This document shows positions 1-64,000 of a stretch of DNA of 64,000 nucleotides, in pieces. Numbering within the stretch: the stretch's first letter is position 1; every line of letters starts with the position of its first letter. Both the position numbers and the translations under genes were made by a program. Below the pieces are notes generated by a model. The model was not told the DNA's origin. It searched no databases and was given only the letters and a program-made list of their open reading frames with translations. Source of the stretch: Candidatus Zixiibacteriota bacterium (GTDB taxonomy: Bacteria; Zixibacteria; MSB-5A5; GN15; FEB-12); NCBI GenBank assembly GCA_020351995.1, contig CP070674.1, positions 136,373 through 200,372 of the forward strand, given 5' to 3'.

Positions 1-1
1 C

Positions 2-2458
2 ACGGGTGAGATTTATTCACCGGATACCTCGGTACTGTATGGGGGAATTCCTTTACAGGAAGGTGTTTACTATTATTTGCGTATCCGGGTAAACGACGGT
101 GTCTCGTGGTGCGACTGGTGGGTAACATCCTTCAGATTGAATACGCCTTCATCGATTCCCGAGTTGATATATCCGATTGGCGGTGAAGCAGTCAACGTCA
201 ATGGAGTACGGCTAAGCCTGAACAACTCGACGGATAACGAGGGCGATACCCGGACTTACGATTTCGAGATTTACAGCGATCCAGGTCTGACCACACTTTT
301 CGATAGTGATATCGGGGTTTCGGAACAAGAGAGCACAACATTCTCGAAGTTTTTCACGGGTTTCACTCTGGGTGCGCAGTACTGGTGGCGGGCCAGGTCA
401 TATGACGGCTACGAGTATTCGAATTGGACGGCACCTGACTACTTTGTCACGGAACAGGGGCTCTCTCTCTACGTTCCCACGAATTATCCCACTATCCAGT
501 CGGCTATAGCCGCGGCATCTGACGGCGATAATATCGTGGTCCTGCCCGGCACCTATGTAGAGAACATAAGTTTTGACGGTAAGGCAGTTGTCGTCATCAG
601 CTCGGACGGTCCGGAAGTTACGACGATTCAAGGGGCGGCCTATGCTTCGTCGGTAGACGTCCCCAGTGAGGTAGATAGCTCGGGTACTTCATCAACGGAT
701 CCCGGTACCGATGCCCTCTTAGCCACGGTGAGCTTTGTCAGTGGTGAACCGAAGGGGGCCGTTCTGTCCGGCTTTACCGTGACCGGGGGTATGCAATCCG
801 GAATTTACTGCGTTAATTCGTCTCCGACCATCGTGAATAATGTTATTACCGGCAACGCGAGTGGCGGTGAGAATTTCGGTGGTGGTCTTTCGTTACGGGG
901 GACGGCCGGTGCGGTGGTAAGAGGTAATACGTTTTACGGCAATTTAGCAACTTACGGAGCAGCTATCCATTTAGGGGAACACGGATATACTAATACCGAT
1001 GACACTATTTGTTACAATGTTATGTATGAGAACAGTGGTATTGGTGAGATACGGGCACTGGGGGGTCTGGTCAATCCGGTAGTTCACAATAATACCGCAA
1101 TTTCGACAACCTGGAGTGGATTTCTCAATCAAAGTAGTGGTCCTGTTATCGCCAAGAACAACATTATCGTTTTTGGTGATCCATACGGTATGCAGGGTGA
1201 CTTTACAGCAACGTATAATTGTACATTTGAGTGTGTTTCGGACTACAACTTCCCTCCCGGGGTGGGCAACATATCCGAAGATCCTATGTTCGTGGATTCA
1301 GTCAATAACGATTATCATCTCGATGCGGAATCGCCCTGTGTTGATGCCGGTGATCCCGATCCCTTCTACAACGACCCCGACGGCACACGTAATGATATGG
1401 GAGCGTACTACTATTCCAGCGGTGCTATTGTCGGCTCAGTCACTGCCAATGAAGTTGGACTGATGGGAGTAAAGATTGACCTTTACGACCAAGCCAGCCA
1501 GATGATTTCCTCTACGGTCACGTCGGAGGATGGCTTTTATGCATTCAGTGGCCTTGAGAGCGACACTTATGTAGTTTCAGTGCTGAGTCCGCTCGGGTTC
1601 TTCACCGATCAGGAAACGCGGATTGTTGAACTTACTGGTCCGATATACGAAGTAAACTTTGAGATGACAGCTTCGGAAACGGAAGAATCTCAAAGAACTC
1701 GTGGTTTCTGGGCGCACCAAGTATCGGTGGCTATGTCTGAGGTGGATGGCTCCCAGATTTATCGGGATGAATTGTGCGAATACCTCGAGAAAGTGAGGGT
1801 TCATTTCAATGAAAACCTGGCTTATCCTATTACAGCATACCAGGTGACGTCGGAAGCCAACTGCACGGAGCGACTGCAAGAGCTTTATCTAACAATAGCG
1901 CCTCAAGTGAGTGAAGGATTTACAGATGCTGCAACAGCCCAGTTTACAGCCCTGCTTTTGAATATTGCTTCGGACAAGCTCGGACAATGGACTAATGTCA
2001 GTGAAGACAATGCGTCGGTCTCGCAGGCGGTGACATACTGCGATTTGCTATTGACCGATGAGGAGCCCGTCAACGATACGTTGGCACAGATTATCGCCGA
2101 GACCATCAACAAGGGGCAGATCGTGGCCGCCGGCGTAATAGATCTGGCAACACCACAAATAATGTACAAGGAACTGGAGAGTAATGGGCTGCCTAAGGAA
2201 TTCACACTGAGCCAGAACTATCCAAATCCGTTTAATCCAGGCACCCAGATTAGCTTCGCGTTGCCTGAAGCCGCGCGGGTTCGGATTGACGTGTTCAACA
2301 TTCTGGGGCAACGGGTTGTGCGCCTTGTGGACAGGGAACTGGAGGCTGGATACCATAGTGTGAGTTTTGACGGAAGCCGGTTTGCGAGTGGGATCTACCT
2401 GTATCGAATAGAGGCTGGTGATTTCGTAGCAAACAAGAAAATGCTTCTTGTCAAATAG
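2..2458 (+). CDS. Secreted right-handed beta-helix protein with type IX secretion tail, 5' end missing
   Basis: The reading frame is open to the left edge, so the N-terminus and any signal peptide lie outside the window; the first in-window start (TTG at 77) is not a real start. The visible order is: fibronectin/Ig-like segments over the first 130 residues; a beta-helix region that opens with YPTIQSAIAAASDGD and holds many short N/G-rich rungs; a carboxypeptidase-regulatory-like or SdrB-type beta-sandwich; a helical segment that begins RTRGFWAHQ; and a C-terminal tail with NYPNPFNP and GIYLYRIEAG. That tail is the Por-secretion (T9SS type A) sorting domain, so the protein is probably exported across the outer membrane and attached to the surface or released. 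The substrate is unknown; beta-helices often bind or cleave polysaccharide, but no catalytic site is evident. Confidence 0.85.
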   Translation, partial: TGEIYSPDTSVLYGGIPLQEGVYYYLRIRVNDGVSWCDWWVTSFRLNTPSSIPELIYPIGGEAVNVNGVRLSLNNSTDNEGDTRTYDFEIYSDPGLTTLFDSDIGVSEQESTTFSKFFTGFTLGAQYWWRARSYDGYEYSNWTAPDYFVTEQGLSLYVPTNYPTIQSAIAAASDGDNIVVLPGTYVENISFDGKAVVVISSDGPEVTTIQGAAYASSVDVPSEVDSSGTSSTDPGTDALLATVSFVSGEPKGAVLSGFTVTGGMQSGIYCVNSSPTIVNNVITGNASGGENFGGGLSLRGTAGAVVRGNTFYGNLATYGAAIHLGEHGYTNTDDTICYNVMYENSGIGEIRALGGLVNPVVHNNTAISTTWSGFLNQSSGPVIAKNNIIVFGDPYGMQGDFTATYNCTFECVSDYNFPPGVGNISEDPMFVDSVNNDYHLDAESPCVDAGDPDPFYNDPDGTRNDMGAYYYSSGAIVGSVTANEVGLMGVKIDLYDQASQMISSTVTSEDGFYAFSGLESDTYVVSVLSPLGFFTDQETRIVELTGPIYEVNFEMTASETEESQRTRGFWAHQVSVAMSEVDGSQIYRDELCEYLEKVRVHFNENLAYPITAYQVTSEANCTERLQELYLTIAPQVSEGFTDAATAQFTALLLNIASDKLGQWTNVSEDNASVSQAVTYCDLLLTDEEPVNDTLAQIIAETINKGQIVAAGVIDLATPQIMYKELESNGLPKEFTLSQNYPNPFNPGTQISFALPEAARVRIDVFNILGQRVVRLVDRELEAGYHSVSFDGSRFASGIYLYRIEAGDFVANKKMLLVK

Positions 2459-2567
2459 TAATCGAGCGGAGTGGAGGCCGGGGTCAAGGATGGCAACGGT
2501 TAAGGCAGGATCCTGAAAGGCTCGAACTTCTGGTTAAGGGGTTGAGTGATCGTCGTGTCGGGTATGT

Positions 2568-2654
2568 TGGTGCCGGAGGCCGGACTCGAACCGGCACGAT
2601 GTTGCCATCGGGGGATTTTGAGTCCCCTGCGTCTACCAGTTTCACCACTCCGGC
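2568..2654 (-). tRNA. tRNA-Leu (anticodon CAA)
   Basis: A complete 87-nt class II tRNA on the minus strand. The acceptor strands GCCGGAG and CTCCGGC pair. The anticodon stem GGGGA/TCCCC encloses the loop CTCAAAA, which gives anticodon CAA and reads UUG. A variable arm follows, then the T arm GCCGG-TTCGAGT-CCGGC. The 3' CCA is encoded. The gene lies downstream of the penicillin-binding protein gene on the same strand. Confidence 0.95.
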
Positions 2655-2787
2655 ACAGATAGATCATGGCCAGCAAATGGCCGATGAGAATGTATGAACC
2701 GCAGGCCGAATTGTCAAGATTTAGAAATATCTGACCCAGGCAGGGCAAAAATGGGGGCAGAAATCAGTTTGAGAGTGACGCTCTCCG

Positions 2788-4941
2788 TCAAAAATGAACC
2801 CGCTCCTCAGTAGTATCTTCCGGGATCAAATCATCCTGTTTGGCGGCGGCGGGATTGTAGCGACCGGCTCCCGGATGGATATGGCACGTCGCGGTCGGCT
2901 CGGTGCCCTCAATGAAGACTTCGTTGCGTACGTTGATACATCGATCAGTGGCAATCTCGCCCGACTCCAGGCAAACATCCTCGTGGATAATACCCTCGGG
3001 TTCCTCGAAATCGACCGCCGCCAGAGAGTCATGAGCGGCGATCATAAATTCGGTCCAGATGGGAACGCCATTCTTGGCACCATCCTGGTTTCTTCCCAGC
3101 GAGACTTTTTCGTCGAAGCCGACCCAGCCACCGGCGGTGATTTGCGGCGTGTAGCCAATAAACCAGTTATCGCAGAAGTTGTTCGAGGTTCCGGTCTTGC
3201 CACCGGCCGGGCGAGTGAAACCCATCCATCGGGCCCGGCGCCCGGTACCGTCATCAACTACCGAACGCATCAAGCTGACCATGATATGAGCCGTCTGGGC
3301 CGAAAGAACTTCCTCTTTACGTACCGCCATGTTTTCCTCGAGCACACGCCCATATCGGTCAACGATACGGTAAATAAAACGATAGGGAATGTGTATACCC
3401 TGATTGGGGAAAACCGAAAAAGCAGACACCAGTTCTGTCAACCGCACGGGTTCGGTGCCCAGGGCCAACGAGGCCACCGGCGACAGGGGAGTGGTAATGC
3501 CCATTCGTCGGGCATAAAAGATGGCCTGCTCGGGGTTGATGCTCAGCAGTAGTCGGATGGCGACCAGGTTTCGTGACAGACGGATGCCGTCACGAAGCGT
3601 AATCGGTCCCATGAATTTGCTGTCAAAATTGTGGGGGCGCCATTGTTTGGCGCCGGGGATATCGAGCACAATGGGGTTGTCGTCTATAATATCGGTAGTC
3701 TTGTAACCGTTATCGATGCAGGCCGTGTACACGAAGGGTTTAAAAGCCGAGCCGGGCTGAAGCAGGGCCTGATAGGCCCGGTTGAATTTGCTTTCCTCGA
3801 AGGAACGTCCGCCCACCATGGCCAGGATGTCCCCGTTGCTGTTGTCGATGGCGACGAAAGCGCCCTGCACCGGACGAATCATTACGATAGAGTCACCATA
3901 CTGGTCGACGGTGTCCGGCATAAACTGGGTGTAAACTTTGTTGTCCAGGCCGTAGGTTCGCTCGATGCGGGCCCTCAATGAATCCACTTTCCGGGCCACG
4001 GCCTGTTCAGCGGCGCGCTGGAGATCAACATCGAGCGATGTAAAAACCTGCAGTCCGCCCGAATAGAGAATACTCTCGCCAAACTTTTCGTAGATGTGCT
4101 GGCGGATCGTTTCGGTGAAGTAAGGCGCGGTGCCCATCTTTTCTTCAGGGGGAGTTACCACCAGGGGGACGTTTTTAAGAGAATCATATTCCTCCCGGGT
4201 CACGCCGCCGACCTGATAATAGGAATAAAGGACCCTGTTGCGGGCCTGAAGAGACTTGTCAAGGTTGTTAAAGGGTGAATTTATGTTGGGGCCTTTGAGT
4301 AACCCGATCAGGACCGCGCATTCTTCAGTGTTCAATTCCGGTACCGACTTCGAAAAATACGTCCGGGCCGCCGCCGCAATACCATAAGCGCCGCGCCCGA
4401 AGTAGTACTGGTTGAGATACATCTGCAGGATTTCCTGCTTGGAGTAGGTGCGCTCGAGTTTTATAGCGGTGAGGGCTTCTTTGAGTTTTCTTTCGAGCGT
4501 TCTTGTTCGCGTAAGAAACAGCATCCGTGAAAGCTGCTGGGTTATAGTAGATGCGCCGGCCGTGATTTTCCATTTCAACAGATTATTGGTGGCGACGATA
4601 AAGATGCGTCTCAAGTCGATTCCCCAGTGATCATAGAAAGCCCGGTCCTCAGAGGCCACCAGCATCTCTCGCAGGGGCACGGGAATATCCCGGTAGGGCG
4701 TCAGAACCCGGTTCTCGCTGTAGAACTCCTTTAGCAGAACGCCGTTTCGGTCGTAGATTTTGGTCTTGAGGCTCGGTTCGATATTGTGAAGCTGTTCAAA
4801 GGACGGTAATTCAGACTGGTAAACCCGGTATGTCTTGTAAGAGACGATAAAGGCAAAGATAAGACAGAGGACTACCAGGATTATAATCGAGTTTCTCAGG
4901 CGCCGTTTCTTCGGCCGGGGTTTGTTAAAAGGAACCGTCAT
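2788..4941 (-). CDS. Class A penicillin-binding protein (PBP1A family), bifunctional peptidoglycan synthase
   Basis: Polymerises lipid II into glycan strands and cross-links the stem peptides; anchored in the inner membrane with its enzyme domains outside. Residues 1-16 are basic and a single membrane segment follows at about 18-36. The GT51 transglycosylase domain shows EDRAFYDHWGID (catalytic Glu about 98), GASTITQQL (about 129-137) and NQYYFGRGAYG (177-187). The transpeptidase domain has SAFK (nucleophile Ser398), SRN (456-458) and KTGT (582-585), so both activities look intact. Its 717 residues are normal for PBP1A. It is transcribed divergently from tyrS, with the shared upstream region at 4942-5139. 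The tail ends with an acidic linker and no further domain. Confidence 0.95.
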   Translation of the reverse strand: MTVPFNKPRPKKRRLRNSIIILVVLCLIFAFIVSYKTYRVYQSELPSFEQLHNIEPSLKTKIYDRNGVLLKEFYSENRVLTPYRDIPVPLREMLVASEDRAFYDHWGIDLRRIFIVATNNLLKWKITAGASTITQQLSRMLFLTRTRTLERKLKEALTAIKLERTYSKQEILQMYLNQYYFGRGAYGIAAAARTYFSKSVPELNTEECAVLIGLLKGPNINSPFNNLDKSLQARNRVLYSYYQVGGVTREEYDSLKNVPLVVTPPEEKMGTAPYFTETIRQHIYEKFGESILYSGGLQVFTSLDVDLQRAAEQAVARKVDSLRARIERTYGLDNKVYTQFMPDTVDQYGDSIVMIRPVQGAFVAIDNSNGDILAMVGGRSFEESKFNRAYQALLQPGSAFKPFVYTACIDNGYKTTDIIDDNPIVLDIPGAKQWRPHNFDSKFMGPITLRDGIRLSRNLVAIRLLLSINPEQAIFYARRMGITTPLSPVASLALGTEPVRLTELVSAFSVFPNQGIHIPYRFIYRIVDRYGRVLEENMAVRKEEVLSAQTAHIMVSLMRSVVDDGTGRRARWMGFTRPAGGKTGTSNNFCDNWFIGYTPQITAGGWVGFDEKVSLGRNQDGAKNGVPIWTEFMIAAHDSLAAVDFEEPEGIIHEDVCLESGEIATDRCINVRNEVFIEGTEPTATCHIHPGAGRYNPAAAKQDDLIPEDTTEERVHF

Positions 4942-5127
4942 GACTCATTTATTTGCAGGTTTTACCTCGCGCAAGTCAAGTTAAAACACGGCAATTCCAC
5001 GTTCTACTGTGTTACAATCGGCGGGGTTTTTTGTTTCCTTTTTATGTTTGTTTGTGTTATTATAAGCGCTTACAGGATTGGCGGTTGTGATTCAACCGAC
5101 GGAGCTGAACTGCCGATAGTTTCTCAT

Positions 5128-5132
5128 AGGAG
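5128..5132 (+). promoter_or_regulatory. Shine-Dalgarno AGGAG that sets the tyrS start
   Basis: AGGAG lies 7 nt before the GTG at 5140. It favours that GTG over the upstream in-frame ATG at 5044, which has no ribosome site and would add 32 residues unlike anything in the TyrRS family. The ATG also sits in AT-rich DNA (TATTATAAG near 5058) that looks more like promoter than coding sequence. Confidence 0.75.
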
Positions 5133-5139
5133 ATTAGCA

Positions 5140-6396
5140 GTGCCAAAATTCGCAGGTCCCGATCTGAAAAAAGAGTTCGACCATCAGTGGGAAGTCATCT
5201 CGCGAGGGGCGGTGGACCTGCTTCCCGAAGGTGAGTTTGAAGACAGGCTTCGGGAGTCTATCAAGGAAAACAGACCCTTGAGGATCAAACAGGGATTCGA
5301 TCCTACCTCTCCCGATATTCATATCGGCCACACAGTGGGCATCAGGAAGCTAAGGCAGTTTCAGGACCTGGGCCATAAGATCGTCCTTATCGTGGGCGAT
5401 TACACCGCCATGATAGGTGATCCATCGGGGCAATCGGCCACCCGCCCGCGGCTTACATACAGCGATATTATGAAAAACGCCGAAACTTACCAGGCACAGT
5501 TTTTTAAAGTCCTGGATAAGTCGAAAACGGAGGTTCATTTCAACGGAGAATGGTTCAATGGTATGAGTTTCGTGGACATAATGGAGCTGGCCACGAAGTT
5601 CACGGTGGCACGCATGCTGGAGCGTGACGATTTCACCAATCGCATGGCGCGCCAGGCCCCGATTTCTATCCATGAACTTTTTTATCCCCTGATGCAGGGA
5701 TATGATTCGGTTGCCATCAAGGCCGATGTTGAAATCGGTGGTACCGATCAGAAATTCAACCTGCTGGTCGGTCGGACTATCCAGGAAGCTTACAACGTCG
5801 GGCCGCAGCTTGTGCTGACCATGCCTCTTTTAGTGGGTCTGGATGGTGAGGCGAAGATGTCCAAATCGCTGGGCAACCATATCGGAATCGATGAGCCGGC
5901 GCGGGAGATATTCGGTAAGGCCATGTCAATTCCCGACGAATTGATCTACACCTATTTCGAGCTCGCCACCGATTTAGATCAGAGACAGCTTGGTGAGATC
6001 AAAGAGCGGTTGTCGCGCCCAGACATTAATCCCATGGCTCTGAAAAAGGAATTGGGGGAGACGCTGGTCGACATGTACCATCCCGACGGTTCGGGCAAAC
6101 AGGCCCGTGAGGAATTCGAACGCGTATTCTCGAAGAAGCAGCTTCCGGATGAAATTCCGGAGGTAAGCGCCGAGGATCTTAAGCGGATGGGAATCGACCG
6201 GTCGAAGATATACCTCGTTAACCTGATTACCAAGAATAACCTGGCCAAGTCGAACTCAGAAGCCCGGAAACTTATACAGGGGGGTGGGGTATCAATTAAC
6301 GGTAAAAAGATTACCGATCCTGATTACGAATTCAATCTATCGGCCGAGATAGTCTTAAAGGTCGGTAAAAGGCGGTTTTTGAAGGTTCTCCCTTAA
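5140..6396 (+). CDS. tyrS: Tyrosyl-tRNA synthetase
   Basis: Charges tRNA-Tyr with tyrosine (class I, subclass Ic; cytosolic homodimer). From the GTG at 5140 the protein has 418 residues, the usual TyrRS length. HIGH is at residues 61-64, followed by GDYTAMIGDPSGQSATRP. The tyrosine-binding GGTDQKFN segment comes next, and KMSKS is at 239-243. The last 60 or so residues form an S4-type RNA-binding domain (KLIQGGGVSINGKK). It is the first gene of a forward run with two lipoproteins, MscS and another lipoprotein. These have no obvious link to charging, so they may be separate transcripts. Confidence 0.96.
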   Translation: MPKFAGPDLKKEFDHQWEVISRGAVDLLPEGEFEDRLRESIKENRPLRIKQGFDPTSPDIHIGHTVGIRKLRQFQDLGHKIVLIVGDYTAMIGDPSGQSATRPRLTYSDIMKNAETYQAQFFKVLDKSKTEVHFNGEWFNGMSFVDIMELATKFTVARMLERDDFTNRMARQAPISIHELFYPLMQGYDSVAIKADVEIGGTDQKFNLLVGRTIQEAYNVGPQLVLTMPLLVGLDGEAKMSKSLGNHIGIDEPAREIFGKAMSIPDELIYTYFELATDLDQRQLGEIKERLSRPDINPMALKKELGETLVDMYHPDGSGKQAREEFERVFSKKQLPDEIPEVSAEDLKRMGIDRSKIYLVNLITKNNLAKSNSEARKLIQGGGVSINGKKITDPDYEFNLSAEIVLKVGKRRFLKVLP

Positions 6397-6460
6397 CGAT
6401 AACCGGACTGCAACCGTTCGCCGTTGACGATGTTATGATAATAGAGAGAGTAATCGAAAC

Positions 6461-8110
6461 GTGAAGAAGTCAATAGTCCTATTTTCGATATTGCTGTTGC
6501 TGGGCAGTCTGGTCTTCGGCGGCGGCTGCTCATCGAAGTCCGTGGCCGAGAAAGTCATGGAGGTCAGGGCGGAACAGCCTCAACTGAAAGCGACAGTTTT
6601 AGATCATCCGCCCATTTATGATCGGCTTAATGATTCGCTGGCGTTCAACTATTATAGCAACGGGCTCATCCTCGACGCGGCGGGAAACCTTCCCCGAGCG
6701 GCCGGAAGCTATAAGACGGCCCTGAAGTATTTTCCTGAGTCATATGAAATTCGGTACTCGCTGGCCAACGCCTATTTCCGTCTTCGTCAATACGATCAGA
6801 CCCTGGCGACGCTTGACAGTATCAGTCCGGTAGATGAGAGCGTGCTTATTCTCAGGGCGGCATCATACTCGGAATTGGGTAAAGCGAATATGGCCAAATC
6901 GGCTTATCTGCAGCTGATCGAGCTGGAACCGAACAACAGTATGGCCTACCCACACCTGGCTGGATTCTATCGCCAGGAAGGCAAGATTGATTCGCTTATC
7001 TGGGCGTACGGGAACATGGCCCGGCTGCGTCCAGGCAACGAGCGAATCTGGAGGGAATTAGGACGTCTTCAGGCTCAAAACGGAGACTACCAGAAGGCCC
7101 GGGATTCTTTTCGGCACTCGATAGAGGTGCGGGGTGATCAGACCAACGTACTTTCTTACCTGGGGCTGGCCGAGCTTTATGTAATTGATCAGAACACCGA
7201 CTCGGCAAAGATAATGTATAAACAGACACTTGAGTTAGACCCGTTTAATATGGTGGCTAACAGAGAATTAGCAGCCATTATGGTTCGTGCGGATTCGCTG
7301 GGAGCAGCGATCCCATACGCCCGGAAAGTGGTTGAGGCGACACCGCTGGACCGGGACGCCGTGAGAAGATTGGGAGTATTGTATTTCAGTGTCGATTCTT
7401 TACAGGTGGCCGATTCGATTTTCAATTATCTGATCACATCCGGTGAACGCAACTCGGTCAACCATTACTATTTGGGGCGAATCAGGATTCTGAATGAGGA
7501 CTATGAGGGGGCGGTTGAGCAGTTCACGGTGCTCACGCAGTTGGCGGATTCGCTATTTGAGAGTTGGCTTGACCTTGGCTATGCTTACGGCAGGATGGGT
7601 GAGCCGGAAAAGGAAATTCTCACTTATCAGACGGGCCTGAACTACGTTCGGGATCAACAGGGTGAGTTGAAGCTATTGTTCGCGATGGGGGCGGCCTATG
7701 AGCAAAGCGACCAGGTGACTGAGGCGGTAGGCGTTTTTGAAGAGATTATCGCGAAGTCGCCCGACCACGCTCAGGCACTCAACTATCTTGGATATATGCT
7801 GGCCGATCGCGGTCAACAGCTCGAATATGCCCGGGAGCTGATTGAGAAAGCCGTTCGTATAGCGCCGGACAACGCGGCTTATCTTGATAGCTACGGCTGG
7901 GTTTTCTACCGGCTGGAGGAATATGACAAGGCACTGGAATTTCTGAAAAAAGCGGTTACGCTGGGAAATGACCCGGTGATATTTGATCACCTTGGTGACG
8001 CTTATCGAGCGGTCGGTGACCTTGATAGTGCCCGGGTCTGGTGGCGTAAGGCTCTGGAACTGGAGCCGGACAACGAACCGATAAAGGAGAAACTTGGCGC
8101 CGAGCAGTAA
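6461..8110 (+). CDS. TPR-repeat lipoprotein
   Basis: Starts at GTG 6461 behind a weak AGAGAGAG ribosome site. The N-terminus MKKSIVLFSILLLLGSLVFGGGC is split here as a basic start, a hydrophobic core and the end FGGGC; Cys23 is the likely lipidated residue, although GGG before it is a loose lipobox. The rest is about a dozen tetratricopeptide repeats, clearest in the last third (YLGYMLADRGQ, DSYGWVFYRLEEYDKALEFL, LGDAYRAVGDLDSARVWW). TPR arrays hold protein partners, so an envelope scaffold role is plausible. The pattern is also common in FCB genomes, where such proteins have no assigned function. The 3' end overlaps the next gene by 17 nt, suggesting translational coupling. Confidence 0.85.
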   Translation: MKKSIVLFSILLLLGSLVFGGGCSSKSVAEKVMEVRAEQPQLKATVLDHPPIYDRLNDSLAFNYYSNGLILDAAGNLPRAAGSYKTALKYFPESYEIRYSLANAYFRLRQYDQTLATLDSISPVDESVLILRAASYSELGKANMAKSAYLQLIELEPNNSMAYPHLAGFYRQEGKIDSLIWAYGNMARLRPGNERIWRELGRLQAQNGDYQKARDSFRHSIEVRGDQTNVLSYLGLAELYVIDQNTDSAKIMYKQTLELDPFNMVANRELAAIMVRADSLGAAIPYARKVVEATPLDRDAVRRLGVLYFSVDSLQVADSIFNYLITSGERNSVNHYYLGRIRILNEDYEGAVEQFTVLTQLADSLFESWLDLGYAYGRMGEPEKEILTYQTGLNYVRDQQGELKLLFAMGAAYEQSDQVTEAVGVFEEIIAKSPDHAQALNYLGYMLADRGQQLEYARELIEKAVRIAPDNAAYLDSYGWVFYRLEEYDKALEFLKKAVTLGNDPVIFDHLGDAYRAVGDLDSARVWWRKALELEPDNEPIKEKLGAEQ

Positions 8111-9809
8111 AATGGATTTTACCGGGCCGATCACCAATCGGCGATTGTCGACAGGTCTAATTATCCCCCTAACGCTCATTCTAATCAGTTGCGCAGAGAT
8201 TGGGCCACCTCCCGGTGGGCCGGAGGATAAAACCGGGCCGTTCATTCTGTATTCAACACCCGCTACGGGATCGACGAATGTGGAACCCGGCAACTCAGTT
8301 ACGATTCAATTTTCAGAAAGAGTGGAGAGACCGGGGGGTAAAAAGGCGGTCTTCATTTCTCCGCGTCCGTCGAAAGAGCCGAAACTGAAATGGAAATCGG
8401 ACCGCCTGATCATCAATTTCGCGGACAGTTTCGCTCTCAACCAGACTTATATTATCTCGCTGAGCACGGACATAGTCGATCTGAGGCGGAATCGTCTTGA
8501 CAGCGCCACCGGGGTGGCCTTTTCTACGGGACCCTCGCTCGACTCGGGCAGTATTTCAGGCGCAGTATTTGACGGTGAGAGACCCTCGGCGGGGGTACTG
8601 GTGGCCCTTTATGATTCCGCATGGTTTTCAGACGGCCGGCCTATCGATTCGATCTATGGCAACTACCTTACGCAGACAAGCGCGGGAGGAACCTTTGCTT
8701 TCGATTATCTGCCCCGGAGTTACTTTTACCTGATTGCCTTTGAGGATCGCAATCGCGACGAACGCTTCAATCCGGGAAGAGAAAGATTCGCGGTGCCGGA
8801 TCGGGAAGTAAGTGTTAGCGGCCAGGCACTTCTGGATAGTCTTAGCCTGACGCTCACGAACCGGGATACAGCCGATCTCAGGATAGTTTCTGCGGCATAC
8901 AGCCCCGAAAGTATTGTTCGTATACGCTTATCTTCGGAGATAGACATACGAGCTCTCGTGCGTCATCCCGGCCGGGTACTGCTACGCCCGGTTACTGATA
9001 CTCTTACCGAGATTGGCGGTCAGGCATTGTTGTGGCGGGAGGGACAGCTTTATGATTCTGAATTCGGCATTTATGCCGGAATTCTCAATGAGGGAGTGTA
9101 TGTACTCGATGTTGTCTATGATGACGGTGCTCCAGGTCTTCGGTTCGACAGCCTGAGGGTGAAGGTACGGGAGGACAAGGATCCTCCAACGGTGGTTTTC
9201 CGACCGGACGCCAGACCACAGTTTCTGAAGAAGTTGAATATGCGGGCAACGTTTTCCGAACCCCTCGATAGCGCCAAATTGACCGACGCTACATTCCAAT
9301 TGTTTGACGATGCGGATAAGAGGCTTTCTCTCAGCTGGATCTGGTCCGATCCCCTTCACGTCAATTTCATATCCGGGGAGATTACATCCGGCGCCCGATA
9401 TCGGCTTAAGATCACCGAGTTCGAAATAGCCGATTTGTCCGGTAATACGCTGGGGGACAGTCTTCGGGAATACCCGATTACGACTCTTGACCCGGATTCC
9501 ACCGGGACTATCAGCGGAGTGACCAATATCGGTCTGGTTGGTCGTGAGCAGGCACCGGTTGCCCTGAGTTTTACGAAAATCGAGAATCAGCAGACTTTTG
9601 ACTTGCCCGTTGAAGGCCGCGATTTTAAGATAGAACTACCGACCGGTAAGTACACGGTTAGGGGGTTCATTGATGTCGATTCAAATAGGGTCCGCGACCT
9701 GGGGGCGGCCGTTCCCTACCGGCTTGCCGAGTCGGCGATGATACACCCGGACACGATTGCCGTGCGGGCGCGATTTGAGACATCCGGTGTGGAATTGAAA
9801 TTCAAATAA
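8094..9809 (+). CDS. Lipoprotein with bacterial Ig-like (Big_5/SbsA-type) domains
   Basis: Two starts are possible: TTG 8094, which has AAAGGAG 4 nt upstream, and ATG 8112 in the same frame, which has no close ribosome site. Either way the N-terminus runs through a hydrophobic stretch to LILISC, a good lipobox. Next comes AEIGPPPGGPEDKTGP, the proline/glycine-rich linker seen in a family of FCB lipoproteins, and then an Ig-like domain (STPATGSTNV, IQFSERV). A carboxypeptidase-regulatory-like domain follows (SGAVFDGERPSAGVLVALYD), and then further Ig-like sandwiches. No enzyme motif is visible. It is probably an outer-membrane-anchored surface or periplasmic protein of unknown role. It is coupled to the TPR lipoprotein upstream, so the two may work together. 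Confidence 0.82.
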   Translation: MAPSSKMDFTGPITNRRLSTGLIIPLTLILISCAEIGPPPGGPEDKTGPFILYSTPATGSTNVEPGNSVTIQFSERVERPGGKKAVFISPRPSKEPKLKWKSDRLIINFADSFALNQTYIISLSTDIVDLRRNRLDSATGVAFSTGPSLDSGSISGAVFDGERPSAGVLVALYDSAWFSDGRPIDSIYGNYLTQTSAGGTFAFDYLPRSYFYLIAFEDRNRDERFNPGRERFAVPDREVSVSGQALLDSLSLTLTNRDTADLRIVSAAYSPESIVRIRLSSEIDIRALVRHPGRVLLRPVTDTLTEIGGQALLWREGQLYDSEFGIYAGILNEGVYVLDVVYDDGAPGLRFDSLRVKVREDKDPPTVVFRPDARPQFLKKLNMRATFSEPLDSAKLTDATFQLFDDADKRLSLSWIWSDPLHVNFISGEITSGARYRLKITEFEIADLSGNTLGDSLREYPITTLDPDSTGTISGVTNIGLVGREQAPVALSFTKIENQQTFDLPVEGRDFKIELPTGKYTVRGFIDVDSNRVRDLGAAVPYRLAESAMIHPDTIAVRARFETSGVELKFK

Positions 9810-9814
9810 GGACA

Positions 9815-10915
9815 ATGATTAACCTCTTAGAAAATATCCCGGTATCACCGTTGCTACAAAAATTCATCGGTGTTGCTGCCATAATTGTCGGTACGATATT
9901 TGTAGCCTTCCTGGTGCGGTACATCATCTCGGGCATAGGACTCAGGATTGCGGCGCGAACCAAGACAGAACTGGACGACAAACTGCTTGCAGCGGCAAAC
10001 AGGTTACTGTTTCTGCTGGTCCTGCTGTTCGGCCTGTCGGTTCTCCTCAATTATCTCGAGTCGATTCTCGTTGAGACACTCGGGCTGAAGCTATTTGAGG
10101 TTTTTGACGGTGTTCTTTATGCCCTGGGTGTGCTGCTGGTAGCTACGACTGTTGTCAGGGTTCTTTCGGTTACTTTTCGCTGGTATGGGTCAGCCGTTGC
10201 AGCCCGGACCGAAACTCAGCTTGACGATGAATTCGTGCCGCTGCTGGACCGGGCGGTTAAAGTAATCATCTATGTCCTGGCGATACTGATTATCCTCGAT
10301 CATTTTAGCGTTGATATCAAGGGGCTGATCACGGTGCTGGGTGTTGGGTCGCTGGCCATAGCTCTGGCCGCACAGGAGACCATCGCCAACATGATCGGGG
10401 GCTTTGTTATCATGGTCGACCGTCCGTTTCGCGTCGGTGACTGGTTGAGGCTCTCGGATGGAACCACCTGCCGTGTTCACCAGATAGGGGTACGCTCGAC
10501 GAAGTTTCTTACTTTTGAAAACACGCTGATCATCATTCCCAATGCTGAACTGATGAAATCCACAGTCCACAATATTACCTATCCGTATCCGGAATCGCGG
10601 GTCAGGATTGACGTTGGGGTATCATATGAATCCGATATGACCCTGGTACGCCAGGTAATGCTGGATGAGGCCTCCAAACATCCCCAGGTTCTTAGCGAAC
10701 CGGCTCCATTTTTCCGTTTTCTCGAATTTGCCGACAGCAGTCTGAATGTGTCCATGTTCTGCAGAGTTCCGGATGTGCTCGACCAGTGGCTGGTCGGCAG
10801 CGAGCTGCGGCAGCAAATTCTCGAGCGGTTCCGCAAAGAGGGTATCGAGATTCCATTCCCGCAGAGGGTCGTAACCATGATCGAGCCTGAAAAGCGTCGG
10901 GAACCCGGACAGTGA
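9815..10915 (+). CDS. MscS-family mechanosensitive ion channel
   Basis: Releases small solutes when membrane tension rises in hypo-osmotic shock; inner membrane. The start ATG 9815 follows AAGGA. Membrane segments lie at about 17-37, 64-84, 99-119 and 147-165, and the pore helix at about 170-200 (GVGSLAIALAAQETIANM) carries the Gly/Ala packing typical of MscS TM3. The beta domain follows directly (DRPFRVGDWL, TKFLTFENTLIIIPNAEL), then the alpha/beta C-terminal vestibule. At 366 residues it is longer than E. coli MscS because of extra N-terminal helices. Two of these look duplicated: AARTKTELDD at about 46 and AARTETQLDD at about 129 each precede a hairpin. Confidence 0.93.
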   Translation: MINLLENIPVSPLLQKFIGVAAIIVGTIFVAFLVRYIISGIGLRIAARTKTELDDKLLAAANRLLFLLVLLFGLSVLLNYLESILVETLGLKLFEVFDGVLYALGVLLVATTVVRVLSVTFRWYGSAVAARTETQLDDEFVPLLDRAVKVIIYVLAILIILDHFSVDIKGLITVLGVGSLAIALAAQETIANMIGGFVIMVDRPFRVGDWLRLSDGTTCRVHQIGVRSTKFLTFENTLIIIPNAELMKSTVHNITYPYPESRVRIDVGVSYESDMTLVRQVMLDEASKHPQVLSEPAPFFRFLEFADSSLNVSMFCRVPDVLDQWLVGSELRQQILERFRKEGIEIPFPQRVVTMIEPEKRREPGQ

Positions 10916-10957
10916 AGTCCCGGTTACTTCTGGTAAAAGGGTTATCGCAATTAACTT

Positions 10958-11503
10958 ATGGTGAAAAGAGTCTTTATTCTATTTTTGGTATCGCTGGTGC
11001 TGATTGGCGGTTGTTCCAAGCGCCGCACACGTCAGTTCATAGCGGCCGATGCCAAAACGGACCTTCTCAAAGCCGGCTCCTGGGTGATTTCGACTCCCTC
11101 AGTCATAGCCTTTAAAGATGTTGTTGATCTGAAAGGCATTGCTGACACGACGATGTTCTGGATAAGTATGCGAGCCGCGCGGCCCAGGGATGATGTATCG
11201 GATTCAGCCACAGATATTGAGATCGATTCCTTAAAGGTGTCGCTTCTTCCCGACGGGGGAGAGTACTGGCGAAAACCGACTCGATCGGCAGCATACGGTT
11301 CGCCAGACGAAAAGTATCTGCGCAAGGCATTTGACTTTTTTGGTGATCAGGGTATCGTTATCCCCGCCGAGATATGGAATATAACGGTGCAGTTTGTAGC
11401 CGTGGCCAAGGATGAGAGTGGTGATCATGTTGGAGAGTATCCACTTGAGATTCACATGATCCGTGACGAAAAAGCGCTGAAAGTACCGCTTCTTCAGCAG
11501 TAG
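10958..11503 (+). CDS. Putative lipoprotein, function unknown
   Basis: 181 residues. The N-terminus has basic residues, a hydrophobic core and LIGGC, a proper lipobox with Cys at about 19. The remaining 160 residues look like a single beta-rich periplasmic domain with no motif I recognise; DLKGIADTTMFWISMRAARP and EIWNITVQFVAVAKDESGDH could be strands of a sandwich. The ATG at 10958 is followed directly by GTG 10961, so the exact start is uncertain, and no strong ribosome site is present. It lies 42 nt after mscS and ends at a strong hairpin, so it is probably the last gene of the forward unit. Confidence 0.75.
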   Translation: MVKRVFILFLVSLVLIGGCSKRRTRQFIAADAKTDLLKAGSWVISTPSVIAFKDVVDLKGIADTTMFWISMRAARPRDDVSDSATDIEIDSLKVSLLPDGGEYWRKPTRSAAYGSPDEKYLRKAFDFFGDQGIVIPAEIWNITVQFVAVAKDESGDHVGEYPLEIHMIRDEKALKVPLLQQ

Positions 11504-11527
11504 CACAACAGATTCGTTTATCCACAA

Positions 11528-11553
11528 AAAGGCGGGACGAATGTCCCGCCTTT
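11528..11553. terminator. Bidirectional intrinsic terminator
   Basis: The arms AAAGGCGGGAC and GTCCCGCCTTT form an 11-bp stem around the loop GAAT. A T-run lies on one side and an A-run on the other, so it can stop transcription from both convergent neighbours: the lipoprotein gene on plus and the OmpA-like gene on minus. Confidence 0.85.
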
Positions 11554-11578
11554 ATTCATTGACACATCGAGGAATCTG

Positions 11579-12166
11579 TTACAGTTCGCCCCAGATCGTC
11601 ACGGATACACGACGGTTCCGGGAGGAAGCATTTTGTTCATCGGGCATGGCGACCGGTTTATCCTCACCATAAGAGATGGTGAACATTCTATACAGGGAGA
11701 TGCCGAATCGGGAGGCCAGATAGCGCTTGGCGGCGTCGGCCCGATACTGACCCAGTAAGTGGTTGTACTTGGAAGTGCCAGTGCGATCGGTATGGCCGGC
11801 AACCATGAGGATCGAGCCGGGGTTTTCTTCCATTTTCTCGCCGGCTTCGTTGAGGATTGCCTCGGCAGTAGCAGTGATCAGGTATTGGTCGAAATCAAAA
11901 TTGATTTCACCCTGCCAGATGATCTGGTAGTTTTCGTACCCTTTGGCCTTGTTGATAGCCTCGTCGGCCTTGTCGGAAATCTGCTGGGCGAGAGCCTGCA
12001 GACTGGAGATGTCGGTAGCATTCGCATCGGTCTTCTCGCTAAGGGCGGACATGTCAGCGGTGGTCTTGGCCTCGGACGCCGCAATCTGCTCCGCGACATA
12101 ACCCTTGGTAGCGCAACCGGCAAATACCAGCGGCAGGATTAGTGCAAAGATCAACAAACTACGCAT
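11579..12166 (-). CDS. OmpA-family peptidoglycan-binding lipoprotein
   Basis: Ties the outer membrane to peptidoglycan. The signal sequence ends at LVFAGC (lipidated Cys18). Residues about 25-72 form an alanine-rich, Lpp-like coiled coil (ISSLQALAQQISDKADEAI). The OmpA-like domain covers about 85-195, with FDFDQYLIT, GHTDRTGTSKYNHLLGQYRADA and the C-terminal SSRNRRVSV; these match the diaminopimelate-binding Asp and Arg positions of Pal/OmpA. The ribosome site is AGAGGT about 8 nt before the ATG. It is Pal-like in architecture, but no tol genes are in view and the coiled-coil insert is unlike classical Pal. It therefore may be a Pal paralogue. Confidence 0.9.
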   Translation of the reverse strand: MRSLLIFALILPLVFAGCATKGYVAEQIAASEAKTTADMSALSEKTDANATDISSLQALAQQISDKADEAINKAKGYENYQIIWQGEINFDFDQYLITATAEAILNEAGEKMEENPGSILMVAGHTDRTGTSKYNHLLGQYRADAAKRYLASRFGISLYRMFTISYGEDKPVAMPDEQNASSRNRRVSVTIWGEL

Positions 12167-12274
12167 TGTTTTACTACCTCTTAAATATGTTTAAATTAGA
12201 GTTGAACCCTCGATATTTTAGCGGTATGAAAACAATTATTATCAGGCCACGCAACTAAAAAAGCACAATTATTT

Positions 12275-13096
12275 CTATTGTTTTATGGCACCGGAGGTTA
12301 TGCCGGAAACGATGTGACGCTGCATAATGACGAACAAAATCAGCACCGGAATCACCGCAATTGTGGAACCGGCCATCAGATGCTGCCAGTCTATGGCCTG
12401 GTGGCCCTGGTAAAGGGCCAGAGCGACCGGCAAAACGCGGATTTGCTCGCTCTGGGTCAAAATGAACGGAAAAAGAAAGGCATTCCAATTGGTGAAAAAG
12501 ACCTGGATGGCCAGTACGGCCAGGGCCGGTTTGCAGAGAGGCATTATAACCCTGAACAGGATGCGCATCTCGCCCGCGCCGTCAATTCTGGCCGCTTCTT
12601 CCATGGAAGGGGGAATGGTTTCGATATACTGTTTGACCAGGAAGATCCCTATAGGATTGACCAGCCAGGGCAGAATCAGGGCCCAATATGTATCATACAT
12701 ACCGGTTTTCACCATCAGAACGTAGAGCGGTATTATGATGATGTGGGCGGGGATCATCAATATAAGGATTACCGTAATAAAAAGCAGCTTGTTGATGATA
12801 TACCGGTAGCGGGCGAGAGTGTAAGCTACCATGAAGCAGAACAATATGTTGCCCAGCGTTACCGTCAGACCAACGAAGGCTGAGTTGAATAGAAACCGGC
12901 CGATATTGCCGGTTCGGAACAGGTCAGTGTAGTTCTGCAAGGTGAATTCCATGTCGAGAAAGCTGGAAATACCCAGAGAGCTCCCCGGAACGGCTAAGGA
13001 GACAACAAACATCCACAGCAGGGGGGCCACCATTATTACCAGCAGGGCTATCAGAAGCAGGTACTTTACGCTCTTGCTCATAATGCGGGTCACCAT
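12275..13096 (-). CDS. Sugar ABC transporter permease, MalG-type
   Basis: One half of the inner-membrane channel of a CUT1-type carbohydrate importer. It has six predicted membrane helices. The cytoplasmic EAA loop EAARIDGAGEMRILFRVIMP, which docks the ATPase, is present and well conserved, followed by the usual C-terminal hydrophobic end. The start overlaps the stop of the MalF-type permease by 7 nt, so the two subunits are translationally coupled. No ATPase gene follows; the downstream neighbour is the OmpA-like lipoprotein after 108 nt. Confidence 0.93.
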   Translation of the reverse strand: MVTRIMSKSVKYLLLIALLVIMVAPLLWMFVVSLAVPGSSLGISSFLDMEFTLQNYTDLFRTGNIGRFLFNSAFVGLTVTLGNILFCFMVAYTLARYRYIINKLLFITVILILMIPAHIIIIPLYVLMVKTGMYDTYWALILPWLVNPIGIFLVKQYIETIPPSMEEAARIDGAGEMRILFRVIMPLCKPALAVLAIQVFFTNWNAFLFPFILTQSEQIRVLPVALALYQGHQAIDWQHLMAGSTIAVIPVLILFVIMQRHIVSGITSGAIKQ

Positions 13097-13959
13097 GCTA
13101 CTTGCTTCCTTCTGAACAGCAGGAACTGGGCCAGGGCAAAGACCCCAATTATGACGAATAGCACATAGGCTGCCGCGGAGGCGTACCCGAACTCAAACTT
13201 GGTGGTCAGGCCGGTTTCGTAGATGAAATACACCATGGTGGAAGTCTCGAATTTCCCTTTGGTCATGACGAATATCTCAACAAACACTTGAAACGACTTG
13301 ATTGAGTTCACGACGAGAATAAACAGGGCCACCGGTTTGAGCAGGGGGAGGGTGATGGAGAAAAACTGTCTGATCTTGCCGGCTCCGTTGATTTCAGCCG
13401 ACTCGTAGAGTTCACGTGGTATGGATTTCAGCCCGGCCAAGAATATTAGCATGTAGTAACCCACCGCCATCCACACATCCATGGCCATGATGGAGAACAG
13501 AGCAGTTTCGCCTGAATAGAGAAACCCGTGCTCGGGAGGGGAGAGGCCGATCATTTCGGACAGCAAGGCGATATATCCGCCCCGTTGATAAAGGTTGGTG
13601 AATATAAGCGCTATTACGACCATTGAGGTGATCGACGGCAGGAAGAAGCCCGAGCGAAAAAGGCCCCGCCCCGGAAACTGCTTATCGATAAGAAGGGCCA
13701 TTCCCAGCGCTATTACTGTTGTGAGGGGAATGGTTCCCAACACAAAGATGAAAGTGTTTTTCAGGGACTTAAGAAAATCCGGGTCGCTCAGCAGGGCGCG
13801 GTAATTGTCAAATCCGACCCACTGAGTGTCGGCCGCAAGCAGTTGCTGGTCGGTGAAGCCGATTATGAACGAATAGATAATCGGAAACAGCCAGAATATG
13901 CCGAACGTAAGCAGCCACGGAAGCGCCAGGGCAAGCGCTCCGGCCTTGGACCATTTCAT
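13090..13959 (-). CDS. Sugar ABC transporter permease, MalF/UgpA-type
   Basis: The second channel subunit of the importer. It has 289 residues and six predicted membrane segments beginning ALALPWLLTFGIFWLFPIIY. The EAA loop reads YESAEINGAGKIRQFFSITLP. The large periplasmic insertion of E. coli MalF is absent, as in most CUT1 transporters. The ATG overlaps the stop of the binding-protein gene in a 4-nt ATGA arrangement, so the order is binding protein, this permease, then the MalG-type permease. Confidence 0.93.
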   Translation of the reverse strand: MKWSKAGALALALPWLLTFGIFWLFPIIYSFIIGFTDQQLLAADTQWVGFDNYRALLSDPDFLKSLKNTFIFVLGTIPLTTVIALGMALLIDKQFPGRGLFRSGFFLPSITSMVVIALIFTNLYQRGGYIALLSEMIGLSPPEHGFLYSGETALFSIMAMDVWMAVGYYMLIFLAGLKSIPRELYESAEINGAGKIRQFFSITLPLLKPVALFILVVNSIKSFQVFVEIFVMTKGKFETSTMVYFIYETGLTTKFEFGYASAAAYVLFVIIGVFALAQFLLFRRKQVAW

Positions 13960-15170
13960 TGCGCTTTGATCTTTTCGATCTTCTTGCGGGCTTCGTAAAG
14001 CGAGTGGGCTACCAGTCCGCTCCTGAACAGGGCGTTTTCCACCGCTTCCTCGATAGCCTGTTCTATATATACCCAGTCCGGGTCGACCGGCGGGTGATTG
14101 GCGAATTTTATCTGCCTTATAAAGGTCTGGAGATGAATGCTGGAACTGAAGTAGTCATCTTTCTGGGCCTCAAGACTGGATGGGTTGGCCGACCGATTGG
14201 CCACGCAGAATTTAACCTGATTCTCCGGCGAAGTGATAAATTGGATAAAACGCATGGCTTCCCGGGGATGTTTCGACGCGGTGTTGACGGCGAGAAATTC
14301 TCCACCCTGAAAGGACTTGCCCAGCAGTTTTGTGCCGGGTATGAACGAGGACAGAAGATTTATTTTTCGATTTTCCAGTTCAATACGCTTGAGAAGCCAG
14401 TCGCCGCTGATGATAAAGCCGATTTTGCCTTCGAGGAAAGCATCTTCGATACCACGCTGGTCGGCTACGAATCCGCAAGAATCGTGAAGCTCTTTATAGA
14501 CTTTCAGCGCCTTAATACTGCTGTCGGATGCCAGCAGGCACATTGAGCCATCATCGGAAAACAGCTTAGCCCCATGAGACCAGAAAAAGGGCAGGAATTT
14601 CTTGTAAAGGCGGTGTTTCTCCGGCGCGTTGGAACCCCAGCCGTAAATGCTCGGACTCAGAGCCTGTATTTTTTTGGTGGCTTCGTTAAGTTGTTCGAAA
14701 GTGAGCGGGATGAAATTCTCTTTGTAGCCGGCTTGTGTCAACAGGTCCCGGTTGGCAAACAGGACCCGGGTACCGAGAATCCAAGGGCGAGCGAAGACCT
14801 TTCCATCATAAGTGGCCATACCCCAGCCCTCATAATCGGCACTGTCCGATGCGACCTGTGTCGACATGTCCATAAGCAGGTTGTTGGCCGCGAACTCGGC
14901 AATCCAATCGGAGCCCAATTCAACGATGTCCGGTCCGGTTTTGGAGCCGAAAGCGATGACGATCTTCTCGTGGCCGTTGGCCCAGGTTAAATCGGTCAGT
15001 TGTATATCGATGTCCGGGTTGGCCTGTTCAAACTCCGTTACCATCTTTTCGATGACGGGTTTGATATTCGGATCGGTCCAGAATTGCCACCAGGTGATGG
15101 TCGTTTTGGCCTGAGCAAGGCCACATAGAATTACAGTAATGATAACAGCGAACAAAATTCTTTTATTCAT
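13956..15170 (-). CDS. Extracellular sugar-binding protein of an ABC importer
   Basis: Captures the sugar outside the inner membrane and delivers it to the two permeases. The preferred start is the ATG at 15170, which has GAGG at a proper distance; a TTG three bases earlier is possible. The signal peptide is about 21 residues and ends at GLAQA, with no lipobox. The mature part opens with TTITWWQFWTDP, typical of bacterial extracellular solute-binding protein family 1, and continues with VTEFEQANPDIDIQL and FGSKTGPDIVELGSDW. The ligand cannot be told from sequence; glycerol-3-phosphate, maltose-type oligosaccharides and polyol ligands all use this family. Confidence 0.92.
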   Translation of the reverse strand: MNKRILFAVIITVILCGLAQAKTTITWWQFWTDPNIKPVIEKMVTEFEQANPDIDIQLTDLTWANGHEKIVIAFGSKTGPDIVELGSDWIAEFAANNLLMDMSTQVASDSADYEGWGMATYDGKVFARPWILGTRVLFANRDLLTQAGYKENFIPLTFEQLNEATKKIQALSPSIYGWGSNAPEKHRLYKKFLPFFWSHGAKLFSDDGSMCLLASDSSIKALKVYKELHDSCGFVADQRGIEDAFLEGKIGFIISGDWLLKRIELENRKINLLSSFIPGTKLLGKSFQGGEFLAVNTASKHPREAMRFIQFITSPENQVKFCVANRSANPSSLEAQKDDYFSSSIHLQTFIRQIKFANHPPVDPDWVYIEQAIEEAVENALFRSGLVAHSLYEARKKIEKIKAQ

Positions 15171-15216
15171 CAATCGAACCTCGAGAATTTTTTGGGCCGG
15201 TAAAATCGTGCTGAAA

Positions 15217-15244
15217 ATTATAACGCAGGCGACATATGCGCAAA
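15217..15244 (-). promoter_or_regulatory. Possible promoter of the sugar ABC operon
   Basis: On the minus strand there is a perfect TATAAT -10 box (15217-15222). A weak -35-like TTTGCG lies 16 nt further upstream. This would start transcription about 40 nt before the binding-protein gene. The spacer to the divergent operon at 15297 is short, so the two units may share control DNA. Confidence 0.4.
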
Positions 15245-15296
15245 TAAAAAATTCTTTTTGTTGCCAACGACTTACGGTGTCTGAATCTTATCCCTT

Positions 15297-16121
15297 GTGA
15301 TTCAATACGCAATCGCAATAAGTGCTGTGGCGCTCCCGAGCTGGTTCAACGCAGAAACCTTGGCCACGTTGCTGGCTTCAATCATTTCTATTCTCATCGT
15401 GGTTTATACTACTTATTACCGTCGAAAGGACCGTGAGTTCAGAGTTCGTACGATTTCCGGGTTGAGCGCGGTAGAGGACGCAATCGGACGGGCGACCGAA
15501 ATGGCGCGGCCGGTGCTTTACACGCCAGGCTGGGGTGGCGACATACAGCGGCCGACTACAATCGCGTCGATGAATATCCTGAGTCACGTCGCCGAGAAAA
15601 CGGCGGGTTACGACTGCCGTCTGGTTTATCCAACTCACGACCCGGTGATCATGGCTGTGGCGCAGGAAGTGGTGAAAGAAAGTTACACCCGGGTCGGTTT
15701 TCCGGATCGTTATCGGTCAGACGATATCTCGTATGTGTCTTCGTCCCAGTTCGGATACGCCGCGGCGGTGGATGGTCTGATCAGTAGATTGAAGCCGGCA
15801 TCGATATTCCTGCTCGGTACATTTGAGGCAGAATCGTTGATCCTGGCCGAAACCGGCAATTCCATCAACGCAATCCAAATCGCCGGTACCGATTCGACGA
15901 TACAGCTGTCATTCTTTATTGTCGCCTGTGATTATACCCTGATCGGTGAGGAGGTCTTCGCAGCATCGGGCTATCTTTCGGGTGACCGGTCAATATTGGC
16001 TTCAGTCAAGGCTCAAGATATTATGAAAGTCCTGATAGCGCTGTTTGTTTTAGCCGCCGTGGTCTGGAGCACAGTAGAAACCCTGGCCGGTCAATCCCTG
16101 TCTGAATGGTGGGTATTCTGA
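15297..16121 (+). CDS. Unknown membrane protein with two anchors and a central soluble domain (possibly DUF6754-type)
   Basis: 274 residues, starting at GTG 15297 with no visible ribosome site, so the start is uncertain. A membrane helix lies at about 20-41, a soluble alpha/beta domain at 45-240 and a second helix at about 243-264. The soluble domain opens with SGLSAVEDAIGRATEMARP and has VLYTPGWGGDIQRPTTI. It resembles, from memory, proteins labelled DUF6754, but I could not confirm this. It ends in the pattern E185-x-G187-x9-G197 and D212-xx-L-x6-A-xx-G-x-L-x-G229. The same spaced residues occur in the third gene of this operon. First gene of a tightly coupled four-gene unit; function unknown. 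Confidence 0.8.
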   Translation: MIQYAIAISAVALPSWFNAETLATLLASIISILIVVYTTYYRRKDREFRVRTISGLSAVEDAIGRATEMARPVLYTPGWGGDIQRPTTIASMNILSHVAEKTAGYDCRLVYPTHDPVIMAVAQEVVKESYTRVGFPDRYRSDDISYVSSSQFGYAAAVDGLISRLKPASIFLLGTFEAESLILAETGNSINAIQIAGTDSTIQLSFFIVACDYTLIGEEVFAASGYLSGDRSILASVKAQDIMKVLIALFVLAAVVWSTVETLAGQSLSEWWVF

Positions 16122-16741
16122 TGGGGCGCAAGTTTCCATTGGCGGTCTGTTTTCTGTTCGGCGTGGTAATGTTTATTCAGTATTTCTCGCAGAGCACGGC
16201 CGCGAGGAATCTCAATCAGACTATTCTTGACTACTGGCAGATAGTCTTCGCCTTTACTTTGATAGTCGGTGTATTCAGCTTTTTCAAAAACAACGTAACG
16301 CATATAAGCAGGGGTGCCGACCGGCCATACCGCGTGGTGGGCTTGATTGGTTTCTGTTCGATGCCAATTCTGGCGCTAATATGGGGTATCAAGGCCGACA
16401 CGCCGTTTATGTGGATGTTCGAAAATGTACAGGCACCGATGCAGTCCACGGTTTTCGCGTTGCTAGCGTTTTTCGTTGCCTCGGCGTCGTTCAGGGGATT
16501 CAGGGCACGTTCGTTGCCGGCAGCGGTGCTGCTTATTTCGGCGCTTTTGATGCTGTTGAGCCGTTCTAATATCGGTGGCTATTTCTCTTCCGGCTTGCCG
16601 GAAGTAGCCAACTGGGTTCGCGACTATCCGTCGATGGCTGCCCGCCGAGCTATTTTGATAGGGATAGGGCTTGGCTCACTGACAACGTCGCTTCGCGTAA
16701 TCATCGGGATTGAACGCACGTGGTTGGGAGGGGAAAAGTGA
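16121..16741 (+). CDS. Unknown six-helix membrane protein, second gene of the membrane operon
   Basis: The preferred start is the ATG at 16121, which overlaps the upstream stop as TGATG; an in-frame ATG at 16106 would add five residues. From 16121 the protein has 206 residues and is almost all membrane, with predicted helices near 6-20, 39-57, 70-89, 104-121, 131-147 and 176-193. Short charged loops such as KNNVTHISRGADRPYR lie between them. No catalytic or transport signature is visible. Coupling on both sides implies that it is made in step with the anchored soluble-domain proteins, most likely as a subunit of the same complex. Confidence 0.82.
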   Translation: MGRKFPLAVCFLFGVVMFIQYFSQSTAARNLNQTILDYWQIVFAFTLIVGVFSFFKNNVTHISRGADRPYRVVGLIGFCSMPILALIWGIKADTPFMWMFENVQAPMQSTVFALLAFFVASASFRGFRARSLPAAVLLISALLMLLSRSNIGGYFSSGLPEVANWVRDYPSMAARRAILIGIGLGSLTTSLRVIIGIERTWLGGEK

Positions 16742-17550
16742 AGAAGCTTGAAGCCCGTCACTTCGCTTTCCTGGGATTATTCCTGGTCGTCACGCTCACC
16801 ATGCTGCTCAATATAAAGCTGGATATGAAAGCCTCACCTTACACACAGGCGCTTTATAACTATATAGAGTTTCTACCGGAGGGTTCTACCCTGATTGTCT
16901 CTTTTGACCATGAGGCATCATCGTTGCCGGAAATTCGCCCTATCGCGACAGCGGTGCTGCGTCACGCGTTTCGGAAGAAGCATAAGCTTATCGGGGTGTC
17001 GTTGCTGGCCGAGGGCACGCTTATCGGATACCGGCTGATGAGAGAAACCGCCGGGGAACATGGGGCTGAATACGGCACCGACTACGTGTACCTGGGTTTT
17101 CGTCCGCAGTATATCGCGGCAATTCTCGCGATGGGGGAGTCCATCGAGAAAACTTATCCGCAGGATTATCTGGGCAATCCGTATGGACAGTTTGAGCTGC
17201 TCAAAGGGGTACAAAATTATGATGATATAGCTGCCGTAGTCTCGATTGCCGACGGGTCACTGACCACGCACTGGATCGAATACGGGCAGGCGCGATACGG
17301 AGTGAGGGTAGTCGGCGCGGTAACGGCGGCAATGGTGACTACATATGATCCGTATCTTGCCTCGGGGCAGATGTACGCCATGATGGGTGGGTTGCGGGGC
17401 GCGGCAGAGTACGAAAAGCTTATAGGCAAGGACGGGGGAGGGGCGAGGGGAATGCTGGCTCAGTCCAGCGCTCACATATATGTGATTCTGCTTATCGTGC
17501 TGGGCAATATCGCCTACTTCTCATCCCGAAGAACAAAGGGTTCAGGCTGA
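16738..17550 (+). CDS. Unknown two-anchor membrane protein, likely paralogue of the first operon gene
   Basis: Starts at GTG 16738, which overlaps the previous stop as GTGA and has GGAGG 6 nt upstream; this is better than the upstream in-frame GTG 16720. The protein has 270 residues, with membrane helices at about 8-25 and 247-262 around a soluble domain. That domain ends in E181-x-G183-x9-G193 and D204-xx-L-x6-A-xx-G-x-L-x-G221. The spacing is the same as in the first gene. GGLRGAAEYEKL near 218 looks like the most conserved stretch. No enzyme signature is recognised. The shared layout with the first gene suggests a hetero-oligomer with the polytopic proteins. Confidence 0.82.
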   Translation: MKKLEARHFAFLGLFLVVTLTMLLNIKLDMKASPYTQALYNYIEFLPEGSTLIVSFDHEASSLPEIRPIATAVLRHAFRKKHKLIGVSLLAEGTLIGYRLMRETAGEHGAEYGTDYVYLGFRPQYIAAILAMGESIEKTYPQDYLGNPYGQFELLKGVQNYDDIAAVVSIADGSLTTHWIEYGQARYGVRVVGAVTAAMVTTYDPYLASGQMYAMMGGLRGAAEYEKLIGKDGGGARGMLAQSSAHIYVILLIVLGNIAYFSSRRTKGSG

Positions 17551-18164
17551 TGGAAATGGGTACAATCATAGCCGGAATATTGACTCTGGCTATTTTGTCG
17601 TTCCTATACCGGGACAACCCGATCTACAAGATGGCCGAGTATCTTCTGATCGGCGTATCTATCGGTTATGTTCTGGTTATCACCTGGACCAACACTCTGA
17701 TGTCGCTGTTGTTTGTACCGCTGTTCGCGGGGTCTGACCTGTGGTTAATAATACCGCTGATTCTGGGCCTTTTGATGTGGGCTCGTTTTCACAAGAACAT
17801 CGCGTCGCTGTCGCGCATACCGATCGGGTTCATGATTGGCTCGGGCGCCGGGGTGGCAATCCCGGCCATGCTCTATGGACGGACTTTGAGGCAGTTGTCG
17901 GCCTCGGTAACACCGTTAGTTGACTCGTCGGGTGTTCCAAATATATCGGGTATAGTGGTAATAGCGGGATTACTGACGACCCTTTCATATTTCTATTTTA
18001 GCCGCGAGCATAAAGGGCATTTTGGCAGGCTGGCAAAAGTGGGGACATTTTTCCTGATGGTATTTTTCGGTACCACTTTCGGGTATACAGTTATGTCGCG
18101 GATGTCGACTTTTATCGGGCGGATGGAGTTTTTGCTGACAGATTTTCTGAGGCTGGCGAACTGA
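17550..18164 (+). CDS. Unknown six-helix membrane protein, fourth gene of the membrane operon
   Basis: 204 residues. The ATG overlaps the upstream stop as TGATG. Predicted membrane helices lie at about 4-19, 31-49, 62-78, 90-108, 131-150 and 163-182. The loop MWARFHKNIASLSRIPIGF is positively charged and probably cytoplasmic. The helices hold several glycines (GFMIGSGAGVAIPAMLYG) that would allow tight packing. No transporter family motif is evident. It is probably the second integral subunit of the complex. The zinc-ribbon ORF begins 9 nt after its stop. Confidence 0.82.
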   Translation: MEMGTIIAGILTLAILSFLYRDNPIYKMAEYLLIGVSIGYVLVITWTNTLMSLLFVPLFAGSDLWLIIPLILGLLMWARFHKNIASLSRIPIGFMIGSGAGVAIPAMLYGRTLRQLSASVTPLVDSSGVPNISGIVVIAGLLTTLSYFYFSREHKGHFGRLAKVGTFFLMVFFGTTFGYTVMSRMSTFIGRMEFLLTDFLRLAN

Positions 18165-18172
18165 GGCGAGTT

Positions 18173-18301
18173 ATGAAATGTCCCAGATGTAAGTCGGCTA
18201 TGAAAGAGCAGAAACGTTCCTTTCACAAGCAGAGGAAATGGATCTGTCCCTCCTGCGGCTTCGTGCGATTCCAGCGGCCGAGAGACCAGAAGAAAAAGTG
18301 A
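18173..18301 (+). CDS. 42-residue zinc-ribbon microprotein
   Basis: A small ORF read by hand, starting with ATG at 18173 behind GAGG in CTGAGGCGAGTTATG. It encodes a very basic 42-residue protein with two Cys pairs: MKCPRC at the start and CPSCGF at about 25-30. These are spaced as in a rubredoxin-like zinc ribbon. The stop is TGA 18299-18301. It follows the four-gene membrane operon by 9 nt on the same strand, so co-transcription is likely. It could bind RNA or DNA, or serve as a metal-bound cytoplasmic partner; the sequence alone does not say which. Confidence 0.7.
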   Translation: MKCPRCKSAMKEQKRSFHKQRKWICPSCGFVRFQRPRDQKKK

Positions 18302-18373
18302 TTCTTTTTGGTAACCGGCTGAATAATATTCCGTATAGCGAGTATTGATTACAATGAGCAGAAGCTTAGAATC

Positions 18374-19156
18374 ATGGGCGAGGCGAAGGCTGATATAAGG
18401 ATCGGGACATCGGGGTATAGTTTCGACGACTGGAAAGGTCGGTTCTACCCCGATAAGGTGGCCAAGGGGAAAATGCTCGACTACTATGTGAGGTTCTTTC
18501 CGACGGTTGAGATTAACTCTACCTATTATCGTATTCCGCATCCGGCTGTGATGGCCAATATAGTCAAGAAGGCCCCTGACAAGTTTGATTTTATGGTTAA
18601 AGTGCCGCAGACATTCACCCACCGAAGAAGCGACTTGAAGAAGGATGTGGATAATTTCCGAATGGCTCTTCAGCCGGTGGAAGACTCGGGTAAGCTGTCG
18701 GGCCTTTTGGCGCAGTTTCCGTATTCATTCAAATTCAGCAATGACAATCTTGATTACCTGGCTATTTGCCGGGACGCGGTTTCACCCAACCCGCTTTTCG
18801 TGGAGTTTCGTCACAACGGCTGGGTCAACCGGGAGATGTACGACCGGCTGAAAGCCGAGCGAATAGGCTATGTATGTGTTGACGAGCCGGACTTGCCGGG
18901 ACTTCTCCAGCCGGATATGTTCGCCACCACCGAGACCGCCTATCTCAGACTTCATGGGCGTAACAAAGAGAAATGGTGGGACGGGGGCGCGCTTCGGTAT
19001 GACTACAGCTATTCAGACCAAGAGCTGCAGGAGTGGAAGGAGAAATTGCTCAAGATCAGGGGAAAAGTTAAGAGAATATACATTTATTTCAATAATTGTC
19101 ACCTTGGTCAGGCCGCCGGTGACGCCAGGCAGTTTATGGGAATGCTTGGTCTGTGA
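18374..19156 (+). CDS. DUF72 (YecE-like) family protein
   Basis: 260 residues, the normal length for the family, which adopts a TIM-barrel-like fold. Family hallmarks are present: IRIGTSGYSFDDWKG and FYPDKV near the start, FPTVEINSTYYRIP, the FDFMVKVPQTFTH segment, FVEFRHNGW, and the C-terminal YIYFNNCHLGQA. The biochemical role is unproven. It begins 72 nt after the zinc-ribbon ORF and without a clear ribosome site. It could be the tail of that unit or separately expressed. Confidence 0.9.
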   Translation: MGEAKADIRIGTSGYSFDDWKGRFYPDKVAKGKMLDYYVRFFPTVEINSTYYRIPHPAVMANIVKKAPDKFDFMVKVPQTFTHRRSDLKKDVDNFRMALQPVEDSGKLSGLLAQFPYSFKFSNDNLDYLAICRDAVSPNPLFVEFRHNGWVNREMYDRLKAERIGYVCVDEPDLPGLLQPDMFATTETAYLRLHGRNKEKWWDGGALRYDYSYSDQELQEWKEKLLKIRGKVKRIYIYFNNCHLGQAAGDARQFMGMLGL

Positions 19157-19229
19157 GGGCTTCTGGCGGTTTTTGTTGACGTTTCGGCCTGGTGAAATTT
19201 ATTGAGAGGACCATTATAAGGGTACATGC

Positions 19230-20162
19230 ATGTTTCTGAAACTGGATCGCATTCGAAAAGAGTTCAATGGAAAAGTAGCGGTCGATGACTTATCGCTGGA
19301 GGTGCCGCGAGGCGTCATCTACGGCATCATCGGCCCGAACGGTGCCGGTAAGACAACGACTATCCGGATGATTATGAATATTACCATCCCTGATTCGGGG
19401 TCGATTACGCTGGAGGGGGCCCGGGTAGGGAAGGGGTTCACCAACCGCGTGGGGTATTTGCCCGAAGAGCGCGGGCTCTATAAGAAGATGACTCTGCAGG
19501 AAATCATGATATATCTGGCGGAGTTGAAGGGTATGGCGGCGTCGGAGTCGAGCAAGAAGCTGGATTACTGGCTCGAAAGAATCGGTTTGATGGAGTATAA
19601 GAACAAGAAGGTCGAGGAATTGTCCAAAGGGATGCAACAGAAACTTCAGTTCGTAACCACCATTCTCCATGATCCGGATATTCTCATCCTCGACGAGATT
19701 TTTTCGGGTCTTGATCCGCTAAATATCGAACTAATCAAAGATATCATCATGGAAATGAAACGGGCAGAGAAGACAATCCTGTTTTCCACCCACGTAATGG
19801 AGCAGGCTGAAAAGCTGTGCGACCACCTGTGTATGATATCCGGAGGTAAGAAAGTTATTGATGGGACCCTCACCGATGTCAAGTCGCAGTTCGGCAAGAA
19901 TTCCATCCAGATCGATATTGAAGGAGACGGCGGTTTCATATCATCACTACCCGGCGTGAAGAAGATGACGGAGTTCAATAATTATATTGAGCTTCACATC
20001 GAGGACGGCACTGATACGAACGGTTTGCTGAAGGCTATTGCCGATAAAGTGCTTATCCGGCGCTTCGACATAGTGGAACCATCCCTGTATGACATTTTTA
20101 TTGATATGGCAAAGATCGATCCTTTGGAGCTGGAGCGTGAAGGGGAGGTGGCCAATGTCTAA
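19230..20162 (+). CDS. ABC-2 type exporter ATPase (NatA-like)
   Basis: Powers an ABC exporter together with the permease encoded next. Walker A GPNGAGKTTT is at about 35-44, the signature LSKGMQQKLQF near 131-141, and Walker B with its D-loop LILDEIFSGLDP near 150-161; the switch His lies in LFSTHVMEQAEKLC. The C-terminal 80 residues form the DUF4162-type regulatory extension common to NatA and related ATPases. The gene overlaps the permease start by 8 nt. The substrate is unknown; sodium extrusion or drug export are typical of relatives. Confidence 0.93.
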   Translation: MFLKLDRIRKEFNGKVAVDDLSLEVPRGVIYGIIGPNGAGKTTTIRMIMNITIPDSGSITLEGARVGKGFTNRVGYLPEERGLYKKMTLQEIMIYLAELKGMAASESSKKLDYWLERIGLMEYKNKKVEELSKGMQQKLQFVTTILHDPDILILDEIFSGLDPLNIELIKDIIMEMKRAEKTILFSTHVMEQAEKLCDHLCMISGGKKVIDGTLTDVKSQFGKNSIQIDIEGDGGFISSLPGVKKMTEFNNYIELHIEDGTDTNGLLKAIADKVLIRRFDIVEPSLYDIFIDMAKIDPLELEREGEVANV

Positions 20163-21465
20163 GTTCTGGGTAGTTTTTAAGCGTGAATACGCGCAAGTGG
20201 TTAAGAAAAAGTCCTTCCTGTTCGGGATATTCTTTATGCCCCTGTTCATGGCTGGAATTATGCTCCTCCCAGCGATGCTGGCCGATACAAAGGCATCCAC
20301 AACCGAGAAACTGGCTGTGATCGACCAGAGCGAAGTCGGGGTGGGGGAAGGCTTCAAGGAAAGTCTGAAGCGGTATACTCTCAACGATTCCGAGACACCA
20401 TATTATGAAGTCGTAGAAGTGTTTGAATTGAGTGGGGCCGACAGCGCGCGTTTTACCGAGATTGAGGACTCCCTCCGACAGACAATTATCGACCGGGAGT
20501 TGAAGTATTTCCTGGTTGTAAAACCTGGCGCCCACCTTTGCGATACGTGCCTTTACCTGGTGACAAATTCCGATAATATCCGCTCGATGAATCGTTTTGA
20601 ATACCGGCTGTCGGACATCCTGTCATCGGTTCGGCTGGGGATTTCGAACGTGAACATCGGTGTCGATTCCGTCCTCAGTCTCACTCGCCGCATAAATCTT
20701 CCCACGCGCGACGCTAAAGGTCAATCACTTCCGTTTTTGATTAAGTACATGGGTGCGTTAGTCTTTGTCATGCTCATGTTCGGTATGATACTGGGTTATG
20801 GTCAAATGGTTATGAGGTCGGTGCTGGAGGAGAAGAATTCCCGGATTATGGAAGTGCTCGTTTCGTCGGTGACGCCGTTCCAGTTGATGCTGGGCAAGAT
20901 TATGGGACTGGGGGCGGCTACCTTCACGCAGGCGGCAATCTGGGTAATTCTCGGAGCGGGAATTTACATGGGCCGGGGTACTTTCAATATCGATAGCTCG
21001 ATTGACCGGCTGGTGTTCAATCCGGCGATAATCGTGTTCTTTGTGTTGTTCCTTGTCAGTGGCTATTTGCTTTACTCGACAATTTTCGCTCTGATCGGGT
21101 CAATTGTGGCGAGTGAGAAAGAAGCCCAGAATTTCGTGTTCCCGGTCACGATGTCGCTCATTCTACCGGTTATGATCGGCATTTATATTATCCAGGAACC
21201 CAATTCGACGGTGTCGCTAATTCTCTCTATGATACCATTTTTCACGCCGACGATGATGTCGATGCGGGTAGTTTTTCTGGCCCCGACCCTGGAAAGCTAC
21301 TCAGTTTTTAGTGGAATTATCGCGCAGGCCATTATAGGTTTTATAATAGTGGTTCTAACGATTGTAGGGATGGTTTGGCTGACCAGCAAGATATTCCGAA
21401 TCGGAATTCTGATGTATGGCAAGCGGCCGACTTTGCCGGAAATCGTAAAGTGGGTGAGATACTAA
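20155..21465 (+). CDS. ABC-2 type exporter permease (NatB-like)
   Basis: The start is the ATG at 20155 (MSKFWVVFKREY), with GGGGAGG 7 nt upstream inside the end of the ATPase gene; the longer frame from 20089 lies inside that gene and is not used. The 436 residues have one membrane helix at about 18-38, a large external domain of roughly 170 residues, and five or six further helices. RSVLEEKNSRIMEVLVSSVTP lies between helices; it is the coupling segment conserved in NatB/YhaP permeases. Together with the preceding ATPase it makes a complete exporter. Confidence 0.93.
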   Translation: MSKFWVVFKREYAQVVKKKSFLFGIFFMPLFMAGIMLLPAMLADTKASTTEKLAVIDQSEVGVGEGFKESLKRYTLNDSETPYYEVVEVFELSGADSARFTEIEDSLRQTIIDRELKYFLVVKPGAHLCDTCLYLVTNSDNIRSMNRFEYRLSDILSSVRLGISNVNIGVDSVLSLTRRINLPTRDAKGQSLPFLIKYMGALVFVMLMFGMILGYGQMVMRSVLEEKNSRIMEVLVSSVTPFQLMLGKIMGLGAATFTQAAIWVILGAGIYMGRGTFNIDSSIDRLVFNPAIIVFFVLFLVSGYLLYSTIFALIGSIVASEKEAQNFVFPVTMSLILPVMIGIYIIQEPNSTVSLILSMIPFFTPTMMSMRVVFLAPTLESYSVFSGIIAQAIIGFIIVVLTIVGMVWLTSKIFRIGILMYGKRPTLPEIVKWVRY

Positions 21466-21483
21466 CAACGACCGCGGGTTGAC

Positions 21484-22383
21484 ATGATTACAAGAAAGAC
21501 ACTTCCCAGAGTGCTTCTGTTCTTAGCCGCCTTTGTGTTTTTCTCGGCTAATACTATATATATGCTGGAGGCGGATACCGCCTATCTGCGGACCGCTATT
21601 AATAAGACATACCATTTCGACTTCGACCATGTACGGGAAGGTCCTTACCTGAATCTGAAATCAGCATTGTTGGTCAACTACGATAACGGAGAGGTGCTTT
21701 ATGCCAAGAATGCCGATGAGGTTCGGCCGGTGGCTTCTCTGACCAAACTTGTTACGGCTATGGTGATTCTGGATAAGAACATTGATATGAAGCTTACCGA
21801 GAAGATCATCAAGGAGGATGCCCGGAGGTCATCGCGCTCGCGGCTCAGGGTGGGTTATGAGCTGACCGTGCGCGACCTGATGCACGCCATGCTGATGAAC
21901 TCCGACAACCGGGCCGCCCGGGCGCTGGCCAGGTTGGTTTCGGGGTCAACGGCAAGGTTCGCCGTGGAAATGAACCGGAAAATAAAGAAGCTGGGGTTGA
22001 AGAACACTGTTTTCTTCGAACCCAGCGGGCTTGACTCTAGAAATGTTTCCACTGCCCACGAGATAGCCAAGATACTGCATTACGCTCATGACTACGATGT
22101 CATCCGACAGATTACCGCCAAGAAAAAGTACCGCGTGAAGGTTCAAAACCGCAAGAACACATACCTTCAGATGGCCAACACTAATCTTCTAATTCACTCT
22201 CGCTACAAGGTGCTCAGCGGAAAAACGGGGTACATCCGGGCCGCCGATTACTGCCTGACCAGCCTGATTCGGAACGGGCAAGGGGAAAACCTCACGCTGG
22301 TGGTCCTGGGAGCGCCAGGGGACAGGCTACGGTTTAAGGAAGCCCGGCGACTGGCCGACTGGGGATTCAAGCAGATCGGCTAA
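21484..22383 (+). CDS. D-alanyl-D-alanine carboxypeptidase (peptidase S11, PBP5/7 family)
   Basis: Removes the terminal D-Ala from stem peptides and so limits cross-linking. A signal anchor covers about 8-27. The three active-site motifs are present: SLTK (Ser85, Lys88), SDN (140-142) and KTG (247-249), with SGLD near 181. At 299 residues it lacks the C-terminal beta domain of PBP5 and so resembles PBP7. It could therefore be a D,D-endopeptidase rather than a carboxypeptidase. It lies 18 nt after the ABC exporter permease and ends shortly before a hairpin. Confidence 0.92.
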   Translation: MITRKTLPRVLLFLAAFVFFSANTIYMLEADTAYLRTAINKTYHFDFDHVREGPYLNLKSALLVNYDNGEVLYAKNADEVRPVASLTKLVTAMVILDKNIDMKLTEKIIKEDARRSSRSRLRVGYELTVRDLMHAMLMNSDNRAARALARLVSGSTARFAVEMNRKIKKLGLKNTVFFEPSGLDSRNVSTAHEIAKILHYAHDYDVIRQITAKKKYRVKVQNRKNTYLQMANTNLLIHSRYKVLSGKTGYIRAADYCLTSLIRNGQGENLTLVVLGAPGDRLRFKEARRLADWGFKQIG

Positions 22384-22427
22384 TATTTCTTAGGTAATTC
22401 CCGATTCTCACTTATATTGGTAATACT

Positions 22428-22452
22428 GTAGCAGATAGCCTGCTACTGTTTT
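22428..22452 (+). terminator. Probable intrinsic terminator after the carboxypeptidase gene
   Basis: The 7-bp stem GTAGCAG/CTGCTAC around ATAGC is followed by TGTTTTGGT. The stem is short and the T-run interrupted, so this may be partial. It would separate the exporter and carboxypeptidase unit from the epimerase gene. Confidence 0.5.
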
Positions 22453-22499
22453 GGTATTATTGACAGGTTGCGACTAAGAACAGATATGGAGTCAGCAGC

Positions 22500-23474
22500 A
22501 TGATAAAGACGGTTATGGTTACCGGATCATCGGGAACGGTCGGTACGGCATTGGTTCAAGAGCTGATGGCGAAGAAATATGATGTTATTCCACTCGATAT
22601 CAGGCACTCTTACTGGGATCCGCGGATCGAACGCAAAACGGTATTCCACGATTTACGCAGGCCCCTTGACAATCTGAAGCTTAGAAAAAAGCCTGATCTT
22701 ATAGTTCACCTGGCATCCAACGCCCGTGTTCACGATCTGGTGGTGGATCCGCAAAAGGCTCTGGACAACTATGTGATGACCCACAATGTCCTCGAGTTTG
22801 CCCGCATGAAGGGTATCAAGCGGTTTGTGTTCGCATCGTCGCGGGAGGTTTACGGTGAGTCGCGGTTGCATGAAAAGCGCAGGGAAGAGTCCACCCACGT
22901 GACGAAAATAAAGTCGCCTTATACGGCTTCGAAATTTGCCTCCGAGGCCCTGATTCATGCCTACGACGAGTGCTACGGCATCAAACCGGTCATCGTGCGG
23001 CTATCAAATGTGTATGGAAGGTTCGATGTGTCGGAAAGGGCCGTGCCGCTTTTCATTTATTATGCTGTCAGGAACCGGGATATCAGCATTTTCGGCAGAG
23101 AAAAGAAGCTGGATTTTACCTACACCGATGACGCTATCGACGGCCTGGTTCTAATTGTACGCAAGTTTGACCGGGTTGCTCCGAATACGCTCAACCTGAC
23201 CGCAGGTAAGGCTGCGCGGATTATCGATGTAGCGCGGCTGATAATTGATAGGGTCGCGTCTAAGTCGAGAATTCTGCTCGGGAAAAAGCGCACCGGGGAA
23301 ATATCGACCTTCGTGGCTGATATTTCCCGCGCCCGAAGACTGCTGGGTTATAGACCTAAAGTATCACTTGAAGTCGGAATTGAACGGAATATCGAGTGGT
23401 ATCTCGAGGCTATAAAGACACGCAAAGTCTATGAGGCTCAGCGCCGGGATCTGATGCGGCGGGGGTGGGCTTGA
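22500..23474 (+). CDS. NAD-dependent nucleotide-sugar epimerase/dehydratase (extended SDR)
   Basis: Acts on a nucleotide-activated sugar, probably in surface polysaccharide synthesis. The Rossmann motif GSSGTVG is at about 9-15, the acidic residue after beta-2 lies in PLDIRHS, and the catalytic pair is Y141 and K145 in YTASK, with SSREVYG before it. 324 residues is typical. The ribosome site GGAG lies 8 nt before ATG 22500. The gene ends 3 nt from the convergent glycosyltransferase gene. The exact sugar cannot be told; UDP-glucose 4-epimerase-like and GDP-mannose dehydratase-like relatives share these motifs. Confidence 0.88.
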   Translation: MIKTVMVTGSSGTVGTALVQELMAKKYDVIPLDIRHSYWDPRIERKTVFHDLRRPLDNLKLRKKPDLIVHLASNARVHDLVVDPQKALDNYVMTHNVLEFARMKGIKRFVFASSREVYGESRLHEKRREESTHVTKIKSPYTASKFASEALIHAYDECYGIKPVIVRLSNVYGRFDVSERAVPLFIYYAVRNRDISIFGREKKLDFTYTDDAIDGLVLIVRKFDRVAPNTLNLTAGKAARIIDVARLIIDRVASKSRILLGKKRTGEISTFVADISRARRLLGYRPKVSLEVGIERNIEWYLEAIKTRKVYEAQRRDLMRRGWA

Positions 23475-23477
23475 GCC

Positions 23478-24173
23478 TTAGCGGCTCCTGAAGAGATTGT
23501 ACTTGAGAATACACCAGATAGCCTTGAGGCCGTCTTTCCAGCCAATTTTCTTGCCTTCATTATAAGTTCGGCCGTAGTAGGAAATACCGATTTCGTAGAT
23601 CCGAACCTTTCTTTTGGCCACTTTGGCGGTTATTTCCGGCTCAAATCCGAAGCGGGGCTCCTCAATATTTATGGACTGGATTAAGTCCCGCCTAAAGGCC
23701 TTGTAGCAGGTCTCCATATCGGTCAAGTTTATGTTGGTGCACATGTTAGACAGGAGCGTGAGGAGCTTGTTGCCGACATAGTGCCAGTAGTAAACCACCC
23801 GATGGGGCCCGGCGCCCATAAAGCGTGAGCCGTATACGACATCGGCCTTGTCTTCGACGATCGGCCTGATCATCTCCGGATACTGATTGGGGTCATATTC
23901 GAGGTCGGCGTCCTGGATAATGACGATATCGCCTGTAGCATGCTCAAAACCGGCCTTGAGGGCGTAGCCTTTGCCATAGTTGCGGTCCTGAAGGATAATC
24001 TTGTCAACTTGATGCTTTAGCTTCGACTCCAGGAGGTCTCTGGTTCCATCAGTGGAGAAGTCATCGACGAGGATTATCTCTTTGTCCTCAATCGGGGCTT
24101 CCCGGACCCTGGAGACGATCTCCTCGATAGTGGAGAGCTCATTATAGATTGGAATTACGATTGAGAGTTTCAT
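23478..24173 (-). CDS. Family 2 glycosyltransferase (dolichyl/undecaprenyl-phosphate sugar transferase type)
   Basis: 231 residues of a single GT-A domain. The nucleotide-binding start [29 protein letters not shown] and the metal-binding DADLEYDP (DxD-like) are all present. [13 protein letters not shown]-type residues follow ([16 protein letters not shown]), typical of dolichol-phosphate mannosyltransferase relatives. There is no membrane segment, so it works at the inner face of the membrane on a lipid acceptor. The convergent epimerase gene next to it fits surface-glycan synthesis. The sugar and the lipid remain unknown. Confidence 0.9.
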
Positions 24174-24250
24174 TTCTGGTTGGAATTGTGTCCCATAAGA
24201 TATATTATGTTAACTTACATGCAGGCTAATTTCTATATATTCGCAACCAC

Positions 24251-26740
24251 TTAGCCTTTAACCACGATATTCAGGATTCGTCCCTTTACGTAGATCTTCT
24301 TAATGATATCCTTGTTTTCGGTAAACCTTACAACTTTTGGACTTTCAAAGGCAGCCCTCTCCACGTCTTCCTGACCCGCGTCGGCGGCTACCGACACGGA
24401 GTCACGCAACTTCCCGTTGACCTGCACCGCAATCTCGATTGTGTCGCCGATTACCGCATTCGGGTCGTGAGCCGGCCAGTCAGACCTGAACACCGAGTCC
24501 TCAAATCCCGCCTGACGCCACATTTCCTCGCTCATGTGCGGAATCATTGGCGCCGCCAACTGTATGGCTTTCAATATCACATAGTCATTGAGGGCTTCAT
24601 TAGAAACCTTCTCAGGCTCGAAATCGCGTGTGAGCTCCATTAGCGCCGAAATAGCGGTATTAAACTGGAGTTTTTCGACTGAATCCGAGGCCTTCTTGAC
24701 GGTCTGATTTAGTTTAATGTAAAGTTTCCACTCATCGGCGCTCAATTTGTCACGGTTAAAGTATTGCTTTAAGTCTGGTTGGGATCCGCGAAGGCAGTTA
24801 ACCAACGGATAGAACTTATTGATAGCGAATTTCTCGACGCCAGTAAGTGTATCGTTGCTCCACAGGACTTCTTTGTCGGAGGGAGCTACGAAGAACATCC
24901 CTAGCCGGGTGACATCGACTCCATGGTTCGCGACCAGCTCCATAGGCGAGATAACGTTTCCCTTTGACTTGGACATGACTTCACCTTTGGAATCCATGAC
25001 CATACCGTGGTTGAACAGGCGCTGAGCCGGTTCTGGAGTGGTAACCCAACCGATATCCTTAAGGAACTTGTGGAAGAACCGGAAATAAATGAGATGGCCG
25101 GTAGCGTGGGTTATACCCCCGATGTACAGGTCAATCGGCATCCATCTGAGAGCTTTGTCCTTGTCAAAAGGTTCGGAATCATTGTGGGCGTCGATGTAGC
25201 GCAGGTAATACCAGGATGAACACACGAAAGTGTCCATGGTATCCGGGTCTCTTTCAGCCTCTCCCCCGCACCCGGGGCATTTCACGTTTATGAATTCCGG
25301 GAGATCAGCCAGCGGCGAGCGGCCTTTCGGGGTGTAATCCTTGACTTTGGGCAGCAGCACTGGCAACTGATCTTCCGGAACAGGTACCAAACCGCATGTA
25401 GCGCAATGGATTATGGGAATCGGACAGCCCCAGTATCGCTGTCGTGAAATGGACCAATCCTTCAGCTTGAAATTTATCTTGGACCGACCAAAGCCTTGAC
25501 TCTCAGCATATTGGGTCACTTTGCCGATGGCCTCTTTACCGGCCAACCCGTCAAAATGAGCTGAATTGACCATAGGACCGTAGTCGACAAAGGCATCTTC
25601 CATCTGATCGACATCCAGCGCGGTATTCTTGTCCGGGTGGATTACGACTTTAATGGGAATGCCGTATTTTTTGGCAAAGGCAAAATCGCGGGTATCATGA
25701 GCGGGTACGGCCATAACAGCGCCGGTACCGTATCCGGCGAGCACATAGTCCGCTACCCAGAGCTGGATTCTCTCGCCGTTGAAGGGGTTTATGGCGTACT
25801 TGCCGGTAAAGACACCATCTTTATCCTCGGTCACGGCGGCTCTTTCGATATCTGAGCGAGCCAGGGCTTTCTGACGGTATTGCTCAACCTGTTCCTTGTA
25901 TTCGCCGCCGAGATTGAGCCGGTCAACAATCTCGGCCTCCGGCGCGATAGCCATAAAGGTCACTCCGTAAATGGTGTCCGGTCGAGTGGTAAAGACGGGT
26001 AGCTTCTCCCCCGTTTCTTCGATCTCAAAATCGATCTCGGCCCCGAAAGACCGCCCGATCCATTCGCGCTGCATGGTTTTGACATTTTCCGGCCAGCCCG
26101 GGAGATCATCCAGATCATCAATGAGACGGTCGGCATAGTGAGTGATCTTGAAATACCACTGCTCCTGGTCTTTTTTTATAACCGGGGTGTGGCAGCGTTC
26201 ACACTTGCCGTCTTTAACCTGTTCGTTGGCCAGCACCGTCTTGTCTTCGGGGCACCAGTTGACAAAACCGCGCTTACGATAAGCGAGTTTGTTTTTAAAC
26301 AACTGGATAAACATCCACTGTGTCCATTTATAATAGTCGGGAAGGCTCGAGGTGACTTCCCTTGACCAGTCGAATGAAATGCCGGCTTTCTTGAGTGTGT
26401 CGCGCGATACACTGATGTTCTTAAGGGTCCATTCCTGGGGGTGAATCCCGCGCTGGATGGCTGCTCGTTCGGCTGGAAGTCCAAAGGCGTCCCAGCCAAA
26501 GGGGTGCAGGACATCACGCCCAAGCATCATTTGCTGGCGGGCGACAGCATCGCCAATTATATAGTTGCGGAAATGCCCCATATGAATATCGCCCGAGGGA
26601 TAGGCGAACATCACGAGCATATAGAATTTATTGTGTGGATCAGGTGAGTCCGCGGCTCTGTAGAGCTCGACTTCATCCCATATCCTCTGCCACTTGTCTT
26701 CTATTTCTTTGAAGTTGTACTTTTGAGTTTTGGTTGCCAT
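24251..26740 (-). CDS. leuS: Leucyl-tRNA synthetase
   Basis: Charges tRNA-Leu and hydrolyses mischarged products. The natural start is the ATG at 26740 (MATKTQKYNF); the 31 extra residues possible upstream do not resemble LeuRS. The resulting 829 residues are typical. HMGH is at 53-56, a zinc-type CERCHTPV at about 160, and the CP1 editing domain covers roughly 220-410 with TTRPDTIYG. A second Cys-rich cluster, CPGCGGEAERDPDTM, lies near 500. MSKSK is at 589-593, and the anticodon-binding and C-terminal domains follow. A tRNA-Leu(CAA) gene lies elsewhere in this window at 2568. Confidence 0.97.
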   Translation of the reverse strand: MATKTQKYNFKEIEDKWQRIWDEVELYRAADSPDPHNKFYMLVMFAYPSGDIHMGHFRNYIIGDAVARQQMMLGRDVLHPFGWDAFGLPAERAAIQRGIHPQEWTLKNISVSRDTLKKAGISFDWSREVTSSLPDYYKWTQWMFIQLFKNKLAYRKRGFVNWCPEDKTVLANEQVKDGKCERCHTPVIKKDQEQWYFKITHYADRLIDDLDDLPGWPENVKTMQREWIGRSFGAEIDFEIEETGEKLPVFTTRPDTIYGVTFMAIAPEAEIVDRLNLGGEYKEQVEQYRQKALARSDIERAAVTEDKDGVFTGKYAINPFNGERIQLWVADYVLAGYGTGAVMAVPAHDTRDFAFAKKYGIPIKVVIHPDKNTALDVDQMEDAFVDYGPMVNSAHFDGLAGKEAIGKVTQYAESQGFGRSKINFKLKDWSISRQRYWGCPIPIIHCATCGLVPVPEDQLPVLLPKVKDYTPKGRSPLADLPEFINVKCPGCGGEAERDPDTMDTFVCSSWYYLRYIDAHNDSEPFDKDKALRWMPIDLYIGGITHATGHLIYFRFFHKFLKDIGWVTTPEPAQRLFNHGMVMDSKGEVMSKSKGNVISPMELVANHGVDVTRLGMFFVAPSDKEVLWSNDTLTGVEKFAINKFYPLVNCLRGSQPDLKQYFNRDKLSADEWKLYIKLNQTVKKASDSVEKLQFNTAISALMELTRDFEPEKVSNEALNDYVILKAIQLAAPMIPHMSEEMWRQAGFEDSVFRSDWPAHDPNAVIGDTIEIAVQVNGKLRDSVSVAADAGQEDVERAAFESPKVVRFTENKDIIKKIYVKGRILNIVVKG

Positions 26741-26842
26741 TTCTAATCTCTGTCGGAAATAATCAGGTGAAAATAATACTAAAAAAACTTCAGAATGCAA
26801 GATTTTACTAAGAAGGAAGTTGGTGTATGGCAACAGGGTGTA

Positions 26843-27646
26843 TCAGCGGCCGGTGAACCAGCGATATATGCCTGTTCCCCGCGAGAGCCGGTTGGTAAGA
26901 CCAGCTTTCATTTTCTCCACACTGTATAGAGGTCCCCCCGAGATTTTCTGGCGCATGGAAAAGAGAGTATCGAAGCCGTAGACGGGTAGCCGGCCGATTG
27001 CCAGCGGGTTGTCAGCCGAGGTTGGGAAATGCATAGTGAAGCCGTTTAAATAACCTGCCTCTCCGGCTGCCTGGACCACGGCGCGGTTAAAACTGCCGAA
27101 GGGATAACTTATTTTAGTGACCGGTCGGCTGGTGATATCTTCCAGAATCTTTCGCGATGTTTCTAACTCGTCGCACAGCTTTCGCCCGGATAGCCTTATA
27201 AGAGGCCGGTGGCTGTGGCTGTGACTGCCGAATTCGACTCCAAGATCGGCCAGTTCTCTGATCGAGGTGAGATCAAGGTGGCAGCAAGTCTGAAACACAT
27301 AAGAGTAGTCCCACTTGTTTGGCTGCCCGATATAGGCGGTCGGTACAAACACGGTAGGCGTGATCGCGTAGTTCTCCATCAAGGCGGGAAGCCGTTCACG
27401 CAGATGGTCGTAACCATCATCGAAAGTAAGACCGATCCTGTTCGCATGAGGGTCGGCCAAGACGTCGTCGACCGATGCCAGGGAGTAGTCTTCCTGGGTC
27501 AAATACGCAAGAAGCTTCGCGAGCCGGCGCGGCGAGAAGTTTGTGGAACTATAGCTGAACCTGAACTGAGATTTGTGAAATACGAGGATTTTTGGGACGG
27601 CGGCCTTAGTAGTCATCCGTGGGCTGGATTTCTTATCAGAAGACAT
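26843..27646 (-). CDS. Polysaccharide deacetylase family protein
   Basis: A NodB-type carbohydrate esterase that would remove acetyl groups from an amino-sugar polymer. I place the start at ATG 27646 (MSSDKKSS), which overlaps the protease gene by 11 nt; ATG 27616 is a shorter option, and the longer frame runs deep into the protease gene. The metal site is recognisable: TFDDGY (motif 1, two Asp) and HSHSHRPL (motif 2, His pair), then SYPFGSFN (motif 3). No signal peptide is visible from these starts. The product may act in the cytoplasm or the start may be misjudged. It lies between the M16 protease and leuS. Confidence 0.87.
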   Translation of the reverse strand: MSSDKKSSPRMTTKAAVPKILVFHKSQFRFSYSSTNFSPRRLAKLLAYLTQEDYSLASVDDVLADPHANRIGLTFDDGYDHLRERLPALMENYAITPTVFVPTAYIGQPNKWDYSYVFQTCCHLDLTSIRELADLGVEFGSHSHSHRPLIRLSGRKLCDELETSRKILEDITSRPVTKISYPFGSFNRAVVQAAGEAGYLNGFTMHFPTSADNPLAIGRLPVYGFDTLFSMRQKISGGPLYSVEKMKAGLTNRLSRGTGIYRWFTGR

Positions 27647-28916
27647 CCCTGATAGTGCTCTTGGTGGCGGCGCCCAGCGTGGCCAGGGCCAGTTGGGAAT
27701 GATCGAAAACTCGATTGGCGAGGCCGAGTATTGCTGTCGAATCGACCTTGTCAATGGCTTTTAGAGTATCTTTGAGCGAGTAGTAGTTTCCGGTCATTAG
27801 TTCCATACGGGCCAGTCGATTCATTCGTCCATATGTGGATTCCATGCCGAGCGTCAATTGCCCTTTGAGTTGTGCTTTGATGAGATCCAGCTTCTGGGTG
27901 GGCAAACGTCTTTTCTTAAGCCGATCGAGTTCCTTGACCGTGATCTGTACGCATGACTTGAGATTCTTACGGTCAGCGGCTATGTAAGTGCCCGTCAGGC
28001 CGGCGTCGCGATAGAATTCATTAAAGGTGTATACCGAATAGGCCAGGCCCTTCTCCTCCCGGATCTTCTGAAATAGCACAGAGGACATGCCACCCCCGAG
28101 GTATGCCTGCATCACCAGAGCGGTGATTTTTTCCGTGTTGGCGTATTCCACGCTGGGGTAGCCCAGGCAGAGATGAATCTGGTTATTGTTGTTGGTCTCG
28201 AAGATAATATTGCGCGGCGTCGCGCGCCGGGCCTGCAGGAATGGTTGTGGGATGCCTTCATTGAAACAGAATTTGTCCCTGACCAAACGGATCAGTTTAC
28301 GATGGGAAAGGGACCCGGCCGCGGCGATCACAATAGCGCCGGTGCGATAGTTTGACTTGATGTAACTGAGGACGGCCGATCGCTTGATTTTCGCCAGTGT
28401 CGAGGTTTTACCCATGATCGGACGACCGAGAGGATGATCTCCCCAGTATGCCCGGGCGAAGATATCATGAATATGCTCGGAGGGCGTATCCTGAACCTCC
28501 TTGATCTCCTCGTTGATTACCATTTTCTCCCGGCCGATATTAAGCGGCGTCAGGCTGGCATTACAGACCAGATCGGCCAGGACATCGATAGCCATTTCGA
28601 GGTGTTCGTCAAGGATACGGGCGTTATAACAGGTTTGTTCCTTGGACGTAAAAGCGTTGAGCGAGCCGCCAATGGACTCCAGTGAGGCCGCAATTTCGCG
28701 CGCGGTTCTGTTCCTGGTGCCCTTGAAAACGGCGTGTTCGATCAGATGCGTAATGCCGCCTTCCGGATCGGACTCATTACGAGAGCCGACATCAATCCAG
28801 ACCCCCAGAGAAATGGAACGGACCGAGGGCATTCTTTCAGTAATTACCCTCAGCCCGGATTTCAATGTCGTTTTCTCGTATAAGGCTGTATCGCTAACAG
28901 TGCGCCTCTTAGCCAT
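27636..28916 (-). CDS. M16 family zinc protease (processing-peptidase-like)
   Basis: 426 residues, one full M16 unit of two lobes. The inverted zinc motif HLIEH is at 57-61 and the third ligand Glu lies near 137 in INEEIKEV, exactly 76 residues on as in the family. The substrate-binding R/Y pair region is in the second lobe (GMSSVLFQKIREEKGLAYSVYTF). There is no signal peptide. The ATG overlaps the pnp stop as TAATG, so the two genes are coupled; the pnp-M16 order is common in bacteria. Its substrate is unknown. Confidence 0.95.
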   Translation of the reverse strand: MAKRRTVSDTALYEKTTLKSGLRVITERMPSVRSISLGVWIDVGSRNESDPEGGITHLIEHAVFKGTRNRTAREIAASLESIGGSLNAFTSKEQTCYNARILDEHLEMAIDVLADLVCNASLTPLNIGREKMVINEEIKEVQDTPSEHIHDIFARAYWGDHPLGRPIMGKTSTLAKIKRSAVLSYIKSNYRTGAIVIAAAGSLSHRKLIRLVRDKFCFNEGIPQPFLQARRATPRNIIFETNNNNQIHLCLGYPSVEYANTEKITALVMQAYLGGGMSSVLFQKIREEKGLAYSVYTFNEFYRDAGLTGTYIAADRKNLKSCVQITVKELDRLKKRRLPTQKLDLIKAQLKGQLTLGMESTYGRMNRLARMELMTGNYYSLKDTLKAIDKVDSTAILGLANRVFDHSQLALATLGAATKSTIRDVF

Positions 28917-31051
28917 TAACGTTGTCTCGATTTATTTCGGTCCCTGCGGTCACCACGGTTACCGCCGTTATCGAGTAAGGCCCGGCGTGAAAGGCGAATC
29001 TTACCCTCGGGATCGATGTCAATGACTTTGACTTTGAGACGGTCACCAACCTTGCAGATATCCTCGACACGGTTCACCCGACTGGTATCCAGCTCGGAGA
29101 TATGCACCAGACCGTCGGTACCGGGGATGATCTCGACAAAGGCGCCAAAATTAGTAATACGGCGGACCACTCCGTCGTATGTTTTACCTATCTCGGCCTC
29201 TTCGACAAGAGCTTCGATTCTTTCCTTGGCGCGTTTCCCGGCCTCGCCGTCGATAGTGGCAATTAACACGGTGCCATCGTCATCGATGTCGATCTTGGCT
29301 CCGGTCTCTTCGATGATAGCGCGGATGATTTTTCCTCCGGGACCGATAACGTCACCGATTTTGGATTGCGGGATCTTCAGTGTGATAATACGCGGCGCGA
29401 ACTCGGAGAGCTGGTCACGATGTTTCGGAATGGTCTGAATCATATGTTCAATGATTTTCAACCGGGCAGTTCGTGCCTTTTCCACAGCCATCCGCATAGT
29501 CTCGATATCCAATCCGGAGATTTTTATGTCCATCTGAATAGCCGTGATACCTTCGGCGGTGCCGGCGACCTTGAAGTCCATATCACCAAAATGATCCTCG
29601 TCACCAAGAATATCGGTCAAGATGATGACTTTGTCGCCTTCTTTGATAAGTCCCATGGCGATACCGCCCACCGCGGCTTTAACGGGTACGCCGGCATCCA
29701 TCATGGCAAGCGATCCGCCGCAGACCGAGGCCATCGAAGACGAGCCATTTGATTCGAGTATGTCGGAGACAATACGGATGGTGTAAGGGAAGCTGTCCTC
29801 TACGGGAATGATGGGAAGCAGGGCCCGCTCAGCCAAAGCGCCGTGACCGACCTCTCTGCGACTGGTGCCCCTGATTGGCTTGGTTTCGCCTGTCGAAAAG
29901 GGCGGGAAGTTATAATGCAGCATATAACTTTTGGTCGATTCGCCCTCAAGCTCATCGAGGCGCTGCTCATCAATCTTGGTGCCGAGCGTCACGGCTACCA
30001 GAGCCTGCGTCTGTCCACGGGTGAACAGGGCCGAACCATGGGCACGAGGAAGCAGGCCGACTTCGGAGGTGAGCTGCCGGATGTCATCGGGCTGGCGGCC
30101 GTCGATGCGCTGGTTTTCTTCTACGATCATTTTTCGCATAACAGCGGCGTCGTGATCGTGGATAAGCTCCTTAATGGTCCCTTCACTGTCCTCGAATTCC
30201 TCACTTAGGGCCTCGAGGATCTCATCTTGCATCTTTTTCTTTTCAGTTTTCCGGGTTTCCTTATCGGCGATGCGGTTATACTGGTTGAGACGGTCACCGA
30301 TCAATTCGGCAACCTTGGCCTTGAGGGTTTCATCAACGACGACCGGGGTGTATTCGAATTTGGGTTTCCCGGCCATACCGCGAAGCTCCTCAATCTTATC
30401 GACGATCATCTTTATGTGGTCATGAGCAAACATCAGAGCATCGACCAGCTCATTTTCCGGGATCTCACGGCCTCCCCCCTCCACCATAGTAATGGCATCC
30501 TTAGAACCGGATATGGTAATATTGATATCGCTCTGTTCGATCTGCTCGATAGTCGGGTTAACGACAAACTGGCCGTCGACTCGACCAACCCGAACACCGG
30601 CAATAGTCTTCTCAATGGGGACGTCGGAGACCGCGATGGCGGCGGAGGTCCCGTTGAGGGCCATGATGTCGGTGTCGTTCTGCTGATCGTGTGAAATAAC
30701 GTAATTGATGCACTGGGTCTCGCCCTGGAAATCTTCCGGAAACAGGGGCCTGATAGTGCGATCGATAATGCGGGCCGAGAGGATTTCTTTCTCCGAGGGT
30801 CGACCTTCGCGTTTGAAGAATCCTCCGGGGATCTTACCGGCGGCGTATGATTTTTCACGGTATTCGACCGTGAGTGGGAAAAAGTCGAAACCCTCTTTTG
30901 GTTCGGTTTCGGCACAGACGGTCGCGATAATCATCGAATCGCCGTATCTTATGGTGGCGGCGCCGTTGGCCTGGGCGGCAAGCCTGCCGCTCTCAATTAC
31001 CATCGTTCGCCCACCGAGTTCGAATTCAACCTTGTGTGACATAAAAATCAA
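28916..31051 (-). CDS. pnp: Polyribonucleotide nucleotidyltransferase (PNPase)
   Basis: Phosphorolytic 3'-5' RNA exonuclease of the RNA degradosome; trimeric and cytosolic. About 711 residues contain two RNase PH domains (first with GKIPGGFFKREGRPSEKEIL, second with FPPFSTGETKPIRGTSRREVGHG) separated by a helical linker. They are followed by a KH domain (IGPGGKIIRAIIEETGAKI) and an S1 domain (ITNFGAFVEIIPGTDGLVHI). Two starts compete: TTG 31051, which is 5 nt after GGAG, and ATG 31042 (MSHKVEFEL), which is 14 nt after it. They differ by three residues. The rpsO-pnp order is the classical one. Confidence 0.97.
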   Translation of the reverse strand: MIFMSHKVEFELGGRTMVIESGRLAAQANGAATIRYGDSMIIATVCAETEPKEGFDFFPLTVEYREKSYAAGKIPGGFFKREGRPSEKEILSARIIDRTIRPLFPEDFQGETQCINYVISHDQQNDTDIMALNGTSAAIAVSDVPIEKTIAGVRVGRVDGQFVVNPTIEQIEQSDINITISGSKDAITMVEGGGREIPENELVDALMFAHDHIKMIVDKIEELRGMAGKPKFEYTPVVVDETLKAKVAELIGDRLNQYNRIADKETRKTEKKKMQDEILEALSEEFEDSEGTIKELIHDHDAAVMRKMIVEENQRIDGRQPDDIRQLTSEVGLLPRAHGSALFTRGQTQALVAVTLGTKIDEQRLDELEGESTKSYMLHYNFPPFSTGETKPIRGTSRREVGHGALAERALLPIIPVEDSFPYTIRIVSDILESNGSSSMASVCGGSLAMMDAGVPVKAAVGGIAMGLIKEGDKVIILTDILGDEDHFGDMDFKVAGTAEGITAIQMDIKISGLDIETMRMAVEKARTARLKIIEHMIQTIPKHRDQLSEFAPRIITLKIPQSKIGDVIGPGGKIIRAIIEETGAKIDIDDDGTVLIATIDGEAGKRAKERIEALVEEAEIGKTYDGVVRRITNFGAFVEIIPGTDGLVHISELDTSRVNRVEDICKVGDRLKVKVIDIDPEGKIRLSRRALLDNGGNRGDRRDRNKSRQR

Positions 31052-31059
31052 ATATTCTC

Positions 31060-31329
31060 CTATCGACGCAGACCAAGTTCAGAAATAACCTGGCGATAAC
31101 TTTCAATATCGCGGTCCTTAAGGTAATCCAGCAGCCGGCGACGTTTTCCTACCAGTTTGAGCAAGCCAAGGCGACTATGGAAATCTTTCTTGTGCGATTT
31201 CATGTGCTCGGTGAGGTGATTAATGCGTTCCGATAACAGAGCAATCTGCACCTCCGGCGAACCGGTATCTTTGTCGTGTAAGCGATGCTCAGATACAATT
31301 TGTGCTTTTTGCGCCTTGCTTCTCGGCAT
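31060..31329 (-). CDS. rpsO: 30S ribosomal protein S15
   Basis: 89 residues, the standard length; binds 16S rRNA early in 30S assembly. The family pattern [19 protein letters not shown], then [15 protein letters not shown] and [15 protein letters not shown], is complete. GGAGAG precedes the ATG. The first 41 nt, including the ribosome site, lie inside the end of ribF in another frame, so any leader structure for S15 autocontrol would have to be encoded within ribF. Confidence 0.98.
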
Positions 31330-32272
31330 TTTTACTCTCCTTTTCTAATATTCTTAAAACATCATTTTTGTCTATCGCGAGTTGCTCCACCAGTTTATCA
31401 GTGGACTCGAATTTACGATTCCCGCGGACATACTGTGTCGGAAACACGAGAATTTCTTCATCATATATATCGCGGTCAAAATCAAAGATATTGGCTTCTA
31501 CGGAGATCCGGTCCTGGGGATTAAAATGGTTTTTGCCTATGAACATCATGCCCGATTTACATTCTCCCGCCGCCGAAACGTAGCAGGAATAGACACCGTC
31601 GCGCGGCAGCAATTTTCGTGGGCCGTAGCGGACGTTGGCGGTCGGGTAGCCAATGCGCCGTCCCAGGCCTATGCCGCGCTCAACGGTTCCAGAGATGGCG
31701 TAATGATGTCCCAGCATCTCCAGGGCACCGGAAAAATCATCATCACGCATGGCTGACCTTATACGCGACGACGAGACAGGCTTGCCAGCATGCATAACCG
31801 GGCCGACAACCTGGGTCGTGAAACCATACTTCTTTCCCAGGTCAGACAGTTCGGCTATGGTACCGCTGCGGTTTTTGCCAAAGGCGTGGTCATAACCGAC
31901 AATGACTTTCTGAGCCGTCAGGGTCTCCACGACAACCTTTCGGACAAACTCATCGGCACTCATGTTCATCAGTTCATCGTTGAACTCGAGGACCAGGACC
32001 GTGCCATCAAAGAAATGCGGAATGAACTTCTCCTTTTCTTCCATGCTCGTCAGCAGCAGCGGTATACTCTCTGGTGAAACGACCACTCTCGGGTGCGGGT
32101 TGAACGTTACCAGGACGGGTGCCAGATCGCTCTTCTCACTCACGGTCCGGAGCGCTTTGAGAATCTCCTGGTGACCCCGGTGGATACCGTCAAAGGTGCC
32201 GATAGTCACAGCCGTGCGGCACTTTTCTTTGCGATTATATTCAGCCAGTCCTCTAACGAACTTTACGCTCAA
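31289..32272 (-). CDS. ribF: Bifunctional riboflavin kinase / FAD synthetase
   Basis: Makes FMN and then FAD from riboflavin. The N-terminal nucleotidyltransferase domain has [14 protein letters not shown] near 27-40 and SSSRIRSAM near 165. The C-terminal flavokinase domain has [11 protein letters not shown] near 204. The start is TTG 32272, which overlaps the truB stop as TTGA. The last residues, rich in Lys and Glu ([14 protein letters not shown]), run 41 nt into rpsO. The truB-ribF-rpsO order is conserved in many bacteria. Confidence 0.95.
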
Positions 32273-33222
32273 TTCAATACCCTCACGTAATTGAACAAAC
32301 TGTTCTGTTGAGCGCTGCCGGAAATACTATCCGACGCCACGCCGGCTATGCCCACGGCCAGAACCGACCCGCGGTCGTCTTTGAGAAGGATCCGATCGCC
32401 GGGCCTAAAAGCGCCTTCGATGCCAAGGATGTCGGTGTTGCGCGGCTGACGGCCCGACTCCACAAACTGGCGGAACTCGTCTCGGATAAGGATCGCGCCA
32501 TAATCCAGAACATCGTCGTAATCCAGAAGGTGGTTGGCCAACGTCCCGTTATCCCGATGATTCGCTATTTGCTCAAGGGTCAAGGCGTCGTTTACATTCA
32601 GGTGGCCGATGTTCAGTCGCTCCAGGTCAGCGAGATAACCTCCACACTCGAGTCTCCGGCCGATATCATGAGCCAGCGAACGAATGTACGTGCCCTTGGT
32701 ACATGACACCTGTATACGCAAGTGCGGAGGAGAAAAATCCATTATCTCTATTCGCTTGATCTCTATTTCCCGTTCAGGGATATCGGTAGATATCCCTTTT
32801 CTGGCCAGTTTGTACAGTCTTTTTCCGCCTATTCGTACTGCCGAAAATACCGGTACTTTCTGCCTGATAACTCCGACAAACTCGGACAGCAGCAGTTCCA
32901 GTTCGCTTTGGCTTACGTGAGGTACCGTCTGTTCGGGCTGGTTAGCGTCAACGCCCTCCGCGTCGTAGGTCTTTGAGGTACGGCCCAGCCTGATATCGGC
33001 TTCATAAGTCTTATCCATGTCGGAAACAAAGCGCGCTATTTTGGTGGCGCTGCCAAGGCAGACGGCCAACAACCCGGTGGCCATCGGGTCGAGGGTGCCG
33101 GTATGGCCGACGCGCCTCTGCCCTATCAGTTTTCGGATTCGCTGTACGACATCGTGACTGGTCATTCCAGCCGACTTGTTAACCAGTAACACACCGTTGA
33201 GAATAGACTTATTGGTGACCAT
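32269..33222 (-). CDS. truB: tRNA pseudouridine-55 synthase
   Basis: Isomerises U55 in the T-loop of tRNAs. The catalytic Asp45 is in HTGTLDPMATG, preceded by GVLLVNKSAGMTSHDVV. KVPVFSAVRIGGKRLYKLAR and the GTYIRSLAHDIGRRL motif complete the fold, and a PUA-like segment ends the 317 residues. The ATG at 33222 follows AGGAG 4 nt upstream and overlaps the end of nrnA by 14 nt. Confidence 0.96.
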   Translation of the reverse strand: MVTNKSILNGVLLVNKSAGMTSHDVVQRIRKLIGQRRVGHTGTLDPMATGLLAVCLGSATKIARFVSDMDKTYEADIRLGRTSKTYDAEGVDANQPEQTVPHVSQSELELLLSEFVGVIRQKVPVFSAVRIGGKRLYKLARKGISTDIPEREIEIKRIEIMDFSPPHLRIQVSCTKGTYIRSLAHDIGRRLECGGYLADLERLNIGHLNVNDALTLEQIANHRDNGTLANHLLDYDDVLDYGAILIRDEFRQFVESGRQPRNTDILGIEGAFRPGDRILLKDDRGSVLAVGIAGVASDSISGSAQQNSLFNYVRVLN

Positions 33223-34234
33223 CCATCTCCTCTTCGAATATTCTCAGCAGTTTCTGTTTCGTATCCTTGATGGGAACGTCGAAGATGCACCCCGACGCAT
33301 TGAAATGACCGCCGCCGCCGAACCGTCCGGCAATAGAGGCCACATTGATGCCGTCTTTGGAGCGAAAGGATACTTTTGTTTTGCCGCCATCTATCTCCTT
33401 GAGGAGAGCCCCGGCACGCACGCCGGCGTTGAAAAGGGCATAATCAACCAGGCCGTCGGATTCCGATTCATCAGCGCCGGTTTGCTCAAGCATTTCCCTG
33501 GTCAGAAAGAGCAGGCAAACCTGTCCCCCGTGATGAAACTCGATGCTGTTGAGGACCTTCCCGATGAGCTTCATAGTCGAGGGCTGCAGATTATAGTAGA
33601 CCCGGTCGCATATTGCCTGCGGATCGGCCCCGGCTTCGATAAGGTTGCCGGCGATGTGCATGGCGCGAGGAGAAGTTGACCGGTACCGAAACCGGCCGGT
33701 ATCGGTCAAAATGGCCGTGTAAAGCTGCTCCGCTACTTCCCCATCGATTTTAAAGCCGGTTCCTTCGAACAGCTCATAAACCATTTCCCCGACCGAGGAA
33801 GCGCCGGCGTTGATCCAGTTTACCTTGCCGAACAATCCGTTGTCCTGATGGTGGTCGATATTGATTACCCTGATGCCGCCGTTTAGAAGCTTGCTGGCTC
33901 TGCCGATGCGCTCGATATTCGGGCACTCGAGAATGACTGCGGCATCGAAGACCTGATCCGCGCGGTAGTCATCTACAAGAGGAATCCTGTCTATTCCCGG
34001 GAGGAAGCGATATTTGAAGGGGATATCGTTATCCCGGACAAGGAAAACCTCTTTACCGAGGTGCTCCAGAAATGCGGCGACTGCAAGCTGGGTGCCCAGG
34101 GCATCGCCATCAGGGTCAACATGCGAGGCCACCAGAACGCTGGCGCTGCCGTTGAGGATGGCCATTATCTCATCAACCGGAGGGGTGCTATCGGTAAATA
34201 CGCTATTTGTCTTGTGAGTCACTTTTGATTTCAT
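33209..34234 (-). CDS. nrnA: Bifunctional oligoribonuclease / pAp phosphatase (DHH family)
   Basis: Degrades 2-5 nt RNA remnants and 3'-phosphoadenosine 5'-phosphate. The DHH domain shows SHVDPDGDALGTQL (motif 1) and NIDHHQDN (motif 3). The DHHA1 domain ends in GGGGHFNASGC, the substrate-grip glycines. The start at ATG 34234 overlaps rbfA by 32 nt; a later ATG at 34165 is possible. Its place between rbfA and truB is the usual one. Confidence 0.94.
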   Translation of the reverse strand: MKSKVTHKTNSVFTDSTPPVDEIMAILNGSASVLVASHVDPDGDALGTQLAVAAFLEHLGKEVFLVRDNDIPFKYRFLPGIDRIPLVDDYRADQVFDAAVILECPNIERIGRASKLLNGGIRVINIDHHQDNGLFGKVNWINAGASSVGEMVYELFEGTGFKIDGEVAEQLYTAILTDTGRFRYRSTSPRAMHIAGNLIEAGADPQAICDRVYYNLQPSTMKLIGKVLNSIEFHHGGQVCLLFLTREMLEQTGADESESDGLVDYALFNAGVRAGALLKEIDGGKTKVSFRSKDGINVASIAGRFGGGGHFNASGCIFDVPIKDTKQKLLRIFEEEMDGHQ

Positions 34235-34562
34235 CTAATAGCCGTTCAATTCTAATACCTTCCCGGACCGACGGGTCATACTTGAAACTGAATTCCGGGA
34301 TGTATCTGAGGTGCAGGTTTTTGCCAACCAGATGACGGATTCGCTTCTTTTCTTTTTCAAGAAAGTCGGCCACCTGGCGCTGCTGATCATCCTGCCCTAG
34401 GCAGGAATAATAGACGGTAGCATACCTGAGATCGTCGGTCACGCGGACGTGGGTAAAAGTAATCATCCCGGGGGTTTCATCAACCATTTCCGTGCCGACC
34501 AGCCGGGATATGTCCCGAAGAACCTGTTCACCTATTCTGGCAGATCGTTTAAATTGTCTCAT
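34203..34562 (-). CDS. rbfA: Ribosome-binding factor A
   Basis: 119 residues with a KH-like fold that assists late 30S maturation and cold adaptation. Recognised by RIGEQVLRDISRLV, the central FTHVRVTDDLRYATVYYS, and the end LRYIPEFSFKYDPSVREGIRIERLLDEI. It begins 1 nt after the DUF503 gene stop. Confidence 0.96.
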   Translation of the reverse strand: MRQFKRSARIGEQVLRDISRLVGTEMVDETPGMITFTHVRVTDDLRYATVYYSCLGQDDQQRQVADFLEKEKKRIRHLVGKNLHLRYIPEFSFKYDPSVREGIRIERLLDEIKSDSQDK

Positions 34563-34563
34563 A

Positions 34564-34845
34564 TCAATAGACCTCGGTACTGTAATCCGCTATTAACACA
34601 TCAGGCGAGGCCTCAATCTTATTTACCACTTTCGAGATTACCTGATGTCCGAAACTGCTGTTATTGGAAACTACGGCCGCCCCGATGGTCGCTGATCGCA
34701 AAACGTCGTTATTACCTACTTCAGCAATCGAAATATTAAAGTCATTCCTCAGTTTTGTTATTAGTGATTTAAGTATCCGTCTTTTTTCTTTCAGCGACCC
34801 TATACCCGGAATGTCCAGGCGAATTGTAAGTATTACGGTAACCAA
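34564..34845 (-). CDS. DUF503 (YlxP-like) protein
   Basis: 93 residues, matching the DUF503 length. The family signature LDIPGIGSLKEKRRILKSL is at the start, and AEVGNNDVLRSATIGAAVVS is in the middle. It starts at TTG 34845, just 6 nt after the infB stop, with only a weak GAG upstream. The role is unproven; relatives sit between infB and rbfA in many bacteria, which hints at ribosome assembly. Confidence 0.93.
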   Translation of the reverse strand: MVTVILTIRLDIPGIGSLKEKRRILKSLITKLRNDFNISIAEVGNNDVLRSATIGAAVVSNNSSFGHQVISKVVNKIEASPDVLIADYSTEVY

Positions 34846-34851
34846 CGAGAA

Positions 34852-37059
34852 TCAGCTCAAAGTCCGCGCCGTTTCAATGAGTTCAAAAGCCTCAATGATA
34901 TCGCCGACTTTGATATCGTTGAAGTTTTCCAGGCCGATTCCACATTCAAATCCCTCTTTTACCTCGCGCGCGTCCTCTTTGAATCTTTTCAGGGATATGA
35001 TGTTGCCGTCGAATATGATCTTACCGTCACGGCTCAGGCGGACTTTATCTTTGCGATTGAAGCGGCCTTCTTTAACATAGCAACCGGCGATGACGCCGAC
35101 CTTGGGGATCTTGAAAATATCACGAACCTCCGCCATGCCGACGAATTTTTCGCTGACTTCAGGACTCAACATTCCTTCGAGGGCACGCTTGATATCATTT
35201 TCAGCTTCATATATGACATTATACAGGCGAATATCGACTTTCTCCTGTTTGGACAGGTCACGCGCCCGGCTGTCTACGGTTATGTTGAAGCCAATAATCA
35301 CGGCGTCCGAGGCCGTGGCCAACAGCACGTCGGATTCTGAAACGGCACCAACGGCACTGTGAATTATGTTGGTCTTGACCTCCTCGGTGGCGATTTTACC
35401 GAGAGTATCAGTCAGAACCTCGACAGAACCGTCAACGTCGGCCTTGATAATCAGTCGCAGTTCCTTAATTTGACCTTCTTTGATGCGGTCAAAGACGCGG
35501 TCCAGAGACATACGCCCCAGGGTCCGACGGGCTTCCTGCTCGCGTTTTATCTGGCTGCGTTTAAGGCCGATCTCCTTGGCTTCCTGGTCGTTCTTGACGG
35601 TGATGAAAGAATCGCCGGCCTGCGGGACACCGTTCAGTCCGGTAATGCGTGCAGGGGTGGATGGTCCAATGGAGCGGATTTTTTCCTCACGGTCGTTGGT
35701 GATGGTTCTAATACGTCCACAATAGGTCCCTGCGACAATCGAGTCACCAACCGCGCAACTACCCTTTTGAATCATCACGGTCACAACCGGGCCCAATCCC
35801 TTCTCGAGCTTGGAATCGACCACAACGCCCTGGGCGCGGATGGTCGGATCGGCCTGAAGATCCATGACTTCGGCCTGCAGGAGAATCATCTCAAGTAGTT
35901 TGTCGATGCCGGTTCCAGCCTTAGCGGAAACCTCTACCATAATCGTTTTGCCGCCCCATTCTTCGGCAACAAGGTTGAGTTTGGACAATTGCGTACGGAC
36001 ATTATCAGAATTAGCGTTGGGTTTGTCGACTTTGTTTATGGCAACGATAATGGGGACGTTGGCGGCTTTGGCGTGGTCGATGGCCTCGATGGTCTGGGGC
36101 CTGACACCGTCATCGGCGGCAACAACGAGCACTACGATATCAGTGATTTGCGTACCCCTGGCACGCATAGCTGTGAAAGCTTCGTGGCCGGGAGTATCGA
36201 GAAAGGCAATCCGATCGCTGTTGTATTCTACTTCATAAGCCCCGATATGCTGGGTAATGGCTCCAGCCTCACCGGCAACGACGCTGGTTTTGCGGATATA
36301 ATCCAGCAGTGATGTCTTACCATGATCGACATGGCCCATGACAGTGACTACTGGAGCGCGTTTAACCAGCTTTTCTTCGTGTTCGAGTTCCTTGGCATAT
36401 TCGCCTACCTCGGCGACTTTGGCGATCTCGAAGCCGTATTCGCTCGAGACCATTTCGATGGTATCCATATCGAGGCGCTGGTTGATGGTGGCCATCATGC
36501 CCATCTGGAAGAGCTTGGTGATAATTTCCGCGGGTTTGATATCGAGCAGCTTGGCCAGTTCGGCAACAGAGATGAACTCGTTAACTTCAATCACATTGGA
36601 ATCTTCGATAGCCTCGGCATGCTGTGATTGCGGGCTCCGGCGATATCTTTTCTTGCCCTTCACCCCTGACAGACCGGCCATCGTGCTCTTAAAACTCTTG
36701 GCCACCTCGACCTTGTCGACAGCCTTGCGGGCTTTTTTCTTACGCCGATCCTTCTGACGCTGTTTCTTTTCGATCTTGCGCACGATTCCGGCTATCTTGG
36801 ATTTGCCGTCGGAGATCTGGACGCTGCCGATGTTGGTTTTCTTGCGGACGGCGGCCTTGATCTGCTCCTGGTGCTCCATTTCCTTTTTGGCCGCCTGTTT
36901 CTGCTCGGTAAATTTATTCTTAATAGCCGTAATCATTTCATCGGTCGCCACCGACATATGCGACTTGGGCTCGAACTTGAGTTCCCGAAGAATAGCCAGC
37001 ATGGCATTCGACGATAACTTGTATTCCTTAGCTAACTCGTATATTCTCTTCTTCGTCAT
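34852..37059 (-). CDS. infB: Translation initiation factor IF-2
   Basis: GTPase that brings initiator tRNA to the 30S subunit. The N-terminal IF2_N domain covers residues 1-50, followed by a charged linker ([10 protein letters not shown]) and a second IF2_N domain near 158-210 ([10 protein letters not shown]). The G domain has GHVDHGKT at 242-249, DTPGHEAF near 289 and NKVDKPN near 343, then the beta-barrel domains and the C-terminal fMet-tRNA-binding domain. A strong AGGAGGTGAG precedes the ATG. 735 residues is short to normal for IF-2. Confidence 0.97.
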
Positions 37060-37115
37060 ATGGAACTCACCTCCTCTGCTCGTAACCCGGGCTTACGCGC
37101 GAGCACAAACGGCAG

Positions 37116-38612
37116 TTATTCGGGCTCTTCTTCGGTTTCTTCCTTCTGCTCGTCTTCTTCCGGGCCCTGGCTCTCTTCTTCCTCTTCTTCCTCTTCCTCG
37201 TCTTCCTCGAATTCGGGGGCGTCAGCTGTCTTTATTTCGTCCTCTTCGGTTACATATTCCTCATCCTCATGGAAGACATCGTCGACCGTCAGTTTTTCCT
37301 CTTCCGGCTCTTCTTCCATTTCCTGCTCGGCCAATTCTTTTTGCTTGCGTTCGTACTCAGCTTCCAGTTCCGCCACGAACGCTTTGGCTTTTTCGATGAG
37401 CTTCTCGGCAGTCTTCTGACCCAGGCCCTCAATCTTCACCAGCGTTTCGACCGAGCTGTTAGCCAGCCTCTGAACCGAGCCGATATCGGCGTCGGCCAGA
37501 CGCTCCGACAGCTTGGCGCCGACACCGTCCAACTGTCCGACCGGTACCAGAAGTTCAGCCTCGCGCTTCTTGCTTTCGTTGTACTCGGTTTCGGACATGA
37601 TATTTACTTTCCAGCCAGTAAGTTTCGAGGCTAACCGGGCATTCTGACCGTTGCGGCCTATGGCCAGGGACAGTTTTTCGTCCTCGACAGCCACCGTCAT
37701 CTTGGCGTCGTCGTAATACATATCGATATAGACTACTTTGGCCGGAGCGAGGGCACGGGTGACAAACATTTCCGGGTTGGAGGAATACGGCACGATATCA
37801 ATACGCTCGTTATTCAGCTCGCGAACGATCGACTGGACCCTTACGCCTTTAATGCCGACACAGGCACCTACCGGGTCGATACGGTCATCAGACGAATAAA
37901 CCGCGATCTTGGCTCTCTCACCGGGTTCGCGCGCGATAGCCTTAATCTCGATGACCTTCTCGTAGATCTCCGGGACCTCCAGCGCAAACAGTGAGCGCAG
38001 GAACTCGTTGTTGACACGCGAAAGGATAACCTGCGGGCCCTTCATCGACTTCTGAACATCCAGGATATAAGCTCTGACCCGGTCACCCTGGCGGAACTTC
38101 TCACGCGGGATCTGCTCTTTGATAGGCAGGATACCTTCGCCACGTCCGAGATTGACAATCACGTTGCCTTTATCGATTTGCTGCACCACACCTGAGGCCA
38201 GGGTGCCGACTTTGTCGATGTATTCTTCGTAGATGCGATCCCGTTCCGCTTCGCGAACCTTCTGTATAAGGATCTGCTTGGCGGTCAGGATGGCGTTGCG
38301 GCCGAACTCCACCTCATAGTCGATGTATTCATCAATTTCGTCGCCGACCTCAGCTTCCGGGTCAATTTCCTGAGCATCCTTGAGTGATATTTCCACGTTG
38401 GGGTCGACGACTTCTTTGACCACCTGTTTCGTGATCATCATGGTCAATTCGTTGTTCTTCCGGTCAAACTTGAAACTGATGTTATCGGTGTAGGTGTACT
38501 TCTTCTTGGCGGCGGCAAGAAGACTCCCTTTCAGGGTCTCCAGCACAGCGTCAAACTCTATGTTTTTTTCTCGGGCGATTAGCGTCATTGCCTCAATCAT
38601 ATCAAACGCCAT
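37116..38612 (-). CDS. nusA: Transcription termination/antitermination factor NusA
   Basis: Binds RNA polymerase and nascent RNA. The N-terminal domain covers about 1-130, S1 about 135-200 (VVQQIDKGNVIVNLGRGEGIL), and KH1 and KH2 about 230-345 (IDPVGACVGIKGVRV, LAIGRNGQNARLASKLTGW). A helix-hairpin-helix repeat covers 370-420 (LVKIEGLGQKTAEKLI). The last 75 residues are extremely acidic and include a run of ten Glu/Asp residues. The ylxR gene usual between nusA and infB is missing: only 56 nt separate them. Confidence 0.96.
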   Translation of the reverse strand: MAFDMIEAMTLIAREKNIEFDAVLETLKGSLLAAAKKKYTYTDNISFKFDRKNNELTMMITKQVVKEVVDPNVEISLKDAQEIDPEAEVGDEIDEYIDYEVEFGRNAILTAKQILIQKVREAERDRIYEEYIDKVGTLASGVVQQIDKGNVIVNLGRGEGILPIKEQIPREKFRQGDRVRAYILDVQKSMKGPQVILSRVNNEFLRSLFALEVPEIYEKVIEIKAIAREPGERAKIAVYSSDDRIDPVGACVGIKGVRVQSIVRELNNERIDIVPYSSNPEMFVTRALAPAKVVYIDMYYDDAKMTVAVEDEKLSLAIGRNGQNARLASKLTGWKVNIMSETEYNESKKREAELLVPVGQLDGVGAKLSERLADADIGSVQRLANSSVETLVKIEGLGQKTAEKLIEKAKAFVAELEAEYERKQKELAEQEMEEEPEEEKLTVDDVFHEDEEYVTEEDEIKTADAPEFEEDEEEEEEEEESQGPEEDEQKEETEEEPE

Positions 38613-38626
38613 TTATACCCTCACAA

Positions 38627-39073
38627 CTAAAAGATTATTTTTGCTCGCTCAATCTCGCCCAGGCCGATTTTATACTGCCCGGACTCATCCTCGAACTCAA
38701 CCTCGTCGCCGGCCACACCCACGATTTCAGCCGTGAGTTTTTTTCGAGCATGGTCGACGAATTCAACTTTTACTTTCTCTCCTACGCGGAACCTGAAATC
38801 CTGTGCTGTCTTAAGAGGGCGCTCCAACCCCGGAGACGACACCTCTAAAGTATAACCCGACTCAAACAGATCGGTTCCATCAAGCAGGTTGCCTACGATG
38901 CGTGACAGACGGGCACACTCGTCAATGGTGGTGCCGTTTTGACAATAAACAAACAACCGCAAGGTGGTGTTGTGTTTGTACTTCGATATCACTACCTCGG
39001 CGATCTCGCAATTCTCGTCCAGAAGCGGCGGCGTAAGCAGCTCGCTTATTTGTGCCTTCAATTCGTCCAGCAT
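38627..39073 (-). CDS. rimP: Ribosome maturation factor RimP
   Basis: 148 residues from ATG 39073 (MLDELKAQIS); a GTG at 39109 would read through the palindrome at 39092 and is less likely. Recognised by LRLFVYCQNGTTIDECARLSR, YTLEVSSPGLERPLKTAQDF and a C-terminal SH3-like barrel. Needed for 30S assembly. First gene of the classical rimP-nusA-infB set, 14 nt before nusA. The ribosome site is weak. Confidence 0.93.
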   Translation of the reverse strand: MLDELKAQISELLTPPLLDENCEIAEVVISKYKHNTTLRLFVYCQNGTTIDECARLSRIVGNLLDGTDLFESGYTLEVSSPGLERPLKTAQDFRFRVGEKVKVEFVDHARKKLTAEIVGVAGDEVEFEDESGQYKIGLGEIERAKIIF

Positions 39074-39091
39074 TTCGCACCATAAATCAAA

Positions 39092-39111
39092 GAGTGGGCT
39101 CGAGCCCACTC
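39092..39111. repeat. 20-bp perfect palindrome upstream of rimP
   Basis: GAGTGGGCTCGAGCCCACTC reads the same on both strands with no spacer. It lies between the proS stop (39161) and the rimP start. A transcript could fold it into a short hairpin, or a dimeric regulator could bind it as DNA. It is followed on the minus strand by TCTTTGATTTA, so partial termination is also possible. Confidence 0.75.
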
Positions 39112-39160
39112 AAGCTGATAAATATATTGAAAACCCCCCGATCAGGCAACAAAATTATTA

Positions 39161-40879
39161 TCAGTTAAGCCTTTCGGCCAGTTCCCTGATCGCCGCCACG
39201 ACCTTATCCACATCGACCAGTTCAACTTTGTCCTCGCTGCGGGCCTTCAGCTCTATCTTGCCCTGTTTCAGCGACTTGTCACCGATGGTGACGCGCATTG
39301 GCAGGCCAATCAAGTCGGCATCATTGAACTTGACGCCCGGGCGTTCGTCGCGGTCGTCCACAAGGACCTCAATACCAGCCTCGGTAAGCTCTTTGTAAAG
39401 CCGCTCGGCGGTGTCCACCTGGGCCTGGTTTTCCACGCTAAGCGGAATAATTTCAACAAGATAAGGGGCGATGCTCTGGGGCCAGATAATCCCCTTTTCA
39501 TCGTGGTACTTTTCAAGGACCGCCTGCGGCGTTCGAGTAATACCTATGCCATACGAGCCCATGATGATCGGCTGCTCTTTGCCCTCAGCATCCAGGAATT
39601 TCGCACCCAGAGAGTCGGAATACTTGGTGCCTAATTGGAAGGTATTGCCGACCTCGATGGCATTCTTGGCATCAAGGGTGGCATTGCACTTCGGGCAACC
39701 GTCGCCGCCCCGGGCCAGGCTAATATCAACCACTTTGGTGGCTTTGAAATCACGGTCGAGGTTGACGTTGATGATATGCTTTTCGTTGGCATTGGCACCT
39801 ACGATGAAGTTTCTGAGTTTGGCCACCAGCGGGTCGACGATGAGCGGGACGTTCTTGAGGCCTACGGGGCCAGCGAAACCGACCGGGGCGCCGGTGTACT
39901 CTTCAATCTGGGTTGGAGTAGCCAGTTCGACTTCGATAGCCCCCAATGTATTCTTCAGCTTGATTTCATTTACATCGCGATCACCGCGAACAAGGGCCGC
40001 CACCGGTTTCTGGTCGGCCATGTATAGCAGGGTCTTGACCAGTTGATGAGCTTTCACGTTCAGGAAAGCGGTAACCTCTTCAATAGTGGCTGCGCCGGGG
40101 GTGTCGACCGTTTCCATAGCCTTCATTTCGGCTTTGGTATCTATCTTGACGGTGTCGCGGAATTCGGCTTTCTCGACGTTGGCGGCATACCCGCACTTGT
40201 CGCAGATCAGGACGATCTCCTCCCCGGCGTTGGTATCGACCAGAAACATAAACTCGTGAGCCGCCCGGCCGCCCATAGCCCCGGTGTCGGATTCGACTTT
40301 GACCGTGTCCATACCGGCTCGCTTGAAAATGCGATAGTAGGCGTCGACCATCTTACCATAGGATTCATCGAACGATTCCTGGGTGGCGTCGAAAGTATAG
40401 GCGTCTTTCATGATGAATTCACGCCCGCGCATCAGGCCAAACCGAGGGCGGATCTCGTCACGGAACTTGACCTGAATCTGGTATAGGTTCATGGGCAACT
40501 GGCGATAGCTTTTGACCTCGCCTTTGATCAAGGTAGTGACGGTTTCCTCGTGAGTGCCGCACATGACGAATTCGTGGTCGTGGCGGTCTTTCATGCGCAT
40601 CTGTTCTTTGCCGACGCTCAGATAGCGGCCGGTGGCCTGCCAGATTTCGGCCGGGCAGAGAACGGACATGTGGATTTCGATGGCGCCCTTGGCGTTCATT
40701 TCTTCGCGGACAATATCGGCGAACTTATCGATTACGCGCTGCATGAGAGGCAGGTAGAGATAGATTCCGGAGGCCAGTTTTCGGATGTATCCGCCACGAA
40801 GGAGAAGCTGGTGAGAGATGAGTTCGGCTTCGGTTTGCCTTTGCCTGAGGGTGGGGATGTATGTTTGCGTCCAGCGCAT
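39161..40879 (-). CDS. proS: Prolyl-tRNA synthetase (bacterial type with editing insert)
   Basis: Class II synthetase, 572 residues. Motif 1 lies in GIYLYLPLMQRVIDKF, motif 2 in FRDEIRPRFGLMRGREFIMKD and motif 3 in MGSYGIGITRTPQAVLEKYHD. The YbaK-type editing insert covers about 230-380 (AFLNVKAHQLVKTLLYMADQ), so mischarged Ala-tRNA-Pro can be cleared. The anticodon-binding domain ends the protein (VDDRDERPGVKFNDADLIG). It precedes rimP by 87 nt on the same strand. Confidence 0.97.
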   Translation of the reverse strand: MRWTQTYIPTLRQRQTEAELISHQLLLRGGYIRKLASGIYLYLPLMQRVIDKFADIVREEMNAKGAIEIHMSVLCPAEIWQATGRYLSVGKEQMRMKDRHDHEFVMCGTHEETVTTLIKGEVKSYRQLPMNLYQIQVKFRDEIRPRFGLMRGREFIMKDAYTFDATQESFDESYGKMVDAYYRIFKRAGMDTVKVESDTGAMGGRAAHEFMFLVDTNAGEEIVLICDKCGYAANVEKAEFRDTVKIDTKAEMKAMETVDTPGAATIEEVTAFLNVKAHQLVKTLLYMADQKPVAALVRGDRDVNEIKLKNTLGAIEVELATPTQIEEYTGAPVGFAGPVGLKNVPLIVDPLVAKLRNFIVGANANEKHIINVNLDRDFKATKVVDISLARGGDGCPKCNATLDAKNAIEVGNTFQLGTKYSDSLGAKFLDAEGKEQPIIMGSYGIGITRTPQAVLEKYHDEKGIIWPQSIAPYLVEIIPLSVENQAQVDTAERLYKELTEAGIEVLVDDRDERPGVKFNDADLIGLPMRVTIGDKSLKQGKIELKARSEDKVELVDVDKVVAAIRELAERLN

Positions 40880-41254
40880 ATGCTTATTCCTTATTGGTCA
40901 AGAAGTTATCGTCTATTTACGGGGCCTTTTTGTCGGCCGAATATGAGAAGTTAAAATAGTCATTCTGGGCTTTAAAGCAACCTAAAAACTGTCCAGACGG
41001 CCGAACCGCGTCGGCCGTCATTCTCATTGCCTTCTGTCACCCCTGCGAAGGCAGGGGTCCATCTTCCGGACAAGGCTTCACCCTCTCCCCTGCCACTTCC
41101 CTATTGATTTTGGGGTTGAGTTACCGTATTTATATGCTTGGCCTGAATGCGGGAGGGCCCCGCTCGTATCGGGCCAAGATTTTGTGGGTGACTCACAGCT
41201 TGCCGTGGGATCTTGACATGATGGAAGGCACCTGCAAAAGACAGACGAGTCTGT
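40880..41254. other. Gene-free stretch between proS and tRNA-Arg
   Basis: About 375 nt with no convincing ORF. It holds a repeat-like GC hairpin near 41039-41058. There is a possible weak promoter for the tRNA (TTGATT at 41104 with TATTTA 17 nt further). It also holds a TTGACA at 41213 that lacks a -10 partner. The rest shows nothing I can name. Confidence 0.5.
41039..41058. repeat. REP-like palindromic hairpin
   Basis: The arms ACCCCTGC and GCAGGGGT enclose GAAG, preceded by TGTC and followed by CCATC. The form matches widespread intergenic palindromes of the GTCATTCCCGCGAAAGCGGGAATCC kind (REP/dRS3-like). Only one copy is in the window, so repetition in the genome is inferred. Confidence 0.5.
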
Positions 41255-41326
41255 GCCCCCGTGGTGTAACGGATAACGCATCGGCCTCCGGAGCCGGTAA
41301 TCCAGGTTCGATTCCTGGCGGGGGTA
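41255..41326 (+). tRNA. tRNA-Arg (anticodon CCG)
   Basis: 72 nt without the CCA end. The acceptor GCCCCCG pairs with CGGGGGT (one G-T pair). The anticodon stem TCGGC/GCCGG encloses the loop CTCCGGA, giving CCG and reading CGG. The T arm is CCAGG-TTCGATT-CCTGG. CCA is not encoded, unlike in the tRNA-Leu gene of this window. Confidence 0.93.
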
Positions 41327-41417
41327 TTATGTGATCAGGGCCGTCGGACCGCATTTTGCTGATGCAAAATAGGACCTGACTTTTGGACCCTGTCATCAGG
41401 TTACGCTGAGATGTTTC

Positions 41418-41624
41418 ATGATACAAGATTGGTTGAGGATAATCCTTATAGCAGTGCTCACGGTGGTGGGTTTGTGGGGACTTGTTACTGGCGTTAAGTC
41501 TCGTAAGTCACCACCAGGCGGCATGCGGTTCTACGGAATCTATCTGAGGATAGGTCTGCTAATCGGTGCCATAGCCTGCCTCATTGCGGCCGTGGTGCTG
41601 ACCGAGAACTTCTTGGCTGGTTAA
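41418..41624 (+). CDS. Small two-helix membrane protein, unknown
   Basis: 68 residues. Predicted membrane helices lie at about 7-25 and 43-65, with the basic loop VKSRKSPPGGMRFYG between them. It begins 92 nt after tRNA-Arg at ATG 41418 with only a weak TGAG upstream. The alternating hydrophobic pattern makes it look real, but short length keeps confidence moderate. No family is recognised. Confidence 0.55.
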   Translation: MIQDWLRIILIAVLTVVGLWGLVTGVKSRKSPPGGMRFYGIYLRIGLLIGAIACLIAAVVLTENFLAG

Positions 41625-41716
41625 TCGCATCTAAGCCGCTCCCCCTCACGAAGTAATTTTGTATTAATCGAAACCCCATGTTCGGGTGTCTAAGTTTATG
41701 AGCAAGGGAGGATTCA

Positions 41717-42247
41717 ATGAAATATCTGCCAGTATTAGTGTTGCTCTTCGGTGCATGCCTGCTCTCGTGCGCGGACAAGCCCTGTTGCAGTGATGGTGAG
41801 TATGGGGTGTTCTACGCCAGCCCGCTTGGTACCGGGCAATACGATCAAATGACTTATTTGCATTACTGGAGCGAGGTGAACCTCAAGAGTGGCGTTGAGG
41901 TGAAACTGATGTCGATTACTCCGAAGGTGTTTCTCTGCGGTGGCGACTGTTATTTCGAAATCTATTTAATGAACAGCGACGGCGATACCATGTCACGCGC
42001 AGTCTCTATCCAAGAGGGCACCGATTTGGAGGCGTATTTCGAGCCGAATATCAAGCTGGATCCAGATAGTTGGTACATGCTGAACATGCACATCTGGAGC
42101 ACCAAGTCCGTTGGAATTTACACTTCCGGCCTTACGCCCGATGACCGATTGGACGATTTTGAGGTGATTTCTGCCCGGTCAGACACGTGGGACGACCATT
42201 ACGTCCGCGGTTCGGTGGCGTTCAAGCTGTTGGGTAAGTACAGGTAG
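41717..42247 (+). CDS. Putative lipoprotein, function unknown
   Basis: 176 residues. The signal sequence ends at LLSC (Cys18), a good lipobox, and the mature start CADKPCC is cysteine-rich. A strong AGGGAGGA ribosome site precedes ATG 41717. The body looks like a beta-sandwich with aromatic strands (DSWYMLNMHIWSTKSVGIY) and one Cys pair, CGGDC, near 78. No catalytic motif is visible. It converges on the DUF1028 gene 49 nt away. Confidence 0.75.
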   Translation: MKYLPVLVLLFGACLLSCADKPCCSDGEYGVFYASPLGTGQYDQMTYLHYWSEVNLKSGVEVKLMSITPKVFLCGGDCYFEIYLMNSDGDTMSRAVSIQEGTDLEAYFEPNIKLDPDSWYMLNMHIWSTKSVGIYTSGLTPDDRLDDFEVISARSDTWDDHYVRGSVAFKLLGKYR

Positions 42248-42296
42248 CTACCGCGCATGGATTTTTGCTCGCGCCGCCTGTACGTAGTCCAACCCA

Positions 42297-43280
42297 CTAT
42301 TGCGCCATAATCTTGTCAATAATGTCGTCGTCGTCCGGAAGCAAATCCGCCTTTACCAACCGCGGTACCAGCACCCGCCAGTGTTCATCTACCCCGAATA
42401 CCTGTTTGAACAACGGGAGTGATTCGTTCACCTGTCCGGCTGTTACGAGTGTGGCCGCGTGCCAGAACAGAATCTCGGGATTGCCGGGAGCCATCGAGGC
42501 CGCTTTGGCGTATTCCTTGTTGGCGTTTTCGAAATCGTTCAGGGCAATGTACTCATCTCCCTTGTTCATGTGATCGTAGGCGCGGGTGATGTTCAGCAGT
42601 CGCCGGAGTTCCTTCAACGGTTCGGGTGAATCATCGACGCGAATATCAACCAGCCTGTCGACCCAGGGCCGCCCGGTTGGCTCACCAGACACCACCACCA
42701 TTGCCGCCGACTGTTTGCCCCGGATGTCTCCCCCCTCGGCCTGGGCGGCCTCGAGCGCGGCCATCATCTTGTCGGCCAGGTCACCTTTGGTTGTCTCGAA
42801 GGCCGTGGCCATGGCGTTCCAGACGGTGTTACTTTCCATCAGGTTGGCCTGTACGGAGTAGTTTTTGCCGATTTTATGCCCGGCTTCGGCGATGCATTTG
42901 TCACCGGTGTAAGCAGCAATGACGAGGTTCTTGTCAATCATGGCTACCTGACGGACAGCATTCTGCGGGTCGCTGGCCAACAGGCCCTCCAACGCCTGTT
43001 TGGCCGACTTGCCGTTCTTCATCATCTCCAGGCCCAGTGGTCCATAAGAAAATTCGACGAGAGATTGTGTGGCCACCGCTCCGACGCCCGGCTCCAGCCA
43101 GATCACGTCGGCGACTTTGAACCAGTGTGACTGGACGGCGGCTCCGAATTGTTCAGTCAAGGTATCATAGGCGACAATGGAATAGGTGTTGACCGGGTGA
43201 AGTGGTGTAACCGGTTTCTCCGCCGCGGCTACCGAGATAGCGAGTACGGCCAGAATCATAATGACAAGATTCTTGAACAT
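42297..43280 (-). CDS. Secreted DUF1028 protein with C-terminal TPR-like region
   Basis: A signal peptide of about 20 residues (LVIMILAVLAISVAAA) is followed by the DUF1028 domain from about 26 to 225. It begins with TYSIVAYDTLTEQFGAAVQSHWF and contains GVGAVATQSLVEFSYG. That domain belongs to the Ntn-hydrolase-like fold, but no activity is established. The last 100 residues are helical and TPR-like (GDEYIALNDFENANKEYAKAASMAPGN). The exported location is clear from the leader; the substrate is unknown. Confidence 0.88.
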   Translation of the reverse strand: MFKNLVIMILAVLAISVAAAEKPVTPLHPVNTYSIVAYDTLTEQFGAAVQSHWFKVADVIWLEPGVGAVATQSLVEFSYGPLGLEMMKNGKSAKQALEGLLASDPQNAVRQVAMIDKNLVIAAYTGDKCIAEAGHKIGKNYSVQANLMESNTVWNAMATAFETTKGDLADKMMAALEAAQAEGGDIRGKQSAAMVVVSGEPTGRPWVDRLVDIRVDDSPEPLKELRRLLNITRAYDHMNKGDEYIALNDFENANKEYAKAASMAPGNPEILFWHAATLVTAGQVNESLPLFKQVFGVDEHWRVLVPRLVKADLLPDDDDIIDKIMAQ

Positions 43281-43340
43281 GGTTTACCCCCAAAAGTATT
43301 TTAGTTATCTGCGTTTGCTATAAAACATGGCGTGCATGCT

Positions 43341-43607
43341 TTAGATTATATACGAAGCTATCAGGGCAATCCAGACAATTGCGACGGCAATAGAGCCGGA
43401 CTTCCGTCCGCTCGAAACAATCAGGGCCAGGGCCGAGAAGACCAGAGCGATACCGAACTTAGCGGTCCATCTGCTCAGGTGCGCTATTTGGAAGGCGTCG
43501 GCCAGAAGAAGAACGCCAGCCAGAAGCAGCGCTATGTAAATGAGCCAGAACGGTTCCTTTTTCTTTGGCTTGACTGTTTTAGATTGCCGGTCATCGGTTG
43601 TTGTCAT
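43341..43607 (-). CDS. Small three-helix membrane protein, unknown
   Basis: 88 residues from ATG 43607 (MTTTDDRQSK). A basic N-terminal tail (KTVKPKKKEP) is followed by three hydrophobic segments: about 20-37, 43-60 and 65-85. It overlaps the end of the amidase gene by 17 nt on the same strand, so it is probably translated by coupling and may be a membrane partner of the cell-wall cluster. No family recognised. Confidence 0.65.
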   Translation of the reverse strand: MTTTDDRQSKTVKPKKKEPFWLIYIALLLAGVLLLADAFQIAHLSRWTAKFGIALVFSALALIVSSGRKSGSIAVAIVWIALIASYII

Positions 43608-45618
43608 GATAGCGCTCCAGGAATTGATCAATCCCCTTCGTTATCGCTTTGGCGACCTTCTTGCGGAACTTGTCGGTCTTTATCATGGCTTCCTGCTCAG
43701 GTATTATTATGAAAGCGCATTCGACCAGGACAGCCGGGTATTGCGTAGGCCGGTTCACAGCCAGGTTGCCATGGTAGAGACCGAAATCGGGAAGGTCGAG
43801 TTCATCGAGCATCTCACGATGAATAGCGCGAGCCAGATCGATTGAATGGGGATGATAATAGTATATGGATGTGCCACTGTTGTCGAAAGGATTGACGCCA
43901 TCGGGCAGGGCGTTGTTGTGAATCGAGACAAAGAGGTCGGCGTCGGTGAGTTTGGCGATAACGGGGCGTTCGTATAGGTCAACGTGACTGTCGTCATCGC
44001 GGGTCATTATCACGGTTGCGCCTTTGTCCTGAAGCTCGTCCCTCACGGCCAGTGCGATGTGCAGGTTAGCTTCAGCTTCGGTGTAACCGGTCGGGCCGAT
44101 GGCCCCTTTGTCGCTGGAATGTCCGGGATCAATGACTACGCGCTTGCCGCGCCAATTCTTGATATCCTCCGGCGGTTTGTTTATCTTCAAAAAGAAGGTG
44201 TTCCCCTGATAATAGGAATCGTATCCCCAGATATCCTGTGTGAGGGACAGTGTGAATTCCCATACTCCTTCTTCGGGTTGTGACCACGAGGTCAGGTCGA
44301 TCAAGTCGCTATTGAAGTCGTACCGAATCCAGTCGGTGTTCGAAGTTACCCCGAATAATTGTACTCGTATGTTGCGGCGATCGTCCTCATACACCCGGAA
44401 CGGGTGTTTCCCGGTGAGCGGGAATTCGAAAAGCAGATGATCGTGTTCGTCGTAGGAGCGCACCGATTTTATGTAAGATGATGGTGGGAGGATCCCTTTC
44501 GGGAGTGCCTCGACTGACTGCATGGCAGCCCAGGCGAACTGGTTTTTCGAAAGCTGTATACGGTACCAGTCACCCTCTCCCCCGACAGCCAGAGCCTCGA
44601 CGCCTTCCGGCTGAAAGATCGAGAAATAACCTTTGAGAGGCCCATAACGAAGCACCTGGACGGAATCAGTAAAACGAACCGTGAACGGGAATTCCGGGCT
44701 GTTTATAGTCACAGCATATGAACTGATGGTATCAAGCCTTGCTGTATCGCCCCATCCGAACGGTCGCAGTGGTCCCCAGAAGTCGGATGAATCGAGCAGA
44801 ATGAAGTTCTCTTTAATGGCGCGGTCGTACATTTCAAAATGCGGCAGCGGAGCGAGATGATATTGAATGTGAATGGAATCACAGCTTACATCGCGTGGAA
44901 TATCATAAAAACCGGAATATATTCCCTCGATTTTAAGGGAATCCGGAACGGCGCCGGCCCCAAACACAGCTTCGCCCCAGTAAAGCTGTTCCATGGGCGA
45001 GGTTTCGGACATAGGAACCGAGTCAGCTACCCCTGGAATAGAAAACCAGGCCTTTCGCCACGGGGTACCGCGGAAACTAACGGCCAGCCTGTCCCCTTTA
45101 CTCAGGACAAGAGGCCCTGACGGAGGTCTTATCTCGCGGTCGAACAGAGTGGAATCCATCGTCAAGGGAAGCAGAGGCTCGGGGATATAGACTGTCATCG
45201 CTTCCGTGAGAGTGCGTTTTATGTAGAGAGAAGGAATGTCCGAGATAGTATTCGCCGATGTCAGATCGGTGAAACGGTCTTTGTCAACAAGGAACGCGTC
45301 GAGGCGGAACTCAAAAAAGCCGGGGGTGACAGGCAGGAAGGCAATAAAGCCACCGTCCTCGTGCGCTGAAACGTAATGGTCGTTTATGAACAGTCGATAC
45401 GCCAGGTCTTCGCTGGCGGCGGGCACGTTGCCCAGGATAAAGGTTGAGTCGACAGCGGAAACTATCTGGTCGGGCTTGGGATAAACGATTTTTATCCTGG
45501 CTCCGGGGTCATTTATACCGTCCGGCTTTAACGTGTCCGAAGCCATTGCCGGTGCGGCGATTACTAAGGTGCTTATGATAACGAGCAGCTTACTCAGAAA
45601 TGTACTTTTGCATAACAT
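43591..45618 (-). CDS. N-acetylmuramoyl-L-alanine amidase with large N-terminal region
   Basis: Cuts the bond between MurNAc and L-Ala in peptidoglycan. A signal peptide covers about 1-27 (LVIISTLVIAAPAMA). Some 460 residues of unassigned beta-rich domains follow, and then the Amidase_3 domain at about 490-675. The zinc ligands are His500 (DPGH), Glu near 514 (EAEANL) and His567 (SIHNN); the catalytic Glu is near 633 in VECAF. It is thus an intact catalytic domain. It overlaps the epimerase gene by 29 nt, which ties it to murein-peptide reuse. Confidence 0.93.
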   Translation of the reverse strand: MLCKSTFLSKLLVIISTLVIAAPAMASDTLKPDGINDPGARIKIVYPKPDQIVSAVDSTFILGNVPAASEDLAYRLFINDHYVSAHEDGGFIAFLPVTPGFFEFRLDAFLVDKDRFTDLTSANTISDIPSLYIKRTLTEAMTVYIPEPLLPLTMDSTLFDREIRPPSGPLVLSKGDRLAVSFRGTPWRKAWFSIPGVADSVPMSETSPMEQLYWGEAVFGAGAVPDSLKIEGIYSGFYDIPRDVSCDSIHIQYHLAPLPHFEMYDRAIKENFILLDSSDFWGPLRPFGWGDTARLDTISSYAVTINSPEFPFTVRFTDSVQVLRYGPLKGYFSIFQPEGVEALAVGGEGDWYRIQLSKNQFAWAAMQSVEALPKGILPPSSYIKSVRSYDEHDHLLFEFPLTGKHPFRVYEDDRRNIRVQLFGVTSNTDWIRYDFNSDLIDLTSWSQPEEGVWEFTLSLTQDIWGYDSYYQGNTFFLKINKPPEDIKNWRGKRVVIDPGHSSDKGAIGPTGYTEAEANLHIALAVRDELQDKGATVIMTRDDDSHVDLYERPVIAKLTDADLFVSIHNNALPDGVNPFDNSGTSIYYYHPHSIDLARAIHREMLDELDLPDFGLYHGNLAVNRPTQYPAVLVECAFIIIPEQEAMIKTDKFRKKVAKAITKGIDQFLERYHDNNR

Positions 45619-46621
45619 CGCGTTTTAGCTTGGGGCCGCCGATTATCTCCCGGTCAACCTCAATTGACTCCCTGTCATATCTGATTCCATCTGCGATATC
45701 GTCCGCCAGAAGCAGCGCTCCGTCAAGATCGAAATAATCCGCCTTGGATGACATATATACGGATTGGGCGATGCCTACCGATGACTCGACCATACATCCG
45801 AGCATGACTTTTTTGCCGTCGGCCTGAGCTTCATCGGCGATCTTCACAGCCTCGAGAATTCCGCCGCTTTTTTCCATCTTGATGTTTACTCCATCGATAT
45901 AGTCGGCGTGATCCCGGTACTCATCGACGGTATTGAGCCCCTCATCGAGGATCAGCTCGACATCATCCAATTTGCCCTTCAGGTGTTTCCACTCCTGAAC
46001 ATACTCGATGTCGGTGGGCTGTTCAATAATCTTAATCCCCTTACGAGCCAGGTGAAAAATCATCTCTTCGGCTTTGGCGCACGACCAGGCACCGTTAACG
46101 TCAACTCTGATTTCCTTATCCTTGACCGTGTCAAGAGCATCAAGGATCATGATATCCTCTTCATTGCCCATCTTGATCTTTACGATAGGGTATTCACTAT
46201 TCTTGAGAGCCTCGATCATTTCCGAGGGCCTGTCGATGCTGATAGTAATAGAGCTTTTTATGCCGACCGGTGAACCGAGAGTCAGAACTTCCCAGGGGTA
46301 GCGGCGGGTTTCGCCCGAGACGTAATTGAGAAGCATGGCGACCAGGGCCGAGCGGGCTATTGGGTTGATATCAAAAACGCTGACTTCTTCGAGCGTTTCG
46401 ACAGTGATCTTTTCCAGCTTGCTGATCTTCTTGAGCCCCTTTTTGATGTCGCGTTCGATTTCGTCGATGGACGGGCCATAGTGAACCGACCCCGAAGCCT
46501 CACCGTTATACCGGTTATTCATGACGGTAAGAACATTTGTCTTAACATCGGTTTCACCTTTGGAGACGACGAATTTTCTCTTGAGCGGAAGCGAAACTCT
46601 GACGCTGTCTAACTGGAACAT
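45590..46621 (-). CDS. L-Ala-D/L-Glu dipeptide epimerase (enolase superfamily)
   Basis: Converts L-Ala-D-Glu from murein into L-Ala-L-Glu. The acid/base pattern of the muconate-lactonizing subgroup is complete: KIK with Lys148 and Lys150, metal ligands Asp174 (RVDVNGAW), Glu200 (IIEQP) and Asp226 (LDEGL), and the second catalytic Lys248 (VNIKMEKSGG). GCMVESSVG and DLDGALLLADD match dipeptide epimerases. The neighbouring NlpC/P60 peptidase and the amidase make the YkfB-like assignment more likely than a generic enolase member. It overlaps the peptidase gene by 13 nt. Confidence 0.9.
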   Translation of the reverse strand: MFQLDSVRVSLPLKRKFVVSKGETDVKTNVLTVMNNRYNGEASGSVHYGPSIDEIERDIKKGLKKISKLEKITVETLEEVSVFDINPIARSALVAMLLNYVSGETRRYPWEVLTLGSPVGIKSSITISIDRPSEMIEALKNSEYPIVKIKMGNEEDIMILDALDTVKDKEIRVDVNGAWSCAKAEEMIFHLARKGIKIIEQPTDIEYVQEWKHLKGKLDDVELILDEGLNTVDEYRDHADYIDGVNIKMEKSGGILEAVKIADEAQADGKKVMLGCMVESSVGIAQSVYMSSKADYFDLDGALLLADDIADGIRYDRESIEVDREIIGGPKLKRDVMQKYISE

Positions 46622-47415
46622 AGCAGTCTCCTCGCCTGGTTGAAGTCTCGGTCGAGATCCTCGCGATAGTCGTTATCGCCCCTGGTAAGACTATTTATGC
46701 GAACACCTCCGCCCCCTACCGAGCTGTGAATCACCTTATTCTTTCCGATTGCGAATCCAACATGTCTTTCAAAGAACAGCAGGTCGCCAGTCTTTATACA
46801 ATTGCGTTCAACTTTTTCACCGACAAGAATCTGGTCTTTGGTGTCGCGCGGGACCTTTATGCCAAATCTTGACAGCACGGTTTGTACGAGGCCGGAGCAA
46901 TCAAAGCCGACCGAAGTTACGCCTCCCCAGAGGTAAGGAACCCCCAGAAACCTGGAAGCTTCTTTTATCAGGTCTCTGCCGGTTACTTGCCGCGCGTTTG
47001 CCCTATTAATCGGCACAAGATTACTCTTCTTAATTGAAAGGGTCGAATTATCAGGTAGAATAATGCGGGCCATACCTGATTCTGTTTTGCGGATGAACAG
47101 TTGGTTTCCGTAGTACAGATGAAACGGTTCGATAATGGTCTTGCCGTGCCGGTCATACAGCGCGGCAGAAGCGGATTTTACGCAACTGTTGAACTTGCCG
47201 GTATACCGGTTATATGCTGTTCTGCTGATTGTTCGAATGTATCGACAATCGACCCATCCGGTGTACCCATCGTGTAATTCCACAAAGTAGTGTCCGGTCT
47301 TTTCGCGGTGTATTCTAAGCGGCCGGGCAAAGAAGAGCTGGCTGGCCCGTTCGGTATTGAACTGAGGTTTTGTCCACAGATCGACAAGGTTGCTGCTGAC
47401 CCATCCGTACTTCAT
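46609..47415 (-). CDS. NlpC/P60 peptidase, YkfC-like (murein peptide hydrolase)
   Basis: 268 residues. An SH3-type region covers about 1-135, and the NlpC/P60 domain follows from 140. The catalytic Cys173 lies in DCSGL, the His is at 218 (RHVGFAIG), and a third polar residue is His230 (IHSSVG). In Bacillus YkfC, such enzymes cut L-Ala-gamma-D-Glu peptides from released murein. The gene-order link to the epimerase supports this. There is no signal peptide, consistent with work on imported peptides in the cytoplasm. Confidence 0.9.
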   Translation of the reverse strand: MKYGWVSSNLVDLWTKPQFNTERASQLFFARPLRIHREKTGHYFVELHDGYTGWVDCRYIRTISRTAYNRYTGKFNSCVKSASAALYDRHGKTIIEPFHLYYGNQLFIRKTESGMARIILPDNSTLSIKKSNLVPINRANARQVTGRDLIKEASRFLGVPYLWGGVTSVGFDCSGLVQTVLSRFGIKVPRDTKDQILVGEKVERNCIKTGDLLFFERHVGFAIGKNKVIHSSVGGGGVRINSLTRGDNDYREDLDRDFNQARRLLCSS

Positions 47416-47423
47416 GGCTCTAT

Positions 47424-47450
47424 ATTATATTGCCGGACGGTCGCAATCAA
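47424..47450 (-). promoter_or_regulatory. Possible promoter abutting the NlpC/P60 start (leaderless candidate)
   Basis: On the minus strand a perfect TATAAT lies at 47424-47429, with TTGATT (4 of 6) 15 nt further upstream. Only 8 nt separate the -10 box from ATG 47415, so a transcript from here would have almost no leader. No clear ribosome site is seen at this gene. Confidence 0.45.
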
Positions 47451-47544
47451 ACAAAAAAAGCTCCCGGTGGCATCCGCGGGTATCGGTCGAGCCCGCAGCT
47501 AACTTTTGAAGTTCTTCGGGAACGCTCTATAGGAGATGTTAGTC

Positions 47545-47805
47545 TCACAAATGTCGTGTGAGCTTGTCGACCTTAGCATTGTTCGACAGTTGATACACAT
47601 GGGTTCTGAGTATTTCACCCAACATTTCGACAGTACGGATTTTGGCAGTCATGCGATCCTGATCCAGGGCCATATCCTGGTTGAGGTCGTCCAGTTTCTC
47701 GAAAAGCTGGACCACCTCGGGCAGCAATTGATTCAATTGTGTGATATAATTGCTCATAGCCGCCATCTTCTGCATGATTGCGCTGACCTCGTGAAGCGTA
47801 ATCAC
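47545..47805 (-). CDS. Small coiled-coil protein, unknown
   Basis: 86 residues, starting at GTG 47805 with AGGAG 7 nt upstream, which is good support for a real gene. The sequence is one long amphipathic helix with heptad spacing (YITQLNQLLPEVVQLFEKLDDLNQDM) broken in this description at the middle: the two halves are YITQLNQLLPEV and VQLFEKLDDLNQDM. It has no signal peptide and no membrane segment. It probably oligomerises. It lies upstream of the murein cluster, 129 nt before the NlpC/P60 gene. No family recognised. Confidence 0.72.
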   Translation of the reverse strand: MITLHEVSAIMQKMAAMSNYITQLNQLLPEVVQLFEKLDDLNQDMALDQDRMTAKIRTVEMLGEILRTHVYQLSNNAKVDKLTRHL

Positions 47806-48112
47806 AGCTGTTCTCCTACCCTTATAGAGGCTTTGCCGGAAGTTGCCCGGAACCCGGGCCGGTCCGCGGGACGAGGCTAAGCCAGCCCCGTCATCGCGGC
47901 GGCTCGCAGCGCTCTCGTGCTATACCAGTCTTGTATTGGGATAACAGCGGGGGGCTGTCCTGACAACTTTGCTCTGGTTGTTTCCACGCCTTCAATTTAG
48001 GGCATTTAACGTGGGCGTCAATAAGGGTAATATGCGTATTTGGTGCGTATGTTTGGGGAGGGCGGGATGCGGGGATCCCGCCGATTCATTGAGCTTAATG
48101 AGTGCTTCGGGC
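47806..48112. other. Gene-free stretch between the coiled-coil gene and the aminotransferase
   Basis: About 307 nt with no supported ORF. It holds a GC-rich hairpin near 48061-48082 (GGCGGGAT and ATCCCGCC around GCGGGG) at the end of the aminotransferase gene; without a T-run this is a weak terminator at best. A TTGTCA at 47961 on the minus strand is a poor promoter candidate. Confidence 0.5.
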
Positions 48113-49285
48113 TCAAACCTGCTTTACGCCGGCGAGGACTTTCCAGATACGGTCAAGGGCTTCCTTTATGTTTTCCACCGAGTTAGCGTATGAAAACCGT
48201 ACATACCCCTGCCCGGCGCTGCCGAAACAAGTCCCGGCCAGACAGGCCACCCCGGCTTCCTCAAGCATGATATCAGCGAACTTCTCGGAAGTCAGCCCGG
48301 TGCCGGTGATGTTCGGGAAGACATAAAAGGCCCCGACGGGATTGAGGCAAGTGATGCCATTGATCTTGTTGAGACCGTCCACAATAACCGCGCGGCGGCG
48401 CTTGAACTCGGCGACCATTTTATGAACCGCACCCTGCGGACCGGTGAGAGCTTCGATGAGGGCATACTGGGCAAAGGTGCAAGTCCCGGAGAAGTTGTTT
48501 ACGGCCATGGTGAAGAGGTAATCGGCCAACTTTTTGGGCATGATGCCATAACCCAGCCGCCAGCCGGTCATAGCATAGGTTTTGGACATGCCATCGACAA
48601 TAATGGTTCGCTCCATAGCTCCCGGGATCGCTCCAACTGACTGGAATTTCTCGTCATAAACGATGCGGGAATAAATCTCATCGGTCAGAATCCAAAGGTC
48701 GTGCTTGTCGGCCAATTCGTGGATAGCCTCAAGGTCCTCGCGGGTAAGCATCCCGCCGGTCGGGTTTTCGGGCGAGTTTATGACGATCATGCGCGTTTTG
48801 GGGGTGATGAGGCTCTTGAGTTCCTCAACCTCGAAGCGGAAGTCCTTTTTCTCCAGTAGATTGACGAATACCGGCTTCGCCCCCAAATAGTTGACTACCG
48901 ATTCGTAAGTGGGATAGCCGGGATTAGGTATAATCACCTCGTCCCCTTCATTGATGGTAGCGCAAAGGGCCGTGTATATGACTGGCTTAGCCCCGGGCAT
49001 GATGATGACATTATGTGGGCCGATATCCATCTGGCGCTCGCTGCAGTAATATTCAGCTACGGCTTTTCGGGCAGCCGGAACGCCGCCGGATGGACTATAG
49101 TGGGTTTCGCCGTCCCGGAGGGCCTTCATCCCGGCTTCGGAAATGTTGTCAGGGGTGTCAAAGTCGGGTTCGCCTATCTGCAGATGGATGATTGAGTGCC
49201 CTTCGGCCTCCATAGCCTTGGCCTTGGCAAGGACGGCGAAAGCACCCTCGGTTCCCAGTTTGGTGATTCTGTTAGAGTATTGCAT
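48113..49285 (-). CDS. PLP-dependent class I/II aminotransferase (aspartate-type)
   Basis: Transfers amino groups between an amino acid and 2-oxoglutarate. 390 residues: the N-terminal part has LQIGEPDFDTPDNI, the substrate loop GETHYSPSGG and the PLP ring site NPGYPTYESV. NSPENPTGG follows, and the catalytic Lys235 lies in SKTYAMTGWRLGYG. This is fold-type I, subgroup I gamma, shared by aspartate, alanine and aromatic aminotransferases, so the preferred substrate is not fixed. It ends the tkt-containing minus run. Confidence 0.92.
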   Translation of the reverse strand: MQYSNRITKLGTEGAFAVLAKAKAMEAEGHSIIHLQIGEPDFDTPDNISEAGMKALRDGETHYSPSGGVPAARKAVAEYYCSERQMDIGPHNVIIMPGAKPVIYTALCATINEGDEVIIPNPGYPTYESVVNYLGAKPVFVNLLEKKDFRFEVEELKSLITPKTRMIVINSPENPTGGMLTREDLEAIHELADKHDLWILTDEIYSRIVYDEKFQSVGAIPGAMERTIIVDGMSKTYAMTGWRLGYGIMPKKLADYLFTMAVNNFSGTCTFAQYALIEALTGPQGAVHKMVAEFKRRRAVIVDGLNKINGITCLNPVGAFYVFPNITGTGLTSEKFADIMLEEAGVACLAGTCFGSAGQGYVRFSYANSVENIKEALDRIWKVLAGVKQV

Positions 49286-49303
49286 AACGGTATTCCTTAC
49301 TAT

Positions 49304-51313
49304 CTATAAACTTAGTAAATTTCTTGCTCTTTCGGCTATGTGCTCAGCCGCCAATCCAAATTTCTTGATAAGCTGCCAGGGTTGGCCAGACTCGCCAAAG
49401 GCATCCTTTACACCAATCATAGCGAATGGAGCCGGTTTGACATCTCTACCTGGGCTCTCAGCCATGACAGCGGCCACCAGATTTCCCAAACCGCCGACCT
49501 GATGTTCTTCGGCGGTAATAACAGCCCTGGTTTCGGTCATGGCCCGAATGACGGCCTCTCGGTCAAGCGGTTTGACGGTGTGCATGTTTATAACACGGGT
49601 CTCGATTTTGAAGTCCGTTTTGAGTATCCACGCTGCCCTGAGCGCCTCCGCTGTTTCGGGGCCGCAGGATATGATGGTGAGATCCTCGTTTTCATTCCGG
49701 TACTCGGGCGAGAGGATAATCTCAAAAGCATCAACGAAATTGTCGGCTTCCCCGCGGAAGCGATGGATATTGGCTATACCAAACTTTAGCGGAGAATCCG
49801 GCTTAGTCACGATAGGCGTAGCTTCGCGGGCAAAACGCAGATACTTCGGTCCTATGACGTCAAACAGAAGAATCCGGGTCAACCTTTCGGTTTCGATTGA
49901 GTCACACGGTACGGCAACCCGCATGTTGGGCAGGCCTGTCATTTGAAACAGAGCTTCAAGCTCCTGATGCGTGGCTCCGTCAGGCCCAACCGACACACCC
50001 CCGTGGGCACCGACTACAAAAACGTTGAAGTCCCCGTAGCAGACAGATACCCGAAGTTGATCGAGATTTCGGGCTGATGAAAACACACCGTAAGTTCCGA
50101 ATACCGGCAGCTTACCCTCTTTGGCCAGACCGGCGGCTATGGTGGTGGCATTCTGCTCGGCCACACCCACGGAAATGAAGCGTGATTTGCGTTCGGGATG
50201 CTTTTTGTAGAAATCCGAGATGGTTATCGAGTCGGAGATATCGGCACCGATACAGGTTATTCGCTCGTCATCGCCATACTTGTCAAGTGCTCTTCCCATA
50301 CCCTTGCGGGTAGGGTCCATCTCGACTTTCATATTGTCGGACTCGTTCCACCAGAAATTCCGGCTGAATTTCGGCAGGGCTTTATCGAGCTGGGTCTCGA
50401 CTTTCTTTTGATATTCCGCGCCGTAGGCGATTAGTTTATCGGCGTCGATAAGGTCGGTCAAATTAAGCTCTTCGAGAGCCTGATCGAGCTGTTCCCTGTT
50501 GGGCGGCTTGCCGTGCCAGCCTACCACATTCTCCATAAACGACACACCCCGGCCCTTAATGGTGTGGCAGATAAGCGCCACCGGTTTGCCGGAATCGTTT
50601 TGGTTGCGGGCCCAGTCGAGTTTCTTGACGATATCTTCCATGCAGTGACCATCGACTTCCCGCACAGTCCATCCGAAAGCCTCATACTTGTCAACGAGCG
50701 AGTCGATGTTCATGACATCTTTGGTCTCGCCGTCAATCTGGAGCCGGTTCTTGTCGATGATCAGAATCAAGTTATCAAGCCTATACTGGGCCGCCGCCAT
50801 AGCCGCTTCCCACATCGAACCTTCCTGCTGCTCGCCATCGGAGGCAATTACGAAAACCCGGTAGTCTTTCTTGTTCAGTTTAGCCGCCAGCGCCACACCG
50901 GTGGCCACCGAGAAACCCTGGCCCAGCGAACCTGACGATATTTCAACACCCGCGAGGTCTTTGCGGTGGGGGTGCCCCTGGAAAGGCGAACCGAGCATGC
51001 GAAGTTTCATTAGTTCTCGCTCGGGGAAATAACCCGATAGAGCCAGCGAGGTATACAACGCCGGAGCTTTATGGCCGGCCGACCAGATTATGCGATCGCG
51101 ATCATCCCAGTCAGGGTTGGATGGGTCGTGATGGGCTATTTTAAGATACAGGGCGGCGCAGATATCCATTATACCCAGCGTTCCGCCGGAGTGGCCGGAG
51201 TTGGCCGAACAGAGAGCAGTCAGGTTGAGACCGCGCATATAGTTGGCAGTGGCTCTAAGTTTATCGATCGTGTAGCTGTCGGCGGTACCTTTGGGCGAGC
51301 CGGCTACTGTCAT
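49304..51313 (-). CDS. tkt: Transketolase
   Basis: Thiamine-diphosphate enzyme of the pentose phosphate pathway that moves two-carbon units between sugar phosphates. 669 residues as a single chain, so not the split form. The N-terminal domain has SGHSGGTLG and the TPP site ASDGEQQEGS with IDKNRLQIDG, although the canonical GDG is here SDG. The pyrimidine domain has VGVAEQNATTIAAGLA and GVFSSARNLDQLR. The C-terminal domain ends with EEHQVGGLG. It lies 18 nt before the aminotransferase gene. Confidence 0.95.
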   Translation of the reverse strand: MTVAGSPKGTADSYTIDKLRATANYMRGLNLTALCSANSGHSGGTLGIMDICAALYLKIAHHDPSNPDWDDRDRIIWSAGHKAPALYTSLALSGYFPERELMKLRMLGSPFQGHPHRKDLAGVEISSGSLGQGFSVATGVALAAKLNKKDYRVFVIASDGEQQEGSMWEAAMAAAQYRLDNLILIIDKNRLQIDGETKDVMNIDSLVDKYEAFGWTVREVDGHCMEDIVKKLDWARNQNDSGKPVALICHTIKGRGVSFMENVVGWHGKPPNREQLDQALEELNLTDLIDADKLIAYGAEYQKKVETQLDKALPKFSRNFWWNESDNMKVEMDPTRKGMGRALDKYGDDERITCIGADISDSITISDFYKKHPERKSRFISVGVAEQNATTIAAGLAKEGKLPVFGTYGVFSSARNLDQLRVSVCYGDFNVFVVGAHGGVSVGPDGATHQELEALFQMTGLPNMRVAVPCDSIETERLTRILLFDVIGPKYLRFAREATPIVTKPDSPLKFGIANIHRFRGEADNFVDAFEIILSPEYRNENEDLTIISCGPETAEALRAAWILKTDFKIETRVINMHTVKPLDREAVIRAMTETRAVITAEEHQVGGLGNLVAAVMAESPGRDVKPAPFAMIGVKDAFGESGQPWQLIKKFGLAAEHIAERARNLLSL

Positions 51314-51367
51314 GCTTGAAACCTCTTCTCAGTGACTGGCACGTAAGACAAAAGTAGCAAATTTTGG

Positions 51368-51967
51368 CTATAAATCAACCGTTTTGCGCTGGAGACCGGA
51401 CAGAAGCCGCTTGAGTTTGGCCTTTAGATCGGATACTGTCTTGTTGTTCAGGATAACATGGTTCGCCCTCTTACATTGCTGTCGGTAACTTAGTTGCCGG
51501 CGTTGACGAGCCAGGGCATCCCGTCGCGTAATGCCCCTCTTCTCAAGTCTGGCCAGCCTGGTTGATTCGGAAGCATGGATGAGGACAATTGTGTCAAGAA
51601 TATGGTTGAGATCCCACTCGAGAAGCAAGGCTGCGTCGATAACGATCAACCGATGGCGTGAGCGGACTGCCCTGACCTGCTGTTTAAGCTCTTTGAGCAG
51701 GTAGGGATGTACAAGACGGTTCAGTGTCTGTCGCGATTTCTCGTTTTCGAAGGCGAGCTCCGCGAGTTTCTTGCGATTGAGCCTCCCGGTTCGACCAAGA
51801 ATTCCTCGCCCAAACTGCTTTACGAGACTGCGCAGCAGGGCCGGATTATCGTTGACGACCTCACGGCCAATACGGTCGGCATCGATGACCACTGCTCCAA
51901 GAAACCTCAAGATCTCCGCAGCGGTGGATTTGCCGGAGCCTATTTGCCCTGTAATTCCAATAATCAT
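51368..51967 (-). CDS. coaE: Dephospho-CoA kinase
   Basis: Last step of coenzyme A synthesis. 199 residues. The P-loop GQIGSGKST is at about 6-14, followed by DADRIGREV and the substrate lid RQRRQLSYRQQCKRANHVILNN. A normal single-domain CoaE. It lies between transketolase and an outer-membrane protein on the same strand; polA is two genes upstream, close to the common polA-coaE order. Confidence 0.95.
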   Translation of the reverse strand: MIIGITGQIGSGKSTAAEILRFLGAVVIDADRIGREVVNDNPALLRSLVKQFGRGILGRTGRLNRKKLAELAFENEKSRQTLNRLVHPYLLKELKQQVRAVRSRHRLIVIDAALLLEWDLNHILDTIVLIHASESTRLARLEKRGITRRDALARQRRQLSYRQQCKRANHVILNNKTVSDLKAKLKRLLSGLQRKTVDL

Positions 51968-52035
51968 AGGCTGAAAGAAACGACAAAAAGACAGTTATAA
52001 CAAGCCGAAGTTTTTCCAGAATGGTGTGCACAAAG

Positions 52036-52059
52036 AAGGCCCGGCCAAAACCGGGCCAT
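52036..52059 (-). terminator. Probable terminator after the outer-membrane barrel gene
   Basis: The stem GGCCCGG/CCGGGCC around a 6-nt loop is followed on the minus strand by TTCTTTG. The 7-bp stem is fully paired and all GC. It lies between the barrel gene and coaE and could limit read-through. Confidence 0.6.
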
Positions 52060-52085
52060 TATAACTACTTATGCGACAGCATGAT

Positions 52086-52778
52086 TTAATCGCCGCTTAA
52101 ATTGATGCTGTAAGTCAAGCCGAGCGATAAGAGGGTCTTGTAGTGGTCGAATCCAAAGGGTACCATCCGATACTGGCCGTCAGCACTGTAATAATCGCCC
52201 CAGTCCAGGCTGGAATATATCCGGTGCGATACCTCGCCGAAAAGAGATACCGACGAATCTATCAGAACCTTGATCCCAATGGCGCCGGTAAAATCATAAA
52301 AGCCGCCGGAGGGGGTCCGGGCAGTGACGTACCGCGAGTTGGAGAGAACCTGCGAGCCCGGCGCACTAATATCAGCTATATCGCTTGTGTTTTCCGTATA
52401 GCCGAACCCGCCAGTCAGGGTCGCGTACGGTCGAAAGATACCGCCGATGCTGGCATCGGCATAGGGGGCAATAGAGAATCGCAGCGAGTAATTCTGGTTT
52501 TCGAGGATCTGGGGATCACCAGAGAGCACGTCGATCTTTGACACCGACGTATTATAGAGATTTCTCACGTATCCGACTGAAGCCCGGAGGGCAAAATGGC
52601 GCGAGAAATAGAAATCCCCAGCCAGGGCTCCGCCGAGAAGCCGGCTGTCGGAGTCAATGGCGCGGGTTTCATCGAGATTTATCAGTACCATCGGGGAAAT
52701 GTCGAGTTTTTTCAGACCCGCGGATACCGACACCGGTACTACAGCAACAATTATGAGAAGCGTCAATAGTTTTTTCAT
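52086..52778 (-). CDS. Outer-membrane beta-barrel protein, function unknown
   Basis: Starts at ATG 52778 behind GAGG; a GTG at 52784 is the alternative. A signal peptide of about 19 residues ends at VSVSA. The mature 210 residues alternate hydrophobic and polar residues with many aromatics (YSLRFSIAPYADASIGGIF, GYTENTSD). They end in LGLTYSINLSGD, like an eight-stranded barrel of the OmpA/Opa type. No ligand or enzyme site is seen. It is bounded by polA upstream and a hairpin downstream. Confidence 0.82.
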   Translation of the reverse strand: MKKLLTLLIIVAVVPVSVSAGLKKLDISPMVLINLDETRAIDSDSRLLGGALAGDFYFSRHFALRASVGYVRNLYNTSVSKIDVLSGDPQILENQNYSLRFSIAPYADASIGGIFRPYATLTGGFGYTENTSDIADISAPGSQVLSNSRYVTARTPSGGFYDFTGAIGIKVLIDSSVSLFGEVSHRIYSSLDWGDYYSADGQYRMVPFGFDHYKTLLSLGLTYSINLSGD

Positions 52779-52864
52779 ATACACCTCACTATCTATATAT
52801 ATAACGAAAAAACGATTGTCAAAGTTTAACCTCAGGTGAGCCTGGCAGACTTTGTGCCGGCGGT

Positions 52865-55588
52865 TTACTTGGCATCCAGCCAGTTGTCGCCGACGCCGAG
52901 ATCAATCACCACGGGGACTTTCAGCTTTATCGCTTTCTCCATACCCTCGGATACAACTTTCTTCAGACCGTCCAGCTCTTCCTTGTGGGTGTCAAATATC
53001 AGTTCGTCGTGCACCTGAAGAACCATCTTAGAGCGCATGCCTTTCATTTTTTTATGAATCTTGATCATAGCGACCTTGATCATGTCAGCGGCGGTACCCT
53101 GAATGGGGGTGTTTATAGCGATTCGTTCGGCAAACTGGCGAACGTTGAAATTCTTGCTGTGTATTTCGGGCAGGTAACGGCGACGGTTGAACAGAGTAGT
53201 CACATAACCGGTATCGCGGGCAGTCTGTTTCATGGTATCCATGTACTCTCTGATACCGGGATATCGCTCGAAATACGTGTCAATGAACTCCCTGGATTCG
53301 TCGAGAGTCAGTTCGGACTGCTGCGACAGGCCGAACGCGGAGACACCGTATATGACCGCGAAATTGGCCGTTTTGGCTGCCCGGCGCATTTCCGGCGTAA
53401 CCTTCTTAATGTCGACGCCGTAAACCTCGGCAGCCGTGCGGGCATGTATGTCTTCCATGCCACGGAATGCCTTTATCAGGCTTTTGTCGTCGGAATAGTG
53501 AGCGAGAATCCGAAGTTCAATCTGGGAATAGTCAGCCACAAGCAGGACGTGGTCTCTGTCCCTCGGGATAAAAGCCTTGCGAATCTCTCTCCCCTCCTCG
53601 GTTCGGACGGGTATATTTTGGAGGTTTGGATCGGTAGATGAAAGTCGACCGGTGGCGGCGATGGTCTGGTTGAATGATGTATGGACCCTACCCGTGGCCG
53701 GTCGCACCAGTTTAGGTATAGCATCGATATAGGTATTCGTAAGCTTGGTAAGTTGCCGGTAGTCAAGGATCAGTTTCGGGAACGGGTGAAGTTCAGCCAA
53801 TTCCTCAAGAACTTTGACATCCGTCGAGTAACCGGTTTTCTTGGCGGTTTTGCCCTTTGTGGGAAGATTCAATTTTTCGAAGAGAATGTGCGACAGTTGT
53901 TGAGTCGAATTGATGTTGAACTCGGTACCGGCGATTTTAAAAATCTCCTTTATCAGCTTATCGAGTTTACCCTGCATCTTCTCCGATAGTTTGCCGAGAA
54001 AATCGGTGTCGACCCTTATACCCTCACGCTCCATATCAGCCAACACTCGCACGAGCGGTAATTCGATATTGTAGTACAGGTTGTTCATTTCGAACTGGTC
54101 AATCAAAGGCGCAAACTTACCGCGCAGGCGATAGGTAAAATCCGCGTCTTCAGCCGCGTAAAAGGTGGCTTTGTCGATTGGGACGGTATCAAAGGTTGTC
54201 TGGTTTCGGCCGCTGCCGATCAGGTCGGAGATAGGCTGCATCTGGTAGTCGAAATGTTTCATGGCCAGAAAGTTCAGGGATTTGTCCCTGGCCGATGGAT
54301 CCAGAACATAGGCCGCCAGCATGGTGTCGAAACCGATTGGCTCAATATCGATGCCGCAGTTGCGCAACACGTGGAGGTCATATTTGATATTCTGGCCGAA
54401 CTTCTGGACCTTTTTGTTTTCAAACAGCTTCTTGATCTCTTTGAGGGCCGGCTTGAGCGGCAGGTTTTGTTCACTGTCGACAGTGTGGGCCAGCGGGATG
54501 TAATGAGACTCCCGGGCCCGGTCGCACAAAGATATTCCCACCAGTTTGGCCTCAAGCGGATCGAGGGAGGTTGTTTCGGTATCTACCGCGACTTCCTTCG
54601 CCTTCAAAAGTTCTTCCAGCAGGGACTTCAGCTGGTCAAGGTCTTTTACCTGCGTATACCGCGCGTCCGATGTTGTAGGTTCTTTATCGGCGACCTGCGC
54701 GGCATCGGAATCCGGCAGCAGTTGTTTCAAGAGACGATTGAATTCGAGCTCCAGGAAGAGTTTCTTGGCGAGCTCAAAGTTCGGTTCACGCGCCTGAATA
54801 TCTTTCATTTCGAATTCAAGCGGAACATCGGTTCGGATGATAACGAGTTCTCGCGACAGCTTTGCACTGTCGATATTCTCGGCTATCTTCGTACGGGTAC
54901 CTCTGGCTTTGATTGAATCGTAACCGGTCAGAATTTTGTCCAGGGTGCCGAACTGTTCGAGAAGCGCGTCGGCTGTCTTGGGACCGATTCCCGGAACGCC
55001 GGGTACATTGTCCGAGGTGTCGCCCATAAGGGCAAGTTTGTCGATGACACGCTCGGGATAGACTCCAAACTTGTCCTTGACCTCCTCCGGCCCGTACTTG
55101 TCGGGTTCCCCCGATGAGCCTCTGGGGTTGTAGATTCCGATACTGGGCGAGACCAGCTGGAAAAAATCTTTATCGCCGGTAACGCACCACACCTTGTGAC
55201 CCTGGCGTTCGGCCACCCGCGCCATGGTGCCGATTATGTCATCAGCCTCATAACCTTCCAATTCGAAAGAAGGTATGTTGAGTGCCTCGACCGCCTGTCT
55301 TATGCGTGGCAGTTGTTCTACGAGTTCATCAGGCATCTTTGCCCGGGTAGACTTGTACTCGCCATACATCTCGTGGCGGAACGTCGGTTGTGGTGTGTCG
55401 AAAGCAACGGCTATGAAGTCGGGCTTTTCATCATTGATGATTTTGAACAGGGAGTTGACAAAGCCGAAGGTGGCGGAAGTGTTTTCACCTTTGGAGTTAA
55501 TAAGCGGGTTGCGTATAAAGGCGAAATAAGCCCGGTAAAACAGAGCCGAACCATCCACAAGATAAACATTTTTTTTCGCCGGCGTCAT
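52865..55588 (-). CDS. polA: DNA polymerase I
   Basis: Fills gaps and removes RNA primers. 907 residues with three domains: 5' nuclease (about 1-290, with VDGSALFYRAYFA and GDTSDNVPGVPGIG), 3'-5' exonuclease (about 310-500) and polymerase (about 530-907). The exonuclease keeps its key residues: DTETT at 336-340, KFGQNIKYDLHV, and a Y/D pair near AAEDADFTYR. Proofreading is therefore probably active, unlike in some PolA. The polymerase motifs are VADYSQIELRILA (A), RRAAKTANFAVIYG (B) and HDE at 860-862 (C). The ATG overlaps the nadD stop as ATGA. Confidence 0.97.
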   Translation of the reverse strand: MTPAKKNVYLVDGSALFYRAYFAFIRNPLINSKGENTSATFGFVNSLFKIINDEKPDFIAVAFDTPQPTFRHEMYGEYKSTRAKMPDELVEQLPRIRQAVEALNIPSFELEGYEADDIIGTMARVAERQGHKVWCVTGDKDFFQLVSPSIGIYNPRGSSGEPDKYGPEEVKDKFGVYPERVIDKLALMGDTSDNVPGVPGIGPKTADALLEQFGTLDKILTGYDSIKARGTRTKIAENIDSAKLSRELVIIRTDVPLEFEMKDIQAREPNFELAKKLFLELEFNRLLKQLLPDSDAAQVADKEPTTSDARYTQVKDLDQLKSLLEELLKAKEVAVDTETTSLDPLEAKLVGISLCDRARESHYIPLAHTVDSEQNLPLKPALKEIKKLFENKKVQKFGQNIKYDLHVLRNCGIDIEPIGFDTMLAAYVLDPSARDKSLNFLAMKHFDYQMQPISDLIGSGRNQTTFDTVPIDKATFYAAEDADFTYRLRGKFAPLIDQFEMNNLYYNIELPLVRVLADMEREGIRVDTDFLGKLSEKMQGKLDKLIKEIFKIAGTEFNINSTQQLSHILFEKLNLPTKGKTAKKTGYSTDVKVLEELAELHPFPKLILDYRQLTKLTNTYIDAIPKLVRPATGRVHTSFNQTIAATGRLSSTDPNLQNIPVRTEEGREIRKAFIPRDRDHVLLVADYSQIELRILAHYSDDKSLIKAFRGMEDIHARTAAEVYGVDIKKVTPEMRRAAKTANFAVIYGVSAFGLSQQSELTLDESREFIDTYFERYPGIREYMDTMKQTARDTGYVTTLFNRRRYLPEIHSKNFNVRQFAERIAINTPIQGTAADMIKVAMIKIHKKMKGMRSKMVLQVHDELIFDTHKEELDGLKKVVSEGMEKAIKLKVPVVIDLGVGDNWLDAK

Positions 55589-56193
55589 CGGTACAGACCT
55601 CTCGTCACAATATAATCATATACGCTTGGGTCGAGCCACCGGATTAGTTCATTTCGCTGTGCTCCCTCGCTTATAAGACTTCTAATCCTGCTCGAGGAAA
55701 TATCGACGGGGGTAGTTTCGATGTACTCAATTCTCGCGGCCAACGGTCCTGAGGCCTGCTCGGGTGAAAAGGCAGGTCTGGTGCCGGCAATGATACTCAA
55801 CTCGTCGAGAATCTCCTCCGGCTTGTGCCAGGAGCCCATCTGGGTGATGTTGTCGGCGCCGACCAGGAAGTAGAAAGTGACGCCGGGATATCGCTTCTTA
55901 ATGGCCCGGACCGTGTCAAGGGTATACCCGGAGAGATTCAGTTCTTTCTCGATCTCATCGATACGGACGCGTTCCAACTCACAAACCGCGAGTTTAAGCA
56001 TAGCCAGGCGGTTGTCATAGGAAGCCACAGCCTGTTCGCTCTTCAAGGGGTGTTTATGGGCGGGTATGAGAAGAGTCCCATCCAGCGGTTTCTTCAGTTG
56101 TATGTTGCGGACGAGAGTTAGGTGACCACGATGGATTGGATCGAAAGTGCCCCCAAGGATACCCCAGTGTTCTCCTTTCTCAGGAGTTGGCAT
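55585..56193 (-). CDS. nadD: Nicotinate-nucleotide adenylyltransferase
   Basis: Makes nicotinate adenine dinucleotide for NAD synthesis. The preferred start is ATG 56193 (MPTPEKGEHW), close behind GAGG; the longer frame reads into bamD. The result is 202 residues. GGTFDPIHRGHL is the T/HxGH nucleotide site, FLVGADNITQMGSW lies in the middle, and SSSRIRSLI (SSTxxR type) at about 165 is the ATP-binding end. It overlaps bamD by 14 nt. Confidence 0.95.
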   Translation of the reverse strand: MPTPEKGEHWGILGGTFDPIHRGHLTLVRNIQLKKPLDGTLLIPAHKHPLKSEQAVASYDNRLAMLKLAVCELERVRIDEIEKELNLSGYTLDTVRAIKKRYPGVTFYFLVGADNITQMGSWHKPEEILDELSIIAGTRPAFSPEQASGPLAARIEYIETTPVDISSSRIRSLISEGAQRNELIRWLDPSVYDYIVTRGLYR

Positions 56194-57115
56194 TTTCCTC
56201 TGTGACCTCAGCGGGTGCCGGTTGCCGGATCCGGCCGAGCAACACCCGCGCATCGTTTACTTTGTCGTGGTTAGGGTAGGTCTGGATATAGTTTTCCAAC
56301 CGCTCGACAGCGAGTCCGTATTCTCCTTGCTTGTAGGCGGACTCGCCGCTTTTAAAAGCCGCTTTCGGCGCCCGTTCTTTGGCTTTTTCAGTCAGTTCGT
56401 GGTCGGGGAAGACGGTCATGAAGCCCTCGAACCCCTGCCGGGCCTCTTCGTAACGACGCTGTTTATAAGCCATTTCAGCGATGTAGTAGGTGGCCATGGG
56501 CGCGAACTCGGTGTCGGTGTAATCGTCTATGACCTTCTGGTAGTATATTTCCGCGGACTCATAAGCGCCCATACGATGATAGACGACAGCACTATTATAG
56601 GACTTCTTAGCCATCCGAGTCCTGGCTCTATTCAGATATTCGTTTGCCTGTGGCAGGAGTTCGGATTCCGGATAGTCAATAATAAAGTCCTCGAATTGAC
56701 TGATCGAGGTTTGCAGATCGGTTTGATCAAGACCGTAATGGTGAGGCGTACCCTCGTAAAAACTCACCGCTTTCATAAACATGGCGTGCTGGAAATACAC
56801 CGATGAAGGATAATTCAGGATCAGACGGTTGAATTCCACCTGGGCGAGTTCGTATTCCTTGGCACCGAAATAAGCTAGCCCCAAATAGTACTGAGCGGTG
56901 TCTATTATTGACTCGCCCGGATAATTGTAGACAACAGCCTGAAAGTATTCAAGGGCACGAAGGTATTTCTTATTATTGTATTCTTCCTTCCCTCGTTCAA
57001 AGAGCTCCTGTGCCGAAAGGTTGGTCAGGACAGGACGTTTACCGCAACCAACGAATGAGCATAACACGGAGATTAGTAGAAGCAGAAGAATGGCGGTGAT
57101 GGCAGTCTGTTTCAA
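56180..57115 (-). CDS. bamD: Outer-membrane assembly lipoprotein BamD
   Basis: Part of the machine that inserts beta-barrels into the outer membrane. The signal ends at FVGC (Cys24). TPR units follow: SAQELFERGKEEYNNKKYLRAL opens the first, and NYPGESIIDTAQYYLGLAYF and DYPESELLPQANEYLNRAR are typical BamD pieces. 311 residues is longer than E. coli BamD (about 245); the extra C-terminal repeat and tail may add contacts. Relatives such as CpoB-type TPR proteins remain an alternative. It overlaps the transglycosylase by 4 nt (ATGA). Confidence 0.87.
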   Translation of the reverse strand: MKQTAITAILLLLLISVLCSFVGCGKRPVLTNLSAQELFERGKEEYNNKKYLRALEYFQAVVYNYPGESIIDTAQYYLGLAYFGAKEYELAQVEFNRLILNYPSSVYFQHAMFMKAVSFYEGTPHHYGLDQTDLQTSISQFEDFIIDYPESELLPQANEYLNRARTRMAKKSYNSAVVYHRMGAYESAEIYYQKVIDDYTDTEFAPMATYYIAEMAYKQRRYEEARQGFEGFMTVFPDHELTEKAKERAPKAAFKSGESAYKQGEYGLAVERLENYIQTYPNHDKVNDARVLLGRIRQPAPAEVTEENANS

Positions 57116-57756
57116 ATTTGATATGTCTCCTTGAGCATCTTGTAGTTTTCCAAAACCCTGTTCAGATAAGCTTTGGGCAAAGGCCTGTTCTCACGTATCA
57201 TTCCTCTTAACCTGGCCTCTCCCATATTATATGCCAGAAGGGCTTTTTTGATGTCGCCGAACTTCAGTATTTGCTCAAATAAGTGGAAAGTCCCCAACTT
57301 GATATTGGTCTCTGGCTCAAAGAGAGACTGAGAGCCATCCCAGCCTACGCCGGTTCGGTTCGCGACGTCTTGGCCCACGAACGGCACCACTTGCATGAGG
57401 CCGCGTGCGCCCTTATTTGATACCTGTCCCCTTTTAAACGAGGATTCGGTGAGGATAACGGCCAGAACAAACATCGGGTCGTAGTGATATCTTTTGCTTT
57501 CACTGTAGATCACGTCTGTCAACTGTTGAACCTCGTCCTCCTCAAAACCAATCTGGAAGTCATCAATAGCTTTGAAAATCTGAAGTTTCTCCTCCAGCTC
57601 ACCGATCCTCTTCTGCTGGAATGAGATCTGCTTCTCCAGATCGAATTTGTCTTTTATCAGATAGACGAGCAACCCCGACTGAATAAGATAAATGAAGACC
57701 AGCACTACGGCTATCGGCTTCGATAGAAAAATCCCCAATTTATCCATCTGTATCAT
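57112..57756 (-). CDS. Membrane-anchored lytic transglycosylase (SLT domain)
   Basis: Cuts glycan strands to 1,6-anhydroMurNAc ends. 214 residues: membrane anchor about 13-35, a coiled coil about 38-62 (LEKQISFQQKRIGELEEKL), then the SLT domain. The catalytic Glu104 is in ILTESSF, followed by GARGLMQVVP and ALLAYNMGEARL. A single N-terminal anchor with no lipobox places it in the inner membrane. It precedes bamD by a 4-nt overlap. Confidence 0.92.
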   Translation of the reverse strand: MIQMDKLGIFLSKPIAVVLVFIYLIQSGLLVYLIKDKFDLEKQISFQQKRIGELEEKLQIFKAIDDFQIGFEEDEVQQLTDVIYSESKRYHYDPMFVLAVILTESSFKRGQVSNKGARGLMQVVPFVGQDVANRTGVGWDGSQSLFEPETNIKLGTFHLFEQILKFGDIKKALLAYNMGEARLRGMIRENRPLPKAYLNRVLENYKMLKETYQI

Positions 57757-57759
57757 AGG

Positions 57760-59076
57760 TTATCCCTCAACTACGGTTCCCTCAAGGTCATAGCCTTTTG
57801 AAGCTGTTATCTCAACCTGATATATACGACCTATCTGTAACTGAACGCCTTTGACGAAAATTTCCTGATCGATTTCAGGGCAATCCGCCCAGGTACGCCC
57901 GAGCGCCGAACCATCCTCCTGAATAGCATCTATGATAACATCTCGCCTCTGGCCTATCAAGGAGTTATTTTTGGCGAAGGCAATGTCCTGCTGAGCTGTC
58001 ATCAACTGATCCATCCGGTGATACCTTACTTCGGTTTTAACATGATTCGGCATTTCGGCCGCCCTGGTCCCTTCTTCCGGTGAGTAGCTGAATACGCCCA
58101 TGCGGTCAAACTCATTCGCTACCACGAAATCAAATAGTTCCTGAAAGTGTGCTTCAGTTTCACCGGGTAAACCGACTATAAAAGTAGTCCTGATGGTGGT
58201 CTGATCAGAGGCGGCCCTGATGGTGTCGATTAACTGTTGGATCGCCGGTTTGTCAACTCTGCGACCCATAGCGGACAAAATATCACAGCTGATATGCTGG
58301 AGAGGGACATCGAAGTACGGCAGGGCCTTGTTTCCAACAGTCATGTACTCAATCAATTCACGAGTCAGCCCGGCCGGATGGAGATACAGAAGTCGAATCC
58401 AGCTAATCGAGCTGATCTGCTCAAGCTGACGTAACAGGGTCAACAGATCCCGGCCGATATCGTGGCCGTAGTAGGTGGCATCCTGCGAAACAAGGATGAG
58501 TTCTTTCTTTCCTCTGTCAGCCAGATACTCAGCCTCATTCAGAATTGACTCGACACTCCGGCTGCGGTAGTCCCCGCGTATGTTCGGAATGGAACAATAG
58601 GCGCACCGTCGGTCGCAGCCATCGGATATTTTCAAATAGGCGTAGGGAGTGGAATCGTCCACGTAACGCGTTTTCCAATCAATGTAACATAACTGCCCGG
58701 AATCGGTCATCAGGCAATTCGTAAACTTCTCGTTATGGGCTACGGCTCGTGCTATAGCATCGAGTTCACCGATACCAAAGGCGCCATCCAGCTCAGGGAT
58801 GCCCTTAAGAAGCTCGTCGCCGTGGCGCTGGGACAAGCATCCTACAGCGTATACAGTGCTGACCTGACCGGGGCCTTTGAAGCGACATAAACGGAGAAGT
58901 TCGTGAATTGATTCTTCCTTGGCCGGAAGGATAAAACCGCAGGTGTTCACCAAGACCGAATCAGCGTCTTCCGGTGTGGCCACCAGTTTGTGACCGTCGG
59001 CTATCAGTCTCGACGTCAGGTAGTCAGCGTCGACATCATTCTTGGGACAGCCCAGTTTATGAATGTAGAATCTCAT
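57760..59076 (-). CDS. rimO: Ribosomal protein S12 methylthiotransferase
   Basis: A radical-SAM enzyme that adds a methylthio group to an Asp of ribosomal protein S12. 438 residues. The UPF0004 domain has Cys10, Cys46 and Cys80 for one Fe-S cluster. The radical-SAM cluster is CDRRCAYC (Cys154, 158 and 161). The C-terminal TRAM domain binds RNA or protein. HKLGCPKNDVDADYL and CSIPNIRGDYRSRS favour RimO over MiaB. It begins 1 nt after lolA. Confidence 0.95.
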   Translation of the reverse strand: MRFYIHKLGCPKNDVDADYLTSRLIADGHKLVATPEDADSVLVNTCGFILPAKEESIHELLRLCRFKGPGQVSTVYAVGCLSQRHGDELLKGIPELDGAFGIGELDAIARAVAHNEKFTNCLMTDSGQLCYIDWKTRYVDDSTPYAYLKISDGCDRRCAYCSIPNIRGDYRSRSVESILNEAEYLADRGKKELILVSQDATYYGHDIGRDLLTLLRQLEQISSISWIRLLYLHPAGLTRELIEYMTVGNKALPYFDVPLQHISCDILSAMGRRVDKPAIQQLIDTIRAASDQTTIRTTFIVGLPGETEAHFQELFDFVVANEFDRMGVFSYSPEEGTRAAEMPNHVKTEVRYHRMDQLMTAQQDIAFAKNNSLIGQRRDVIIDAIQEDGSALGRTWADCPEIDQEIFVKGVQLQIGRIYQVEITASKGYDLEGTVVEG

Positions 59077-59077
59077 A

Positions 59078-59683
59078 CTACAGCCTTATGACTTCGGCAC
59101 TGTCGGGATACTCCAGATGGAAACGATTGGTGTCACAGGGCTCTTCATACAGGTATTTCAGAAAGACAATCCGGTTGAGTTCTTCGTTGATATCCAGGTA
59201 TTCCATCTGTTTGAGTTCGTCGGCGACGGTGTCGATCACTATATAAAGTGAGTCCGGGTAAGCTGTGGCGGTGCTGTCAATTCTCATCAGGCGGTAAGTG
59301 TCCTGGGTGGCCGAAGATTCAGTTTTATAGGTTTCGTCCAAACGGAGAATGAAAGCGATCTCCTCACCTACCGAGCCGGTCCCTTCGATCTTCTCAATAA
59401 TTACCTGGCCGGAGGTTTCAGAATAGGTGTACATGTTTTTCAAATCGTAAACGTAATGTTCATCGGCGACGCTAATACTGTAACGTCCGTCCGGGGCGAT
59501 GTAAGCAGTTCCGGATGCGGTGTCAACCTCGTCAAAAATATCGGACTCGATAATACTGTAAAACTCGAAGTAGTGACAGCCTGACCGGGCCAGCCTGATT
59601 TTCACCCGGTCAAAACCGTCGGCTACGGCGACGGCGCCTCCCAGTATCAGGCACACAAGTCCAAATGCCACTATGGTTTTCAT
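59078..59683 (-). CDS. lolA: Outer-membrane lipoprotein carrier (LolA-like)
   Basis: A periplasmic shuttle for lipoproteins. I start it at ATG 59683 (MKTIVAFGLVC); the signal peptide ends near AVAVA. The body has the LolA pattern of a half-barrel: SGTAYIAPDGRYSISVADEHYVYDL is broken here into SGTAYIAPDGRYSI and VADEHYVYDLKNMYTYSE, then QVIIEKIEGT. The rest is divergent, so the assignment relies partly on the ftsK neighbour, as ftsK-lolA is a known gene pair. 201 residues is close to LolA. Confidence 0.82.
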   Translation of the reverse strand: MKTIVAFGLVCLILGGAVAVADGFDRVKIRLARSGCHYFEFYSIIESDIFDEVDTASGTAYIAPDGRYSISVADEHYVYDLKNMYTYSETSGQVIIEKIEGTGSVGEEIAFILRLDETYKTESSATQDTYRLMRIDSTATAYPDSLYIVIDTVADELKQMEYLDINEELNRIVFLKYLYEEPCDTNRFHLEYPDSAEVIRL

Positions 59684-59710
59684 ACAGCTATTATACATCC
59701 AAATAGCGAA

Positions 59711-62017
59711 TCAGTTGTTTCCTGAATTTATGTGCGACCTTTTGTCCGGATTGGTGAAGATTGTCTCAAGATAGGTTTTGTCGACCAGTACCTCCCGGGC
59801 CTTGGAACCGTCGAACGACGAAACCACGCCGGCCTGCTCCAGTTTGTCGATTAGCCGGGCCGCCCTCTGATAGCCGATGCCGAGCCGCCGCTGCAGCAGA
59901 GAGACCGAGCCCTGCTTGTGCCTGATCACAACCTCGCATGCCTCTTTAAAGAGCGGATCCCCGAAATCCACGTCAGTTTCCACAGCTTCTCCCGTCGCCT
60001 GCGTTATACTCTCGAGAGTCATTGGCTCCAGCCCCTGTTGTTTAATGAATTCCACAACGGTTTCAGTTTCCTCGCTGGAAATGAAAGCGCCGTGAATGCG
60101 CATTGGTTCCGGCTGGCCGGTCTGAAGAAAGAGCATATCTCCGTTGCCAAGCAGCTTTTCGGCTCCGTTAGCGTCAATAATGGTCCGAGAATCAACTTTC
60201 GATGATACCTGGAAGGCTATACGAGCAGGGAAATTCGCCTTTATCAGACCGGTTATGACATCAACCGACGGTCTTTGAGTGGCCAGAATAAGATGTATGC
60301 CGACCGCCCGGGACATCTGCGCCAGCCGGGTGATAAGCATTTCGGTTCTCGACGAAGTAGCTGACATCATCATGTCAGCCAACTCGTCGACACAAATCAC
60401 GATATACGGCAGCTTATCTTCTTCCCGGTCCTGCTTGCTGTTATAGTCGACGATGTTCCTGACCGAAGCATTGGCCAGCTTGCGATAGCGTTTCTCCATT
60501 TCTTGAACAGTATCAGCCAGAACCTTCTCGGCTCGTTTAGGGTTAGTTACGACCGGCCGTCCCATATGAGGAATGCCGGTATACACGGACAGTTCAAGCA
60601 TCTTGGGGTCGATAAAAATCAAGCGAAGCTGATGTGGATGGAGTCGGTACAAGAGCGATGTAATCATCACATTAAGACATACAGATTTCCCCGAACCGGT
60701 AGCGCCGGCTATTAGCAAATGCGGCATCTTGGTGAGGTCAGCTGCGTACGACCTGCCGGACGTCGTTTTCCCCAGAGCCAGCGGCAGCCTGAGGGAAGGA
60801 TTCAGATACTGTTCAGAGTCCAGAATATCTCTCAGGAAAACCGTGTAGGCATGCCGGTTGGGAATTTCCACCCCGACGGCCGCCTTACCGGGGATTGGGG
60901 CTATTATTCTTATCCGCTTGGCTTTCAGGGCCAGCGCGAGATCGTCGGAAAGATTGATTATCTGGTTGACCTTAATGCCGGATCCGGGTTTAAATTCGAA
61001 TCTTGTTATGACCGGGCCAGGGTAGTGGTTTATGCCGCCTTCGATATGGATGCCGAAGGTCTCCAGGGTATCTTTCAGCATACGGGCAGTGTGGTCAAGT
61101 TCATCACGGTCTGCTGATGTAGTGTCGCTCTCAGGGTTCTGGTTTAGCAAATCCAGCGAAGGGTAGTTATAATCGACGGATTTGAGTTGAAGCTGCTCGG
61201 CCTTTCTGGTTTTCCTGGTCGGGCGCAACTTGCCCGTCCCGGCACCCTCAGCAGTCAATTCTTCCTGGCTGATTTCTTCCGACGGCTCCTCTTCCTGCGA
61301 CCCAGTTTCGTATATTTCCTCGTGATCCGCTTCGTCCTCTATCTCTTGCTCTGCGCTGCTTTCGAACAGGCTCATAAGCCAACCGAACCGGAAGAAGGTC
61401 CCAAGCGCGGAAACAGTAGATGCATATATATTCTTGATTGTCCGGGTACCGATTGTGGGGAGCCTGATCGACAGCACCGGGGTAATCGAGGTGAAGAGTA
61501 TAAGCAGCACTAAGATAATGCCACCCAATAAAATATATGACCCTATCTCGCCTGCTACTTTAACAGCAACGAAGGTGAGTTTATCGCCCACTATTCCCCC
61601 GGCCGGCTGAGTTTCCACACCAAGCCGCTGAGCCGCCAGGAGGTGGACATTATATATCATGGTGGACACCAGGCAGATGACAAAGATAATGAAGCTGTTG
61701 ACCTTCATTTTTTCGGCCTTTTCAGACGAGAACAACTTAAGCGACCACAGCACAAGCCCGAAGGGAATGAAGAAGGCCAACCAACCCATCAGAGCCAGAG
61801 CGAGATATGACAGGAAAGCCCCCAACCTGCCGGCCTGGTTGCGGTATTGGAGTTCAAACAGTCCGGCCTGCTGGTCGGCCTCACCGTTGATTCTGGCATC
61901 ATCAAGACTGTGATGCGTGACCAGCGAAACGAGAATAAGCAACCCCAGAAGAAAGAGTAGCACTCCAAACGCTTTACGCCGTCGCTCTTTAGTTTGTGCT
62001 GTTTTCCTTCGTGCCAT
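59711..62017 (-). CDS. ftsK: DNA translocase FtsK/SpoIIIE
   Basis: A hexameric motor that clears chromosome termini from the division septum. The start is ATG 62017 (MARRKTAQTK), giving 768 residues. Four membrane helices lie within about 18-175. An acidic linker follows (EQEIEDEADHEEIYETGSQ), then the motor: Walker A GATGSGKS at about 438-445 and Walker B VICVDELADMMM. The C-terminal gamma winged helix (VVIRHKQGSVSLLQRRLGIGY) reads KOPS-type sites. First gene of the envelope run that ends at polA. Confidence 0.96.
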   Translation of the reverse strand: MARRKTAQTKERRRKAFGVLLFLLGLLILVSLVTHHSLDDARINGEADQQAGLFELQYRNQAGRLGAFLSYLALALMGWLAFFIPFGLVLWSLKLFSSEKAEKMKVNSFIIFVICLVSTMIYNVHLLAAQRLGVETQPAGGIVGDKLTFVAVKVAGEIGSYILLGGIILVLLILFTSITPVLSIRLPTIGTRTIKNIYASTVSALGTFFRFGWLMSLFESSAEQEIEDEADHEEIYETGSQEEEPSEEISQEELTAEGAGTGKLRPTRKTRKAEQLQLKSVDYNYPSLDLLNQNPESDTTSADRDELDHTARMLKDTLETFGIHIEGGINHYPGPVITRFEFKPGSGIKVNQIINLSDDLALALKAKRIRIIAPIPGKAAVGVEIPNRHAYTVFLRDILDSEQYLNPSLRLPLALGKTTSGRSYAADLTKMPHLLIAGATGSGKSVCLNVMITSLLYRLHPHQLRLIFIDPKMLELSVYTGIPHMGRPVVTNPKRAEKVLADTVQEMEKRYRKLANASVRNIVDYNSKQDREEDKLPYIVICVDELADMMMSATSSRTEMLITRLAQMSRAVGIHLILATQRPSVDVITGLIKANFPARIAFQVSSKVDSRTIIDANGAEKLLGNGDMLFLQTGQPEPMRIHGAFISSEETETVVEFIKQQGLEPMTLESITQATGEAVETDVDFGDPLFKEACEVVIRHKQGSVSLLQRRLGIGYQRAARLIDKLEQAGVVSSFDGSKAREVLVDKTYLETIFTNPDKRSHINSGNN

Positions 62018-62066
62018 AACCGCAGTCAAATTGGAGAATTTAACCCCAAAAATCAATTAAAAATCA

Positions 62067-62098
62067 ATGTAAAAGGCAGGGCCTTAGTGCCCTGCCTT
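62067..62098 (-). terminator. Intrinsic terminator of the HU gene
   Basis: The arms AAGGCAGGGC and GCCCTGCCTT form a 10-bp stem around a 6-nt loop. On the minus strand it is followed by TTTTACATT. It lies directly after the HU gene and before ftsK. Confidence 0.8.
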
Positions 62099-62124
62099 GT
62101 TCTCACTAATCAGCGATAGTAGTC

Positions 62125-62400
62125 TTATCTTTTAATTTCTTCCTTGAGGTGTTTACCTGCCTTAAAAACTGGCACTCTCGTAGCTGGAATATTGATAGTG
62201 TCGCCAGTCTGCGGGTTTCTGCCCGTACGAGCTTTGCGCTCGGATACGGAAAAGGTGCCAAAGCCCGAGAAGCTGACTTTGTTGCCCTTCTTAAGCTGTG
62301 TGGTGATGCCTGTCATGAAGGCTTCGAGAGCCTCGGTCGCCTGCTTTTTGCTTATGGTCGCCTGTTCGGCCATCAAGGCAATCATCTCATCCTTTGTCAT
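62125..62400 (-). CDS. HU family DNA-bending protein
   Basis: A small nucleoid protein of 91 residues. The start ATG 62400 has GGAGA 7 nt upstream; the longer frame begins further up without support. MTKDEMIALM opens the dimer helices. VSFSGFGTFSVSERKARTG and NPQTGDTINIPATRVPVFKAGK make the DNA-grasping arms, with the intercalating Pro in the NIPATRVPVF region. HU and IHF share this outline; the lack of a partner gene suggests a homodimeric HU. It is a single-gene unit with its own promoter and terminator. Confidence 0.95.
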   Translation of the reverse strand: MTKDEMIALMAEQATISKKQATEALEAFMTGITTQLKKGNKVSFSGFGTFSVSERKARTGRNPQTGDTINIPATRVPVFKAGKHLKEEIKR

Positions 62401-62450
62401 AATTGTTCTCCATTGAGTAGACGGTTGCAGCACTCTATTATTTCCCTGCT

Positions 62451-62478
62451 ATTAAAGGGGCGCCGAGTCCGATGTCAA
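62451..62478 (-). promoter_or_regulatory. Promoter of the HU gene
   Basis: On the minus strand a perfect -35 TTGACA (62473-62478) is followed after 16 nt by TTTAAT (5 of 6). Transcription would start near 62444, giving a leader of about 44 nt that contains the GGAGA ribosome site. Confidence 0.7.
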
Positions 62479-62489
62479 CTAAAATCGAG

Positions 62490-62528
62490 AAAAAAAGCCC
62501 GAAAAATGCCCTAAAATCAAGGCTTTTT
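62490..62528 (-). terminator. Possible terminator of lptD
   Basis: On the minus strand, AAAAAGCC and GGCTTTTT can form an 8-bp stem around a loop of about 20 nt, and the 3' arm runs into further T residues. The stem is AT-rich and the loop long, so this is tentative. It would separate lptD from the HU promoter. Confidence 0.45.
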
Positions 62529-62530
62529 GG

Positions 62531-64000
62531 CTATCGCTGGATGGACTGCAGGAATGAATCGTGATTGCTGTCGATCTTGATTTCCGGTATGGCGGTAACG
62601 AATAACTTGAAGCCAAAGCCGCGGTTAGAGCCGATCGGCCCCCAGTATATGCTGCCACTCCAGCAATGTATCTGTTTAACTATATTCACGCTATTGTTTA
62701 CGGTTATACCTTTTACGAGATCGAAATACTGGTAGTAGGTGATCGAGGTGGTCGGGGTTAGATTAAACCTTAGATTGAAGCTTATCGTGCTGCGCTTGTT
62801 CCATGCTGTTCCGCGACCTGACTCACTGTAACTATAATTAGCGGACAGACTCCAACCTTTGCCACGTCTACCTGAAACAGGCGTTGGGGGCGCCGGTGCC
62901 AGCGGATCCAGCTGGCTCAATGAGTCTGGGCCCCGCGGTATGGACACGGGATCGTCAAATATGAAATTCTGTCCGGCAATTGAGAATCCGGCTCTGATAT
63001 CAAAACTCAGCAGATGAGGCGCCCAGAAGTCGAGTTCGCCAGATTCTGGACTATAGAAGCTATGGGTCAGGCTTCCGTTAAGACTGGATATAATGGGTAG
63101 GGCCGTGGACTGAAAGGTAGTCCGAAGATTCCCGAGCGGCTGCGTTTCTTTTTCAAAGTCATAGCTGAAAGTGGAGTTCACAGTTAGCAGCTCCAGGTTA
63201 CTTTCCTGCTCGTCTCTTCTTATTTTCGCTTGAAAGAGGTGCCGCAGTCCAAAAGTAAGGGCCGAGCTTTTCTTGCTTCCATAGCCTCTCGCTCCCGCGT
63301 AACTTCGTACCTCCGGATGACGGTCAATCTCAGGGGAATACCTATAACTTACCGACGGGGTCATCACGTGCCGGAGTCCAACAAGGCCGTACAGATTGGG
63401 ATACACCGTTCCATAAAGAGTCGTGTTCGCCCCGACACTGCCGCTCCATGTGTACATCCGGTAAATTTTAGAGGCATCGATTCCGGCGGTATCGGACTGG
63501 TCGGTCTGGTAGACCTTTATCCAGGCTTCAGAGTACCGTATAGCAGGAATGATATTCATGTAGTTGCCCAGCTTCAGGGTGGGCAGATTCAACTGCGGAT
63601 TATGAGTAATTCTGGTGTACTCTTTACGACTGCGATATGACAGGGTATCAGTCAAGACGGTGGTGTCGGGCGGCACCACCGTATCGTCGATAAGGGTATC
63701 TACCCAGGGAACGTTAACCGTTATCCGGCTGGAGTAATTTAGCATGCTCGGCGAATAGCGCAGGGAGAACTTCTGGTACCATTTCTGCTCCGTCCGGCCC
63801 TGTTCGTTCTTCGAAGCGCTCCCGAAGGGGTAAATGGTCGGTAGCGAAAGCGACAGGCTGGGCATTTCATCAGTACGCGACTCGCGCACCTGGTCCACGG
63901 TGTGGGTTACATTGCCCGAAAGCGACACTTGCTTGCCGAACTTCTTAGAAAAGGAAACTTGCGATTTGGCGCTGTTCTGGTTGAGACGATCGGCAAGGTT
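62531..64000 (-). CDS. lptD: LPS-assembly protein LptD, C-terminal part (5' end outside window)
   Basis: The frame stays open to the right edge of the window (upstream codons read NLADRLNQNSAKS), so the N-terminal domain is missing. The visible 489 residues are beta-barrel strands with alternating hydrophobic and polar residues: RITVNVPWVDTL and SVSYRYSPEIDRHPEV. The end HCWSGSIYWGPIGSN-RGFGFKLF matches the LptD C-terminal hallmark, where a Cys follows His before an aromatic strand. LptD inserts lipopolysaccharide into the outer leaflet with LptE; its presence supports an LPS-bearing outer membrane. The usual LptD disulfide Cys partners cannot be checked. Confidence 0.85.
   Translation of the reverse strand, partial: NLADRLNQNSAKSQVSFSKKFGKQVSLSGNVTHTVDQVRESRTDEMPSLSLSLPTIYPFGSASKNEQGRTEQKWYQKFSLRYSPSMLNYSSRITVNVPWVDTLIDDTVVPPDTTVLTDTLSYRSRKEYTRITHNPQLNLPTLKLGNYMNIIPAIRYSEAWIKVYQTDQSDTAGIDASKIYRMYTWSGSVGANTTLYGTVYPNLYGLVGLRHVMTPSVSYRYSPEIDRHPEVRSYAGARGYGSKKSSALTFGLRHLFQAKIRRDEQESNLELLTVNSTFSYDFEKETQPLGNLRTTFQSTALPIISSLNGSLTHSFYSPESGELDFWAPHLLSFDIRAGFSIAGQNFIFDDPVSIPRGPDSLSQLDPLAPAPPTPVSGRRGKGWSLSANYSYSESGRGTAWNKRSTISFNLRFNLTPTTSITYYQYFDLVKGITVNNSVNIVKQIHCWSGSIYWGPIGSNRGFGFKLFVTAIPEIKIDSNHDSFLQSIQR

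Follow-up and report, generated by a model that had tools for sequence, protein, structure and literature searches.

DUF6754 (PF20539) is a protein family that consists of a bare domain with no assigned function, and no description of it was found that names the proteins accompanying it here (B, C and D, which are encoded beside it, and M and H, which co-occur with it). Protein A, encoded by the first gene of a membrane operon in the window (the whole stretch of 64,000 nucleotides analysed), belongs to this family, as the sequence-only reading of this DNA had tentatively proposed. Its PF20539 score (Table 1) stands against a cut-off of 27 bits, with E=1.9e-96 over profile positions 4-251 of 257. 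It is the only one of the four membrane proteins A-D to have a family number. B, C and D gave nothing above cut-off in Pfam or NCBIfam, and no characterised relative of the three appeared in family, profile or fold searches, in agreement with the earlier statement that they match no known function. Profiles of A-D gave no convincing match when compared with solved structures, and PDB sequence searches returned no relative for A-D or M, the matches to A, C and H being at chance level only. B-D thus appear connected to nothing known through family libraries or folds. With caution, the system lies outside the known kinds, the fold comparison having covered the models of A and C. A literature search for DUF6754 found no mention within its coverage, which excluded most subscription journals, and searches pairing Zixibacteria with glutamate mutase MutL, and GlmL with ASKHA, found nothing.

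The closest described counterparts of the co-occurring proteins are the GlmL/MutL family (PF13941; NF040745) for M and the barrel-sandwich subunits RnfC and NqrA for H. M shares the family match (PF13941, 437.6 bits against a cut-off of 27) and has kept the ASKHA-type nucleotide motifs DCGSTTTK, DIGGATTD and GSGG. It differs from GlmL in being longer, in scoring below the GlmL cut-off (NF040745, 244.8 bits against 475) and apparently in lying beside a membrane cassette instead of a B12 mutase; no B12-dependent mutase was recognised among its recurrent neighbours, which were clustered and partly annotated. H, a protein of ~375 aa, matches the RnfC/biotinyl barrel-sandwich domain weakly, but is without conserved cysteines, and A-D do not have those conserved in the integral subunits of Rnf-type complexes. 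RnfC_N was matched by 11 of 17 H members (best E 2.2e-5), and the H of locus L188 reached 23.6 bits against a cut-off of 25.6, with Biotin_lipoyl slightly above cut-off in the same protein.

Group II ECF transporters resemble the system by analogy only, in that a single cytosolic pair is combined with several membrane modules, and the gene counts reported below (a single H, several A) fit such a sharing layout. The ATPases of those transporters are ABC-type EcfA, whereas the co-occurring nucleotide protein here is of the ASKHA type. No sequence relation to them was found, and no ABC ATPase is tied to the cassettes across phyla, scattered neighbours aside.

Gene layout and predicted topology

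Junctions overlapping by 1-4 nt had been noted from the sequence, and they were confirmed at 1 nt for A/B (TGATG), 4 nt for B/C (GTGA) and 1 nt for C/D (TGATG). As alternative in-frame upstream starts exist for B (at 16106) and C (at 16720), the first two of these overlaps are minima and could be longer. The small gene E does directly follow D, with a measured gap of 8 nt rather than the 9 nt given earlier. Neither M nor H adjoins the cassette in the window.

Table 1. Coordinates of the operon (15297-18301) and of its flanking genes in the window
Feature	Position	Strand	Description	Basis or remark
A	15297..16121	+	DUF6754 protein, 274 aa; GTG start	PF20539 322.6 bits; AlphaFold2
A, first anchor	residues ~19-41			
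A, Rossmann-like domain	residues ~50-228		predicted cytosolic	
A, second anchor	residues ~231-272			
B	16121..16741	+	six-helix membrane protein, 206 aa, no family	hydropathy scan, family searches
C	16738..17550	+	270 aa, no family; anchor at either end of a predicted extracytoplasmic Rossmann-like domain	
D	17550..18164	+	six-helix membrane protein, 204 aa, no family	hydropathy scan, family searches
E	18173..18301	+	42 aa, CxxC-x18-CxxC, zinc-ribbon-like	lineage-limited neighbour
Sugar-type ABC transporter genes	12275-15173	-	SBP_bac_1 and two permeases	divergent from the cassette
DUF72 gene	18374-19156		DUF72 protein	downstream of E

The membrane layout proposed earlier was upheld by a hydropathy scan, which found two helices each in A and C, against six each in B and D, and the AlphaFold2 models of A and C (pLDDT 87.6 and 97.1) agree with an anchor at either end of a soluble alpha/beta domain. 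Both models have the same order of elements, namely an anchor, a six-stranded alpha/beta domain and a second anchor. Net charge is +3.28 after the first anchor of A (n=110 sequences) and, for C, +1.92 before the first anchor and +3.46 after the last (n=162 sequences). From the models and these charge statistics, the Rossmann-like domain of A is predicted to lie in the cytosol and that of C outside. Homology between A and C, considered on account of the shared order of secondary structure in the models, was rejected as unproven, hhalign between their profiles having found nothing; the same comparison of B with D also gave nothing.

The best fold match of A is to the Moco carrier protein, with the LOG-SLOG Rossmann fold (Foldseek E 9e-4, TM-score 0.52 over the target). 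With an rmsd of 7.9 A, low query coverage and the membrane anchoring of A, this likeness is a lead and not homology. C gave no Foldseek matches below 1e-3 and no close fold relative. B and D matched no transporter family, and the analysis turned up neither a substrate nor a transporter signature. Residues F117, A122, R125, F127 and A141 of B are invariant in a cross-phylum alignment, and in D the invariant residues are N23, E30, R184 and R191.

Many A proteins carry N-terminal extensions, FN3-like or longer, that bring the total length up to 975 aa, and in several the long outer extensions contain FN3- or Ig-like stretches. The extensions are always N-terminal of the DUF6754 domain, which stays C-terminal and conserved; the copy in the window has none. 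In one B protein, a predicted outer loop carries an FG-GAP-like insert. Compared with paralogs in its own genome, A is the most conserved of the four (44-49% identity), with C at 33-35%. An apparent fusion of A to an S49 peptidase (L144:6321-8708), at first sight a hint at function, spans a run of N and was rejected as an assembly artefact.

A sugar-type ABC transporter operon is divergent from the window-type cassette in 56 related loci. This neighbour may hint at a substrate class, yet it is compatible with mere position.

Conservation of the A-B-C-D cassette

Recurrence of the gene order in other phyla had been named as a check on the sequence-only reading, and A-B-C-D was indeed found in other-phylum loci. 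Across 169 loci, drawn from the sampled genomes together with named MAGs (Fermentibacteria, WOR-3 and Eisenbacteria), there were 183 intact A-B-C-D cassettes and no alternative orders, the departures being truncations or additional copies of A or C. In one lineage, three additional C copies follow the cassette (L187:1263-3968).

DUF6754 was present in every genome of the window's phylum (132/132), in 140 of the 147 genomes of the phylum to which WOR-3 locus L083 belongs, and in 66 of 254 genomes from a sample of relatives lying outside the window's phylum. It was found in none of 14 well-known control genomes. With order and content conserved across dozens of bacterial lineages and DUF6754 throughout one phylum, a basic role is likely.

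The nearest relatives are Candidatus Zixiibacteriota MAGs. Mean A-D identity to the nearest one is 86%, and this protein conservation, together with orthologs in other phyla, excludes chance. Since cross-phylum identity is only ~45%, the spread of the cassette is old. Between-cassette distance matrices of the subunits correlate with r 0.78-0.86, and for 28 of the 30 cassettes in ten triple-tandem loci, all four subunits point to the same nearest array position. Each cassette is therefore passed on as a whole. Array types 1 and 3 can be recognised in other phyla as well, and so the duplication also looks old. Such co-inheritance fits a fixed complex, and on these sequence comparisons it is highly probable that A-D have an obligate function in common.

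Copies in the genome of the window

The four-gene unit proposed from the sequence holds as a core, A-B-C-D, and is one of five paralogous cassettes in its own genome. This Zixibacteria MAG has five DUF6754 genes and a total of five cassettes, the others being one in L088, a tandem set in L087, and an A with a partial B in L086. Two gaps of 100 N, at L086:7763-7862 (C1:803762-803861) and L087:14498-14597 (C1:1388497-1388596), interrupt one and the same B gene, and a stretch of 29 residues preceding one gap is identical to the first residues past the other. Given the gaps and this identical overlap, L086 and L087 read as one three-cassette tandem array, which suggests that the array was split by a scaffolding misjoin in the single-contig MAG. 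The solitary A and half B of L086 had been considered a broken cassette; they are most likely a tandem cassette split by scaffolding instead. Three tandem cassettes are found in many other Zixibacteria. The genome has one M and one H, which adjoin the L086 cassette.

Co-occurrence of M and H with the cassette

The earlier confinement of the unit to four genes could not be maintained, as M and H co-occur with A-D across phyla. Clustering of flanking genes across phyla placed the two directly upstream of A in many lineages. Both were searched in the same 386 genomes as DUF6754, with a threshold of E below 1e-150 for M. Outside the window's phylum, H was found in 62 of 66 genomes with DUF6754 versus 0 of 188 others (Fisher p 6e-55, a nominal value that treats the genomes as independent despite their relatedness), and M in 56 of 66 versus 1 of 188. 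The four outside-phylum DUF6754 genomes in which H was not found are G483, G502, G642 and G680. H is single in most genomes, and A is present in one to seven copies. Judging by this distribution, M and H very probably belong to one system with A-D. We conclude that this M-H-ABCD membrane system is undescribed and widely conserved, and that the operon in the window is one of its copies. Four hypothetical proteins are thereby placed in a defined system for which partners, a predicted topology and the lineages carrying it can be named.

Other neighbours are less constant, and they include the small proteins S and T, TolQ/ExbD, lipoate ligase, GcvPB, DUF4388 and a histidine kinase, the last in a divergent clade. 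S, a small conserved protein ('APAIxFLESxKPLNFIGSQ'), and T, with two helices, precede M in many lineages (e.g. L134:11825-12157) and have no family. In several lineages, the M-H-ABCD operon or ABCD cassettes have GcvPB and lipoate ligase genes as neighbours, GcvPB lying immediately 5' of S-M-H-A in L134, L174 and L180 and lipoate ligase near L083, L122, L128, L134 and L174. An SH3 membrane protein stands before the divergent cassette in L109, L110 and L111.

Possible function

We propose that A-D would form one inner-membrane complex, with B and D (6+6 helices) as the membrane core and the strongly conserved cytosolic domain of A docking a single shared M-H pair, in which M would be the ASKHA nucleotide-binding protein and H a barrel-sandwich adaptor. 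Facing outward and setting specificity would be the task of C and of the variable outer regions, namely the FN3-like extensions on A and the inserts of B and C. M would bind and hydrolyse ATP and, via H, drive or gate several membrane modules of differing outward specificity. A module that is diverse outward and conserved inward, served by a single nucleotide-binding pair, is most suggestive of a shared engine. Probably, A-D are a widespread cell-membrane machine. The whole mechanism, in which M-H as a shared engine power A-D complexes that act as interchangeable transport modules, is put forward tentatively. Within it, transport is our first choice over sensing and envelope assembly, a choice that is possible and not expected, and that the ASKHA ATPase drives or gates transport as part of a new class of energised membrane machine, M-H with one to seven ABCD modules, is more doubtful again. 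GlmL is thought to act on another target, and M could likewise have another target. Were the ASKHA partner to energise the membrane module, this would be a kind of coupling for which we know of no described precedent, and a new class of machine would be present in about one quarter of the sampled outside-phylum genomes and be near-universal both in Zixibacteria and in the phylum to which the WOR-3 locus belongs.

We infer that transport is followed by sensing, then by envelope assembly and then by a redox or cofactor enzyme. The histidine-kinase, TolQ/ExbD and glycine-cleavage neighbours fit these rivals equally well.

Somewhat less probable than transport is a receptor module, in which the outer parts would bind ligand and the state would pass via B and D to the cytosolic domain of A and from there to signalling proteins, M-H serving as the nucleotide-dependent transducer. 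This would account for variable outer extensions on A beside a conserved cytosolic domain, for the DUF4388 protein that follows D in loci from the phylum of the WOR-3 locus, and for the divergent-clade cassettes of L109 and L111, which have the SH3 membrane protein before and a very large multi-helix histidine kinase after. The kinase linkage, however, was seen in that clade only, signalling genes are absent from the surroundings of most cassettes, and twelve conserved helices exceed the needs of a receptor.

Lower in probability is an envelope-assembly or trans-envelope device that would draw on the proton-motive force through adjoining TolQ/ExbD/TonB, with M as a cytosolic actin-fold organiser. 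TolQ/ExbD-type genes were seen in ~15 of the examined loci, among them the one that holds M and H in the genome of the window, and the long FN3- and Ig-like outer extensions of several A proteins would suit such a device. Many cassettes, the window's among them, nevertheless have no TolQ/ExbD nearby, and M falls in the GlmL/MutL family, not with actin or FtsA/PilM.

We consider it improbable that A-D and H are a membrane enzyme or redox-driven ion pump with an Rnf/Nqr-like mechanism, tied to lipoate, glycine-cleavage or corrinoid metabolism. The likeness of H to the RnfC/NqrA domain, the GlmL-like M, the GcvPB genes upstream of S-M-H-A and the lipoate ligases near five loci point that way, but the RnfC_N matches are weak and the glycine-cleavage linkage was seen in three loci. 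In addition, the alignments contain no invariant cysteine in H, B, C or D and a single one, C211, in A, and thus no iron-sulphur or Rnf-type cysteine set. That A-D are ordinary neighbours with an order kept by chance or recent spread, a view open to proteins of which only A is in Pfam and none has a known function, is very improbable given the invariant order in 183 cassettes, the congruent subunit distances, the co-occurring H and the old spread.

The zinc-ribbon-like protein E

Protein E has the two cysteine pairs reported for it (C3, C6, C25 and C28), but its membership of the operon unit did not stand. It was found in 50 loci, every one with window-type cassettes, and is missing from paralogous and other-phylum loci. 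This restricted distribution, together with the loci in which it is detached from D, rules it out as a fifth subunit, and E is taken as a lineage-specific neighbour outside what appears to be the conserved module. In 45 loci it lies within ~270 nt of the end of D or overlaps D; in three of the five loci where it lies apart from D, it is found against a DUF72 gene.
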